From contig CADCNV010000011.1 in NCBI GenBank assembly GCA_902802825.1, positions 1 through 42,998 of the forward strand: a DNA stretch of 42,998 bases, given 5' to 3'. Of the stretch, positions 1 through 42,998 are shown one piece after another (within the stretch, counting starts at the first letter, position 1; each line of letters opens with the position of its first letter). The position numbers were made by a program, and so were the translations under genes. The notes under the pieces are model-generated. The model searched no databases and was not told the DNA's origin. It saw nothing but the letters and a program-made list of their open reading frames with translations. The stretch is from an uncultured bacterium (GTDB lineage: Bacteria > Cyanobacteriota > Vampirovibrionia > Gastranaerophilales > Gastranaerophilaceae).

Positions 1-182
1 TTTTCATCAATTGTAAACACCTTTGAAGGCGGGACATAAGCCATAGATCGGTCAGAAAAATCTTTTGTATAAGGAGAAATAAAATCAGCAAAAAATAACG
101 CTAAATAAATTACACAAAGTACAATTAATGCAATCTTTGCGAATTTATCATTCCACAGTTTTTTTAATATATCTTTAATCAT
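1..182 (-). CDS. ABC transporter permease, OppC/DppC type (N-terminal fragment)
   Basis: This is the start of a gene that runs off the left edge. The ATG at 182 overlaps the stop of the OppB-type gene by two bases (ATGA), so the two are translationally coupled. About 60 codons are visible. They encode a basic N-terminus (MIKDILKKLWNDKFAK), one hydrophobic membrane segment and then FISPYTKDFSDRS. That is how OppC/DppC permeases begin: one membrane helix followed by a periplasmic stretch. Position after a binding protein and OppB-like permease supports the second permease of a peptide or nickel importer. The core permease domain with the EAA loop lies outside the window, so the assignment rests on the N-terminus and context. 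Confidence 0.8.
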   Translation of the reverse strand, partial: MIKDILKKLWNDKFAKIALIVLCVIYLALFFADFISPYTKDFSDRSMAYVPPSKVFTIDE

Positions 183-1150
183 GCCTTACTCCTTATTCTC
201 GGATCAGTAATGATTAACAATATATCCGCAATTAAATTTCCCAGAATTAACATAACCGCACCCATCATCAAAGATGCCATAACAAGATTTATATCGGATT
301 TCATAACCGCTTCAAGAATCAAACGACCCAACCCGGGGTACTGAAAAACATATTCCGTCAACGCAGCACCGGATAAAAGACCTGCAAATTCGAACCCCAA
401 AAGCGTAATCATAGGATTAATAGCATTTCGCAGGGCATGTTTATATATAACAACCCATTCACTTAACCCCTTCGCTCTTGCAAATTTTACATAATCACTG
501 TCCAAAACATCAAGCATATTCGCTCTCATTTGTCTTTGCAAACCGGCAAGCGAAATCGTAAATAAAACGATTACAGGCAAAATTAAATGGTGAGTAATAT
601 CCCAAAATTTCTCTCCAAAACTCATATCAACAAAATTCGGACTTGTCAAACCACCGATTGGGAACCAACCCGTTTTCACCGCAAACATTAATAATAATAC
701 AGCGAAGAAAAACGACGGGATTGCCATTCCTATACTTGTCAGAACAGTTAATAATCTGTCAAAATTCGACCGCCAGTGAACTGCTGCAATAATTCCCAAC
801 GGAACACCGACAAGCCAGGTCAAAAGAATTACAATAGCAGTCAGAAGCAAAGTATTAGGGATTCTTTCCGCTAATTTTTGACTTACTTTTTCGCCGGTTG
901 AAGTCACCCCCAAATCACCTTTTACAAAAGATATTGCCCACTTGCCGTATTGTACTATTACCGGTTTATCTAAACCTAACCTTGCCCTTTCTTTTTCAAC
1001 AGTTTCAGGAGACACTGACGGATTTAGCTTTAACTCTGCCAATGGGTCAACCGGAGATAATCTTATAATGAAAAAACTTATCATTGATACGATTATCAAC
1101 AACGGTATTGTTTGAAGTATTCTTTTAAATATGTATTTTATTGTATCCAT
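179..1150 (-). CDS. ABC transporter permease, OppB/DppB type
   Basis: Inner-membrane permease of an oligopeptide/dipeptide/nickel ABC importer, 323 residues, the usual family length. It starts with the classic OppB N-terminus (a basic stretch, then a first membrane helix ending in FFIIRLSPVDP). A periplasmic region follows (LGLDKPVIVQYGKW), then the core permease domain with about five further helices. The cytoplasmic coupling loop DYVKFARAKGLSEWVVIYKHALRNA is the EAA-type motif that contacts the ATPase. The start codon overlaps the stop of the upstream binding-protein gene by one base, and its own stop overlaps the OppC-like gene. The substrate cannot be read from the permease. No ATPase genes are in view; they may lie beyond the left edge. 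Confidence 0.93.
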   Translation of the reverse strand: MDTIKYIFKRILQTIPLLIIVSMISFFIIRLSPVDPLAELKLNPSVSPETVEKERARLGLDKPVIVQYGKWAISFVKGDLGVTSTGEKVSQKLAERIPNTLLLTAIVILLTWLVGVPLGIIAAVHWRSNFDRLLTVLTSIGMAIPSFFFAVLLLMFAVKTGWFPIGGLTSPNFVDMSFGEKFWDITHHLILPVIVLFTISLAGLQRQMRANMLDVLDSDYVKFARAKGLSEWVVIYKHALRNAINPMITLLGFEFAGLLSGAALTEYVFQYPGLGRLILEAVMKSDINLVMASLMMGAVMLILGNLIADILLIITDPRIRSKA

Positions 1151-3027
1151 TATTTCTTACTGCCTTGGGGCCCTAGTATCTTACTGCCTTTATCAACATA
1201 TATTTCCTCAATATTATGTGTTAATCCGCCTAAACTCGTCGGATATATATTTTTAAATTTATTTCTTATTGCAACAATACGAATTGGAGAATAGATATAA
1301 ATCATCGGTTTTTGTGTATAAACGATTTCCTGATATTTATCATAATACACTTTTCTGTCTTCAAATTTTGTTGCTAATGCGCCTTTATCAAACATTTCAT
1401 CAAGTTCTCTTTCCCAGGGTAAAATTCCAATCTTACCTTCCTGCGGGGTTCTCATATTGAACATATGAAGCCGCCCGTCAGAGAGCCACACATTTTTTCC
1501 GCCGTTTGGTTCAAGAGGTGAACCGGTCAAACCCATTATAACCATGTCCCAATCAAAAGTTGAAACAAGCTTGTTTACAAGAGAATTAAACTCTATCGGT
1601 TTAAAATTAACTTTCATTCCAAGATCTTCCAAGTCCTGCTTGACCATAACTCCTATTGCTTCACGCTCTGTATTTCCTGCGTTTGTATATAAATCAAACT
1701 CGACACGATGACCGTCTTTGTCAAATAACCACCCCTTTTTATCAGTTCTGAAACCTGATTTTTTTAATAACGCCTTGGCTTTATTTAAATTTTTATCATA
1801 CGGCTTTAGTTTTTTATTTAAATAAATAGAATTTAGACTTTCGGGGGTAAATAATGGTTCCCCGATACCGTTTGCTATATTTAATACCATACTTTTGCGA
1901 TCGAGAGCATAATCGACAGCAGTACGGAAATTTAAATCACTAAACCATTTTTGTTTAATAGGACTGACATAATATTTGCCCTTGTCATTTTTACGATTGT
2001 TAAGATTCATAGAAATATACATTGTTCCTGTATCAGGGCCCAAATTGTATAACTTGAAATCCGAATGCGGTTCTAATGATTTGTATCTGGCAACTTTTGA
2101 ACCCTGCAAAGATATAACGTCAAGTTCTTTTGCTTCAAATTTTAAAACTTCATTATTCAAATCGCCTACTATCAAATATACAAGTTTATCTAAATAAGGC
2201 AATTTTTGATTCTTTGTATTTATCTCATAATAATTTGGATTACGTTCAAACACTACACGCTGCGCCGGAACATATTCTTTGAGTTTAAAAGCACCTGATA
2301 CAACAAAATCTTTTGGTTTCGCATTTGTCGAAAGGAATGAATCAAAATATGCATTTCCTTTTTGAACGGCATCATAAAATACATGTTTAGGCGCAATAGG
2401 CGCAGATAACATTCTCAAAAACGGAGCGTATGGTTCAGGAGTCGAAAAAACGACAACACTGTCGCCATATTTCCGAACCGACGGCAATTTACCATTAATT
2501 ACAAGGGAATCTCTTGTCGAAGTATCTCCCATTCCGCCAAAAATTATATTCTGCCAGGTGAAAACGACATCATCTGCAGTAATCGGCTTACCGTCAGACC
2601 ATCTTAGCCCCTGCCTTAAATATATAGTATAAACTTTACCGTCAGGAGAAATTGTATACCCTTTGGCAAGTTTTGGGGCAACATCACCTGTAACAGGATT
2701 TGTTGTAAACAATCCGTCATACATAACTCCTGACATTATTGCAGAAGTATTATCTTTACAATTGAAAGGATTAAATGTTTTTGGTCCTTCCCCAATAGTA
2801 GAAGAAACAAGTGTTCCGCCAAAAATACCGACAGGCGCCTGAGATTGCAAATAGTCGATTCCGTTTATTGTAACATTTTTCGGCATTGAATAAGATAATG
2901 CCAAATCAGAACCGGATGTTTTAATTTCTGAAGTAATTTTCGGCTGCACATCACACACAATACACGCTTTACAAAAAAGCGCAATTACGCATAACAACAG
3001 TAATATCCTAAACACTCTCCCTGTCAT
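1150..3027 (-). CDS. ABC transporter substrate-binding protein, family 5 (peptide/nickel type)
   Basis: Extracytoplasmic solute-binding protein (SBP_bac_5 family) that would deliver peptides, nickel-chelates or similar ligands to the downstream permeases. It has 625 residues, somewhat longer than typical OppA/DppA (about 530-590). The N-terminus is a strong hydrophobic signal (RILLLLCVIALFCKAC) with several cysteines; one could be a lipobox cysteine, but none fits the consensus well. The mature part carries family hallmarks: FNPFNCKDNTSAIMSGVMYDGL, GDVAPKLAKGY, the LRQGLRWSDGKPITADDVVFTW block near residue 140 and FNLNFRTAVDYALDRK-like helices near residue 370. It is the first gene of a three-gene operon with one-base overlap to OppB. 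Ligand specificity is undetermined. Confidence 0.92.
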   Translation of the reverse strand: MTGRVFRILLLLCVIALFCKACIVCDVQPKITSEIKTSGSDLALSYSMPKNVTINGIDYLQSQAPVGIFGGTLVSSTIGEGPKTFNPFNCKDNTSAIMSGVMYDGLFTTNPVTGDVAPKLAKGYTISPDGKVYTIYLRQGLRWSDGKPITADDVVFTWQNIIFGGMGDTSTRDSLVINGKLPSVRKYGDSVVVFSTPEPYAPFLRMLSAPIAPKHVFYDAVQKGNAYFDSFLSTNAKPKDFVVSGAFKLKEYVPAQRVVFERNPNYYEINTKNQKLPYLDKLVYLIVGDLNNEVLKFEAKELDVISLQGSKVARYKSLEPHSDFKLYNLGPDTGTMYISMNLNNRKNDKGKYYVSPIKQKWFSDLNFRTAVDYALDRKSMVLNIANGIGEPLFTPESLNSIYLNKKLKPYDKNLNKAKALLKKSGFRTDKKGWLFDKDGHRVEFDLYTNAGNTEREAIGVMVKQDLEDLGMKVNFKPIEFNSLVNKLVSTFDWDMVIMGLTGSPLEPNGGKNVWLSDGRLHMFNMRTPQEGKIGILPWERELDEMFDKGALATKFEDRKVYYDKYQEIVYTQKPMIYIYSPIRIVAIRNKFKNIYPTSLGGLTHNIEEIYVDKGSKILGPQGSKK

Positions 3028-3168
3028 GCTTTTATCTTATCATAAATTTTAAATTTTGCATCAGTTAAGTGTACATTGTCACATTGTTACGAAATATAAT
3101 AAAAAGATTATTGATATTTGCATGATATGCTTGAAATGTAGTACAATTTTCGTAAGCACTCTATTTTG

Positions 3169-3178
3169 GAGCATGCTC
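3169..3178. promoter_or_regulatory. Perfect 10-bp palindrome in the nrdJ upstream region
   Basis: GAGCATGCTC is a perfect dyad about 50 bases upstream of the nrdJ start, in the intergenic space shared with the divergent ABC operon. It sits just upstream of the likely nrdJ promoter and could be half of an operator. It does not match the NrdR box consensus that I know, and no regulator can be named. Confidence 0.25.
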
Positions 3179-3183
3179 ATATT

Positions 3184-3211
3184 TTGGGAAATGTGTTAAT
3201 AATATTATAAT
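3184..3211 (+). promoter_or_regulatory. Putative sigma-70 promoter of nrdJ
   Basis: A perfect -10 TATAAT at 3206-3211 lies 16 bases after a weak -35 (TTGGGA, 3184-3189). This gives a very short leader before the Shine-Dalgarno GGAGG at 3223-3227. Confidence 0.5.
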
Positions 3212-3232
3212 TTACAGACTATGGAGGTTAAT

Positions 3233-5233
3233 GTGTCAGACACTTGTTTAGAAGAAAAACTCGACCTTAGCGAAAACGCGATTAAGGTATTAGAAAGACG
3301 TTATTTGAAGAGAGATAAGGATGGTAATTGTACCGAAACTCCTGCAGACATGTTCCGCAGAGTAGCAGATACAATTGCATCCGCAGATGCTAAATTTGGC
3401 AAAAGCGAAGAAGAAGTAAAAAAACTTTCAGACAGATTTTACAAAGCAATTACAAACCGCTATTTCATGCCTAATTCTCCTACATTGATGAATGCAGGCA
3501 GAGAATTAGGGCAATTGGCAGCATGCTTTGTATTACCTGTTGAAGACAGCTTGGAAGGAATTTTTGAAACAGTAAAAAATACTGCACTAATACATAAATC
3601 AGGCGGAGGAACAGGTTTTTCTTTCTCAAGATTAAGACCTAAAAACAGTGTCGTTCGTTCTACTATGGGCGTATCTTCAGGCCCTGTTTCTTTTATGAGC
3701 GTATTTAATGCCGCAACCGAAGCCGTTAAACAAGGCGGAACAAGACGTGGAGCTAATATGGGTATCCTTAGAGTTGACCACCCTGATATTTTGGATTTTA
3801 TCGATTGCAAATCAGATAACAATCAGTTAAATAACTTTAATATTTCTGTTGCTATTACAGATAAATTTATGGATGCATACCTAGCAGGTGAAGATTATGA
3901 TTTGGTTAACCCGCAAAATAATCAGGTCGTAGGCAGATTAAGCGCTAAAGCAGTATTTGATAAAATTGTTGACGGTGCTTGGAGAAACGGGGAACCCGGG
4001 ATCATCTACATTGACAAAATGAATTATGATAACCCAACACCTCAAATCGGCGCTATTGAATCAACTAACCCTTGCGGGGAAGTTCCTTTGCTTCCTTATG
4101 AAGCATGTAACCTTGGTTCAATCAACTTGGGCAGAATGATGAAAGAAACTGAACAGGGCTGGGTTGTTGACTGGGATTTACTTGAAGAAACAACAAGAAC
4201 AGCAATGAGATTTTTGGATAACGTAATTGCAGTAAACAATTATCCGTTACCGCAAATCTCTGAAATGGTTCAAAATAACAGAAAAATTGGTCTTGGCGTA
4301 ATGGGTTGGGCTGACATGTTAATGAAATCAGGTATTTCATATTCAAGCGAGGAAGGAACAAAACTTGCAGGTCAGGTTATGGAATTTATTGATTACATTT
4401 CTAAAACCGAATCAATTGAAATGTCTAAAGAAAGAGGAAGATTTAAAAACTTCACAGGCAGCATCTATGACCAGGACAACTATTTGTATAATAAATACAA
4501 AGGAAAATCTGCAGGTAAAATTTCAGATGAACAATGGGCAGAACTTGATGCTCAAATTAAGCAATACGGATTGAGAAACGCAACAACAACATGTATTGCT
4601 CCGACAGGAACAATTTCAATGATTGCGGGCGCTTCAGGCGGAGTTGAACCGTTATTTGGTTTGGTATTCTCAAGACTTATTATGGATAAAACCGAAATGC
4701 TTGAAGTTAACCCGATATTTAAAGACTATATGATTTCTCACGGATTATATTCAGATGAATTGATGTCAAAAATTGCGGTTGACGGCTCAATTGCACACGT
4801 TGACGGTGTAAGCGAAGATGTTAAGAAAATATTCTACACTGCTCACGATGTAACTCCATATTGGCACGTAAAAATGCAGGCAGCATTCCAACTTCATACT
4901 GATAACGCGGTTTCTAAAACAGTTAACTTCGTTGAATCAGCAACAAGAGAAGATATAAAAGAAGCTTATATCTTGGCTTATAAAAATAATTTGAAAGGAA
5001 TTACGGTTTACAGAAATAATTCCCGTCAGTTCCAACCAATGAATTTAGATGCAAAGAAGAAAGATAACAGTATAGAAATCAAGCCGGTCGTTGAAGATAA
5101 GGTAGAGAGCACAGAAGAGTACAACCCGACAGGCGAAATCAAAGAAGTTAAATGCCCTGAATGCGGAACAAAAATTCAGATGGCAGAGGGCTGCTTCATT
5201 TGCCCAAGCTGCGGATACTCAGGTTGCGCTTAA
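3233..5233 (+). CDS. nrdJ: Class II (adenosylcobalamin-dependent) ribonucleoside reductase
   Basis: Reduces ribonucleotides to deoxyribonucleotides using a cobalamin-generated thiyl radical, so it works with or without oxygen. Family blocks are clear: [22 protein letters not shown] (N-terminal substrate/cysteine region), [13 protein letters not shown], the [21 protein letters not shown] active-site block around residue 285, and [24 protein letters not shown] near residue 455. The C-terminus has a four-cysteine zinc ribbon (CPEC...CFICPSC) followed by GYSGCA, the redox tail seen in NrdJ. I prefer the GTG at 3233 as start: GGAGG at 3223-3227 is five bases upstream, whereas the in-frame ATG at 3221 would overlap its own ribosome site. 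It is monocistronic, followed directly by a terminator. It implies dependence on vitamin B12; no B12 genes or riboswitch are in the window. Confidence 0.95.
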
Positions 5234-5259
5234 TATTTAAAGATATTTCGCAAACAAAA

Positions 5260-5293
5260 AAAATACCATCCTTAATACAATGGATGGTATTTT
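5260..5293. terminator. Intrinsic terminator after nrdJ (bidirectional)
   Basis: A 12-bp perfect inverted repeat, AAAATACCATCC (5260-5271) and GGATGGTATTTT (5282-5293), with a 10-base loop. It is A-rich before and T-rich after, so it can end nrdJ transcription on the plus strand and also act on the minus strand. Confidence 0.85.
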
Positions 5294-5330
5294 TATATAA
5301 TAAAATTCTAATTTAAAATACATTGCACAA

Positions 5331-5365
5331 AAAACAGAGTCACAAAATAAATGCGACTCTGTTTT
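5331..5365. terminator. Intrinsic terminator after secY (bidirectional)
   Basis: An 11-bp perfect inverted repeat, AAAACAGAGTC (5331-5341) and GACTCTGTTTT (5355-5365), with a 13-base loop. It lies just beyond the secY stop codon. Read on the minus strand it ends in a T run, so it most likely terminates the rpsE-secY operon. It means adk, map and infA do not follow secY here. Confidence 0.8.
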
Positions 5366-5389
5366 ATGTGTTTATTTAATATTACCTGA

Positions 5390-6730
5390 TTAATCATCTT
5401 TTAAGAAAGATTCATAATTTCTTGCCAACAGATGAGATCTTACCTGATTGATTAAATCAAGAGCAACCCCAACCATAATGATTAAAGATGTTGCACCAAT
5501 TCCTTGCAGGGTCTCAATTTTAGTAACATAGCTCCCAAAAGAAGGAACTAATGCAACTATACCTAAGCCCATAGCACCGATAAATATTACTTTTGATAAT
5601 ATTTTGTCTAAGGCCTCGGCTGTTGGTCTGCCCGGCTTTATACCGGGAATTGAAGAACCATACTTTTTAAGATTATCTGCAATATCTTTTGGCTGCATAT
5701 TTGGCATAATTGATGCATAGAAAAATGTTAATGCAATAATTAAACCAACATAAATTAAATAATATGGTATTCCGTCAGGACTCAAAAAATGATTCAAGCT
5801 TATAATCAAATGTTTAAGCTGAACTGATTTTATACTTGCCTGACCAACCATTGCAAGAATAGTAGACGGGAATAACAAAATCGCAATTGCGAAAATGATA
5901 GGCATAACCCCGCCAGGATTAAGTTTAAACGGAATAAATGAATTCATACCGCCATAAACTTTATTACCTATTTGTCTTTTCGGGTTTACAATTATTACTT
6001 TTCTGACAGCTTCCTGCATTATAACAATTAAAATTGTTGCAAGGAAAAATATTGTAAGTAAAACTAACAATGAAAGCTGCATACTCGGACTTGCTTTTAC
6101 AAGTTGATAAGTCCTTTGAGCATAAACAGGAATACCTGATAAAATACCGCAAAAGATTATCAAAGAGCCCCCGTTACCAATACCCTTTTCAGTTATTAAT
6201 TCTGAAATCCACATAACCAATACCGCACCTGCAGTAAGTATGCAAACAGAATTAATATAGAAAAGAACATGTGATACATTTGGAATAACTGCGCCCGGTA
6301 AATGATGTAAAAACAGCATAAAGATAAAGCCCTGGAATATAGCAAGAACAACCGTAAATATTCTTGTATACTGAGATAATTTACGACGTCCTTCTTCCCC
6401 TTCCTCTTTTTGCAATTTTTCCAATGCCGGAATTACAACTGATACCAACTGCACAATAATCGAAGATGTAATGAACGGTCCGATACCCAAAGCCAAAATA
6501 GATACTTTGCCTAATGCACCACCTGAAAACAAATCTAAAAATCCGATAATGTTATTTCCTGAAGCAATAGTGGAAAATACCTGATTGTTAATTCCATATA
6601 AAGGAATCTGAACACCAAATCTCCACACTGCAATCATCAACAATGTAAAAAGGATTTTTTGCTTCAGCCCCGAAGCATTCCACATGGACATTAAGTCTTC
6701 TGTTGAAGGTGCTTTAATATCACTAGCCAT
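5390..6730 (-). CDS. secY: Protein translocase subunit SecY
   Basis: Central channel of the Sec translocon in the cytoplasmic membrane; partners are SecE, SecG and SecA. The 446-residue length and about ten hydrophobic helices match the family. Recognisable blocks are RFGVQIPLYGIN in TM1, the plug-region sequence FLDLFSGGALGKVSILALGIGPFITSSIIVQLL-like, EGEEGRRKLSQYTR, GIGNGGSLIIFCGI, VNPKRQIGNKVYGG and KPGRPTAEALDKIL in the cytosolic loop. The start overlaps the rplO stop by one base. It is the last gene of the ribosomal operon, with a hairpin terminator downstream. Confidence 0.97.
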   Translation of the reverse strand: MASDIKAPSTEDLMSMWNASGLKQKILFTLLMIAVWRFGVQIPLYGINNQVFSTIASGNNIIGFLDLFSGGALGKVSILALGIGPFITSSIIVQLVSVVIPALEKLQKEEGEEGRRKLSQYTRIFTVVLAIFQGFIFMLFLHHLPGAVIPNVSHVLFYINSVCILTAGAVLVMWISELITEKGIGNGGSLIIFCGILSGIPVYAQRTYQLVKASPSMQLSLLVLLTIFFLATILIVIMQEAVRKVIIVNPKRQIGNKVYGGMNSFIPFKLNPGGVMPIIFAIAILLFPSTILAMVGQASIKSVQLKHLIISLNHFLSPDGIPYYLIYVGLIIALTFFYASIMPNMQPKDIADNLKKYGSSIPGIKPGRPTAEALDKILSKVIFIGAMGLGIVALVPSFGSYVTKIETLQGIGATSLIIMVGVALDLINQVRSHLLARNYESFLKDD

Positions 6731-7179
6731 TATACTATTTCAACCTTTCCGCCTGCGGCTTCAATTTTTTCTTTTGCTGATGGTGTAAAGTAAACTGCTT
6801 TTACAGTTACAGCTTTTTTGATTTCACCATTACCTAAAACTCTCAAACCAACACATGATGGATGAATTGTCATTTTTTCTTTTAAAGTTTCTAATGAAAC
6901 TTCTTTAAGACCTAATGCATCAATTCTGCCAACATTAATTTGAGCATAATTAACTTTTGAGTATACCTGAAAACCTTTTAATTTCGGTAATCTTCTGTAT
7001 GCAGGCATCTGACCGCCTTCAAAACCTCTTTTTGAAGAGTTACCTGATCTTTGTCCTTCACCGTTGTGACCTCTGCTTGAAGTTTTACCACAACCTGATG
7101 AACGTCCGCGACCTACACGAACGGATTTTTTTGTTGCTCCGTTTGCCGGTCTTAAATCTTCTAATGTTATATTTGACAT
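6730..7179 (-). CDS. rplO: 50S ribosomal protein L15
   Basis: Large-subunit ribosomal protein of 149 residues, the normal length. The N-terminal rRNA-binding extension is Gly/Arg/Ser-rich (RVGRGRSSGCGKTSSRGHNGEGQRSG), followed by KRGFEGGQMPAYRRLPKLKGF, the signature L15 block. The C-terminal half is the compact domain ending AAGGKVEIV. It sits between rpmD and secY in the standard spc order and is translationally coupled to secY. Confidence 0.97.
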   Translation of the reverse strand: MSNITLEDLRPANGATKKSVRVGRGRSSGCGKTSSRGHNGEGQRSGNSSKRGFEGGQMPAYRRLPKLKGFQVYSKVNYAQINVGRIDALGLKEVSLETLKEKMTIHPSCVGLRVLGNGEIKKAVTVKAVYFTPSAKEKIEAAGGKVEIV

Positions 7180-7218
7180 TTTATTCCTTCTTTCTGTAAT
7201 TTTAACTATTGTTGGTAA

Positions 7219-7413
7219 TTACTTAACAATCTCAACTAAATGAGACACTTTATTTACCATACCTAAAATTGTAGGAGTTGAAGCGTGTTCAACAACCTGA
7301 TCCTTTTTTGATAAACCCAAACCTGCAACAACTCTTCTTTGTTTTTCAGAAGACCCGATTAAACTTTTTACAAGTTTGATTTGGATTTTTTCTGCTGATT
7401 TTTTATTTGCCAT
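7219..7413 (-). CDS. rpmD: 50S ribosomal protein L30
   Basis: Small ribosomal protein of 64 residues, the typical bacterial L30 size. It contains the IKLVKSLIGSSEKQRRVVAGLGL block and ends with the GMVNKVSHLVEI segment seen in L30. It lies between rpsE and rplO, as in the standard spc order. The intergenic space to rpsE carries an unusual short tandem repeat, listed separately. Confidence 0.95.
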   Translation of the reverse strand: MANKKSAEKIQIKLVKSLIGSSEKQRRVVAGLGLSKKDQVVEHASTPTILGMVNKVSHLVEIVK

Positions 7414-7450
7414 TTTTTTATTCCTTTATATTTTTTGTACTGTAAAGGAC

Positions 7451-7482
7451 TTTACGACTTAACGTCTTAACGTCCTGACGAC
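7451..7482. repeat. Four degenerate 8-base tandem repeats between rpsE and rpmD
   Basis: The units are TTTACGAC (7451-7458), TTAACGTC (7459-7466), TTAACGTC (7467-7474) and CTGACGAC (7475-7482); the middle two are identical. They occupy most of the short rpsE-rpmD gap. A small inverted repeat GTAAAG-GA-CTTTAC (7442-7455) overlaps the left edge. The function is unknown. Confidence 0.55.
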
Positions 7483-7486
7483 TCTA

Positions 7487-8146
7487 TTAGTTCAAAAATT
7501 CTGCCATTGACAGACCGCGTTTTTTAGCCATATCACCAAATGTTGATAATGATTTCAATGCTTCTAATGTTGCGTTTGCAGCATTTAAAGGAGCTTTTGA
7601 ACCCAATGATTTAGCCAAAATATTTTCGATACCGGCAAGTTCAAGCACTGAACGAACAGCACCACCTGCGATAATACCTGTACCTTGAGATGCCGGTCTT
7701 AGCATTACGCAACCTGCGCCTGATTTTGCCTGCACAGGATGAGGTATTGTTGTTTTGAAAATAGGTACATTGATAACATTTTTTCTTCCGTCAGCAATTG
7801 CTTTTTGAATAGCAATAATAACTTCAGATGCTTTAGCACAGCCAACGCCAACCTGACCTTTTTTGTTACCGACAATTACAATAGCTCTGAATGATAATTT
7901 CTTACCACCTTTAACAACCTTTGTTACACGGCTGATTTGAACAACATTTTCTGTCCATTCAGATTGTGGTTTTTCTTCTGCTACTGTTTCAATTTTTTGT
8001 TTTTTACCGCGTCCGCGTTTTGATTTTGCAGGTTTTTCTTCTGCATGAGCTTCAGTTGCTGCTTCTTTAACAACAGTTGATTCTTGCGCAACATCTGTTG
8101 AAACTTCTTCAACAACTTCAGCTTTTAATTCTTCATTGTTTTCCAT
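7487..8146 (-). CDS. rpsE: 30S ribosomal protein S5 with long acidic/Ala-rich N-terminal extension
   Basis: Small-subunit ribosomal protein involved in translational fidelity. The canonical S5 double-stranded RNA-binding and C-terminal domains begin near residue 66 ([19 protein letters not shown]) and include [19 protein letters not shown] and the [29 protein letters not shown] block. Total length is 219, against roughly 165 in most bacteria. The extra 60 or so residues are rich in Glu, Ala, Val and Thr, then turn basic ([11 protein letters not shown]) just before the core. The start is supported by AAGGTAAAAATCA upstream. It is the first gene of this operon; the usual upstream neighbour rplR is not adjacent. 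Confidence 0.96.
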
Positions 8147-8281
8147 TGATTTTTACCTTTCTTAAATGTTTTTAAAATGCTATTTAAAAGGGCTAACCTT
8201 TATGTGAATAAATACGCCAAACAAAAGCCAATTACGGCCAATCTGGAAATCGTATTTAATTTATAACTTCTGACAAAATTA

Positions 8282-8310
8282 AATTTATCATCAATAAAAC
8301 CTGTTGTCAA
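8282..8310 (-). promoter_or_regulatory. Putative promoter of the rpsE-rpmD-rplO-secY operon
   Basis: On the minus strand TTGACA (8310-8305) is followed after 17 bases by TAAATT (8287-8282), a four-of-six match to the -10 consensus. It lies about 135 bases upstream of rpsE in the divergent smc/rpsE spacer. It would let the last four spc genes be transcribed apart from the rest of the ribosomal cluster. Confidence 0.5.
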
Positions 8311-8353
8311 CACTTATTTTGCAACAACAGAAATTAATATATTTGTAAAAAGT

Positions 8354-8383
8354 TTGACATGCCGACTACTTCCTTGGCATAAT
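8354..8383 (+). promoter_or_regulatory. Putative sigma-70 promoter of the smc operon
   Basis: A perfect -35 TTGACA (8354-8359) and CATAAT (8378-8383) separated by 18 bases, 28 bases upstream of the smc ATG. Confidence 0.7.
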
Positions 8384-8411
8384 AGAATAGAAATTAGACT
8401 TGGGATAGTTT

Positions 8412-11400
8412 ATGTACATAAAAAAGTTGGAAATAGATAATTTCAAATCCTTTGCCAACAAGACCGAAATACCATTACTTGAAGGATTTACCTCAATAAC
8501 AGGTCCGAACGGTTCAGGCAAAAGTAACATTATAGACAGTATAATGTTCGCACTTGGTTTGCGTAACGGAAGTGCTTTGCGTATTGAAAACGCTGCTGAC
8601 TATATCACCGCATTCAACAATCGAAGTGAAGCGTATGTAAAAGTTACTTTTGGCGGAGTCCGGGGATATGATGAACTTACTGTTGCAAGACGTATAAAAA
8701 AAGGTTCCCAAGGATATAACAGTACATATTACCTCAATGATAAAGTGGAAACACTTACAAATATTAAGGCCGTTTTGGAAGAATATAACGTTACGCCTAA
8801 TAGCTACAATGTTGTAATGCAATACGATATTAATTCAATTATCGGGGCTACATCAAAAAACCGCAGAGCAATGATTGACGAAATCGCAGGAGTAGCTGAT
8901 TTTGACAGACGAATAGATCAGGCAAAAGGAGAACTTGAAAAAGTTGAAAGCCGTGTTCAGTCTGCGTCTTTAATTCTATCTGAAGTTGCCTCGCAGCTTG
9001 AACAACTTAAAGAAGAAAGAGAAGTTGCGATTAAATATAAAAAACTTCAGGATGAAAAGCAGGGACTTGAGGCACAAATCGGTACAGTAAAATTCTTCGA
9101 TTTAAAACGCAATCTTGAACTTGCACATGAAAATATTCTAAAAGCCAATAAAGATCTGAGAGAAAAAGAAAATTCATCAAAAGATATTGAGGAACGTATA
9201 AAATTAATTAATGAAAAATATGAAGAATTAAATAAAAAACTCAAAGAACAAGGGGAAGATGAAAGAGATAAATTAAAAGAAGAACAAAGTAATTTATCCT
9301 CTCAGATTCAGACAAAAAACAGCGCAATAGATTATTCCCAAAAACAAATACAAAAAGGGTTACAATCCATAGAAAATGCTAAAAACGGCATTGAGCTATA
9401 CAACAAAAATATCGAAGCTGAACGACTCAATATTAAACTTGCTCACGATAAAGTCGGCATTATAGAAGGACAAATTAAAGAGAAAAGAGAAGAATTAAGT
9501 CAGAAGCTAAAAGATATATCCGGATTAAGCTCAACTGCAGACAAATACATTCAGGAACGTAACGAAACTTCTAAAACTCTTGATGCTCTTAAAGATCAGG
9601 ATAATAATCTTTTAAAAACTTCCCTCCCGAAAGAAAGTGAATTAAATAATCTTAAGAAAGAAATAGAAGAAGCAAAAGAATTTGTAGCGAATGCGACAAA
9701 AAGCAAAGAAGAATTTGCGGATAAAAAATCATTAAAGGAACTTGAAGTAGAAAATCTCAAAAAAGAGATGGAAGAACTTAAAGAAGTTCAGGCATCAACT
9801 ATGAAAAAACTTGATGATATAAAAACATCAATAGAAGATTATGACCATGATGCGAGAGTTGCCTACCGCAAATTTACCGAAATGGAAGCACAAAAATCAG
9901 CATCTTCAGGCGGAGCAACAACACTACCGATATCAACAATTATGAATGCAAAATTTGAAGGAGTTCATGCTCCTATTATGCAGCTCGGAAAAGTTGATGA
10001 TGAATACTCAACCGCCTTAAACATAGCTTTTGGAGGGCGTCTTGCTCATATAGTTGTAGATGACACTCACGCCGCAAATGTAGCAATGGAACATTTACGT
10101 TCGACCCGCTCCGGAACGGCAACATTTATACCAATGAACAAAATCAGAAAAGCTCCCGGCAGACTGAACTTACCAAAAGACAACGGAGTAATAGATTTTG
10201 CCATAAATCTTGTTGATTTTGATGATATTTATATTGATGCATTTTTCTATGCTGTCGGTGAAACATTGATTGTTGAGGATACTCAAACTGCGGAAAAACT
10301 TATCGGCAAATACCGTATGGTAACATTAGACGGCAAATTATATGAAAAATCCGCAGCAATTACAGGCGGTTATATTAAGCAGGGGATGCTCGGGTTCGGT
10401 AAAAACGATGATAAAGAGCTTGAAAATGCAAAGAAAAAAGTTGAAGAACTACAGAAAAAATACAAAGATGCCTGCGCAAAACGTGATGAATTAGATGATA
10501 AATTAAATAAAGTCAGAATTTCCTATTCTAATGCATCAACAGAATATTCAAAATCCCGTATTGAATTAAATAGTATGGTTTCACAATTTGAAAACAGTCA
10601 GGGACTTTTGGACTCTAAACAAAAATTTATAGAAGAAAACGAACCGAATATTGAAAAATTAAATAAAGAACTTGATAAAATTGAAGAAAAAAGAATTGAA
10701 CTTGATACCCAAATAAAGACAGCTCAGGACAGATTAGCGGAGCTTGATAATCTTTTGGGTGATAAAAATTTAAAAGAACTAAAAGAGAAAACTCAGGGAA
10801 TTGAAGAAGAAATCAGACATCTTCAGACTGAACTTTTAAATGTCAACAACGAAATAAACGGTTTTGACGGGAAAATCAAATTTAATGAACAACTTATTAT
10901 TTCTAAAAAAGATGATATTAAAAATATTACCCAGAACAATGAATCACTAACGAAGGATATTGAAACATATAAAGTCGAAATCACTCAGTTAGAGGAGCAA
11001 TTAACTGCACTATCTGATAAAATAAGCGTAATTGATAAAAAAATCGGGACGCTTGTGAAGGAAAAAGAAGAAATAAATTCAAGTTTAGTTCAACTGCAAA
11101 CTGATAAAGCCGTAAAATTATCGGAGATTGAAAGAGTAGAGGAACAAATAGAATCTTTCAAAGCAAGACGCAGAGAACTTGAACCGCAATTGGAAGAAGC
11201 ACGTCAAATTCTTACAGACGGAGGGGTTGATATTGAAAAACTTGAGCCGGTCCAAATTTCAATTGACGATTTAAATGCGAAGATTCAAAGATTAGAAAAG
11301 AGAATGCAGGAGCTTGGGGACGTCAATATGCGTGCCATTACAAGCTATGAAGAAAAATCACAAAGAAAACAGGAACTTGATGAACAAATTCAGACTCTTT

Positions 11401-11909
11401 CTACGGAAAGAACTGCTATTCTTGAAAAAATGAACGGCTTTGAAAAGCAGAAAAAAGAAGCATTTATGACCACTTATACTGCTATAAATGAGAACTTCAA
11501 AGATATTTACCATCAACTTTCAGAAGGTGAAGGCAAGTTAATTCTTGAAAATGAAAAAGACCCGTTAGCCGGAGGTATGACTATCGAAGCAAAACCGCGT
11601 GATAAAGTTACAAACAACAAACTCAGTGCATTGTCCGGCGGAGAAAAAGCTCTCACCGCACTGGCATTGGTATTTTCGATTCAAAAATATCTGCCGGCAC
11701 CATTTTATGCACTCGATGAAGTTGATGCAAGTTTAGACGCAATGAATGTTGAACGAATTGCAGATATGATTAAAAAGCAATCTGATGATACGCAATTTTT
11801 AGTTGTAACTCACAAGCCGCTTATGGTTGGAGCAGCTCACAGAGTTGTCGGGGTAACACAAAAAGAAAAAGGAAAAACAAAAGTAACAGGTGTTCAAAAC
11901 AATGGATAA
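8412..11909 (+). CDS. smc: Chromosome segregation ATPase SMC
   Basis: The ATPase arm of the bacterial condensin; it dimerises at the hinge and, with ScpA and ScpB, organises and segregates the nucleoid. It has 1165 residues, full length for bacterial SMC. Walker A is GPNGSGKS at 31-38. Long coiled coils cover about 165-490 and 665-1000. The hinge lies at about 500-655 and includes AFGGRLAHIVVDD. The ABC signature LSGGE is at 1074-1078, and Walker B ends with D1102-E1103 in FYALDEVDASLD. It is the first gene of the smc-scpA-scpB-protease operon and overlaps scpA by eight bases if scpA starts at its ATG. Confidence 0.98.
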   Translation: MYIKKLEIDNFKSFANKTEIPLLEGFTSITGPNGSGKSNIIDSIMFALGLRNGSALRIENAADYITAFNNRSEAYVKVTFGGVRGYDELTVARRIKKGSQGYNSTYYLNDKVETLTNIKAVLEEYNVTPNSYNVVMQYDINSIIGATSKNRRAMIDEIAGVADFDRRIDQAKGELEKVESRVQSASLILSEVASQLEQLKEEREVAIKYKKLQDEKQGLEAQIGTVKFFDLKRNLELAHENILKANKDLREKENSSKDIEERIKLINEKYEELNKKLKEQGEDERDKLKEEQSNLSSQIQTKNSAIDYSQKQIQKGLQSIENAKNGIELYNKNIEAERLNIKLAHDKVGIIEGQIKEKREELSQKLKDISGLSSTADKYIQERNETSKTLDALKDQDNNLLKTSLPKESELNNLKKEIEEAKEFVANATKSKEEFADKKSLKELEVENLKKEMEELKEVQASTMKKLDDIKTSIEDYDHDARVAYRKFTEMEAQKSASSGGATTLPISTIMNAKFEGVHAPIMQLGKVDDEYSTALNIAFGGRLAHIVVDDTHAANVAMEHLRSTRSGTATFIPMNKIRKAPGRLNLPKDNGVIDFAINLVDFDDIYIDAFFYAVGETLIVEDTQTAEKLIGKYRMVTLDGKLYEKSAAITGGYIKQGMLGFGKNDDKELENAKKKVEELQKKYKDACAKRDELDDKLNKVRISYSNASTEYSKSRIELNSMVSQFENSQGLLDSKQKFIEENEPNIEKLNKELDKIEEKRIELDTQIKTAQDRLAELDNLLGDKNLKELKEKTQGIEEEIRHLQTELLNVNNEINGFDGKIKFNEQLIISKKDDIKNITQNNESLTKDIETYKVEITQLEEQLTALSDKISVIDKKIGTLVKEKEEINSSLVQLQTDKAVKLSEIERVEEQIESFKARRRELEPQLEEARQILTDGGVDIEKLEPVQISIDDLNAKIQRLEKRMQELGDVNMRAITSYEEKSQRKQELDEQIQTLSTERTAILEKMNGFEKQKKEAFMTTYTAINENFKDIYHQLSEGEGKLILENEKDPLAGGMTIEAKPRDKVTNNKLSALSGGEKALTALALVFSIQKYLPAPFYALDEVDASLDAMNVERIADMIKKQSDDTQFLVVTHKPLMVGAAHRVVGVTQKEKGKTKVTGVQNNG

Positions 11910-12714
11910 TGCAATTATTAACGGAGAAGATTTAGGAATATACGAAGGATTAAGTTCACACGAAGCCAATGACGGGATCGGAATTTTGGTTGAAATGGCA
12001 AAATCCGGGAAAATTGATCCTTGGAATATAGATATTGTTGATGTTACAGAAAAATATCTTCAAAAAATGATGGAGATGAATTCTCTTAATTTGAAGGTCG
12101 CAAGCAGAACATTTTTATTCGCAGCTATTTTATGCAGAATGCAATCAAATGTTTTGGCAGGATTGACATTAGAAGAATTTCAGGATAACGAAGAACCTGA
12201 AATGATATATGATGAAAACGGTTTGCCGGTTGATGATTATTTAGCCGAGGATGATTTTATCCCGACAAACAACATTGTAAGATGGGATGAAGCTCTGAAG
12301 CGCAGAACAAGCGTCAGATTAAACCGCAACAGAGTCGTTACATTGAAAGACCTCATTAAACAGTTGGAGTTTTATGAAAAAATCGAGGCGCGTGCGAATT
12401 TAAAAGACGCTCAGCAGCGTGCAAGACGCCGCGTACGTGATTTTTCAAGAATGACAACTCACGACATCATTTCAAACATGTCAAATGATGCTTTTATTGA
12501 AGAGGCCGTTTTAAAATTAAAAGATAACATAGAACAAATTTTTCAAAATAAAGAAAAAGTAGAACTTTCAGATCTTTATATTTTAGGAATGGACAGAGTT
12601 ACGTCTTATATGGCTTTGTTGTTTTTAAGCAGAGATACTGATTACGACTTGGAACAAAAAGAATTTTATTCTGATTTATATGTCGTAAGAGGAGGTCAAA
12701 ATGCAACCGCTTAA
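11902..12714 (+). CDS. scpA: Segregation and condensation protein A (kleisin)
   Basis: The kleisin that bridges the heads of the SMC dimer and binds ScpB. The N-terminal helical SMC-neck-binding domain includes the family block DLLV-like GIGILVEMAKSGKIDPWNIDIVDVTEKYL. An acidic variable middle follows (about residues 85-110), and the C-terminal winged-helix binds the SMC cap. I choose the ATG at 11902 (270 residues), since the alternative GTG at 11890 has no better ribosome site. The start lies inside smc and its end overlaps scpB by 14 bases, so expression is tightly coupled. Confidence 0.95.
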   Translation: MDNAIINGEDLGIYEGLSSHEANDGIGILVEMAKSGKIDPWNIDIVDVTEKYLQKMMEMNSLNLKVASRTFLFAAILCRMQSNVLAGLTLEEFQDNEEPEMIYDENGLPVDDYLAEDDFIPTNNIVRWDEALKRRTSVRLNRNRVVTLKDLIKQLEFYEKIEARANLKDAQQRARRRVRDFSRMTTHDIISNMSNDAFIEEAVLKLKDNIEQIFQNKEKVELSDLYILGMDRVTSYMALLFLSRDTDYDLEQKEFYSDLYVVRGGQNATA

Positions 12715-13210
12715 ATCCAGAATAGAAGCAGTTTTATTCTCGACAGGCAGAGCGCTGACCCTTGACGAAATATGCGTATTTGTTGATAAAGAACCGGAAG
12801 AAGTTGAAGAAGCTTTACTCGAACTTATCATGGATTATTCAGCAAGGGATGGAGCATTGGAAATTGACGATGAAGACGGTTATATTTTGCAGGTTAAAGA
12901 AGAATATAGCGACATTGTAGAACGAATTTGCCCGATAGACTTATCTGCTGCAGTTTTAAGAACTTTATCTATAATTGCATTGAAAAAATCAATAAGACAG
13001 TCAGAATTGGTCAAACTCCGCTCTAATGCCTATGAACATATTGCAGAGCTTGTAGAAAAAGGACTTGTTACAAAACAAAAAGACAAAAACGGCAGAAGTA
13101 TCAATATTAAAACTACTGCCAAATTTAAAGAATATTTTAAAATTACGGGCGATATCGATCAACTCGCCGCACAAATGGAAAGAGAAATTAATGATAAAAA
13201 AGATAATTAA
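12701..13210 (+). CDS. scpB: Segregation and condensation protein B
   Basis: Winged-helix subunit that dimerises and wraps ScpA in the SMC complex. It has 169 residues, at the short end of the family, with two winged-helix domains (about 1-80 and 85-160). It opens with the classic LKSRIEAVLFSTGRALTLDEI and continues with LSAAVLRTLSIIALKKSIRQSELVKLRS, a variant of the usual ALETLAIIAYKQPITRAEI block. An ideal Shine-Dalgarno (AGAGGAGG) precedes the ATG. It overlaps scpA upstream and the protease gene downstream by 20 bases. Confidence 0.93.
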   Translation: MQPLKSRIEAVLFSTGRALTLDEICVFVDKEPEEVEEALLELIMDYSARDGALEIDDEDGYILQVKEEYSDIVERICPIDLSAAVLRTLSIIALKKSIRQSELVKLRSNAYEHIAELVEKGLVTKQKDKNGRSINIKTTAKFKEYFKITGDIDQLAAQMEREINDKKDN

Positions 13211-14489
13211 TATTGTTGTACTTACGGGCTTACTTGTTTTTATAGGAATTTTTGTATGGAATCATTCTGCCTTATGCAGCCCTTATTACTTCAACAAAGG
13301 TAAAACTTTATATAATCAAAATCAATACGATGCTTCGATAAAATTTTTTGAACGCGCCTTACAAGCGAATCCTAAAAATTCTACTGCAAGATACTATTAT
13401 GCATTAGCATTGTCAAAAGGAACGCCGACTTACTCAAATCAGGAAGGGTTATACCTTATGGCAAATTCAAAAACGCATGATATGGCGCAAAGTTATGCAA
13501 AATCACAGCTTTATCCTCTTAAAAGCCGATTAATTGACGGAGTTGAAGATAACTACATTTATAGCGCAGTTCTAAATAAAGACATACTAAGATGGAGTAC
13601 CGAATCTTTTCCGCTAAAGGTATATTTTGAAAATACAAACCACACATACAGAGAAAATATCAAAAAAGCGTTTGAACAATGGAGTAAAGCGAGCAATTTT
13701 TTACAATTCGCAGAAGTATTTAATCCTGAAGAAAGTGATATTGAAATCAGATTCAGTAATTATGACGGACCGCAATGTAAGAGTGCTAATTGCGCATACA
13801 CAGTTGCAACAACATCAAATAAAACTGACAAATATCATCGGCTGAAGAAAATGATTATAAAATTTTATAACACTAATCCGTTTGGAGAACAATTTACTAA
13901 CTCTGAAATATATAATACAGCCCTACACGAAATAGGGCACGCTTTGGGGATTTCAGGGCACAGCGATAATCCGTCAGATGTTATGTATGCAAATAATCAT
14001 AAAGTAGCAAATGTTTTTGATCCGTACAGCAATAATATTTTTTATTTATCAAAAAGGGACCTGAATACCATAAAATTACTGTACAGAATAGCCCCAACAA
14101 TTACCAACACTAAAGGATGGTACTTTGAAAATCTTTATTACGCACCATTAATATTAGGTAATGATGAAGAAATACTAAAGAAAAAACTTGATGAATATCA
14201 GAGATATATTGATCAATATCCGAATTATTGCGGAGGATATATAAATATCGCAACTGTGTATTATAGCATGGGTAAAAATAAAAAAGCGCAGGAAGCATTA
14301 GATACCGCCGAAACACTGGCGACCAATGCCGATGATAGATACTTGATTAATTATAACCGGGCTGTACTGTACTATCATAACCAAGATTACAATTCAGCAT
14401 TGAACAGTGCAAAAGAAGCACTGGCACTAAAAAATGATGAAACAACAAACGCTCTGATTAAAGACATCGAAGCGATGTTAACACAATAA
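13191..14489 (+). CDS. Membrane-anchored/exported TPR protein with a metzincin (matrixin-like) protease domain
   Basis: Predicted 432 residues from the ATG at 13191, inside the end of scpB. A longer reading frame from 13065 would run antagonistically through scpB and is unlikely. Residues 1-30 form a signal or anchor helix (IINIVVLTGLLVFIGIFVW). TPR-like helices follow (about 32-70, SIKFFERALQANPKNSTARYYYALAL). The protease domain covers about 115-310. Its zinc site is HEIGHALGISGH at 246-257 (H246, E247, H250, candidate third ligand H257), with PSDVMY downstream supplying the Met-turn. The third histidine is one residue further away than in the canonical HExxHxxGxxH. More TPR-like helices close the protein (about 345-432). 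It acts outside the cytoplasm if the helix is real. Sharing an operon with SMC-ScpAB is unexpected; the substrate is unknown. Confidence 0.82.
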   Translation: MIKKIINIVVLTGLLVFIGIFVWNHSALCSPYYFNKGKTLYNQNQYDASIKFFERALQANPKNSTARYYYALALSKGTPTYSNQEGLYLMANSKTHDMAQSYAKSQLYPLKSRLIDGVEDNYIYSAVLNKDILRWSTESFPLKVYFENTNHTYRENIKKAFEQWSKASNFLQFAEVFNPEESDIEIRFSNYDGPQCKSANCAYTVATTSNKTDKYHRLKKMIIKFYNTNPFGEQFTNSEIYNTALHEIGHALGISGHSDNPSDVMYANNHKVANVFDPYSNNIFYLSKRDLNTIKLLYRIAPTITNTKGWYFENLYYAPLILGNDEEILKKKLDEYQRYIDQYPNYCGGYINIATVYYSMGKNKKAQEALDTAETLATNADDRYLINYNRAVLYYHNQDYNSALNSAKEALALKNDETTNALIKDIEAMLTQ

Positions 14490-14498
14490 ATTTAAATG

Positions 14499-15761
14499 CT
14501 ATTCTATATTCTTTTTTGATATTACAACAGCGTTAGAAATAGCGATTCCTCCAGGTTGTGGCGGCTTGTTGACAATAGAACCATTTACATACATTACTGT
14601 CGATCCTCCGCCGTCTAAATTTATAGCATTTACGCAACCAAAAGATTTCATAAGAGAGGCAAGCTCATTCAGTGTAAGCCCTATTGAACTTCCCTCTCTG
14701 CCATCTACTGCAACCAAAATTAAGTTATTATCCCTTGTATAACCAACAGCACTTCTTGGGTTTCTACCCCCTATTGCAAGAAGTTTTTCTTCAGAAACAT
14801 CAATAAATACATCCCCGTTTTTTACAAGATAAGGGCCACCGCTTATTATATGCTTAACATTTTCCCATTTCGGATTAACGCCTAAAGTCATTTCAACAGC
14901 ACCGGCACCAAATAAAGCACTTAATTTTTCTTTAGGACCGACCAAAACATATCCGTCAGAAGGAATTTTCATAGGATTTGCTGACGCAGCAAGTATTCGG
15001 TTGCCTGATATCTGAAGCTGAGCACCTCCCTTTGGAGATACAGGAGAATAAGTGCCCCAATCTTTTGAATATGCAATTACATATGAAGACAACATTCTTG
15101 GCTGATTTATATTGTCAATTTTTACATCTGCTCCGTTCCCATAAATATGCCCGTCAAATTCAACCCTGCTGACATCATAACCATCATCAAAAATTGCTAA
15201 TGCAACTCTGTTATAAACAGGACCCGTATAAATTTTGCCGTCAATCATCAATGTCCCCAACGGGATTCCGGACTGCGGTTTGAAAAAACCACCATTAAGA
15301 GCAACAACAGAATTCGTACGACCGGCAATTGTTCTTAGCGTTGTTTTGTGATGTAATGTATGATTAGATGCCATTGCAGGCATAAATTCATAATCTTTTG
15401 CAATTTCAGAGTTCATTTCTACAACGTTTATTCTGACAGGACGACCGGCATAATAACGAACCATCTTTATATGCTTAATTCCCGGAACTACATCGTTCAT
15501 TTGTAATCCCGAATACTTGACCCCCATCTTATAATCAAATAATCTTTGCCGGTATTCAGGATTCATATTTTCCTTTAATTTGTCAGCTGAGCGATAAATC
15601 GCAGGACTCGAAATTACGGTATTTGCAATTAAATCATTCGCATAAATCGGAGAATGAAATGCAAATTGTGACAGAACCAAAGTAATTAAAATAGAAATTG
15701 CTAATACAAATTCGCCCGTTCTGCCTGGAAGCTCAATACGATTAAAAGTTAGTGTATCCAT
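14499..15761 (-). CDS. Phosphodiester glycosidase family protein (NAGPA-like, DUF2233)
   Basis: Probable extracytoplasmic hydrolase of the family related to the mammalian mannose-6-phosphate 'uncovering enzyme'; bacterial members act on envelope or sporulation glycans, and the substrate here is unknown. It has 420 residues. An N-terminal hydrophobic segment (residues 17-36) ends SPIYAND, a plausible signal cleavage. The catalytic fold carries ALNGGFFKPQSGIPLGTLMIDGK (about 150-175), NPRSAVGYTRDNNLILVAVDGR and NAINLDGGGSTVMYVNG, the family's nucleotide-like GGG motif. The gene is convergent with the SMC-operon protease, nine bases apart, and appears monocistronic with a long structured leader. 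Confidence 0.88.
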   Translation of the reverse strand: MDTLTFNRIELPGRTGEFVLAISILITLVLSQFAFHSPIYANDLIANTVISSPAIYRSADKLKENMNPEYRQRLFDYKMGVKYSGLQMNDVVPGIKHIKMVRYYAGRPVRINVVEMNSEIAKDYEFMPAMASNHTLHHKTTLRTIAGRTNSVVALNGGFFKPQSGIPLGTLMIDGKIYTGPVYNRVALAIFDDGYDVSRVEFDGHIYGNGADVKIDNINQPRMLSSYVIAYSKDWGTYSPVSPKGGAQLQISGNRILAASANPMKIPSDGYVLVGPKEKLSALFGAGAVEMTLGVNPKWENVKHIISGGPYLVKNGDVFIDVSEEKLLAIGGRNPRSAVGYTRDNNLILVAVDGREGSSIGLTLNELASLMKSFGCVNAINLDGGGSTVMYVNGSIVNKPPQPGGIAISNAVVISKKNIE

Positions 15762-15863
15762 AGTTGCACCTATACTTTAGAGTAACCGGATACCTTTTTT
15801 ATTAAAGAGTGGTGTGGGGTATAACACTCATCGAAGACCTATTTGGGCCTATAGGGATCTCCT
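15762..15863 (-). promoter_or_regulatory. Structured 5' leader of the phosphodiester glycosidase gene (candidate RNA regulator)
   Basis: The leader runs from the likely transcription start near 15863 to the ATG. It can form CCTAT-8-ATAGG and GAGTG...CACTC hairpins, the latter containing a nested GTGT...ACAC. The early CCTATA could also pair with the TATAGG that includes the ribosome-binding site just before the ATG, which would hide it. I could not match the sequence to cobalamin, c-di-GMP, c-di-AMP, TPP, SAM, fluoride, preQ1 or guanidine riboswitch cores. Confidence 0.35.
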
Positions 15864-15869
15864 ACTACT

Positions 15870-15880
15870 ATTGTAACATA
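15870..15880 (-). promoter_or_regulatory. Extended -10 promoter of the phosphodiester glycosidase gene
   Basis: On the minus strand TGT-TACAAT is an extended -10 element (TACAAT at 15875-15870). No good -35 is visible, which is common for extended -10 promoters. It sets transcription start near 15863. Confidence 0.45.
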
Positions 15881-16028
15881 TTTTAACATTATTTTCTAGT
15901 GTCTGCAACCCTTTAACGACAAATATTTTACAAAACTAAATAATGGCAAAAGTACACTATATAAGGATTGTAGATATTACACTTTTAAAATTACCCAATT
16001 GAACTGTTTTTATAAAATTTATTTATGA

Positions 16029-16034
16029 TATAAT
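16029..16034 (+). promoter_or_regulatory. -10 element of the SRP RNA gene
   Basis: A perfect TATAAT seven bases before the first base of the SRP RNA, so transcription would start exactly at the RNA 5' end. No convincing -35 hexamer sits at the correct spacing. The 150 bases between this and the divergent promoter at 15870 hold nothing else that I can identify. Confidence 0.6.
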
Positions 16035-16040
16035 AAAATT

Positions 16041-16295
16041 GCCGTGCTCCACGGGGTGTTGCGAACTCTCGACCTGAAGCTTACGCAGGGTGCAGAGCCT
16101 GTTGTGAGGGCTTTGCGGGAGTAAATGAACTTAATATAATCGTAGATAGCAATACTTGATGTGGCGTGAAATTTCGAACCGTGTCAGGGGGGAAACTCAG
16201 CAGCACTAAGAAAACCTTTGCGGGTGCATCATTTGTTGAAGGAGAAAATATTAAAGGATTTTACTACTGCAAATTTCGATAGACAGTGGCACGGT
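16041..16295 (+). ncRNA. ffs: Signal recognition particle RNA, large bacterial type with Alu domain
   Basis: RNA scaffold of the SRP that binds Ffh for co-translational membrane targeting. The ends pair: GCCGTGCTCCAC at the 5' end with GTGGCACGG at the 3' end. The S-domain tip at 16181-16210 has the conserved symmetric-loop sequence GTGTCAGG ... AGCAGCAC, capped by a GAAA tetraloop on a GGG/CTC stem, where most bacteria have GGAA on TCC/GGA. The flanking GAACC before and AAACC after the tip match the Bacillus-type RNA. The first 100 bases form an Alu-like domain (ACGGGGTGTTGCGA, ACCTG...CGCAGGGT). At about 255 nt it is the long form, not the roughly 100-nt 4.5S form. It ends in TTTT after the closing stem. 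Confidence 0.93.
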
Positions 16296-16360
16296 TTTAA
16301 ATATAAATAAGCAATTTTTCATATTAATTTTTCTGATGGTACTATAAATAGGAGTTTACA

Positions 16361-16738
16361 ATGACAAATCATTTAGAATTTTACCGCTGTGAAGTTTGCG
16401 GGAATATTGTTCAGGTAATACATTCAGGAAATGGAGAGCTTGTATGCTGCGGGAGCCCTATGCAGATGCTTACGGCAAAAACAAAATCCGAAGAAAAACA
16501 AGAAAAACATGTTCCTGTTTTTATCAGTGACAATGAGATCCAAATAGGATCCGAACCGCATCCGATGAGTGAAGAACACCATATATCATTTATCGAAACT
16601 ATCAGCGAAGACGAAAAGAGCGTGCAAATCAAATTTCTGGATATTAACGAATTCCCAAAAATGATAACAAACAACACTGCATATAATACGGCATACGAAT
16701 ATTGCAATATCCACGGACTATGGCAGGGAGAAAGATAA
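16361..16738 (+). CDS. dfx: Desulfoferrodoxin (two-iron superoxide reductase)
   Basis: Reduces superoxide to hydrogen peroxide without releasing oxygen, a protective enzyme of anaerobes. It has 125 residues, family length. The N-terminal desulforedoxin-like iron centre has Cys10, Cys13, Cys29 and Cys30. The C-terminal neelaredoxin domain has all five ligands of the catalytic iron: His50, His67, His73, Cys115 and His118. The lysine next to the first histidine, important in catalysis, is present (EKHVP). The Shine-Dalgarno AGGAG precedes the ATG. It stands alone downstream of the SRP RNA. Confidence 0.97.
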   Translation: MTNHLEFYRCEVCGNIVQVIHSGNGELVCCGSPMQMLTAKTKSEEKQEKHVPVFISDNEIQIGSEPHPMSEEHHISFIETISEDEKSVQIKFLDINEFPKMITNNTAYNTAYEYCNIHGLWQGER

Positions 16739-16754
16739 TTTTTAATTAAAAGAA

Positions 16755-16774
16755 AAGGGGCAATTTTGCCCCTT
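16755..16774 (-). terminator. Intrinsic terminator of the regulator/membrane-protein operon
   Basis: A 9-bp perfect stem AAGGGGCAA-TT-TTGCCCCTT. The T-rich tail (TTCTTTT) follows on the minus strand, so it mainly ends the convergent operon at 16842-18238. It may also help end dfx. Confidence 0.75.
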
Positions 16775-16841
16775 ATACAGTTGTGGTTAAATAAAAATAT
16801 AATTTTGTTAGGATAACCTTACAAATAAAACAAAAATTTTA

Positions 16842-17816
16842 TTATCCTTTTTCTTTATTATTACGATATCCTATTCCTGCACGATAACCTGAAATTGAAT
16901 ACAACAACGGCAGTGACGGCTCTATCCACTTCAAGCCGGACAATAATGATATTGTTGCAATGTCATCGGTATGTAAGCTCAGATCAAGCAACTCCGGAGT
17001 TCTTGTATCTGGTTTATTATCCTTGGAAACTAAAGGATTTATAATTTTTTTACCAATATAATTTGCTATAATACTACCGCCAATCACGCCTGTCAGCAAA
17101 ATACCGCCCAACATTCCAAGACACCTTGCGGATTTTGATTTTATGTTCATTTTTTCTAACACGCCAAGAGCAACACCAGCACCAATATTACACAGAAATA
17201 TATTTGCAAGATACTGATAAATCCCTTCTTTTAATTTATTAGGAACATTATCTTTCCATTTTTTTTCGGTGAGCTTATCCCCGATAACTCCGCCTGCTAT
17301 CCCGCCTGCAACAGGAATTGCGCCATAAACAGAAAGCCAGCCGATTTCTTTGAATATATCTTTTGAACCAACGCTTACAGGAGGCGGAATCAATTTATTT
17401 GCGACCTCAGAATGTTCAGGGTTGCTAAATAATTTATTTATTTCTTTTAATGATAATACTTTTGTTTTCGCTTTCTGAAGAATTTTTTGTAATTGCTCGC
17501 CCACATTATTATTTTTCACATATTCATCAACAATCTCAGTATTACTCTTTTTAATTTGAGATAATGTCTTTGAAACAGAGCGTCCTGTAACGTATGAGGC
17601 AATTTTCGGGGCCATCGCAGCAGAAATCGCAGTAGCGGCAAGAGTAGTTCCTATTTTTAGTGCACTTTTCCTACGTTCATCTTTTGGGGATTTTTTTACA
17701 GTATCAGTAAATATCGCTGCCGCACCCAATGTTAGCATATAGGGAACATTTTTATTTATTTTCGCTGTTAAAAGCGGTTGATCTAAGTATTTACCAATTG
17801 CACTTATACGGGGCAT
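16842..17816 (-). CDS. Unknown glycine-rich multi-pass membrane protein, coupled to a DtxR-family regulator
   Basis: I do not recognise this 324-residue protein. It has several hydrophobic, glycine-rich stretches: about 28-36, 58-75, 165-185 (GGIAGGVIGDK), 205-225 and 240-262 (GMLGGILLTGVIGGSIIANYIG). The GxxxG-like spacing resembles packed helices or glycine zippers. A basic, helical soluble segment lies at about 80-150. No histidine/cysteine-rich metal site is obvious. Its start overlaps the stop of the DtxR/MntR-type regulator by one base, and no other promoter is visible, so it should be metal-regulated with it. A role in metal homeostasis is inferred from context only. Confidence 0.6.
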   Translation of the reverse strand: MPRISAIGKYLDQPLLTAKINKNVPYMLTLGAAAIFTDTVKKSPKDERRKSALKIGTTLAATAISAAMAPKIASYVTGRSVSKTLSQIKKSNTEIVDEYVKNNNVGEQLQKILQKAKTKVLSLKEINKLFSNPEHSEVANKLIPPPVSVGSKDIFKEIGWLSVYGAIPVAGGIAGGVIGDKLTEKKWKDNVPNKLKEGIYQYLANIFLCNIGAGVALGVLEKMNIKSKSARCLGMLGGILLTGVIGGSIIANYIGKKIINPLVSKDNKPDTRTPELLDLSLHTDDIATISLLSGLKWIEPSLPLLYSISGYRAGIGYRNNKEKG

Positions 17817-18238
17817 TATTTTTCACTTTCTTCTATGTATGCTTCCAATATCTTTTTGTGTTTCACGAAAAATTTTGTAAATTTCTGCATGCTGCAAAGA
17901 ATATTTTTAGATACAAAATGCTCTATTTTACAAGCATTTTCACTTGCTTCGGAAGAATCAACGTCCAATACTTTTTCAAAAAATTCTTTCAACACATAGT
18001 GTTTTTCATAAACTTTTTGAGCTTCTTCATCGCCTGCTTTTGTAAGCGTAATTGCCTCATAGCTGTTATACTTTATCAGTTTTTTAGACACAAGTTTTGA
18101 CAATGCCTCAGACACAGAAGCACGGGAAACGCCTAATTTTCTTGCTAAATCTGCACCCTTTAGCATTTCTCCGTTTTTTGTTGAGAGATAAATTGTTTCA
18201 ATATAATCTTCTAAACCTGAAGACAAAGTATTTGCCAT
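17816..18238 (-). CDS. DtxR/MntR-family metal-dependent transcriptional regulator
   Basis: Metal-sensing repressor of 140 residues, starting at the ATG at 18238 behind an ideal GGAGGAAAC; the reading frame extends further upstream but without a ribosome site. Residues 1-65 are the winged-helix DNA-binding domain (GADLARKLGVSRASVSEALSKLV). Residues 75-140 form the dimerisation and metal domain. There is no SH3-like third domain, so it is MntR-sized. The candidate metal ligands are mixed: Asp11 and Glu14 correspond to MntR, while Cys103, Glu106 and His107 (ACKIEH) correspond to the DtxR iron site, and His80 is conserved in both. Iron or manganese could be the effector. The promoter carries a dyad, indicating autoregulation. 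Confidence 0.92.
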   Translation of the reverse strand: MANTLSSGLEDYIETIYLSTKNGEMLKGADLARKLGVSRASVSEALSKLVSKKLIKYNSYEAITLTKAGDEEAQKVYEKHYVLKEFFEKVLDVDSSEASENACKIEHFVSKNILCSMQKFTKFFVKHKKILEAYIEESEK

Positions 18239-18256
18239 GTTTCCTCCGACATAAAA

Positions 18257-18285
18257 ATTGTAAGGTAAACCTAACACAATGTCAA
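18257..18285 (-). promoter_or_regulatory. Sigma-70 promoter of the DtxR-family regulator operon
   Basis: On the minus strand TTGACA (18285-18280) and TACAAT (18262-18257) are separated by exactly 17 bases. This near-consensus promoter is almost entirely covered by the dyad operator. Confidence 0.8.
18259..18276. promoter_or_regulatory. Dyad operator overlapping the regulator promoter
   Basis: TGTAAGGTAAACCTAACA is an interrupted palindrome (TGT-A-AGGT-AA-ACCT-A-ACA). The AGGT/ACCT core resembles DtxR-type boxes (TTAGGTTAG...). It spans the spacer and part of the -10, so a bound repressor would block RNA polymerase. The likely ligand is the adjacent regulator. Confidence 0.7.
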
Positions 18286-18309
18286 CAAAAATTTTTTTAC
18301 TGAACTAAA

Positions 18310-19014
18310 TTATGACAACCGGGCAATTTTCAAGCTAAAAATATCTTCAACGTTTAATCGATTTAATATATCAGAAATTAAAATTTCAGGGGATAAATTA
18401 TCATAACCATCATAGTGAGGTAATGTCCCAAGAACCTTTGCGCCCGTATATTCTTTTACAAGATGAGGGAAATATTTGATTTCCAAATCATCTGTTTCAA
18501 AGTTATAATCATTTATAACGACACCTGATAAATTTACATGCTTTGAATAAATATAATTAATACCACTAATAACATCGTCCATTTTCGTCATGTTTGGATT
18601 AATAACCAATATAACGGGCAGTGAAAACTGTTTTATTAAATTTATTTCTGTTTTCTTCTCATCAATCGGAGAAGATATACCATTAGCCCCTTCAACAATA
18701 TGACATTCAGTCATCATTATATTTTGCTTGTAATCATGCATTATCTTCATGGTATCGATTTTTTGAATCCCGTCATTATACGCACCAATTAGCGGATTTT
18801 GCGAACTTTGCAATTTATAAGTTGAAAAAACTTTTATATGATTATCAATTTTAGATATTACATCAGTGTCATCATTTAACATATTATAACCGGTCTGAAT
18901 CGGCTTATAATAACTCACAGCATAATTCAAGCTTTGCATAGTACCTGCAAGCCCTGAACATAAAAGAGTTTTACCTGTCCCTTTCTTTAATCCGGCTACA
19001 TACACACTTAACAT
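18310..19014 (-). CDS. bioD: Dethiobiotin synthetase
   Basis: ATP-dependent carboxylase closing the ureido ring of dethiobiotin in biotin synthesis. It has 234 residues, normal length. The P-loop GTGKT is at 12-16 with the family start VYVAGLKKGTGKT, and the substrate lysine lies in YYKPIQTG (Lys37). The magnesium/nucleotide motif is EGANGISSP at about 109-116, where most BioD proteins have EGAGG; Asn replaces a glycine. No other biotin genes are nearby, so the rest of the pathway must be elsewhere. It is co-directional with the recombinase upstream. Confidence 0.88.
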   Translation of the reverse strand: MLSVYVAGLKKGTGKTLLCSGLAGTMQSLNYAVSYYKPIQTGYNMLNDDTDVISKIDNHIKVFSTYKLQSSQNPLIGAYNDGIQKIDTMKIMHDYKQNIMMTECHIVEGANGISSPIDEKKTEINLIKQFSLPVILVINPNMTKMDDVISGINYIYSKHVNLSGVVINDYNFETDDLEIKYFPHLVKEYTGAKVLGTLPHYDGYDNLSPEILISDILNRLNVEDIFSLKIARLS

Positions 19015-19032
19015 AAAAACATATTAACATGA

Positions 19033-19899
19033 CTATTTATTGATTGCAAAATAAACTTCTTTAAGACGTTTTTTTGTTATATGAGTATAAAGTTGGGTAG
19101 TAGCAACATCACTGTGTCCGAGCAGCTCCTGAACAACTCTTAAATCCGCACCGTTTTCAAGTAAATGAGTAGCAAATGTATGTCTTAAAGTGTGAGGAGA
19201 AATGTGCTTGTGAATTTTCTCCCCTATTTTTTTTACAAAATTATAAACATCCTGCCTTGTGAGTAAATTCCCTGAGGTTTTTATGAATAATCGTTTTGTT
19301 TTTAATCCGTATTTTGAAATGATAATATCCCTTGCTGCAAGATATTTATTTATCGCCTCCTTGGCTTTTTTACCGAAAGGAATGACCCGCTCTTTTGATC
19401 CTTTCCCAAAGCACTGAATATATTTGGATTTTAAATCAATATCGCTGATTTTGAGATTCACAAGTTCAGAAACCCTCAACCCGCAATCGTACAATAATTC
19501 AACAATCAAAGCTTGTTCCGCACTTAAGTCAGAATGAAAAATTTCTTTTATTTCCTGCAAAGTCATTACTTTTGGCAACTTTTTAGCTAATTTTGGCTGC
19601 TCAAGAAAAATTGCAGGATTATTTTTAATATACTCATTTGAACTTAGCCATTTAAAAAATCCGCGTAAAGATGCTATTTTACGAACAACAGAACGAGGGT
19701 TAATATTACCCTGCCTTAACGCTATAATATACGAGTTTAAGTTATTTCTTGAAATATCAGCAACATCAGAAATGCCTCTTTCCGAGCAATAATCTAGAAA
19801 AACAGTTAAATCAGAGCGATAAGCTGCTATCGTATTTGCAGACAAACCTTTTTCTACTTCAACAAATTCCAGATATTCACTTAAATATTGTATGTCCAT
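19033..19899 (-). CDS. xerD: Tyrosine site-specific recombinase, XerC/XerD family
   Basis: Resolves chromosome dimers at dif sites, or a related recombination task. It has 288 residues, close to XerC/XerD size. The N-terminal SAM-like core-binding domain spans about 1-85. The catalytic domain has the complete set: Arg142, Lys166, His236, Arg239, His262 and nucleophile Tyr271, within HTLRHTFATHLLENGADLRVVQELLGHSDVATTQLYTH. The symbol is the closest family name; XerC, XerD and single-Xer proteins cannot be separated here. Neighbours are housekeeping genes and no mobile element is visible. The start codon sits 10 bases after the dgt stop. Confidence 0.88.
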   Translation of the reverse strand: MDIQYLSEYLEFVEVEKGLSANTIAAYRSDLTVFLDYCSERGISDVADISRNNLNSYIIALRQGNINPRSVVRKIASLRGFFKWLSSNEYIKNNPAIFLEQPKLAKKLPKVMTLQEIKEIFHSDLSAEQALIVELLYDCGLRVSELVNLKISDIDLKSKYIQCFGKGSKERVIPFGKKAKEAINKYLAARDIIISKYGLKTKRLFIKTSGNLLTRQDVYNFVKKIGEKIHKHISPHTLRHTFATHLLENGADLRVVQELLGHSDVATTQLYTHITKKRLKEVYFAINK

Positions 19900-19909
19900 T
19901 CATCACCAA

Positions 19910-20935
19910 TCAGACTTTTTCCGCCATAGTAGCCAATTTAAACAAAAAGTCATCTTTTGTACTATTTTTAAAACCTTCGGGGATAAAATTTCTTTTAAAG
20001 CGTTCTATCGCGTATCTGTCTGTCATTCCTGATATATAATCTACAACTACTCTTTGTGCTTTATCAGCAGAACACAAGTCCTTCACCATATCCATATACA
20101 AATAGTAAAGCTCTCTGACAACATGGCGTGCTTTGCCTTCTTCGAGCTTTGCCGGAGATTCCATATACACGTTTTCAAACATCCAGCTGCGTAGTTTTGT
20201 TGTATATTCCCACGCTTCATCACTCATCGAAACTTCCGGTTTATTAATCGAATTATAAACTATTTCATTTATCATTTTACTTAACCTTGCACTAGGGTCA
20301 GATGAAAAATATTTAATACAATCCTTTGGCAGATCGCTTTCGGATATCACACCGGCCCTTATTGAATCTTCAATATCGTGATTTATGTACGCGATTTTAT
20401 CGGCAAGCTGTACTGCCTTCGCCTCAGGAGTTAAGGGCTTAAAGCCCCAGCTGTGAGTTCTTATACCATCAATAGTTTCCTGACACAAATTTAAATTTTC
20501 CAATACTTCAACAACTCTGACACTCTGGAGATTATGAAAAAAACCACCATTGACAAGTTCGTTTAATACCCCTTCGCCGCAATGGCCAAACGGAGTATGC
20601 CCCAAATCGTGGCCCAGAGCAATTGCTTCTGTTAAATCTTCATTTAAACTCAAACTACGCGCAATAGTTCTTGCAATTTGAGAAACTTCAAGAGTATGTG
20701 TTAATCTTGTTCTGAAATGATCATCAAACGGGGACAAAAATACTTGCGTCTTATGTTTTAGCCGCCTGAATGCTTTTGAATGAAGAATTCGATCTCTATC
20801 CCGCTGAAAATCGGTTCTTAATACATCCTTTTCTTCAGGATATTTTCGTCCGGCGGACTGATCGACTTTTGTTGCAAATTCACTTAAAAACTTATGTTCA
20901 CGTTGTTCTAATTGCTCTCTTATAGTTTCAGACAT
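19910..20935 (-). CDS. dgt: Deoxyguanosinetriphosphate triphosphohydrolase-like protein (HD domain)
   Basis: Hydrolyses dNTPs to deoxynucleosides and triphosphate, helping to set dNTP pools. It has 341 residues, matching the short Dgt-like subfamily. It begins with the family segment DVLRTDFQRDRDRILHSKAFRRLKHKTQVF. The HD metal centre includes His80 (TRLTHTLEVSQ) and His109-Asp110 in ALGHDLGHTPFGH. A GAGG site lies five bases upstream of the ATG. An 8-bp inverted repeat (CACTTTAT 20944-20951, ATAAAGTG 20969-20976) immediately abuts this ribosome site and might influence expression. Confidence 0.93.
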   Translation of the reverse strand: MSETIREQLEQREHKFLSEFATKVDQSAGRKYPEEKDVLRTDFQRDRDRILHSKAFRRLKHKTQVFLSPFDDHFRTRLTHTLEVSQIARTIARSLSLNEDLTEAIALGHDLGHTPFGHCGEGVLNELVNGGFFHNLQSVRVVEVLENLNLCQETIDGIRTHSWGFKPLTPEAKAVQLADKIAYINHDIEDSIRAGVISESDLPKDCIKYFSSDPSARLSKMINEIVYNSINKPEVSMSDEAWEYTTKLRSWMFENVYMESPAKLEEGKARHVVRELYYLYMDMVKDLCSADKAQRVVVDYISGMTDRYAIERFKRNFIPEGFKNSTKDDFLFKLATMAEKV

Positions 20936-21000
20936 AAAAACCTCACTTTATCACATTTTAAACAAATAATAAAGTGTTGTTATCATGTTTTTAGAGTATT

Positions 21001-22716
21001 TTAAGCAGCTTTTGCCTTTTTAAACTCTTTTTGGGGCTCAATATATTGTCCGGTTTTCTTTAAATAATTTTCATATAAATGATTTGCGAATGAGCCAAAT
21101 CTGTTTGCGATAAATGAAGATATCATAGCAAAGCACAAAGACTTGCTTCCTGCAAAAAGCCGGGCATTACCATACAATGAAACACCTACACCAACCAGTG
21201 CAGGAATACCATATTTTAGCGCAATTGCAGTGCGTTCCTGACTGTTATCGGATTTACCCAAATAATATGAAAGAGTCGCTAAACCGCCGAATACAGACAG
21301 TATATCAGTCGGAGCACTGCCCAAAGCCAAATCTCTCGACTTATTGATAAAATCTTCAGTTTCAAGTTTTACAGATTTATCAAGAGATTTTATGGCTTTA
21401 GAAAATTCTTTAGACAGTTTTTCATACTGATTTTGAGGCAGCAAGGCCTTATAAACACCTAAAATTTCCTGTACATTCCCACGCTTATAATTAGTAAATA
21501 AGTCCCTTAGTTCCTGAACACAAGCTCTTAAATCTAAATTTTTCTCTGAAGGAATAAATAAACGTCTGACTTCAGCTTCGAGCTCAGACAGGTTTGATAA
21601 CATTACATTCTTATCTACTACACTTGTTTTTGCGAATTTACTAAAATTATCCCTCAAATTATTAAGCACTTTAAGAGCATTTTTATCTTCAATTGAGAAG
21701 TATGATGCAATTGTCATAATTTTTGAATCAGCATCTTTATACAAATCTAAAGGAGTATATGAAATAGCATTTTTTACGGAATTAATATTTTTTTGAATTT
21801 GCAGTTTTTTAGGCAACATTTTTGCATCTGCGACAAATGAATTTAAAGTATCTTTTGATAAAAACCACAATGGACCTTTTTCATCAAAAGACTGCTCTAA
21901 TTCTTTTGTATACTTTTTAATATCCAAATATCTTGCGCGTCTTACGCCTTCACTGAAATTATCTGACAATAATTGATCAATCTGAAGTCCTTTATCTTGA
22001 ACAAGCGTAATCCATTCTGATTTTGGCAATTTAACACCATTTATTGTTATTTCTTTTGATAAATCCTTCCCCATTTGTAATTCTGCAAGTGTTGAAATAT
22101 TTAAATTTTTCAGATATTCAAAATTATTTAATGTTTTTGCATAAGAATTTCTGACAGTTTTTAATCCTAATTTTTCAAACATTGAGGTAACACTGTTATG
22201 CAACTTTCTTGTGTATTTCCAATTATTTTTACCTCCATACATAAGCTTTTTAAAAGCAAAATCTTTTATCGTTGTAAAATTATTAACGGCCTGAGACTTA
22301 TTTAGCAAGAAATCAATTTTGCCAAGCAAGTATTCGTAGGTAGAAGCACCCATACCGGATAATTTTGATTTTTGTATCTTACGTTCCAAAAAATTTTTTA
22401 GATTCTGAATGCCCTTTGTTATACCACTACCACCTCCACGCAGGAAGAAAAAGATTCCACCGGCAGCCAATATAGTTGCACTTGCAATAGACCAGCCAAT
22501 AATCTTCAAATTATTTGTTTTACGGGCTTCATCAGGATTAAGTATAATTGTTTCAGGCAAAATCGAAGCAAGCGTAATATCCTGAAAATTTTTATCATTT
22601 TTCTCTGTTTGAGCAAGCCAATAATCAGACCTGTTGTGCGTAGAAACCGCACCAAACGGACTGCGTTTTGAATATTCAAAACCATTTACTGAATTTATCA
22701 TTACACTTGCCTTCAT
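21001..22716 (-). CDS. Unknown large membrane-anchored protein
   Basis: I do not recognise this 571-residue protein. The N-terminal 75 residues look unstructured and polar. One membrane helix follows (about 73-92, IGWSIASATILAAGGIFFFL), then a glycine linker and a long, Lys/Leu-rich helical region (about 95-460). Near residues 465-530 there are two or three weaker hydrophobic segments (ILSVFGGLATLSYYLG, ALKYGIPALVGVGVSLYG, CFAMISSFIANRFGS). There is no signal peptide. The GAAGG site supports the start at 22716. It is co-directional with, and 60 bases downstream of, lpxB, so it may be the tail of the envelope operon. Its polar head-helix-basic body plan resembles the 122-residue protein at 36981. 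Confidence 0.6.
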   Translation of the reverse strand: MKASVMINSVNGFEYSKRSPFGAVSTHNRSDYWLAQTEKNDKNFQDITLASILPETIILNPDEARKTNNLKIIGWSIASATILAAGGIFFFLRGGGSGITKGIQNLKNFLERKIQKSKLSGMGASTYEYLLGKIDFLLNKSQAVNNFTTIKDFAFKKLMYGGKNNWKYTRKLHNSVTSMFEKLGLKTVRNSYAKTLNNFEYLKNLNISTLAELQMGKDLSKEITINGVKLPKSEWITLVQDKGLQIDQLLSDNFSEGVRRARYLDIKKYTKELEQSFDEKGPLWFLSKDTLNSFVADAKMLPKKLQIQKNINSVKNAISYTPLDLYKDADSKIMTIASYFSIEDKNALKVLNNLRDNFSKFAKTSVVDKNVMLSNLSELEAEVRRLFIPSEKNLDLRACVQELRDLFTNYKRGNVQEILGVYKALLPQNQYEKLSKEFSKAIKSLDKSVKLETEDFINKSRDLALGSAPTDILSVFGGLATLSYYLGKSDNSQERTAIALKYGIPALVGVGVSLYGNARLFAGSKSLCFAMISSFIANRFGSFANHLYENYLKKTGQYIEPQKEFKKAKAA

Positions 22717-22775
22717 TTATAATAAAACGAAGGATCTCAAATAATTGCGTTTTTAAATTTAAAAATAAAGTTATA

Positions 22776-23903
22776 TTAAGGGAATAGTTCCGTATCTATA
22801 ACCTTTGCAGCTTCAAGAGCAGAATTCTTATCGGATAATAATTTTGCAACATTACTTAATTCACTAACCATAATAAGTCGTTTAGTACTGTCATATATTA
22901 CATCTTCCACTTTTTTGGCAATTAGCTCCGGCTTCGCGTCCTTAACGATCAACTCAGGAATTATAAATTTATTCGCAATAATATTAGGCAATGAGACCTT
23001 ATCAATACATCTGACAAGCAAATATACCCAATAGAAAAATTTTGGAGCATTATATGCAATTACCATAGGTGTTTTGTATAGACACGCCTCTAAAGCAACC
23101 GTTCCTGATGCCAAAATTAATGCATCGGATACACTGAGTAATGCCTGATTATCACCCTTAATAACCTTCAAATCGCTGTTACCGAAATACTTATCGTATA
23201 CAGAGTCAGAAATATTCGGCGCCTGAGAAATACAAAATTGTAAATCAGGGTGCTTTGCCTGCAAAATTTCAACCGATTTTTTAAATATTTTCATAAGATA
23301 TTTAAGTTCAAAAACTCTTGAACCCGGAAATACTGAAACTAATTTTTTGTTTAAATCAAGATTATATTTCTCGAAAAAGCCCTTTTTGTAAGCAGGAGCA
23401 CTCAAACCGTGAGCAAGAGGATGCCCGCAATAATGAACATCTATGCCGTAACTTTTATACAACGGAACTTCAAACGGGAAAATACAAAGAACTTTATCAA
23501 TATATTTTTTAACTCTCTTAATTCGATACTGTCTGCTTGCCCAAAGCTGAGGAGGAATATAATAGAATACTTTTATTCCCGCTTCTTTTAAATATTTGGC
23601 TATACCTAAATTAAACCCGCCATAATCGACAAGTAATACAAGATCCGGTTTAAACTCTTCTTTTAAATATTTTACAAGCTTTTTACCCAAAATGTAATGA
23701 TGCCAAATTATTTGCAACGACAAACCAACAGCCGATAAATTTCTTATATGCTCAAAAAGTTTAACACCCTGGGCTTTAAGATTATCACCACCAATACCCT
23801 CAATAATATAATCATTACTGATTTGCCTCAACATTTTTACAACATTTGAAGCGTGTATTTCACCTGAATATTCACCTGTTACAATAAAAATTTTCTTTTT
23901 CAT
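22776..23903 (-). CDS. lpxB: Lipid-A-disaccharide synthase
   Basis: Glycosyltransferase (GT19) joining UDP-2,3-diacylglucosamine and lipid X into the lipid A disaccharide at the inner face of the cytoplasmic membrane. It has 375 residues, family length. It opens with FIVTGEYSGEIHASNVVKML, the conserved GE-SGD-like start. YIPPQLWASRQYRIKRVKKYIDKVLCIFPFE lies near residues 115-145, VFPGSRVFELKYLM near 195, and ASGTVALEACLYKTPMVIAY near 270. It starts one base after the lpxI stop, so product and substrate enzymes are coupled. Confidence 0.96.
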   Translation of the reverse strand: MKKKIFIVTGEYSGEIHASNVVKMLRQISNDYIIEGIGGDNLKAQGVKLFEHIRNLSAVGLSLQIIWHHYILGKKLVKYLKEEFKPDLVLLVDYGGFNLGIAKYLKEAGIKVFYYIPPQLWASRQYRIKRVKKYIDKVLCIFPFEVPLYKSYGIDVHYCGHPLAHGLSAPAYKKGFFEKYNLDLNKKLVSVFPGSRVFELKYLMKIFKKSVEILQAKHPDLQFCISQAPNISDSVYDKYFGNSDLKVIKGDNQALLSVSDALILASGTVALEACLYKTPMVIAYNAPKFFYWVYLLVRCIDKVSLPNIIANKFIIPELIVKDAKPELIAKKVEDVIYDSTKRLIMVSELSNVAKLLSDKNSALEAAKVIDTELFP

Positions 23904-23904
23904 A

Positions 23905-24720
23905 TTAAACTGCCATTATCACAATATTGTGCCTATTTGCGTACTCTATAACTTTTTCCTGATCAACAATAATAGTTTCATTTGCTTCTACAGCAATGAG
24001 AGAAGTCTTACGTCTGTGCATACCTTTTAAAGTTCTCATACCTATTGCAGGGATATCAAACCTTTTATCCTGATTTGGTTTTGCGACCTTTACAACTACT
24101 GCTCCTGACTTAGCAAGTTTAGAACCGCGTTTTATACATTCATCAGTACCCTCAAGCGCTTCAACAGCCATAATCATTTTATCTTTAATTACAACTGATT
24201 GCCCAACATCAAGACGTCCCATTTCTTTTGCAAGCCAAAATCCATAATTAACATCATCCATTTGCTCTTTCGTTGGTTTATGTATTCCTAAAACACCTGC
24301 AGGTATCATAAGATTTTTTATAAATATAGTCTGATCTAAAACCTCAACGCCAATTTGTGCAAGCTGATCGACAATCATCAACATAACTTGGTCATCATTC
24401 AATCTTATTGCCGCCTTTATAAATTCTTTTGCTCTTTTATCAAATTTGTTAAGCTTCAAAAGAACTTTTTTATGCACTTTACCCAAAAAAGTCAACTGCT
24501 TTATACCTTCATCTTTTAAAATGGATTCAATTCTGTCGACTTCTCCCGGGTGACAAGAATATATTTTTGAACAATACTTTTTCAATTCTCCATAATTATC
24601 ATCCGCAAGCGAAATGCACACAACTTCAAAACCATTTTCTTTTGCATGCTGAGCCATCCTTATCGGTAATATCCCATCACCTGCAATTAGTCCCTGTTTA
24701 TTTTCCAAAGTAATACTCAC
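23905..24720 (-). CDS. lpxI: UDP-2,3-diacylglucosamine pyrophosphatase LpxI
   Basis: Hydrolyses UDP-2,3-diacylglucosamine to lipid X, the step before LpxB; LpxI replaces LpxH in many non-gammaproteobacteria. It has 271 residues, family length (DUF1009). The N-terminal domain begins GLIAGDGILPIRMAQHAKENG. The C-terminal domain includes GQSVVIKDKMIMAVEALEGTDECIKRG and KPNQDKRFDIPAIGMRTLKGM, the region containing the catalytic aspartate. It lies between the aldolase gene and lpxB in the lipid A operon. Confidence 0.95.
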   Translation of the reverse strand: MSITLENKQGLIAGDGILPIRMAQHAKENGFEVVCISLADDNYGELKKYCSKIYSCHPGEVDRIESILKDEGIKQLTFLGKVHKKVLLKLNKFDKRAKEFIKAAIRLNDDQVMLMIVDQLAQIGVEVLDQTIFIKNLMIPAGVLGIHKPTKEQMDDVNYGFWLAKEMGRLDVGQSVVIKDKMIMAVEALEGTDECIKRGSKLAKSGAVVVKVAKPNQDKRFDIPAIGMRTLKGMHRRKTSLIAVEANETIIVDQEKVIEYANRHNIVIMAV

Positions 24721-24737
24721 AATTATTCCTCTTTATA

Positions 24738-25355
24738 CTATCTCAATGAATAAATTTCATTTACCTGACTATCTGATAATATTTTAGCACCTCCAAGAAT
24801 TTTTGAAAGCACCAATGTTTGTGCATAAGATTCGCATAATTCTATGTTTAAATATGCATCTTTTAAATTTTTCCCGCCTGATATTACGCCATGATTTTCC
24901 ATTAAAACAACATTATATTTATCAAAATATTTTGCGGTTTCCTGAGCAAGCAACTTTGAACCCGGCAGGGCATATTTTGCCAACGGGATTTCATCAAACA
25001 TATAAATAATTTCAGGTAAAACTTTTTCTGTAATAGCACAACCGCACGCCGCAAACGACGTTAAATAGGGCGAATGGAAATGACATATTGCACCTATTTC
25101 CGGTCTTTTTTTGTAAAATTCTATATGAACAAATTTTTCACTTGAAGCTTTATTAGTACCTTCTAAAAGATTCCCTTCAAAATCGATCACGCACAAATCA
25201 TCGTAATTTAAAAATGAATTTGCACTCCCTGAGGTTGTAATAACAATTTTATCCCCACAGCGAACAGAAATATTACCTGAAATACCGGGAGTTAAATTTC
25301 GTTCTCCTGCAATTTTCCCATATAAAATTATTTCATCTTTTATACTTTCAAACAC
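24738..25355 (-). CDS. Class II aldolase/adducin family protein (FucA-like)
   Basis: Zinc-dependent aldolase or epimerase-like enzyme of 205 residues. It has the complete metal/catalytic set, and residue numbers coincide with those of E. coli L-fuculose-phosphate aldolase: Glu73, His92, His94 and His155. Phosphate-binding motifs are SGNISVR (26-32) and TTSGS (40-44). Related families include methylthioribulose-phosphate dehydratase and ribulose-phosphate epimerase, so the substrate is not fixed. It uses a GTG start that overlaps the lptD stop by one base (TAGTG). Its place between LPS export and lipid A genes suggests a sugar for envelope glycans, but that is inference. Confidence 0.88.
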   Translation of the reverse strand: MFESIKDEIILYGKIAGERNLTPGISGNISVRCGDKIVITTSGSANSFLNYDDLCVIDFEGNLLEGTNKASSEKFVHIEFYKKRPEIGAICHFHSPYLTSFAACGCAITEKVLPEIIYMFDEIPLAKYALPGSKLLAQETAKYFDKYNVVLMENHGVISGGKNLKDAYLNIELCESYAQTLVLSKILGGAKILSDSQVNEIYSLR

Positions 25356-26950
25356 TACTCTATACGCTCCTTATCAGGATCTTCAAGTTCGATAACCGTC
25401 GCATATTGCAAAACTTCACTTTTTGCAGTTTTTTTATTAAAGGGCATAAAACCTATTGTCGACACATTGCCATTTACATCGTAATCAAGAGGCGGAATAT
25501 AAACAACCTTGTCTTCAGGACGAACAGATTGCCCTAATCTTTCAGGATTTTTTATAATCATTTTGTCATATTTTATCGTAGTCCCTTTAGGGTTAAAACC
25601 AATATCTACCCCAAAATAAGTTCTTTCTCTGATAAAGTCATAGCCCAATACGACTTTCAAATCATCAGGCCCCAAAGCGACTAAAAACGCATTTTCCTGA
25701 AACATTTTGTTATTTGGAGCATCTTTGGACAGATTTAAATATGTTTGCCACATTACTGAAATATATTTATTTAATCTTAAACCCTCTGATAAATATAAAC
25801 TGCTGTTACCATATCTGTATGCATCAAATCGTGGCATAGGAGTTGAATCTTGATACCCTGACTGATAATATGTAATATTTTGCACCCAATTTTTGTACTG
25901 AGTATATAAATTAGGACCACCTCTTGCAATAAATTGAGTATCGCCTGTACCATATACGGCAGCAGACCCTTGCATTGTCAATCCGAGTTGCAGTCTGATT
26001 CGTTTATCTTTATTAGTATATGCATACAAGGTTTGATAAACCTGTCCCATGTATTTGGTTCTTGTGGTAGACATAGTGCTGCCATCTCTGAATTTTTCAC
26101 CATTCCTGTTTTCATCATTTTCTTTGGCAAATCCAAAACTTCCCCTGTGAGAAAAAGTCAACGATCTGTTACCACCTAAGAATCCCGGATGAACATAAGA
26201 TTTTTCATATACAAGTTCCGCAATATATTTTGGCATACGACCGCCCAGAAACCAATCATTTACATAAGAATTATAAGCGTACTGCAAGTACAAATTATCA
26301 TCGAGGTATTGACGACCGTTTAAGATAAAAGTGCTTTTATTAGTTGTATAACCAATTTCAGTATGATTGAACGGTGTTGAATATTTCAGCATACCGCCTA
26401 TGCCAAAACCATTTTTATAAGTAACCATCGGCACTGCCTTCATAATAGACCCGAAAGGTCCGGGGAATACAATACCGGGGCCGAAGAACATACCCATTTT
26501 CGGGTCAGAACCAAGTTCAGGGTAATTCGCTTCAAAATATTCTCTATTTTTATCAGTATAAATAGTCATTGAAGGCCATCTGAAATACGAGTTATTATTT
26601 CTTCCGATTCTTAATTTTTTTACTTTGATTACATCATAATTTTTTTTAGCATCAATTTCCAGATTTGAAACATTTATATCTAAAGTATGTTCAGGTTTCC
26701 CGAAAAATATTTCTTTTTGTTCATCTGTCAAAATCATATCACCCATTCTTGGTCCAATCACCTCAGAACGCATTCTATATATATGTTCATCATCGGAATA
26801 CATCGTTCCTTTATTAAAAATCAATAAACCGTCTTTTTGAAGACCATGTTCAGCCGTGATATTTAATTTAGGCATTTCAGAAAATATATTATCAGCATCA
26901 ATTGTTTCTTCGTTTAAATTTACCACCAAATAATCCGCATGAGTTGTCAC
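25355..26950 (-). CDS. LptD-like C-terminal beta-barrel fragment
   Basis: Open frame of 531 residues from a GTG. The first 130 residues continue the OstA-like beta-jellyroll (DYLVVNLNEETIDADN, LNITAEHG). The rest is rich in alternating aromatic and glycine strands typical of an outer-membrane barrel (GFGIGGMLKYSTPFNHTEIGY, LYLQYAYNSYVNDWFLGGRM, WQTYLNLSKDAPNN). It has no signal peptide of its own, so it cannot reach the outer membrane unless joined to the upstream pieces. A weak AAGG precedes the GTG, so independent initiation cannot be fully excluded. It resembles cyanobacterial LptD-like proteins more than the E. coli one. Confidence 0.75.
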   Translation of the reverse strand: MTTHADYLVVNLNEETIDADNIFSEMPKLNITAEHGLQKDGLLIFNKGTMYSDDEHIYRMRSEVIGPRMGDMILTDEQKEIFFGKPEHTLDINVSNLEIDAKKNYDVIKVKKLRIGRNNNSYFRWPSMTIYTDKNREYFEANYPELGSDPKMGMFFGPGIVFPGPFGSIMKAVPMVTYKNGFGIGGMLKYSTPFNHTEIGYTTNKSTFILNGRQYLDDNLYLQYAYNSYVNDWFLGGRMPKYIAELVYEKSYVHPGFLGGNRSLTFSHRGSFGFAKENDENRNGEKFRDGSTMSTTRTKYMGQVYQTLYAYTNKDKRIRLQLGLTMQGSAAVYGTGDTQFIARGGPNLYTQYKNWVQNITYYQSGYQDSTPMPRFDAYRYGNSSLYLSEGLRLNKYISVMWQTYLNLSKDAPNNKMFQENAFLVALGPDDLKVVLGYDFIRERTYFGVDIGFNPKGTTIKYDKMIIKNPERLGQSVRPEDKVVYIPPLDYDVNGNVSTIGFMPFNKKTAKSEVLQYATVIELEDPDKERIE

Positions 26951-27419
26951 CGGTTGCCTTTAAAATATTACCTGTATCATCATAAGTCATAACATCTGCA
27001 ATAATTTTAGTTTCCTGCGGAGGTAAAAATAAAATTGGGCGACCACTTGCGACCATTTCGCCTGTTTGTTTATCAAAATTTATATTTGCAGCATCTAATA
27101 ACAATTGTTTTTCAACGTGTTCTTCACTAATACCTGCCTCAAGTGAAACCGTATCAGAAGTTTCGATATTTGCAACATTATCTATAGAATCCAGCAACGC
27201 ATTAGCAGACTTTTCTTCCTCAATGACATCTTCTTGATTTTTCTTTTTTCCGAATTTAAATAATTTTTCACCTGAGGCCTGCTTGTGAGCCATTTCTCTA
27301 TATTTTAAGGTAGTTTTTAGTCTGATTTTTTTGAAAAAAGGCATCCTGTTATAGTCACTATTTGAAATACTGGAATTAGCGGAATTTAACCCACTCAGAC
27401 CAAAATCAAGCGGGGTCAC
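26898..27419 (-). CDS. LptD-like N-terminal OstA-domain fragment
   Basis: Open frame of 173 residues. Residues 1-90 are a polar linker with a basic patch (KLFKFGKKKNQ). Residues about 108-160 read as an OstA/LptA-type repeat (LLDAANINFDKQTGEMVASG, ETKIIADVMTYDDTGNILKATGD). The last 15 residues (CGLFGGKFKRRNN) are out-of-frame translation of sequence that continues the domain in the next frame. Its GTG start has no ribosome site and no signal peptide, which lies in another frame just upstream. It is best read as the middle of the broken lptD gene. Confidence 0.7.
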   Translation of the reverse strand: MTPLDFGLSGLNSANSSISNSDYNRMPFFKKIRLKTTLKYREMAHKQASGEKLFKFGKKKNQEDVIEEEKSANALLDSIDNVANIETSDTVSLEAGISEEHVEKQLLLDAANINFDKQTGEMVASGRPILFLPPQETKIIADVMTYDDTGNILKATGDNSCGLFGGKFKRRNN

Positions 27420-27494
27420 TTGAATAAGCCGGTGTTGCGGCTAAAAACATTATTAAAATTATTAAAAACGAGTATTTTTTCAATTTATTCATCC

Positions 27495-28670
27495 TTATTT
27501 CACATAATTCAACGGATTTACAGGTTTACCATTTACACGTACCTCAAAATGACAATGAGGCCCTGTACTGTACCCTGTAGATCCTTCTCTTCCTAATGTT
27601 TGACCTTTTTTAACCATTTGACCATTTGACACTCCAATAGATGACATATGAGCATATAATGTAGTAATAGGTTGCCCGTTTACAACACCATGGTCCAAAA
27701 TTACGACTTTACCATATCCGCCATACCAGCCGGAATATATAACTTTACCATCATTAGAAGCTTTTATGGCCCCTCCGTTTGGTCCACCGATATCAATACC
27801 CGAATGATATATTCTGCTTTTAAATATCGGGTGAATTCTGTAACCGAAAGGCGAAGTGATAGGACCTGATATCGGTCTTATAAAGCCGGTTGAAGATATT
27901 TTTACCTGAGAAGAAGAACCTGCATTATTCTTAGAAAGCTTCGATATCATACTTTGGATATTCGCAGATTGCCTTGCAAGTTCTTTTTCAGTTTTTTCAT
28001 AATATGCTTTATCTTTTTTTAATCTTTCTATCATTGACTTATTGGCAGCAATTGAATTTTGAATAGAAGCGCGCTGACTGTTTATCTCTCTTATAGAAGA
28101 CTCAATCATACGTTTTTGACTCACTACCTGAGCTTTTAAAGCCGCAATATGCTGCGCCTTTGCCTTTAAGGTTTGAATTCGTCTGTAATCTTCCATTATT
28201 ATAAGTTTTTCAAAATAAAATATATCCAACAAAGCGTTAACATCTCGGGTATACAAAATTGATTCAAACATACCCGTTCTTTGATGCATGAAAACTTGTT
28301 TTATTCTCAATTTCATCTCTGCATCGAGCTTTTGAAAATCAGAAAGAGCGTGATTTAACTGTACTTCCATAGCCGCGAGATTTGCAACCAGGTTGTTGTA
28401 ACGTATAGTATTTTCCTGAAGTCGGGTATGAGCAACTTCAAGACGCTGTTGATTTGAATTTAACTTATTCTGTTCTTTGCGTAAACGCAAATCCGCATTT
28501 TTTTTCTGTTGTTGAAGATAATTTCTTTTGTTGTTTGTTTGCCTTAACTGCTGCTTTAATTGAGCCGATGACTGAGCAGGCGCAGCAAAAGAACAGTTAC
28601 ACGTAATTCCGGTAACTCCGGCTATTGCCAAACATAAAAATATATATTTAATTATAGTTTTTATCTTCAT
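27495..28670 (-). CDS. Secreted M23 (LytM) peptidoglycan hydrolase with coiled coil, EnvC-like
   Basis: Cell-wall endopeptidase or amidase activator of 391 residues. It has an N-terminal signal peptide (IIKYIFLCLAIAGVTGITCNCSFA) and a long Gln/Asn/Lys-rich coiled coil (about 30-255), as in EnvC and cyanobacterial homologues. The C-terminal LytM domain (about 265-391) has the zinc ligands His289 and Asp293 (HSGID), His341 (YAHMS) and His374 of the HCH pair. The site is complete, so unlike EnvC it may be catalytically active. It is seven bases after a 36-residue membrane peptide gene, and its stop is two bases before the lptD ATG. Confidence 0.93.
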   Translation of the reverse strand: MKIKTIIKYIFLCLAIAGVTGITCNCSFAAPAQSSAQLKQQLRQTNNKRNYLQQQKKNADLRLRKEQNKLNSNQQRLEVAHTRLQENTIRYNNLVANLAAMEVQLNHALSDFQKLDAEMKLRIKQVFMHQRTGMFESILYTRDVNALLDIFYFEKLIIMEDYRRIQTLKAKAQHIAALKAQVVSQKRMIESSIREINSQRASIQNSIAANKSMIERLKKDKAYYEKTEKELARQSANIQSMISKLSKNNAGSSSQVKISSTGFIRPISGPITSPFGYRIHPIFKSRIYHSGIDIGGPNGGAIKASNDGKVIYSGWYGGYGKVVILDHGVVNGQPITTLYAHMSSIGVSNGQMVKKGQTLGREGSTGYSTGPHCHFEVRVNGKPVNPLNYVK

Positions 28671-28677
28671 ACTTCAA

Positions 28678-28788
28678 TTATTTCATTAAAGCTACAGCCA
28701 TATATAACATAGACCCGAAAGTCCACAACAGGAAACAAGTTCCCATTACTATTATAAAAGCTTTTTGGTGTTTTCTGAAAAATTCCAT
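28678..28788 (-). CDS. 36-residue single-span membrane peptide
   Basis: A small gene with a strong ribosome site (GGGGAG, eight bases before the ATG). It encodes MEFFRKHQKAF, a hydrophobic helix (IIVMGTCFLLWTFGSMLYMAVAL) and a terminal MK. The FFRKHQK start followed by a membrane helix resembles the anchor of SurA/PpiD-like chaperones, but nothing follows it here. It sits between a near-consensus promoter and the M23 peptidase gene, whose ATG is seven bases after its stop. The function is unknown; a regulator or anchor for the envelope operon is possible. Protein-coding status is inferred from the ribosome site, spacing and hydrophobic design. Confidence 0.65.
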   Translation of the reverse strand: MEFFRKHQKAFIIVMGTCFLLWTFGSMLYMAVALMK

Positions 28789-28809
28789 AGTTACTCCCCT
28801 ACAATTGAC

Positions 28810-28838
28810 ATTTTACTATCAATATAGACAATATGCAA
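28810..28838 (-). promoter_or_regulatory. Putative sigma-70 promoter of the envelope operon
   Basis: On the minus strand TTGCAT (28838-28833) and TAAAAT (28815-28810) are 17 bases apart. They lie just upstream of the 36-residue peptide and drive M23-lptD-aldolase-lpxI-lpxB. Confidence 0.6.
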
Positions 28839-28866
28839 GAAAATTACAGAATTAAATACACATAAT

Positions 28867-29730
28867 TTAAAATTGAAACAAACCTTCAAATATCTGAATA
28901 AAATCATCCGCATTTATAACTTTACAAGCCCTGTCATTTAATATTATTTGTAAAAGTTTTAAATCGGAAAAAGACATCTCGCTCAAATCAGGAAATTCAA
29001 TTTGATCAGGATTTTTTAACATATTACGATTACGATTGTTCTCTTCCAAAATATTATCCCCGACATAAAGAAGCTGTTTTTTTGTAAATTCACACCTGAC
29101 CTTTGGAGCAAAACCAAAAACCTGAGCTGAATCAGCCGGCACATCATACATATCAGAAAAAGAATTGCCTGTTCCATTAATATGTGATTCAAAATTTAAG
29201 ACACACTTATTATTTACCCAACCCAATATATCTATAGTATAAGTCATACTCATTCCCATATATTCTGTCGTTAAAGTTTCTTTGTATGGAGAACACATAG
29301 ATAAACTTTTTTGCATATTATTTGATTTTAATTGTTCAGATTTTGCGCGATTATCATTATTTTTATTAAAGCCATTTTGATTCACATAATTATCCGAATA
29401 AACACCGGAATTTGGGCTTACGGATTTATAAAACGCATCGGAATCCTGATAATTATTATTTTCTTGTTGATATTTTACATCTGGCAATTCATTATCACTT
29501 ACTCTTCGATGAGGATAATCATTATTTATTCTGAATTCAGGTTTTAAAGGAGACTCAACTGTATGATTGTTTTCACCGTAATTTAGCGTATTATTGGTAT
29601 CGGTATTCAATTCAGATGAAACAGAATTTAAAGGAATTTTTCTCTGCGTAACAACTGCAGGATGGAAAATTTTATAGAGCAAAATAAAAATTATTAAAAT
29701 TAAAATCGCAATAAAAATATTTTTTTTCAT
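28867..29730 (-). CDS. Unknown membrane-anchored protein with disordered linker
   Basis: I do not recognise this 287-residue protein. Residues 5-24 form a very hydrophobic helix (IFIAILILIIFILLYKIF), a signal anchor with no clear cleavage site. Residues 25-140 are low-complexity, Asn/Ser-rich and probably disordered. Residues about 145-287 look like a folded extracytoplasmic domain containing four cysteines and the sequence TYTIDILGWVNNKCVLNFES; two disulfides are possible. It starts four bases after the L-serine dehydratase alpha stop. It is the last gene before the envelope promoter, so it probably belongs to the rne-sda transcript. Confidence 0.6.
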   Translation of the reverse strand: MKKNIFIAILILIIFILLYKIFHPAVVTQRKIPLNSVSSELNTDTNNTLNYGENNHTVESPLKPEFRINNDYPHRRVSDNELPDVKYQQENNNYQDSDAFYKSVSPNSGVYSDNYVNQNGFNKNNDNRAKSEQLKSNNMQKSLSMCSPYKETLTTEYMGMSMTYTIDILGWVNNKCVLNFESHINGTGNSFSDMYDVPADSAQVFGFAPKVRCEFTKKQLLYVGDNILEENNRNRNMLKNPDQIEFPDLSEMSFSDLKLLQIILNDRACKVINADDFIQIFEGLFQF

Positions 29731-29733
29731 AAA

Positions 29734-30618
29734 CTATTTTTCACCAAATACATGATCTTTAATTTTTAAGCCGGTTTTTGTAGTAGCAAGACCTGCCTGA
29801 GAACTTTCCTTTAACATCGGGGACATCAGAGCACCTGTCTGAGCCATTGAATCTATGACCTCATCAATAGGAATTTTTGATTCAACCCCGGATAAAGCAA
29901 GTTCTACTGCCGTAACAGAATGGACAGCCAGAAACGGATTCCGTTTTACGCACGGCACCTCAACCAGCCCTGCAACAGGATCACAGGTAAGTCCAAGAAG
30001 ATTTTTCAGAGCAAGAGCAGAAGCATTCAGTATTTGACGAACATTCCCACCTCTTAATTGGCAAACTGCAGCTGCCGCCATAGCGCTTGCTGTACCACAT
30101 TCTGCCTGGCATCCTGCAACAGCACCTGCAAGAGCAACTTTTATTGATATAATTCTTCCGATTTCTCCCGCTGTAATAAGGGCATTTATTTGTTCTTCTT
30201 CCGAGTAACCATATTCTCTGCTGACAGCAATCAATGCAGCAGGTAAAATTCCGCACGAACCGGCAGTCGGACAGGCCACAATTGTTCCCATTCTTATGTT
30301 TTCTTCACTTGTTGCAAGTGCATATTCTAAAATATTTTCAAACAATCGGCCAAACATTGAATGTTCTTTTTCAAATCTTTTTTGAAGCTTGGCGCAGTCA
30401 TCTCCGCACATTCCGCTCATAGAAAGCTCATCACTACGCATTCCTGAATTAATTGCTTCTTTCATCGCAAACAAACTACGCAAAGCAAAACTTCTTACTT
30501 CATTTACAGAAATATCTTCAGATGTGGCCATAACTTCCTGAGCGATTTCATAAATCGGCTTATTTGTTGAAATACAAACATTATGCAATTGTTCAAATGT
30601 ACTTATATTTATATCCAT
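29734..30618 (-). CDS. sdaAA: L-serine dehydratase, iron-sulfur-dependent, alpha subunit
   Basis: Catalytic subunit deaminating L-serine to pyruvate and ammonia with an oxygen-sensitive [4Fe-4S] cluster. It has 294 residues, family length. The cluster cysteines are Cys170 (GAVAGCQAECG), Cys212 and Cys223 (TCDPVAGLVEVPC); their 42- and 11-residue spacings equal those of the characterised Legionella enzyme. CPTAGSCGILPAAL at 116-129 is the substrate-site block. It begins one base after the beta-subunit stop, so the two-subunit clostridial-type enzyme is made from one transcript. Confidence 0.97.
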   Translation of the reverse strand: MDINISTFEQLHNVCISTNKPIYEIAQEVMATSEDISVNEVRSFALRSLFAMKEAINSGMRSDELSMSGMCGDDCAKLQKRFEKEHSMFGRLFENILEYALATSEENIRMGTIVACPTAGSCGILPAALIAVSREYGYSEEEQINALITAGEIGRIISIKVALAGAVAGCQAECGTASAMAAAAVCQLRGGNVRQILNASALALKNLLGLTCDPVAGLVEVPCVKRNPFLAVHSVTAVELALSGVESKIPIDEVIDSMAQTGALMSPMLKESSQAGLATTKTGLKIKDHVFGEK

Positions 30619-30619
30619 T

Positions 30620-31288
30620 TTAATTTTCCAGTTTTTCTACATAAGTCACAAAATAAATATCATCCATTTTTTCAATATTTTGGACAATATCTTCTTTTAA
30701 ATTTCCGTCAATACATATTATCATAGATGCATCCTGCCCTTTTGCACTTCTATCACAGCTTAAAGATGCAATATTGATATTTGCATACTGCAAATGCGAT
30801 GTAACAGAAGATATTACGCCCGGCTTATCTTTATAAACAAGAATCAATGTATTGTAATTCCCTGATAACGAAACATTAAAATCATTTATTTTTGTAATAA
30901 GAATTTCTCCTGCGCCAACGGAATCCCCGCAAATTTTCATATCATAATCGCCATAGAGTTCAATATCAACAGCATTCGGATGACGGCGAAAATTATCATA
31001 ATATTCAAACCTATACTCAATATTTTTTGCAATATCAGCATCAAAAATATTTTTTATTCTGCGATCGTCTACTCTTAAGCCAAGAATTCCGGCCAAAAGC
31101 CCCTTATCTGTACCATGGCCTTTACCAGTATGAGCATAAGAATTATATAGTTTGAATACAACCTTCTTTGGATTTTTTTTATATATATTTCTTGCGAGCA
31201 AACCCAAACGAACAGCACCCGCAGTATGAGAACTTGACGGGCCGGCCATAACCGGAGATATAATATCAAAAAGAGTTGATTTCTTCAT
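30620..31288 (-). CDS. sdaAB: L-serine dehydratase, iron-sulfur-dependent, beta subunit
   Basis: Partner subunit, 222 residues. It has the family opening SLFDIISPVMAGPSSSHTAGAVRLG, where SSHT contacts the active site. A C-terminal ACT regulatory domain (about 148-222; TLILVYKDKPGVISSVTSHLQYANINIASLSC) is likely to sense serine. It overlaps the preceding small membrane protein gene by one base. Confidence 0.96.
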   Translation of the reverse strand: MKKSTLFDIISPVMAGPSSSHTAGAVRLGLLARNIYKKNPKKVVFKLYNSYAHTGKGHGTDKGLLAGILGLRVDDRRIKNIFDADIAKNIEYRFEYYDNFRRHPNAVDIELYGDYDMKICGDSVGAGEILITKINDFNVSLSGNYNTLILVYKDKPGVISSVTSHLQYANINIASLSCDRSAKGQDASMIICIDGNLKEDIVQNIEKMDDIYFVTYVEKLEN

Positions 31289-31512
31289 TAATAAACCTGC
31301 TCCAAACTATATTTTATGCGCTTTAACCTTTTTTCTTTTGCATTCTGAATATTTTCAATCTGAGAATTTATATTATTCTGCTTTTCCTGAATAACTTTTC
31401 TTTCGTTAACAAAAGATTGAACAGATTTGCCATTATTCCAAAATAAAAAATACAAAATGCACACAACAGCAATAACAACAAGAAATCCAAAAGCTGAAAA
31501 GCCCATTTTCAT
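31288..31512 (-). CDS. Small membrane protein with coiled coil, unknown
   Basis: A 74-residue protein with one N-terminal membrane helix (SAFGFLVVIAVVCILYFLFW, about 6-25) and a Gln/Glu/Lys-rich helix that should form a coiled coil (about 34-74). Topology is probably N-out/C-in or the reverse; this cannot be settled by eye. It lies two bases after another small membrane protein gene and overlaps sdaAB. No family is recognised. Its layout resembles small division-associated proteins such as FtsB/FtsL, but the sequence does not support naming it so. Confidence 0.6.
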   Translation of the reverse strand: MKMGFSAFGFLVVIAVVCILYFLFWNNGKSVQSFVNERKVIQEKQNNINSQIENIQNAKEKRLKRIKYSLEQVY

Positions 31513-31514
31513 AA

Positions 31515-31811
31515 CTACCTCAATCGATTTTTTGCAATGAACATCATAACTGCTTCATCTTTATCTGAAGGAGTTCTTAGAGAATCTTTTCTCAAATTAA
31601 AATCCTTTATTTGCTCCCCGACAAAAAACTTATTATACAAAGACAACCCGATATAAAGTATCAGTGAAAATGCCACAACACCTGCCATCGCAAGCCCAAA
31701 CTTAGTAATTACCACTTTCATTTCAGGAGTAATTTTAGCGGCAAAAGAGACCTGTGGGGTTAAAAATACCCCACACAGCACCAATATAATTTTTATCAAA
31801 TTATTCTTCAT
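31515..31811 (-). CDS. Small exported membrane protein, unknown
   Basis: A 98-residue protein from the ATG at 31811, which overlaps the end of the RNase E/G gene by 11 bases; a longer frame reading upstream is only the tail of that gene. It has a signal peptide (IIKIILVLCGVFLTPQVSFA), a short spacer, a membrane helix (about 39-59, FGLAMAGVVAFSLILYIGLSL) and a C-terminal charged tail (GEQIKDFNLRKDSLRTPSDKDEAVMMFIAKNRLR). This gives one membrane span after cleavage. The tail probably faces the cytoplasm. The architecture recalls FliO-like proteins, but no flagellar genes are nearby. It is translationally coupled to rne and to the 74-residue protein. Confidence 0.6.
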   Translation of the reverse strand: MKNNLIKIILVLCGVFLTPQVSFAAKITPEMKVVITKFGLAMAGVVAFSLILYIGLSLYNKFFVGEQIKDFNLRKDSLRTPSDKDEAVMMFIAKNRLR

Positions 31812-33564
31812 TTTCAACCTTCTTTTTTGCAGTTTTAGTTTTTTTAGAAGCCCCACGATTTGGACGCTTTTTAGATTTTTCTTCTTTAACTTCTTCAGCG
31901 GTCTTTTCAGGTACTGCTTCTTCTACGTTTTTTTCAGCTTTAGTTTTTCCGGTTGATTTCCTTCTTGTCTGTTTTTTGGGTTCTTCAACAGGTTCAGACG
32001 GAATTTCTTCTGCAGGAACTGCTATTTCTTCATTCTTAGGTTCCGAAATCTGCGCATCATTTTTATTCTTATTGAAGCGATTCTTCCTATTGCGTCTGTT
32101 ATTTTCTTTTTTAATTGTTTCTTCAACAGCAGCAACAGCAGGTTCTGTTTCTATTACCGGTTTTTCTGCAACTTCTTCTGAATTAGCTTCAACAATTTCT
32201 TCATTTTGCGGTCTGTTATTATTTTTATTGAACTTATTGTTCTTTTTAAACGCACCAGAAGGCAATTTTACTTTTGCCGCTTTTGCTCTGTACTCACCTT
32301 CTGCAACAGGAGTTGCGAAATTAAAATCAATTACCGAACACCCCGAGCCCTGACAATGCGGGCACTTTTTAGTAAATATTTCGGCCAATGATTGCCCCTG
32401 TCTGTGGCGAGTTAATTCAACAAGTCCCAAATCAGACAATTGACCAACCTGTGGTTTGGCTTTATCTGCTTCAAGAGCAATCTCAAGTTCTTCCAGCATT
32501 GCAAGCTTATCAGCACGACTCGTCATATCAATAAAGTCAACAATAACCATACCGCCAATATTACGAAGACGCAATTGCCTTGCTATTTCATGGACGGCTT
32601 CAATATTTGTTTTCAAAATTGTTTCGTCCTGTGTAGCAGAACTTACAAATTTCCCGCTGTTAACATCAATAACAGTAAGTGCCTCTGTCTGCTGAATAAA
32701 CAAATAACCGCCTGAAGGCATATTAACCTTTACATTCAAAGCGGCTTTTATTTCTTTATGAATATCCATTGCAATCAAAAGCGGCTCATTACCCTTATAT
32801 AAAGTAACTTTTACGCCTTTGTTAATGTGCCAATTCTGAAGAATATTTTGTACACGATTGAGTGCAAACGGAGTATCCACAATAATTTCTGATACATCTT
32901 CAGTGCATGCTTCTCTTATAACCTTATATAACAAATCCTGATCACGATAAATCAAACTCGGTGCATCGAGAGTTTCGGAAGATGTAATAATATTATTCCA
33001 TTTTTCCAGCAAGATTTCCAAATCTTCCTGAATATCAGCTTCTGACTGACCATCTGCTTCCGTTCTGATAATTACGCCTACTCCAACCGGCTTAATAAGA
33101 TTTACAATTGCCTTTAATCTTGCACGTTCTTTTGAATTTTCAATCTTTTTGGAAACACTGACCCCGGGTTCATACGGCATCAAAACCAAAAATCTTCCGG
33201 GGAGACTGATTTCAGTTGTAACTCTCGGACCTTTGTGACCGGTAGGTTCTTTTACGACCTGAACAACAAGCTTCTGCTTCGGAGATAACTTCTCCTTTAA
33301 TGAACCTTTACCCATAACATCTTCAGCATGTAAAAAACCCATTTTATCCGTTCCTACATTTACAAATGCCGCATCTATACTTGGTAAAATGTTATCTACA
33401 CTTGCAAGATAAACATCGCCTAATAAAACATCTCCTCTTTGTATAAAAAAGTCCGTAACTTTTTTATTTTCAAGCAATGCCGCAATGTTATCACGCTCTG
33501 CAATTACAATTTTTTTGTCAATAACCTGATTTTGTTGTTTTTGATTGTTTCTGTTGTTACTCAT
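31801..33564 (-). CDS. Ribonuclease E/G family protein
   Basis: Endoribonuclease for rRNA maturation and mRNA turnover, 587 residues. It has an N-terminal S1 domain (about 44-125), a 5'-sensor region and a DNase I-like catalytic domain with Asp300 and Asp343, closely matching Asp303/Asp346 of E. coli RNase E. The zinc-link region is CPHCQGSGC at 401-409. The tail from about 430 on is low-complexity: Asn/Lys/Arg-rich blocks alternate with Glu/Ala-rich ones, ending in basic repeats. That is RNase E-like, a possible degradosome or RNA tether, but much shorter than in E. coli. AGAGGAAAG supports the start. It follows the radical SAM gene by 16 bases, a conserved pairing. Confidence 0.94.
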   Translation of the reverse strand: MSNNRNNQKQQNQVIDKKIVIAERDNIAALLENKKVTDFFIQRGDVLLGDVYLASVDNILPSIDAAFVNVGTDKMGFLHAEDVMGKGSLKEKLSPKQKLVVQVVKEPTGHKGPRVTTEISLPGRFLVLMPYEPGVSVSKKIENSKERARLKAIVNLIKPVGVGVIIRTEADGQSEADIQEDLEILLEKWNNIITSSETLDAPSLIYRDQDLLYKVIREACTEDVSEIIVDTPFALNRVQNILQNWHINKGVKVTLYKGNEPLLIAMDIHKEIKAALNVKVNMPSGGYLFIQQTEALTVIDVNSGKFVSSATQDETILKTNIEAVHEIARQLRLRNIGGMVIVDFIDMTSRADKLAMLEELEIALEADKAKPQVGQLSDLGLVELTRHRQGQSLAEIFTKKCPHCQGSGCSVIDFNFATPVAEGEYRAKAAKVKLPSGAFKKNNKFNKNNNRPQNEEIVEANSEEVAEKPVIETEPAVAAVEETIKKENNRRNRKNRFNKNKNDAQISEPKNEEIAVPAEEIPSEPVEEPKKQTRRKSTGKTKAEKNVEEAVPEKTAEEVKEEKSKKRPNRGASKKTKTAKKKVENEE

Positions 33565-33580
33565 AAAAATCTTTCCTCTA

Positions 33581-36112
33581 CTATAACTCGTGCAGGTTTT
33601 CCGTTAAAAATTTTGTACGTTTTATATTAAACATAACATCAGGAGCAATAAGATGCATCAACGCATCCGCTCTTAACGGTGGTACATTTGTACTCTTACC
33701 TGTCTTTAATACTATGAACAGACTGCCGCTCTCAAACCGGAATTCCCCGATTGAATGCTTATAATCTATTGTTTTGTCTAAACCTTTTTTAGTTTTTTTT
33801 TTGTCTATTAAAATTTCATCAGACTCCAAAACTCTAAGTGTATTATACACAAATTGTCCGAAATCGTAAACATTTTCGTCAAAAATCTTTACTTCATACT
33901 CAGCCCAATAAACTTCTTCTTCAATTGCAGGAACACTTTGAGGAATTTGTTCAACTCTTAATATCTTTGAACCTTCAGGAAGAACCTTCTGCACCTCTGA
34001 CTCGACATAATCAACCGTGTCATTTTCCCACAAACAAATATCAACAAGCTCTGTTTCACTTTCACAAAACAAAGGCAGCGCTATCCCCATCGATATTTTC
34101 ATTTTTGGGTTATAACCGTACGAATATGCTATTTTCAGATTAGTTCTCTGCATTGCCTTTAAAAAAGTATTTTGCCAGTCTAAATGAGAAAAATACTTTA
34201 ATATACCTGTTTTTGTGAGTTTTATCCTGTACCGAAAAACCTCTTTTATATCTTTCTGATCGATGTCTTCTATATGCCTTTTCGGTGCATTTGCAAGTTC
34301 CTGAGCCGGTTTACTTGCAACAAAAGATTCAGCCATTACTTTGTGAGTTTTAAAGTTTCGGCATACTCCGCAATTTACGCATTGGGTCTGACAAGTCGGC
34401 ACTATATGCGAAGAATTTTCATCAACTTCAAAGGCATTGTTATATTCATCAATCAACCATTTTTTATCTAAACCGACATTTATGAAATCCCAAGGCAGGG
34501 GCGAATTTAAATCATATTGCTTATTCGCTAAAGCTTCCAAATCTATTCCGCACTCCTGAGCAGTTTCAAACCACATTTTCCATTTAAAATTCTCGCCCCA
34601 AGAATCAAGGTACGAGCCCTTTTTATATAATGCTTCAATATATTTGCACAATGACTCATCGCCCCTTGTCAAAACCGCTTCAAGCAATGATAAATATTTA
34701 TCACTGTAATTAATTTTCACGCATTTTACTTTTTTCATCCGTTCCATCAGATAGTCGATATGTACTTTTACGGTGTCTAAATCCATTTGCGGACACCATT
34801 GGAAAGGAGTAAAAGGTTTGGGTACGAAAATTGACAATGTACAAGTCAATTCCAGTGTATGATTCAAACCCTTTTCCTTCTTTATAAGCTTTGATTTGTA
34901 TCTGAGACCTGATAATAAATTTGCCATTTCATCCATGTCTTCGAGAGTTTCAGTCGGCAAACCACAGATAAAATAAAGTTTTACACGGCTCCATCCGTTT
35001 TCATACAAAGTCAAAACAGCATTTTCAATCTGTTCTTTAGTAATATTTTTTTTGATTACATCTCTTAATCTTTGGCTTCCTGCCTCTGGAGCAAGGGTCA
35101 TGGTCGATTTACGAACACTTTGGACAAGATTTGCAAGTTCGAGATTAAAGCCGTCAATTCGCTGACTCGGTAGAGTCACGGATACTTTTTTCTCATTAAA
35201 ATCAACAGCAAGTTCCTTTATTACCTCATTTATATTTGAGTAATCATTTGATGACAGAGATAAAAGCGAATATTCTTCATAGCCGGTATTTTGAACAAGC
35301 TCTTTTGCAATTGTAATAATATCTTCAGCACTTCGTTCTCTTATCGGCAAAGTCACATGCCCCGGCTGGCAAAAACGACACATTCTGCCACATCCTCTGC
35401 GAATTTCAACAACCGCCCTGTCCTGAACGGAAGATGAAAACGGGATAGGATAAGACGTTAATGCAGTCTCAAGTTTTAACTGAGCTATTCTTTTATCTGC
35501 TTTATCATTTACTCCCTTTGACCAGCGGCCATTTTTGGGGTCATCACATAATCTTTTAATTCTTTCCTGACGTGGCAAACCTTTTGTTTCTTCCAAAATT
35601 CTGCAAATTTCAATGATAGTATCTTCTCCGTCACCTATCGTGAATACATCAACAAAATCAGCCATCGGCAAAGGATTAAACGTGCAGGGGCCTCCTGCAA
35701 TAATTATCGGATCATCATCGGTTCTGTCTTCATTACGATATGGAATACCGGCCATTTCCAACATTTTTAAAACAGTAGGATACGCCATTTCATACTGCAA
35801 AGAAAACCCCACTACATCAAAATCTTTTAATGGTCTTTTAGATTCAAGCGCATATAACGGTTCGGGAGTAAAATCTTTTTCGGGGGCATAAACTCTGTCA
35901 CACATGTAGCCCGATTCTCTGTTTACAAGCTCATACAGAACTCTGACACCCAAATTAGAAATCCCTATCTCATATTTATCGGGAAAAGCCATTGCAACAC
36001 GAACTTTCGCCTTGTCAAAATCTTTATTGTGTGACAAAAATTCGCCCCCAACATACTGATATGGCTTAAAACATTTATACAAACTTTCATTATATTTCGT
36101 AAAAAAACACAT
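33581..36112 (-). CDS. Radical SAM protein (TIGR03960-like) fused to a DUF2344 domain
   Basis: A large two-part protein. It has an N-terminal B12-binding-like region (KVRVAMAFPDKYEIGISNLGVRVLYELVN), a radical SAM core with the cluster cysteines in RRGCGRMCRFCQPG (about residue 240) and TLAPEAGSQRLRDVI further on. The C-terminal DUF2344 domain covers about the last 230 residues (RIKLTKTGILKYFSHLDWQNTFLKAMQRTNLKIAYSYGYNPKMKISMG). Such proteins commonly sit beside RNase E/G and are thought to modify RNA or ribosomal components; the reaction is not known to me. I start it at the ATG at 36112. A TTG at 36148 is in frame, but it would translate a CCCC...GGGG inverted-repeat element. Confidence 0.88.
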   Translation of the reverse strand: MCFFTKYNESLYKCFKPYQYVGGEFLSHNKDFDKAKVRVAMAFPDKYEIGISNLGVRVLYELVNRESGYMCDRVYAPEKDFTPEPLYALESKRPLKDFDVVGFSLQYEMAYPTVLKMLEMAGIPYRNEDRTDDDPIIIAGGPCTFNPLPMADFVDVFTIGDGEDTIIEICRILEETKGLPRQERIKRLCDDPKNGRWSKGVNDKADKRIAQLKLETALTSYPIPFSSSVQDRAVVEIRRGCGRMCRFCQPGHVTLPIRERSAEDIITIAKELVQNTGYEEYSLLSLSSNDYSNINEVIKELAVDFNEKKVSVTLPSQRIDGFNLELANLVQSVRKSTMTLAPEAGSQRLRDVIKKNITKEQIENAVLTLYENGWSRVKLYFICGLPTETLEDMDEMANLLSGLRYKSKLIKKEKGLNHTLELTCTLSIFVPKPFTPFQWCPQMDLDTVKVHIDYLMERMKKVKCVKINYSDKYLSLLEAVLTRGDESLCKYIEALYKKGSYLDSWGENFKWKMWFETAQECGIDLEALANKQYDLNSPLPWDFINVGLDKKWLIDEYNNAFEVDENSSHIVPTCQTQCVNCGVCRNFKTHKVMAESFVASKPAQELANAPKRHIEDIDQKDIKEVFRYRIKLTKTGILKYFSHLDWQNTFLKAMQRTNLKIAYSYGYNPKMKISMGIALPLFCESETELVDICLWENDTVDYVESEVQKVLPEGSKILRVEQIPQSVPAIEEEVYWAEYEVKIFDENVYDFGQFVYNTLRVLESDEILIDKKKTKKGLDKTIDYKHSIGEFRFESGSLFIVLKTGKSTNVPPLRADALMHLIAPDVMFNIKRTKFLTENLHEL

Positions 36113-36123
36113 CGGGTAAAAGA

Positions 36124-36153
36124 ACCCCTCTCCATGATTCTCTCCCAAAGGGG
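36124..36153. repeat. C/G-rich inverted repeat before the radical SAM gene
   Basis: The plus strand reads CCCCTCTCC ... CTCTCCCAAAGGGG. Outer CCCC/GGGG pair, with CTCTCC repeated inside. It resembles a decayed copy of a C/T-rich palindromic repeat often seen in intergenic regions. A TATAAT lies at 36168-36163 on the minus strand, so this would form the leader of the radical SAM-rne transcript. Confidence 0.4.
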
Positions 36154-36162
36154 AAAGAAAAT

Positions 36163-36168
36163 ATTATA
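36163..36168 (-). promoter_or_regulatory. -10 element before the radical SAM-rne operon
   Basis: TATAAT on the minus strand, overlapping the stop region of the preceding gene, about 50 bases upstream of the chosen start. No clear -35 hexamer was found. Confidence 0.35.
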
Positions 36169-36511
36169 CTATCTCATTCGGGAAATATTTGCTGATTTCT
36201 ATTATTGTACCGTCCAAAGTATTTTCATCAAATGATTTCATAAATTTAAACAAATCATCATTAGGAACATCATAAGAATATAATACAACTTCACCCTCAA
36301 TTTCACGCATGACGGTAACCATATAATGGCACTGCGAAGCATAATTCAACAAATAATCCTTGCGAAACTTTTTGCCGTTTGAATCTTTTTTAATTTTGAC
36401 ATAACTAAATCCGGCATAATATTTTATCTTTTTCTGTTCGTCTTTAGATAATTTGTTTTTACTATGTGTAGAAAATAAGTTTATTACTTTCTTATTAATT
36501 TCTTCAGACAC
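36164..36511 (-). CDS. Unknown small soluble protein
   Basis: Predicted 115 residues from a GTG at 36511, which sits six bases after an excellent GGAGGG ribosome site; starting at 36538 would put the site inside the gene. No signal or membrane helix. It is helical and basic in the first 60 residues (KKVINLFSTHSKNKLSKDEQKKIKYY), then a mixed alpha/beta C-terminal part (CHYMVTVMREIEGEVVLYSYDVPNDDLFKFM). No family is recognised. It lies 44 bases downstream of another small unknown gene and just before the radical SAM operon. Confidence 0.6.
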   Translation of the reverse strand: MSEEINKKVINLFSTHSKNKLSKDEQKKIKYYAGFSYVKIKKDSNGKKFRKDYLLNYASQCHYMVTVMREIEGEVVLYSYDVPNDDLFKFMKSFDENTLDGTIIEISKYFPNEIV

Positions 36512-36555
36512 AAATATCCCTCCGATTATATTAAACAATATAATTTAAAATTAAT

Positions 36556-36858
36556 CTATTTGTTAAGATTTTTCATATACTTTTGTACTTTAAGCGCAGT
36601 TTCACGTCTTATATCATCGGGGCAAAGTCTTAAATATTCAATGGCATGCGATACTTTAATATTTTTATCATACCATCTGCGCATGATGTAATCATACTGA
36701 TCTTCTAAGCTCATATTTGGCAATTCTACATCTTTTAGTAAATCATCAATAATATATTCGGCACATAATACCTGCAAATCCTCAGGTAATTTTTCCATAT
36801 CGTTTATAGTCTTACTTACGACTGAATCTGCATCATACCAACGCTTGAACATATTCAT
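36556..36858 (-). CDS. Unknown small helical protein
   Basis: 100 residues, with a good ribosome site (GAGGA, seven bases upstream). It contains two similar WYD-centred segments: FKRWYDADSVVSKTINDMEKLPEDLQVLCAEYIID near the start, and MRRWYDKNIKVSHAIEYLRLCPDDIRRETALKVQ near residue 65. This suggests an internal duplication of a roughly 35-residue helical unit. No membrane segment, metal site or known domain is seen. It is divergent from the membrane protein at 36981. Confidence 0.62.
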   Translation of the reverse strand: MNMFKRWYDADSVVSKTINDMEKLPEDLQVLCAEYIIDDLLKDVELPNMSLEDQYDYIMRRWYDKNIKVSHAIEYLRLCPDDIRRETALKVQKYMKNLNK

Positions 36859-36980
36859 AAACTATTCCTCATATTATTGTAATTGTTAAGAATATTAAAG
36901 CAAATTTTTCAAAAAAAGTAAATTATTTTACACAAAAATACTTTATATAGATGTAAAGGTTATAAGTAGGTTATCGTTTT

Positions 36981-37349
36981 ATGGACAACAGTATTTTGTA
37001 TGGTTTAAGAAATCCCGCAATGACAGATGACATAGGAATGTCAATGATTGAAAGACAATACCCGACAACCATTACAACGTCTTCATACGGGTTTGCTGAC
37101 GGTACCGCTCCAAAAATTAATAACGGACAACCTCAAACAGACACATACCAGACAAAAAGACAAAAAGAATACAGCACTATTAAAAAAGTTCTTTTAGGAC
37201 TTGGTGCGGCAGCTCTTGGCTTATTCGCCTTTAAAAAAGGTTCAAAATTGATAAAACAAGGTTATAACTACATTAAAACAAATGCATCCCAGGCATTTGA
37301 CAAATGTAAAAATTTTATATCGAACATTTATTCGAAAATTAAAAAATAA
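36981..37349 (+). CDS. Unknown small membrane-anchored protein
   Basis: 122 residues. The N-terminal 65 residues are polar and Thr/Gly/Gln-rich, probably disordered. A membrane helix follows (about 69-84, VLLGLGAAALGLFAF), and then a strongly basic amphipathic tail (KKGSKLIKQGYNYIKTN ... FISNIYSKIKK). There is no signal peptide. The same plan (polar head, one helix, Lys-rich tail) is seen at the start of the 571-residue protein at 21001. It is monocistronic, followed by a strong terminator. The function is unknown. Confidence 0.6.
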   Translation: MDNSILYGLRNPAMTDDIGMSMIERQYPTTITTSSYGFADGTAPKINNGQPQTDTYQTKRQKEYSTIKKVLLGLGAAALGLFAFKKGSKLIKQGYNYIKTNASQAFDKCKNFISNIYSKIKK

Positions 37350-37388
37350 AATTTCCCCGTAATAGAAAATAATTAGTGTGATTTTAGT

Positions 37389-37420
37389 AGGTAGAATTTG
37401 ATAATTCTACCTTTCTTTTT
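37389..37420 (+). terminator. Strong intrinsic terminator
   Basis: A perfect 10-bp stem, AGGTAGAATT (37389-37398) and AATTCTACCT (37403-37412), with a TGAT loop and TTCTTTTT tail. It ends the transcript of the 122-residue membrane protein. Confidence 0.9.
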
Positions 37421-37440
37421 GTTTATGGTAAAATAAAATC

Positions 37441-37507
37441 GTCATTCTGAGCGAATATTATGAGATTCTTCGGGCGATGCCCTCAGAATGACATAAGCGA
37501 AGAATCT
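37441..37507. repeat. Nested palindromic repeat element (GTCATTCTGAG type)
   Basis: Two interlocking perfect inverted repeats. GTCATTCTGAG (37441-37451) pairs with CTCAGAATGAC (37482-37492). AGATTCTTCG (37463-37472) pairs with CGAAGAATCT (37498-37507). The core motif (TCATTCTGAGCG...GAAGAATCT) is a kind of short dispersed repeat I know from many bacterial genomes. No second copy occurs in this window. It lies in the leader of yajQ. Confidence 0.65.
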
Positions 37508-37535
37508 TAAAATAAGACACAAGAGGGTAATTATT

Positions 37536-38036
37536 ATGGCTAAAGATTGCAGTTTTGATATTGTATCAGAATACGATAAACAGGAAGTTGTTAACGCTGT
37601 CGAACAGGTAAAAAAAGAATTGTTATCCCGTTTTGACTTTAAAAATTCCAATTCAACAGTTGAACTTGAAGAAGGCAAAGCAATAACAATTACAACAGAA
37701 GACGAAATGAAATTGCGCAATATCAATGATATTTTGCAGTCAAAATTTTCTAAGAGAAATCTGAGCTTGAAAATATTAGATCCTCAAAAAGTTGAGAACG
37801 CTTTAGGCGGGAACGTACGTCAGGTGGTTAATCTTAAAAAAGGGCTGACTCAAGAACTTGCAAAAAAGATTACAAACGACATTAAAAATACCAAACTCAA
37901 GGTACAAGCTTCAATTCAAGGCGAACAGATTAGAGTATCAGGGAAAAGCAGAGATGATTTGCAGGCAGTCATACAAATGGTTCGTCAAAATGAAGATGCA
38001 TACAACACACCATTGCAATTTACTAATTACAGATAA
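37536..38036 (+). CDS. yajQ: YajQ-family nucleotide-binding protein
   Basis: Small cytoplasmic protein of 166 residues, exactly family size (DUF520). Some homologues bind cyclic di-GMP; the general role is unclear. It has the characteristic start CSFDIVSEYDKQEVVNAVEQVKKELLSRFDFKNS and the end VRVSGKSRDDLQAVIQMVRQ-like segment with PLQFTNYR as the terminal signature. It starts behind AAGAGGGTAATTATT. It is followed by tyrS after 18 bases and may be cotranscribed. Confidence 0.95.
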   Translation: MAKDCSFDIVSEYDKQEVVNAVEQVKKELLSRFDFKNSNSTVELEEGKAITITTEDEMKLRNINDILQSKFSKRNLSLKILDPQKVENALGGNVRQVVNLKKGLTQELAKKITNDIKNTKLKVQASIQGEQIRVSGKSRDDLQAVIQMVRQNEDAYNTPLQFTNYR

Positions 38037-38054
38037 AAAATAAAGGAAATATCA

Positions 38055-39281
38055 ATGACAACAGAAATCAGACAGGAATTTATAGATCAGGCAATGTATA
38101 TAGCAAGAAACGCCGAAGTTTTACCGGGCGGAGTAGAAGAACTTGCTGCAAAACTTCAGCACGCAAGTGATACAAATACACCGTTAAGAGTTAAACTCGG
38201 AATGGACCCGACAAGACCGGATTTGCACCTTGGGCATACGGTAGTTATGAGGAAATTAAAAGAATTTCAGTCCTTAGGGCATAAGATTGTTCTATTAGTC
38301 GGCGGGGCAACAGCTATGATTGGCGACCCTTCCGGAAAATCGGAAACAAGACCGGCTCTTACAAAAGAACAAGTTGAAGAAAATGCAAAAACATACTTTG
38401 AACAGATGGCAAAAGTTCTTGATGTTTCAAAAGCGGAAGTAGTTAATAACGCAGACTGGCTTCACCCGATGAAATTTACAGAGCTTCTCGCACTTGCAGG
38501 AAAAGTTACTGTTGCACAAATGATGACTCGTGATGATTTTGCAAAACGATATAGTGAAGGTAAACCGATTTCTATTGTCGAGTTTTATTATCCTTTAATG
38601 CAGGCATATGACTCGGTTGCAATTGATGCGGATATCGAATTAGGCGGAACAGACCAAAGATTTAATACACTTTTGGGCAGAGATATTCAAAGTGCATACG
38701 GCAAAAAATATCCTCAGCTTGTTGTTCTTTTACCGTTACTGGAAGGAACAGACGGAGTTGTTAAAATGTCAAAGACTTATCCTGAACACTGTATATCACT
38801 TACCGACAGCGCAAAAGATATGTTCGGCAAGCTGATGAGTATCCCTGATAATATGATTACAAGATATTTCAGCTTATTGACTGATACATCTAAAGAAGAC
38901 CTTGAACGTTATGACAGAGAAATATCTGACGGCTCAATAAATCCGCGCAACTTAAAAATGCAGCTTGCTCACACAATTACAGAAGAATATCACGGCAAAG
39001 ACGGCGCTGACAAAGCCCAGGAAGAATTTATCAACGTAGTATCAAATAAGGGTATTCCTGATGATATACAGGAAGTAAAAGTTGAAAACGGTAAAGGTAT
39101 TTTGGATTTAATTGTTGAGCTTGGTTTTACATCAAGTAAAGGGGAAGCGAAACGACTGATTCAGGGCGGCGGAGTCAAAATTGACGGAGAAAAAATTGCC
39201 GATATGGCTTATTCCGTTAATTTTGATGAAAGCGTAGTATTACAGGCAGGAAAGCGCAAATTCGCAAAATTGGTACACTAA
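38055..39281 (+). CDS. tyrS: Tyrosyl-tRNA synthetase
   Basis: Charges tRNA-Tyr. It has 408 residues, class Ic. The HIGH motif is HLGH at 58-61 ([17 protein letters not shown]), the second signature is KMSKT at 237-241, and GGTDQRFN lies before it. The KMSKT form, rather than KFGKT, places it in the TyrZ-like bacterial branch. A C-terminal S4 RNA-binding domain covers about 345-408 ([22 protein letters not shown]). The start is supported by AAAGGAAATATCA. The stop codon overlaps the cysE start (TAATG). Confidence 0.97.
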
Positions 39282-39916
39282 TGTTTGAAACGATTAAACG
39301 CGGAATATCAAAAGTAAAAGAAGATATACAAACAATTTATGATAATGATCCGGCAGCAAGAAATCTTGCAGAAGTAATTTTGTGCTACCCCGGATTACAC
39401 GCAATTATTGCATACCGTCTCGCTCATAAATTTCATAAATGGGGACTTAAACTTGTTGCCAGAATGATTTCATACCTGACAAGAATAATAACAGGCATTG
39501 AAATTCACCCCGCAGCGCAAATCGGCAGAAGATTTTTTATTGACCACGGAGAAGGAGTCGTAATCGGGGAAACGACAATAATCGGTGATGATGTTCTGGT
39601 TTATCAGCAGGTAACTCTTGGCGGAACGGGAAATGACAGCGGCAAACGTCATCCGACTATTGGGAATCATGTAATTATCGGTGCCGGAGCAAAAGTTTTA
39701 GGTGACATTATTATTGCAGATCATGTCAGAATCGGTGCCGGCTCTGTTGTAATTGAAGATGTTCCCTCGCATTCTACGGTTGTCGGAGTTCCTGGAAGGA
39801 TTGTTCAACGCGCTACTGTTGATGAAGACGGCAATTTGATGCACAACCGAATTCCTGATCCGGTTAAAACAGAGCTTGACAATTTAAGAGCAGAAATTGA
39901 AAGATTGAAACAATAA
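39281..39916 (+). CDS. cysE: Serine O-acetyltransferase
   Basis: Acetylates serine with acetyl-CoA, the first step to cysteine. It has 211 residues, the short form typical of cyanobacteria and Gram-positives. The N-terminal helical part includes [28 protein letters not shown]. The left-handed beta-helix of hexapeptide repeats (about 72-170) contains catalytic Asp88-His89 ([13 protein letters not shown]) and [28 protein letters not shown]. It is translationally coupled to tyrS. No cysK is adjacent. Confidence 0.95.
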
Positions 39917-39938
39917 ATACTCTTTACTATTTTGTTTA

Positions 39939-39947
39939 TGCTAGAAT
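39939..39947 (+). promoter_or_regulatory. Extended -10 promoter of the transporter gene
   Basis: TGC-TAGAAT (TAGAAT at 39942-39947) is an extended -10. It is embedded in a small inverted repeat, GTTTAT-gctaga-ATAAAC. It lies about 33 bases before the ATG at 39980, which has GAGAGAAGGA as ribosome site. Confidence 0.45.
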
Positions 39948-39979
39948 AAACATGATTAATATACAGAGAGAAGGATTTT

Positions 39980-41311
39980 ATGGAATTTATACATGAACAC
40001 GGAATGCTTATATCGGGCTTGATTCTGTTGGTTGCATATATTTTTATTGCCAGCGAAAAGATACAGAAATCTGTCGTTGCACTCGCAGGTGCGGCACTTA
40101 CGATGTTACTCGGGCTGATACCGTTTGAAACTCACTTTGATAAAACAACAAATATTTTAATAAAAGGGGTATTTCAACATGTAGATTTTCAGGTAATCTT
40201 TTTGTTAATCGGCATGATGATTATTGTTCATATTTCAAGCAGAAGCGGAGTATTTAAATGGCTTGCATTAGAACTTCTGCACCTTACAAAAGGGCATCCG
40301 AAAACCGTATTGTTTTCTCTTGCTGCATTTACGGCTATTGCATCCGCATTTTTAGATAATGTTACAACCGTTGTTCTTATGATGCCGATTACATTTGTAA
40401 TCGCAAAAGAATTTGATACCGACCCTGTTCCGTTTTTAATTACGGAGGTTTTAGCTTCAAACATAGGGGGAACGGCGACACTTATTGGAGATCCGCCAAA
40501 CATAATCATTGGAACAAGAGCAGGTTTAAGCTTTATGGACTTTGTTATGGAGCTTACACCGATTGTTACAACAATTTTTTTAATATCCATCGGATTATTA
40601 ATATGGATATTCAGAAAGGGCTTAAAAGCAACTCCTGAAACAATGCAGAGAATTGCAACTATTGATAATTCTCAAACTATAACAAACAAAAATCTTATGA
40701 TTCGTTCAGTTATAACGATTTTACTTGTAATTTTGGGATTTGTAACTCACGATATGACACACATTCCTGCTTTTGTATTTGCGGTTGCAGGTGCGGCATT
40801 TTTACTGCTGTTTGAAAAACCGAAAGAAATATACCGAGATGTTGAATGGCTTACAATCTTTTTCTTTGTCGGCTTATTTATAATTATCGGCGGTTTTGAA
40901 GCAAACGGGGGAATAAAATTCCTCGCAGACGGTTTGATTACACTTACAGGGGGTAGCTTAAAGGCCGCTACAATGATTATTTTGTGGGCTTCAGGTATTT
41001 TATCAGGAATTATTGATAATATTCCATACACAGCAACAATGGCACCGTTGATTTCCGAACTTATTAACCCTGCGAATCCTAATGCCATAACAGGACATAC
41101 TCACGCATTGTGGTGGGCTTTATCTTTAGGTGCTTGCCTTGGCGGGAATTTGACAATAATCGGAGCAGCAGCAAATGTATTGGTAAGCGAAACAGCGGCA
41201 TCTAAAGGACACAAAATTTCATTCTTTAAATTTATGAAATACGGAGCATTGGTTACAACAATATCTTTGATTTTAAGCTCTGTTTATTTGTATTTCAGAT
41301 TCTTACGTTAG
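39980..41311 (+). CDS. ArsB/NhaD-like (CitMHS) membrane transporter
   Basis: Inner-membrane ion or anion transporter of 443 residues with about 11-12 hydrophobic helices, in the ArsB/NhaD superfamily. It has the family signatures AIASAFLDNVTTVVLMMPITF and ASNIGGTATLIGDPPNIIIG in the first half, and the pseudo-repeat GILSGIIDNIPYTATMAPL and GACLGGNLTIIGAAANVLVSE in the second. These duplicated DN/GGN hairpins form the transport site. Substrate is uncertain: proton-coupled sodium, arsenite or organic anion are all possible, and no ars genes are near. Its stop overlaps that of the convergent gatD by four bases, with no terminator between them. Confidence 0.9.
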   Translation: MEFIHEHGMLISGLILLVAYIFIASEKIQKSVVALAGAALTMLLGLIPFETHFDKTTNILIKGVFQHVDFQVIFLLIGMMIIVHISSRSGVFKWLALELLHLTKGHPKTVLFSLAAFTAIASAFLDNVTTVVLMMPITFVIAKEFDTDPVPFLITEVLASNIGGTATLIGDPPNIIIGTRAGLSFMDFVMELTPIVTTIFLISIGLLIWIFRKGLKATPETMQRIATIDNSQTITNKNLMIRSVITILLVILGFVTHDMTHIPAFVFAVAGAAFLLLFEKPKEIYRDVEWLTIFFFVGLFIIIGGFEANGGIKFLADGLITLTGGSLKAATMIILWASGILSGIIDNIPYTATMAPLISELINPANPNAITGHTHALWWALSLGACLGGNLTIIGAAANVLVSETAASKGHKISFFKFMKYGALVTTISLILSSVYLYFRFLR

Positions 41312-42039
41312 TACTTTTTATTTATAACCGAAGCATGCGCATCAAGTTCGAATTTATCATCAAGCGGAGATAATTCTATTTTTTCTCCATAGCGTTTTTC
41401 TAAAGCAAGAGAGATTAAATAATCTGCGAAATGCGGATTTTTAGGAAGCAGAGAGCCATGCAGATATGTTCCGAAAACATTTTTAAATCTGCCGCCTTCA
41501 AATCCGTCCTTACCGTTATTACCATTTCCGACAATAACTTTACCTAACGGTTTTGATTCTCCTTCGAGATAAGTTAATCCGCTGTGATTTTCGAAACCGA
41601 CAAGAGTATTTGGAGAAAGAAAATTCGTTTCAACCGTAACATTTCCGATAAATCTTTTGCTCCCGGCAACAGTATATGCGTCCATCAAAGATAATCCGTT
41701 TAATTTGTCTTTACCATGCGGCTGATAATAATGACCAAATAACTGATACCCTCCGCAAATACCTAAAAATACCGCACCATCATCCCTTTGAGATAAAAGA
41801 TTTTCTTTATGCGAGTACAATTCTTCAACAACTTCTTCCTGTTGTTTGTCCTGCCCGCCGCCAATAAAATACAGGTCATGAGAATTTATTTTATCTCCTA
41901 TGTTTATTTCCTCAAATTCAACTTCAATCCCGCGCCACTCGCAGCGTTTTTTTAACGTTATAACATTTCCCAAATCACCATACAAATTCAGTAACTTAGG
42001 ATACAAATGCGCTATTGATATTTTTAAATTATCGTTCAT
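41308..42039 (-). CDS. gatD: Lipid II isoglutaminyl synthase glutaminase subunit GatD (CobB/CobQ-like amidotransferase)
   Basis: Glutaminase of 243 residues, feeding ammonia to MurT for amidation of the peptidoglycan stem D-glutamate. It has the typical start ISIAHLYPKLLNLYGDLGNVITLKKR, nucleophile Cys95 in FLGICGGYQLFG and catalytic His194 in GTYLHGSLLPKNP; Staphylococcus GatD has Cys94 and His189. I use the ATG at 42039: the frame extends upstream to 42072, but a TATAAT at 42051-42046 would place transcription start at the ATG itself. The partner murT is not in view; it may be elsewhere. Confidence 0.9.
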   Translation of the reverse strand: MNDNLKISIAHLYPKLLNLYGDLGNVITLKKRCEWRGIEVEFEEINIGDKINSHDLYFIGGGQDKQQEEVVEELYSHKENLLSQRDDGAVFLGICGGYQLFGHYYQPHGKDKLNGLSLMDAYTVAGSKRFIGNVTVETNFLSPNTLVGFENHSGLTYLEGESKPLGKVIVGNGNNGKDGFEGGRFKNVFGTYLHGSLLPKNPHFADYLISLALEKRYGEKIELSPLDDKFELDAHASVINKKY

Positions 42040-42045
42040 AGACAA

Positions 42046-42051
42046 ATTATA
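42046..42051 (-). promoter_or_regulatory. -10 element giving a leaderless gatD transcript
   Basis: TATAAT on the minus strand, six bases before the chosen ATG. Transcription would begin at or next to the start codon. No Shine-Dalgarno is present. Confidence 0.55.
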
Positions 42052-42074
42052 CAACAAAATTATTTGCAGCATTA

Positions 42075-42083
42075 TGCTATAAT
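42075..42083 (+). promoter_or_regulatory. Extended -10 giving a leaderless tatD transcript
   Basis: TGC-TATAAT (TATAAT at 42078-42083), followed six bases later by the ATG at 42090. No Shine-Dalgarno is present. Confidence 0.55.
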
Positions 42084-42089
42084 AAATTT

Positions 42090-42623
42090 ATGAATAAAGA
42101 ACAAATTATAAATACTCATTCACATATAAATATGCTCAAAGAGCGTTCTGTTGAAGAGGCACTTCAAAATTGCATCGATGAAAATATTACAATAATTGTA
42201 CCATCTTATGACGATAAAAGCATTTTTGAAGTTGATGAACTTACAAAAAAATATGAAAAAGTTTTTGGTTATGTCGGTGTTTTCCCCGAAGAAGTAAAAT
42301 GTTTCAGCGATAAAACTCTTACTGATATGGGAAACATTATAAAAAATAACAATAAAATTATCGGAGTCGGCGAAATAGGATTAGATTACTATTGGGATAA
42401 GAGTTTTGTTGATTTACAGAAAGAAGTTTTTATAAAGCAAATAGAATTTGCGAATCAAATGAATCTGCCAATTAACGTACACTGCCGTGAGGCATATTTT
42501 GACACGCTTAATATACTCAAAGAACACAACAAAAATTCTCAGGTAATTATGCACTGTTTTTCAGGCAGTTTAGAATTTGCCAAAGAATGTATAAAGCGAA
42601 GTAGCGCAAAACATTCCTCTTGA
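42090..42623 (+). CDS. Truncated TatD N-terminal fragment
   Basis: The open frame that remains of the broken tatD gene: 177 residues with the first three metal-binding motifs. After CIKR it ends in seven out-of-frame residues (SSAKHSS). Normal TatD is about 255 residues. The divergent promoter and ATG are intact. Confidence 0.7.
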   Translation: MNKEQIINTHSHINMLKERSVEEALQNCIDENITIIVPSYDDKSIFEVDELTKKYEKVFGYVGVFPEEVKCFSDKTLTDMGNIIKNNNKIIGVGEIGLDYYWDKSFVDLQKEVFIKQIEFANQMNLPINVHCREAYFDTLNILKEHNKNSQVIMHCFSGSLEFAKECIKRSSAKHSS

Positions 42624-42807
42624 AAGTCTTTTACTTGAAACTGACGACCCGTATCTGACCCCTGTTCCGTTTCGGGGGAAAGAAAATCAGCCGTCATACG
42701 TCAAATATGTCGCACAGGAAATCGCAAACCTGCGCGGTATTTCCTTTGGAGAAGTCGCAAGAACAACCACCAAAAATGCAAAAAGAATTTTCCCTCAAAT
42801 TAATTGA
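42090..42807 (+). pseudogene. tatD: TatD-family metal-dependent hydrolase, broken by an internal out-of-frame deletion
   Basis: TatD-type nuclease/hydrolase. The N-terminal part (to 42623) is intact with metal ligands in NTHSHIN (His10, His12), GEIGLDYYW and NVHCREAYFDTL, and runs through MHCFSGSLEFAKECIK. Directly after this the family block GxYISxxGxxTFKNA, about 22-25 residues, is missing. The sequence resumes in another frame as [32 protein letters not shown] and ends normally at the TGA at 42805-42807. Total span 718 bases is not a multiple of three. The likely junction is near 42598-42601 (AAAGC|GAAGTAGCG). The truncated product lacks the ETDxPYL metal aspartate, so it should be inactive unless this is an assembly error. 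Confidence 0.85.
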
Positions 42808-42998
42808 GAGTTTCTAATTTTGTTTTCAAATTCAATTCAATATACTTGAAAATATTTGCAACTATGCCCGGTTGGAAATAATAATTATCATCAACGGGGG
42901 TAACCCTTAACATACCCTGATTTGTATTTACATTTGATATTGAAGCCAAAAACTGCTTCCCGACAGCCGTGAACAAAATGAACCCCGATCTTGACTGT
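42800..42998 (-). CDS. Unknown protein, C-terminal fragment
   Basis: The last 65 or so codons of a minus-strand gene that enters from the right edge. Visible sequence includes SRSGFILFTAVGKQFLASIS, NQGMLRVTPVDDNYYFQPG and IFKYIELNLKTKLETLN. It alternates hydrophobic and polar residues (beta-like) and then ends in a helix. No family is recognised. Its stop overlaps the end of the tatD remnant by eight bases, a convergent arrangement. Confidence 0.65.
   Translation of the reverse strand, partial: QSRSGFILFTAVGKQFLASISNVNTNQGMLRVTPVDDNYYFQPGIVANIFKYIELNLKTKLETLN

Follow-up and report, generated by a model that had tools for sequence, protein, structure and literature searches.

Signal recognition particle (SRP) RNA assists in the delivery of membrane proteins. 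In Escherichia coli, the S domain of the SRP RNA is the binding site of Ffh, and its GNRA loop promotes the encounter of Ffh with FtsY. Bacterial SRP RNAs that carry an Alu domain in addition to the S domain are routinely labelled 'large type' by the NCBI pipeline.

The Alu domain of the Bacillus subtilis RNA has been described as acting by 'dock-and-block', and bacterial and archaeal Alu domains are reported to have in common a UGU U-turn and a loop-loop contact of five continuous pairs (PMC8137916). The U-turn motif is given as UGUNR (PMC2905702), and the HU protein HBsu is reported to sit on the Alu RNA of B. subtilis (PMC8230904). It is stated to be unsettled whether the Alu domain belonged to the SRP from early on and was lost by most bacteria, or was gained separately by some bacteria and by archaea (PMC2905702, section 7), and the short form of diderm bacteria has been argued to be ancestral (PMC1586193). 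No paper on the SRP RNA of Gastranaerophilales was found in the literature searched, with PMC7203096, which mentions both 'SRP RNA' and 'Melainabacteria', left aside.

Here we show that positions 16042-16294 (+ strand) of a 42,998-nt stretch of DNA (the window) from a Gastranaerophilales host, a non-photosynthetic relative of cyanobacteria living in the gut, are a large-type SRP RNA gene of 253 nt. Taken together, the evidence makes it very probable that this is a single large-type gene with a transcript of about 253 nt, an S domain that binds Ffh and an Alu domain that slows translation, and that the long form is ancestral in the phylum.

A large-type SRP RNA gene in Gastranaerophilales

The Rfam model of large bacterial SRP RNA, RF01854, covers 16042-16294 end to end, over model positions 1-256 (all 256), with 63.1 bits against a cut-off of 60 and an E-value of 2.8e-9 in the 1.62-Mb genome, where this is the only matching place, the SRP RNA gene being single copy. 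The model of small bacterial SRP RNA, RF00169, is confined to the inner part, matching 16148-16243 (50.7 bits, cut-off 40, genome E-value 2.6e-10), and the Rfam clan filter applied to the window printed RF00169 alone. The comparison of the two models proposed in the original prediction was thus divided, with bits favouring the large model and the E-value the small one, and the identity of the RNA was settled by its relatives, not by the models alone. The prediction itself, that a relative of cyanobacteria has a long SRP RNA with an Alu domain, is borne out by the end-to-end match and by covariation in the alignment described below, and its description of 16041-16295, including the paired ends and the GAAA loop on GGG/CTC, was accurate. 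The locus combines an end-to-end match above the gathering score, paired ends, hairpins 3 and 4, and an S domain with a GNRA loop. A phage search found nothing.

The features of the locus, in order of position, are:

14499-15761, - strand: phosphodiester-glycosidase gene, divergently transcribed, on one side of the SRP RNA
16026-16034, + strand: extended -10 promoter-like box TGaTATAAT, 7 nt before the RNA, recognized by its sequence
16042-16048, + strand: helix 1, 5' strand, pairing with the 3' strand at 16288-16294 (+)
16053-16069, + strand: Alu hairpin 3 (stem 16053-16056/16066-16069, loop L2 16057-16065), from RNAalifold
16069-16072, + strand: UCGA at the expected UGUNR site, between hairpins 3 and 4
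16073-16089, + strand: Alu hairpin 4 (stem 16073-16076/16086-16089, loop L1.2 16077-16085)
16099-16103, + strand: base of helix 5, 5' strand, pairing with 16282-16286
16113-16141, + strand: distal helix 5, 5' strand, pairing within 16244-16272
16148-16243, + strand: S domain (helix 8 and extension), the predicted Ffh-binding part, RF00169 50.7 bits
16192-16195, + strand: GAAA apical tetraloop, on GGG/CTC (16189-16191/16196-16198)
16295-16298, + strand: short U tract directly after helix 1, a possible terminator end
16361-16738, + strand: desulfoferrodoxin gene, on the downstream side of the SRP RNA

With RF01854 (the B. subtilis scRNA type), the RNA of the window shares its length, helix 1, hairpins 3 and 4, the long helix 5 and the S domain, but it scores just 3 bits above the cut-off, has UCGA in place of UGUNR, a shortened L1.2 loop with weak L2-L1.2 pairing, and GAAA where the consensus is GGAA. 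With RF00169 (4.5S RNA, the type of photosynthetic cyanobacteria), it shares the core and internal loops of the S domain, whereas its flanks of about 106 nt (5') and 51 nt (3') are paired to one another and form an Alu domain, and the RNA probably does not end just outside the S domain, judging from covarying pairs that reach 16042 and 16294. The RNA is of a known kind, and the variant in the window is divergent.

Folded as a single sequence, the RNA was no more stable than its shuffles (z -0.68) and the large-SRP fold was not returned, so an alignment was used instead. From 174 places, 140 distinct long RNAs were obtained and thinned to 80 rows. The row starts were located with a regular expression in which several Alu letters are fixed; this omits the loci of families f7, f9 and f13, of genus g17 and L040, and makes some columns necessarily invariant. 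In setting the row ends, pairing with the first five letters was one of the criteria, a choice biased towards helix 1, but the ends agree with the Infernal coordinates in all 21 rows that have both. RNAalifold run on the 80 rows yielded the large-SRP topology: helix 1, hairpins 3 and 4, long helix 5 and helix 8. The structure comprises 72 pairs, with 93.4% of the cells paired compared with 75.0% after shuffling and 40-50% after sliding, the latter contrast being inflated because the structure was derived from these same rows. Changes on both sides occurred in 54 of the 72 pairs, a count reached in none of 500 shuffles. The support for the structure from the alignment is far above chance.

The support differs among the helices (all counts over the 80 rows). 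Every cell is paired in helix 1 (7 pairs, 3 of them changed on both sides; ends chosen partly by pairing), in hairpin 4 (two pairs changed on both sides) and in hairpin 3, where the changes are one-sided only, so that its register rests on RNAalifold. At the base of helix 5, 99.7% of the cells are paired, with U-A/C-G and G-C/A-U exchanges, and 22 of the 23 pairs of distal helix 5, distributed over three helices, changed on both sides. Hairpin 4 and helix 5, which are independent of the choice of row ends, covary clearly.

In the S domain, GTCAG and AGCAGC are invariant across the 80 rows. The apical loop reads GAAA in 50 rows (including all 16 of the same genus), GGAA in 29 and GAGA in one. 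The stem below it, GGG/CTC in the window (G-C, G-U and G-C pairs), is paired in every row, its three pairs having changed on both sides in 39, 39 and 11 rows. The GAAA loop on this stem, initially singled out as notable, is therefore not exceptional: most relatives have it, and the stem varies while pairing is kept. Loops of the GNRA type besides GGAA are known in SRP RNA, namely, GAAA in yeast (PMC5115805) and GRRA in archaea (PMC2905702), which makes the GAAA loop ordinary.

Among the proteins encoded by the host genome are Ffh, including its M domain, an FtsY-like GTPase and two members of the HU family. Since the core is conserved and both partner proteins are encoded, the S domain would bind Ffh, and the GNRA loop would aid the meeting of Ffh and FtsY. 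The Alu domain, closed by helix 1 and connected via long helix 5, would, as has been shown for B. subtilis, reach the factor-binding site of the ribosome and slow translation while the nascent chain is being targeted. By analogy with HBsu, an HU protein is a possible partner of this Alu RNA. One genome of family f48 (G406, 92% complete) has an SRP RNA match, and in it the Ffh model finds an FtsY-like match (E 8.8e-53) and no Ffh.

Judging from the position of the promoter-like box and the paired ends, the RNA of about 253 nt would be transcribed from a promoter just upstream, and the site of this promoter agrees with the mature length of about 250-270 nt expected of a large-type RNA. In 47 of the 79 rows whose upstream sequence is long enough, the pattern TGnTAnnnT ends 7-9 nt ahead of the RNA (shuffles predict 2.5), and the 12 nt 3' of helix 1 are 60% T over the 80 rows. 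Together, the promoter box and the T-rich 3' flank suggest one transcript that starts at the Alu end.

The desulfoferrodoxin gene lies directly downstream of the SRP RNA, on the same strand and at most about 360 nt away, in 10 of 19 same-genus loci (L077-L095); in the remaining loci it is upstream, farther away or past the contig end (positions compared by hand). Positions 16842-17816 (- strand) of the window encode a 324-aa protein with no Pfam match, of which copies 81-84% identical lie near the SRP RNA in two same-genus genomes.

The loosened Alu domain

The UGUNR motif is present in the Rfam consensus and in those loci of families f7, f9 and f13 that were read. At the corresponding site, the 80 rows have UCGA (40), UUGA (35), UGAA (3), UUUG (1) and UGCA (1). 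Compared with the closed Alu fold of the B. subtilis crystal structure, the window thus lacks the UGUNR U-turn and, instead of five continuous L2-L1.2 pairs, has at most three weak pairs or two G-C pairs.

Contact between the two loops varies across the alignment. Four rows of families f44 and f45 have 6-7 pairs. A longer L2 loop is found in 33 of the 80 rows, most of which have at least 4 bp with L1.2, and the letters are exchanged between the loops: AGCG faces CGCU, UGCG faces CGCA (12 of 12), and GGCG faces CGCC or CGCU, the exceptions being two AGCG rows that face CGCC, with one pair broken. In the other 47 rows, including the window, L2 is shorter, and the best contact common to all is GC against GC or GU. 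The L2-L1.2 pairing potential was 8.96, compared with 8.15 for re-dealt partners (none of 500 as high), an excess that related rows can yield without structure and that comes mainly from the longer-L2 type. A register in which L2 positions 17-19 pair with L1.2 positions 37-39 was rejected because it breaks in rows with AAT and AAGC.

Given the absence of UGUNR and the weak L2-L1.2 pairing, the fold of the Alu domain and its effect on translation may differ from those in B. subtilis, and the Alu domain in the lineage of the window may be eroding. Archaeal SRP RNAs with an eroded small domain, as described in PMC2905702, similarly combine lineage-specific loss of UGUNR with erosion of the small domain; the RNA of the window differs in being bacterial, with no helix 6 seen and helices 1, 3 and 4 kept.

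Two readings of this pattern were considered. The first is that Gastranaerophilaceae have a working but 'open', loosened version of an ancestral Alu domain, intermediate between the closed form of their cousins and the complete loss in sister families; we advance it tentatively, as a plausible reading rather than a probable one. The second, which we consider unlikely, is that the domain, though still transcribed, is a vestige that has stopped slowing translation and is heading for loss, as might be read from the replacement of UGUNR with UYGA in 75 of the 80 rows, the drop in loop-loop pairing from 6-7 bp (f44, f45) through 4 bp to about 2 bp in the type represented by the window, and the lack of an Alu domain in two sister families. 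However, helix 1 and hairpin 4 still covary and key columns are invariant family-wide, which calls for continuing selection.

Distribution and history of the long form

Among 386 genomes drawn from the phylum, RF01854 matched in 296 (E<=0.001), with 166 above the cut-off; for the order of the window, the respective counts were 140 and 120 of 146 genomes, the 140 including six genomes of families f2 and f3 that were matched mainly through the S domain. All 21 genomes of the same genus, the window's own included, have a match. Four genomes of the same family have none at E<=0.001 (G069, G176, G311 and G379), at least one of these being a miss of the model because a full Alu domain was seen by eye in G176; G168, with 44.8 bits, falls under the cut-off, yet also has a full Alu domain by eye. 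A scan with an Alu-core pattern identified at least 114 stretches. Among the matches listed, most are titled Candidatus Gastranaerophilales or uncultured bacterium, and a few Clostridia, Heliobacteriaceae or Fusobacterium. The genus of the window appears to be a gut and rumen lineage of Gastranaerophilales.

Outside the family, long forms were found in ten genomes of families f43-f46 (116-155 bits), in one genome (G440, 124 bits) of the neighbouring family f51, and in eight genomes of the deep, non-photosynthetic families f7, f9 and f13 (138-174 bits). Reading of the loci assigned the short form to families f2, f3, f4, f5, f6, f16, f47, f48, f49 and f50, the SRP RNA match of f50 falling below the RF00169 cut-off, and nine genomes with photosystem genes have the short form and no long form. 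In G401 (f44), the RNA is likewise short, at 127 nt, and folds as an Alu-less rod. G392 (f45) was read as reduced, yet it scores 62.7 bits over 195 nt, above the RF01854 cut-off, and its assembly has 7% contamination, so that its reduced state is doubtful.

A tree of RpoB and Ffh was built for 30 genomes, six rows of which have under one third of the columns; it is largely supported, with frames chosen by similarity and the root placed at f7/f9/f13/f16. The order of branching is f7, f9, f13 and f16 outside, followed by the photosynthetic genomes, then f47/f49/f4/f6/f48, then f5/f50/f51, and then the order of the window, which contains f43-f46, f3, f2 and f1. The tips with the long form are f1, f43, f44 (G397), f45 (G388), f46, f51 (G440), f7, f9 and f13. 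Forcing the nine long-form genomes of the order into one clade costs 143.6 log units and is rejected (p-AU 7.2e-46), although the group was named after the tree had been seen. The long form is thus present in the deepest non-photosynthetic lineages of the phylum and recurs here and there in later ones, among which short and reduced forms are nested, a pattern that favours an old domain with repeated loss.

If only losses are admitted, a count by hand on the tree gives 8-9, or 5 without the five doubtful rows (G392, G401, G389, G021 and G408). Unordered parsimony needs 7 changes between long and short forms (6 if G392 is long), or 4 without those rows, so that repeated gain, or exchange between lineages, in place of loss is possible. 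Most likely, the Alu domain and with it the long form go back to the phylum ancestor and were lost several times since, on the simplest reading about five to nine times.

This history bears on how the RNA was first characterized. 'Bacillus-like', as applied to the long form with pairing ends, is better read as retention from the phylum ancestor than as a special sharing with Bacillus. The distribution, called noteworthy in the original prediction if the host is a cyanobacterial relative, is of more interest than the tetraloop, with long forms scattered across the order, f51 and the deep lineages, and it bears on an open evolutionary question. The main value of the group is that the Alu domain is kept, loosened and lost side by side within it, and the phylum offers pairs of near genomes in which the cost of losing the domain can be asked. 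If the domain of Gastranaerophilaceae is indeed open and working, the phylum would show that bacteria had an Alu domain ancestrally and lost it repeatedly, with intermediate stages still preserved.

The short forms of close relatives also bear on whether the functional RNA in the window might be a small SRP RNA of about 100 nt, processed from a longer precursor whose flanks are leader and trailer. The lower E-value of RF00169 is compatible with such processing, as is the fact that f2 and f3 have the short form alone and, immediately ahead of its S domain, a promoter-like box. We nevertheless regard it as very improbable: the flank-to-flank pairs (helices 1 and 4 to 7 of the structure count) covary in many relatives and few columns are as strongly conserved as those of the Alu hairpins, as would not be so in a disposable leader. 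The site of the promoter-like box in the window, ahead of the Alu end, likewise argues against processing. Lateral transfer of the long form from a gut Firmicute, for which the shared habitat and, among the matches listed, one Clostridia and one Heliobacteriaceae title (such titles are often wrong) could be adduced, is scarcely credible because the Alu sequence, compared by eye, shifts gradually from f7 via f51 and f44 to f1, in agreement with the tree, and the best RF01854 matches are in deep non-photosynthetic relatives. Retention of a long form inherited within the phylum remains the preferred reading.

Reduced SRP RNAs that keep an extended arm and lack hairpins 3 and 4 occur at L061 and L319 (f5), L227 (G401, f44) and L226 (G392, f45); they adjoin long-form lineages, and the three that were folded end to end (L061, L319 and L227) are 127-143 nt long. 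At L315 (G445, f51, same class), the SRP RNA has no 5' Alu hairpins and shows a helix-1-like closing stem (GAACCACAC/GTGTGGTTC) over two 3'-side hairpins, which looks like a rebuilt or permuted end domain, in one 87%-complete assembly. Genome G389, which has a good long form, contains a second, diverged SRP-like match (L228, contig C76, 53.9 bits) that may come from contamination. One conserved gene, which we take from a translation by eye to resemble an acyl-CoA thioesterase, closely follows the 3' end of the short SRP RNA at L047, L218, L219 and L222 (f2, f3). In family f24, the 99%-complete genome G159 has no photosystem reaction-centre match, and the other two members of the family that were tested have one.
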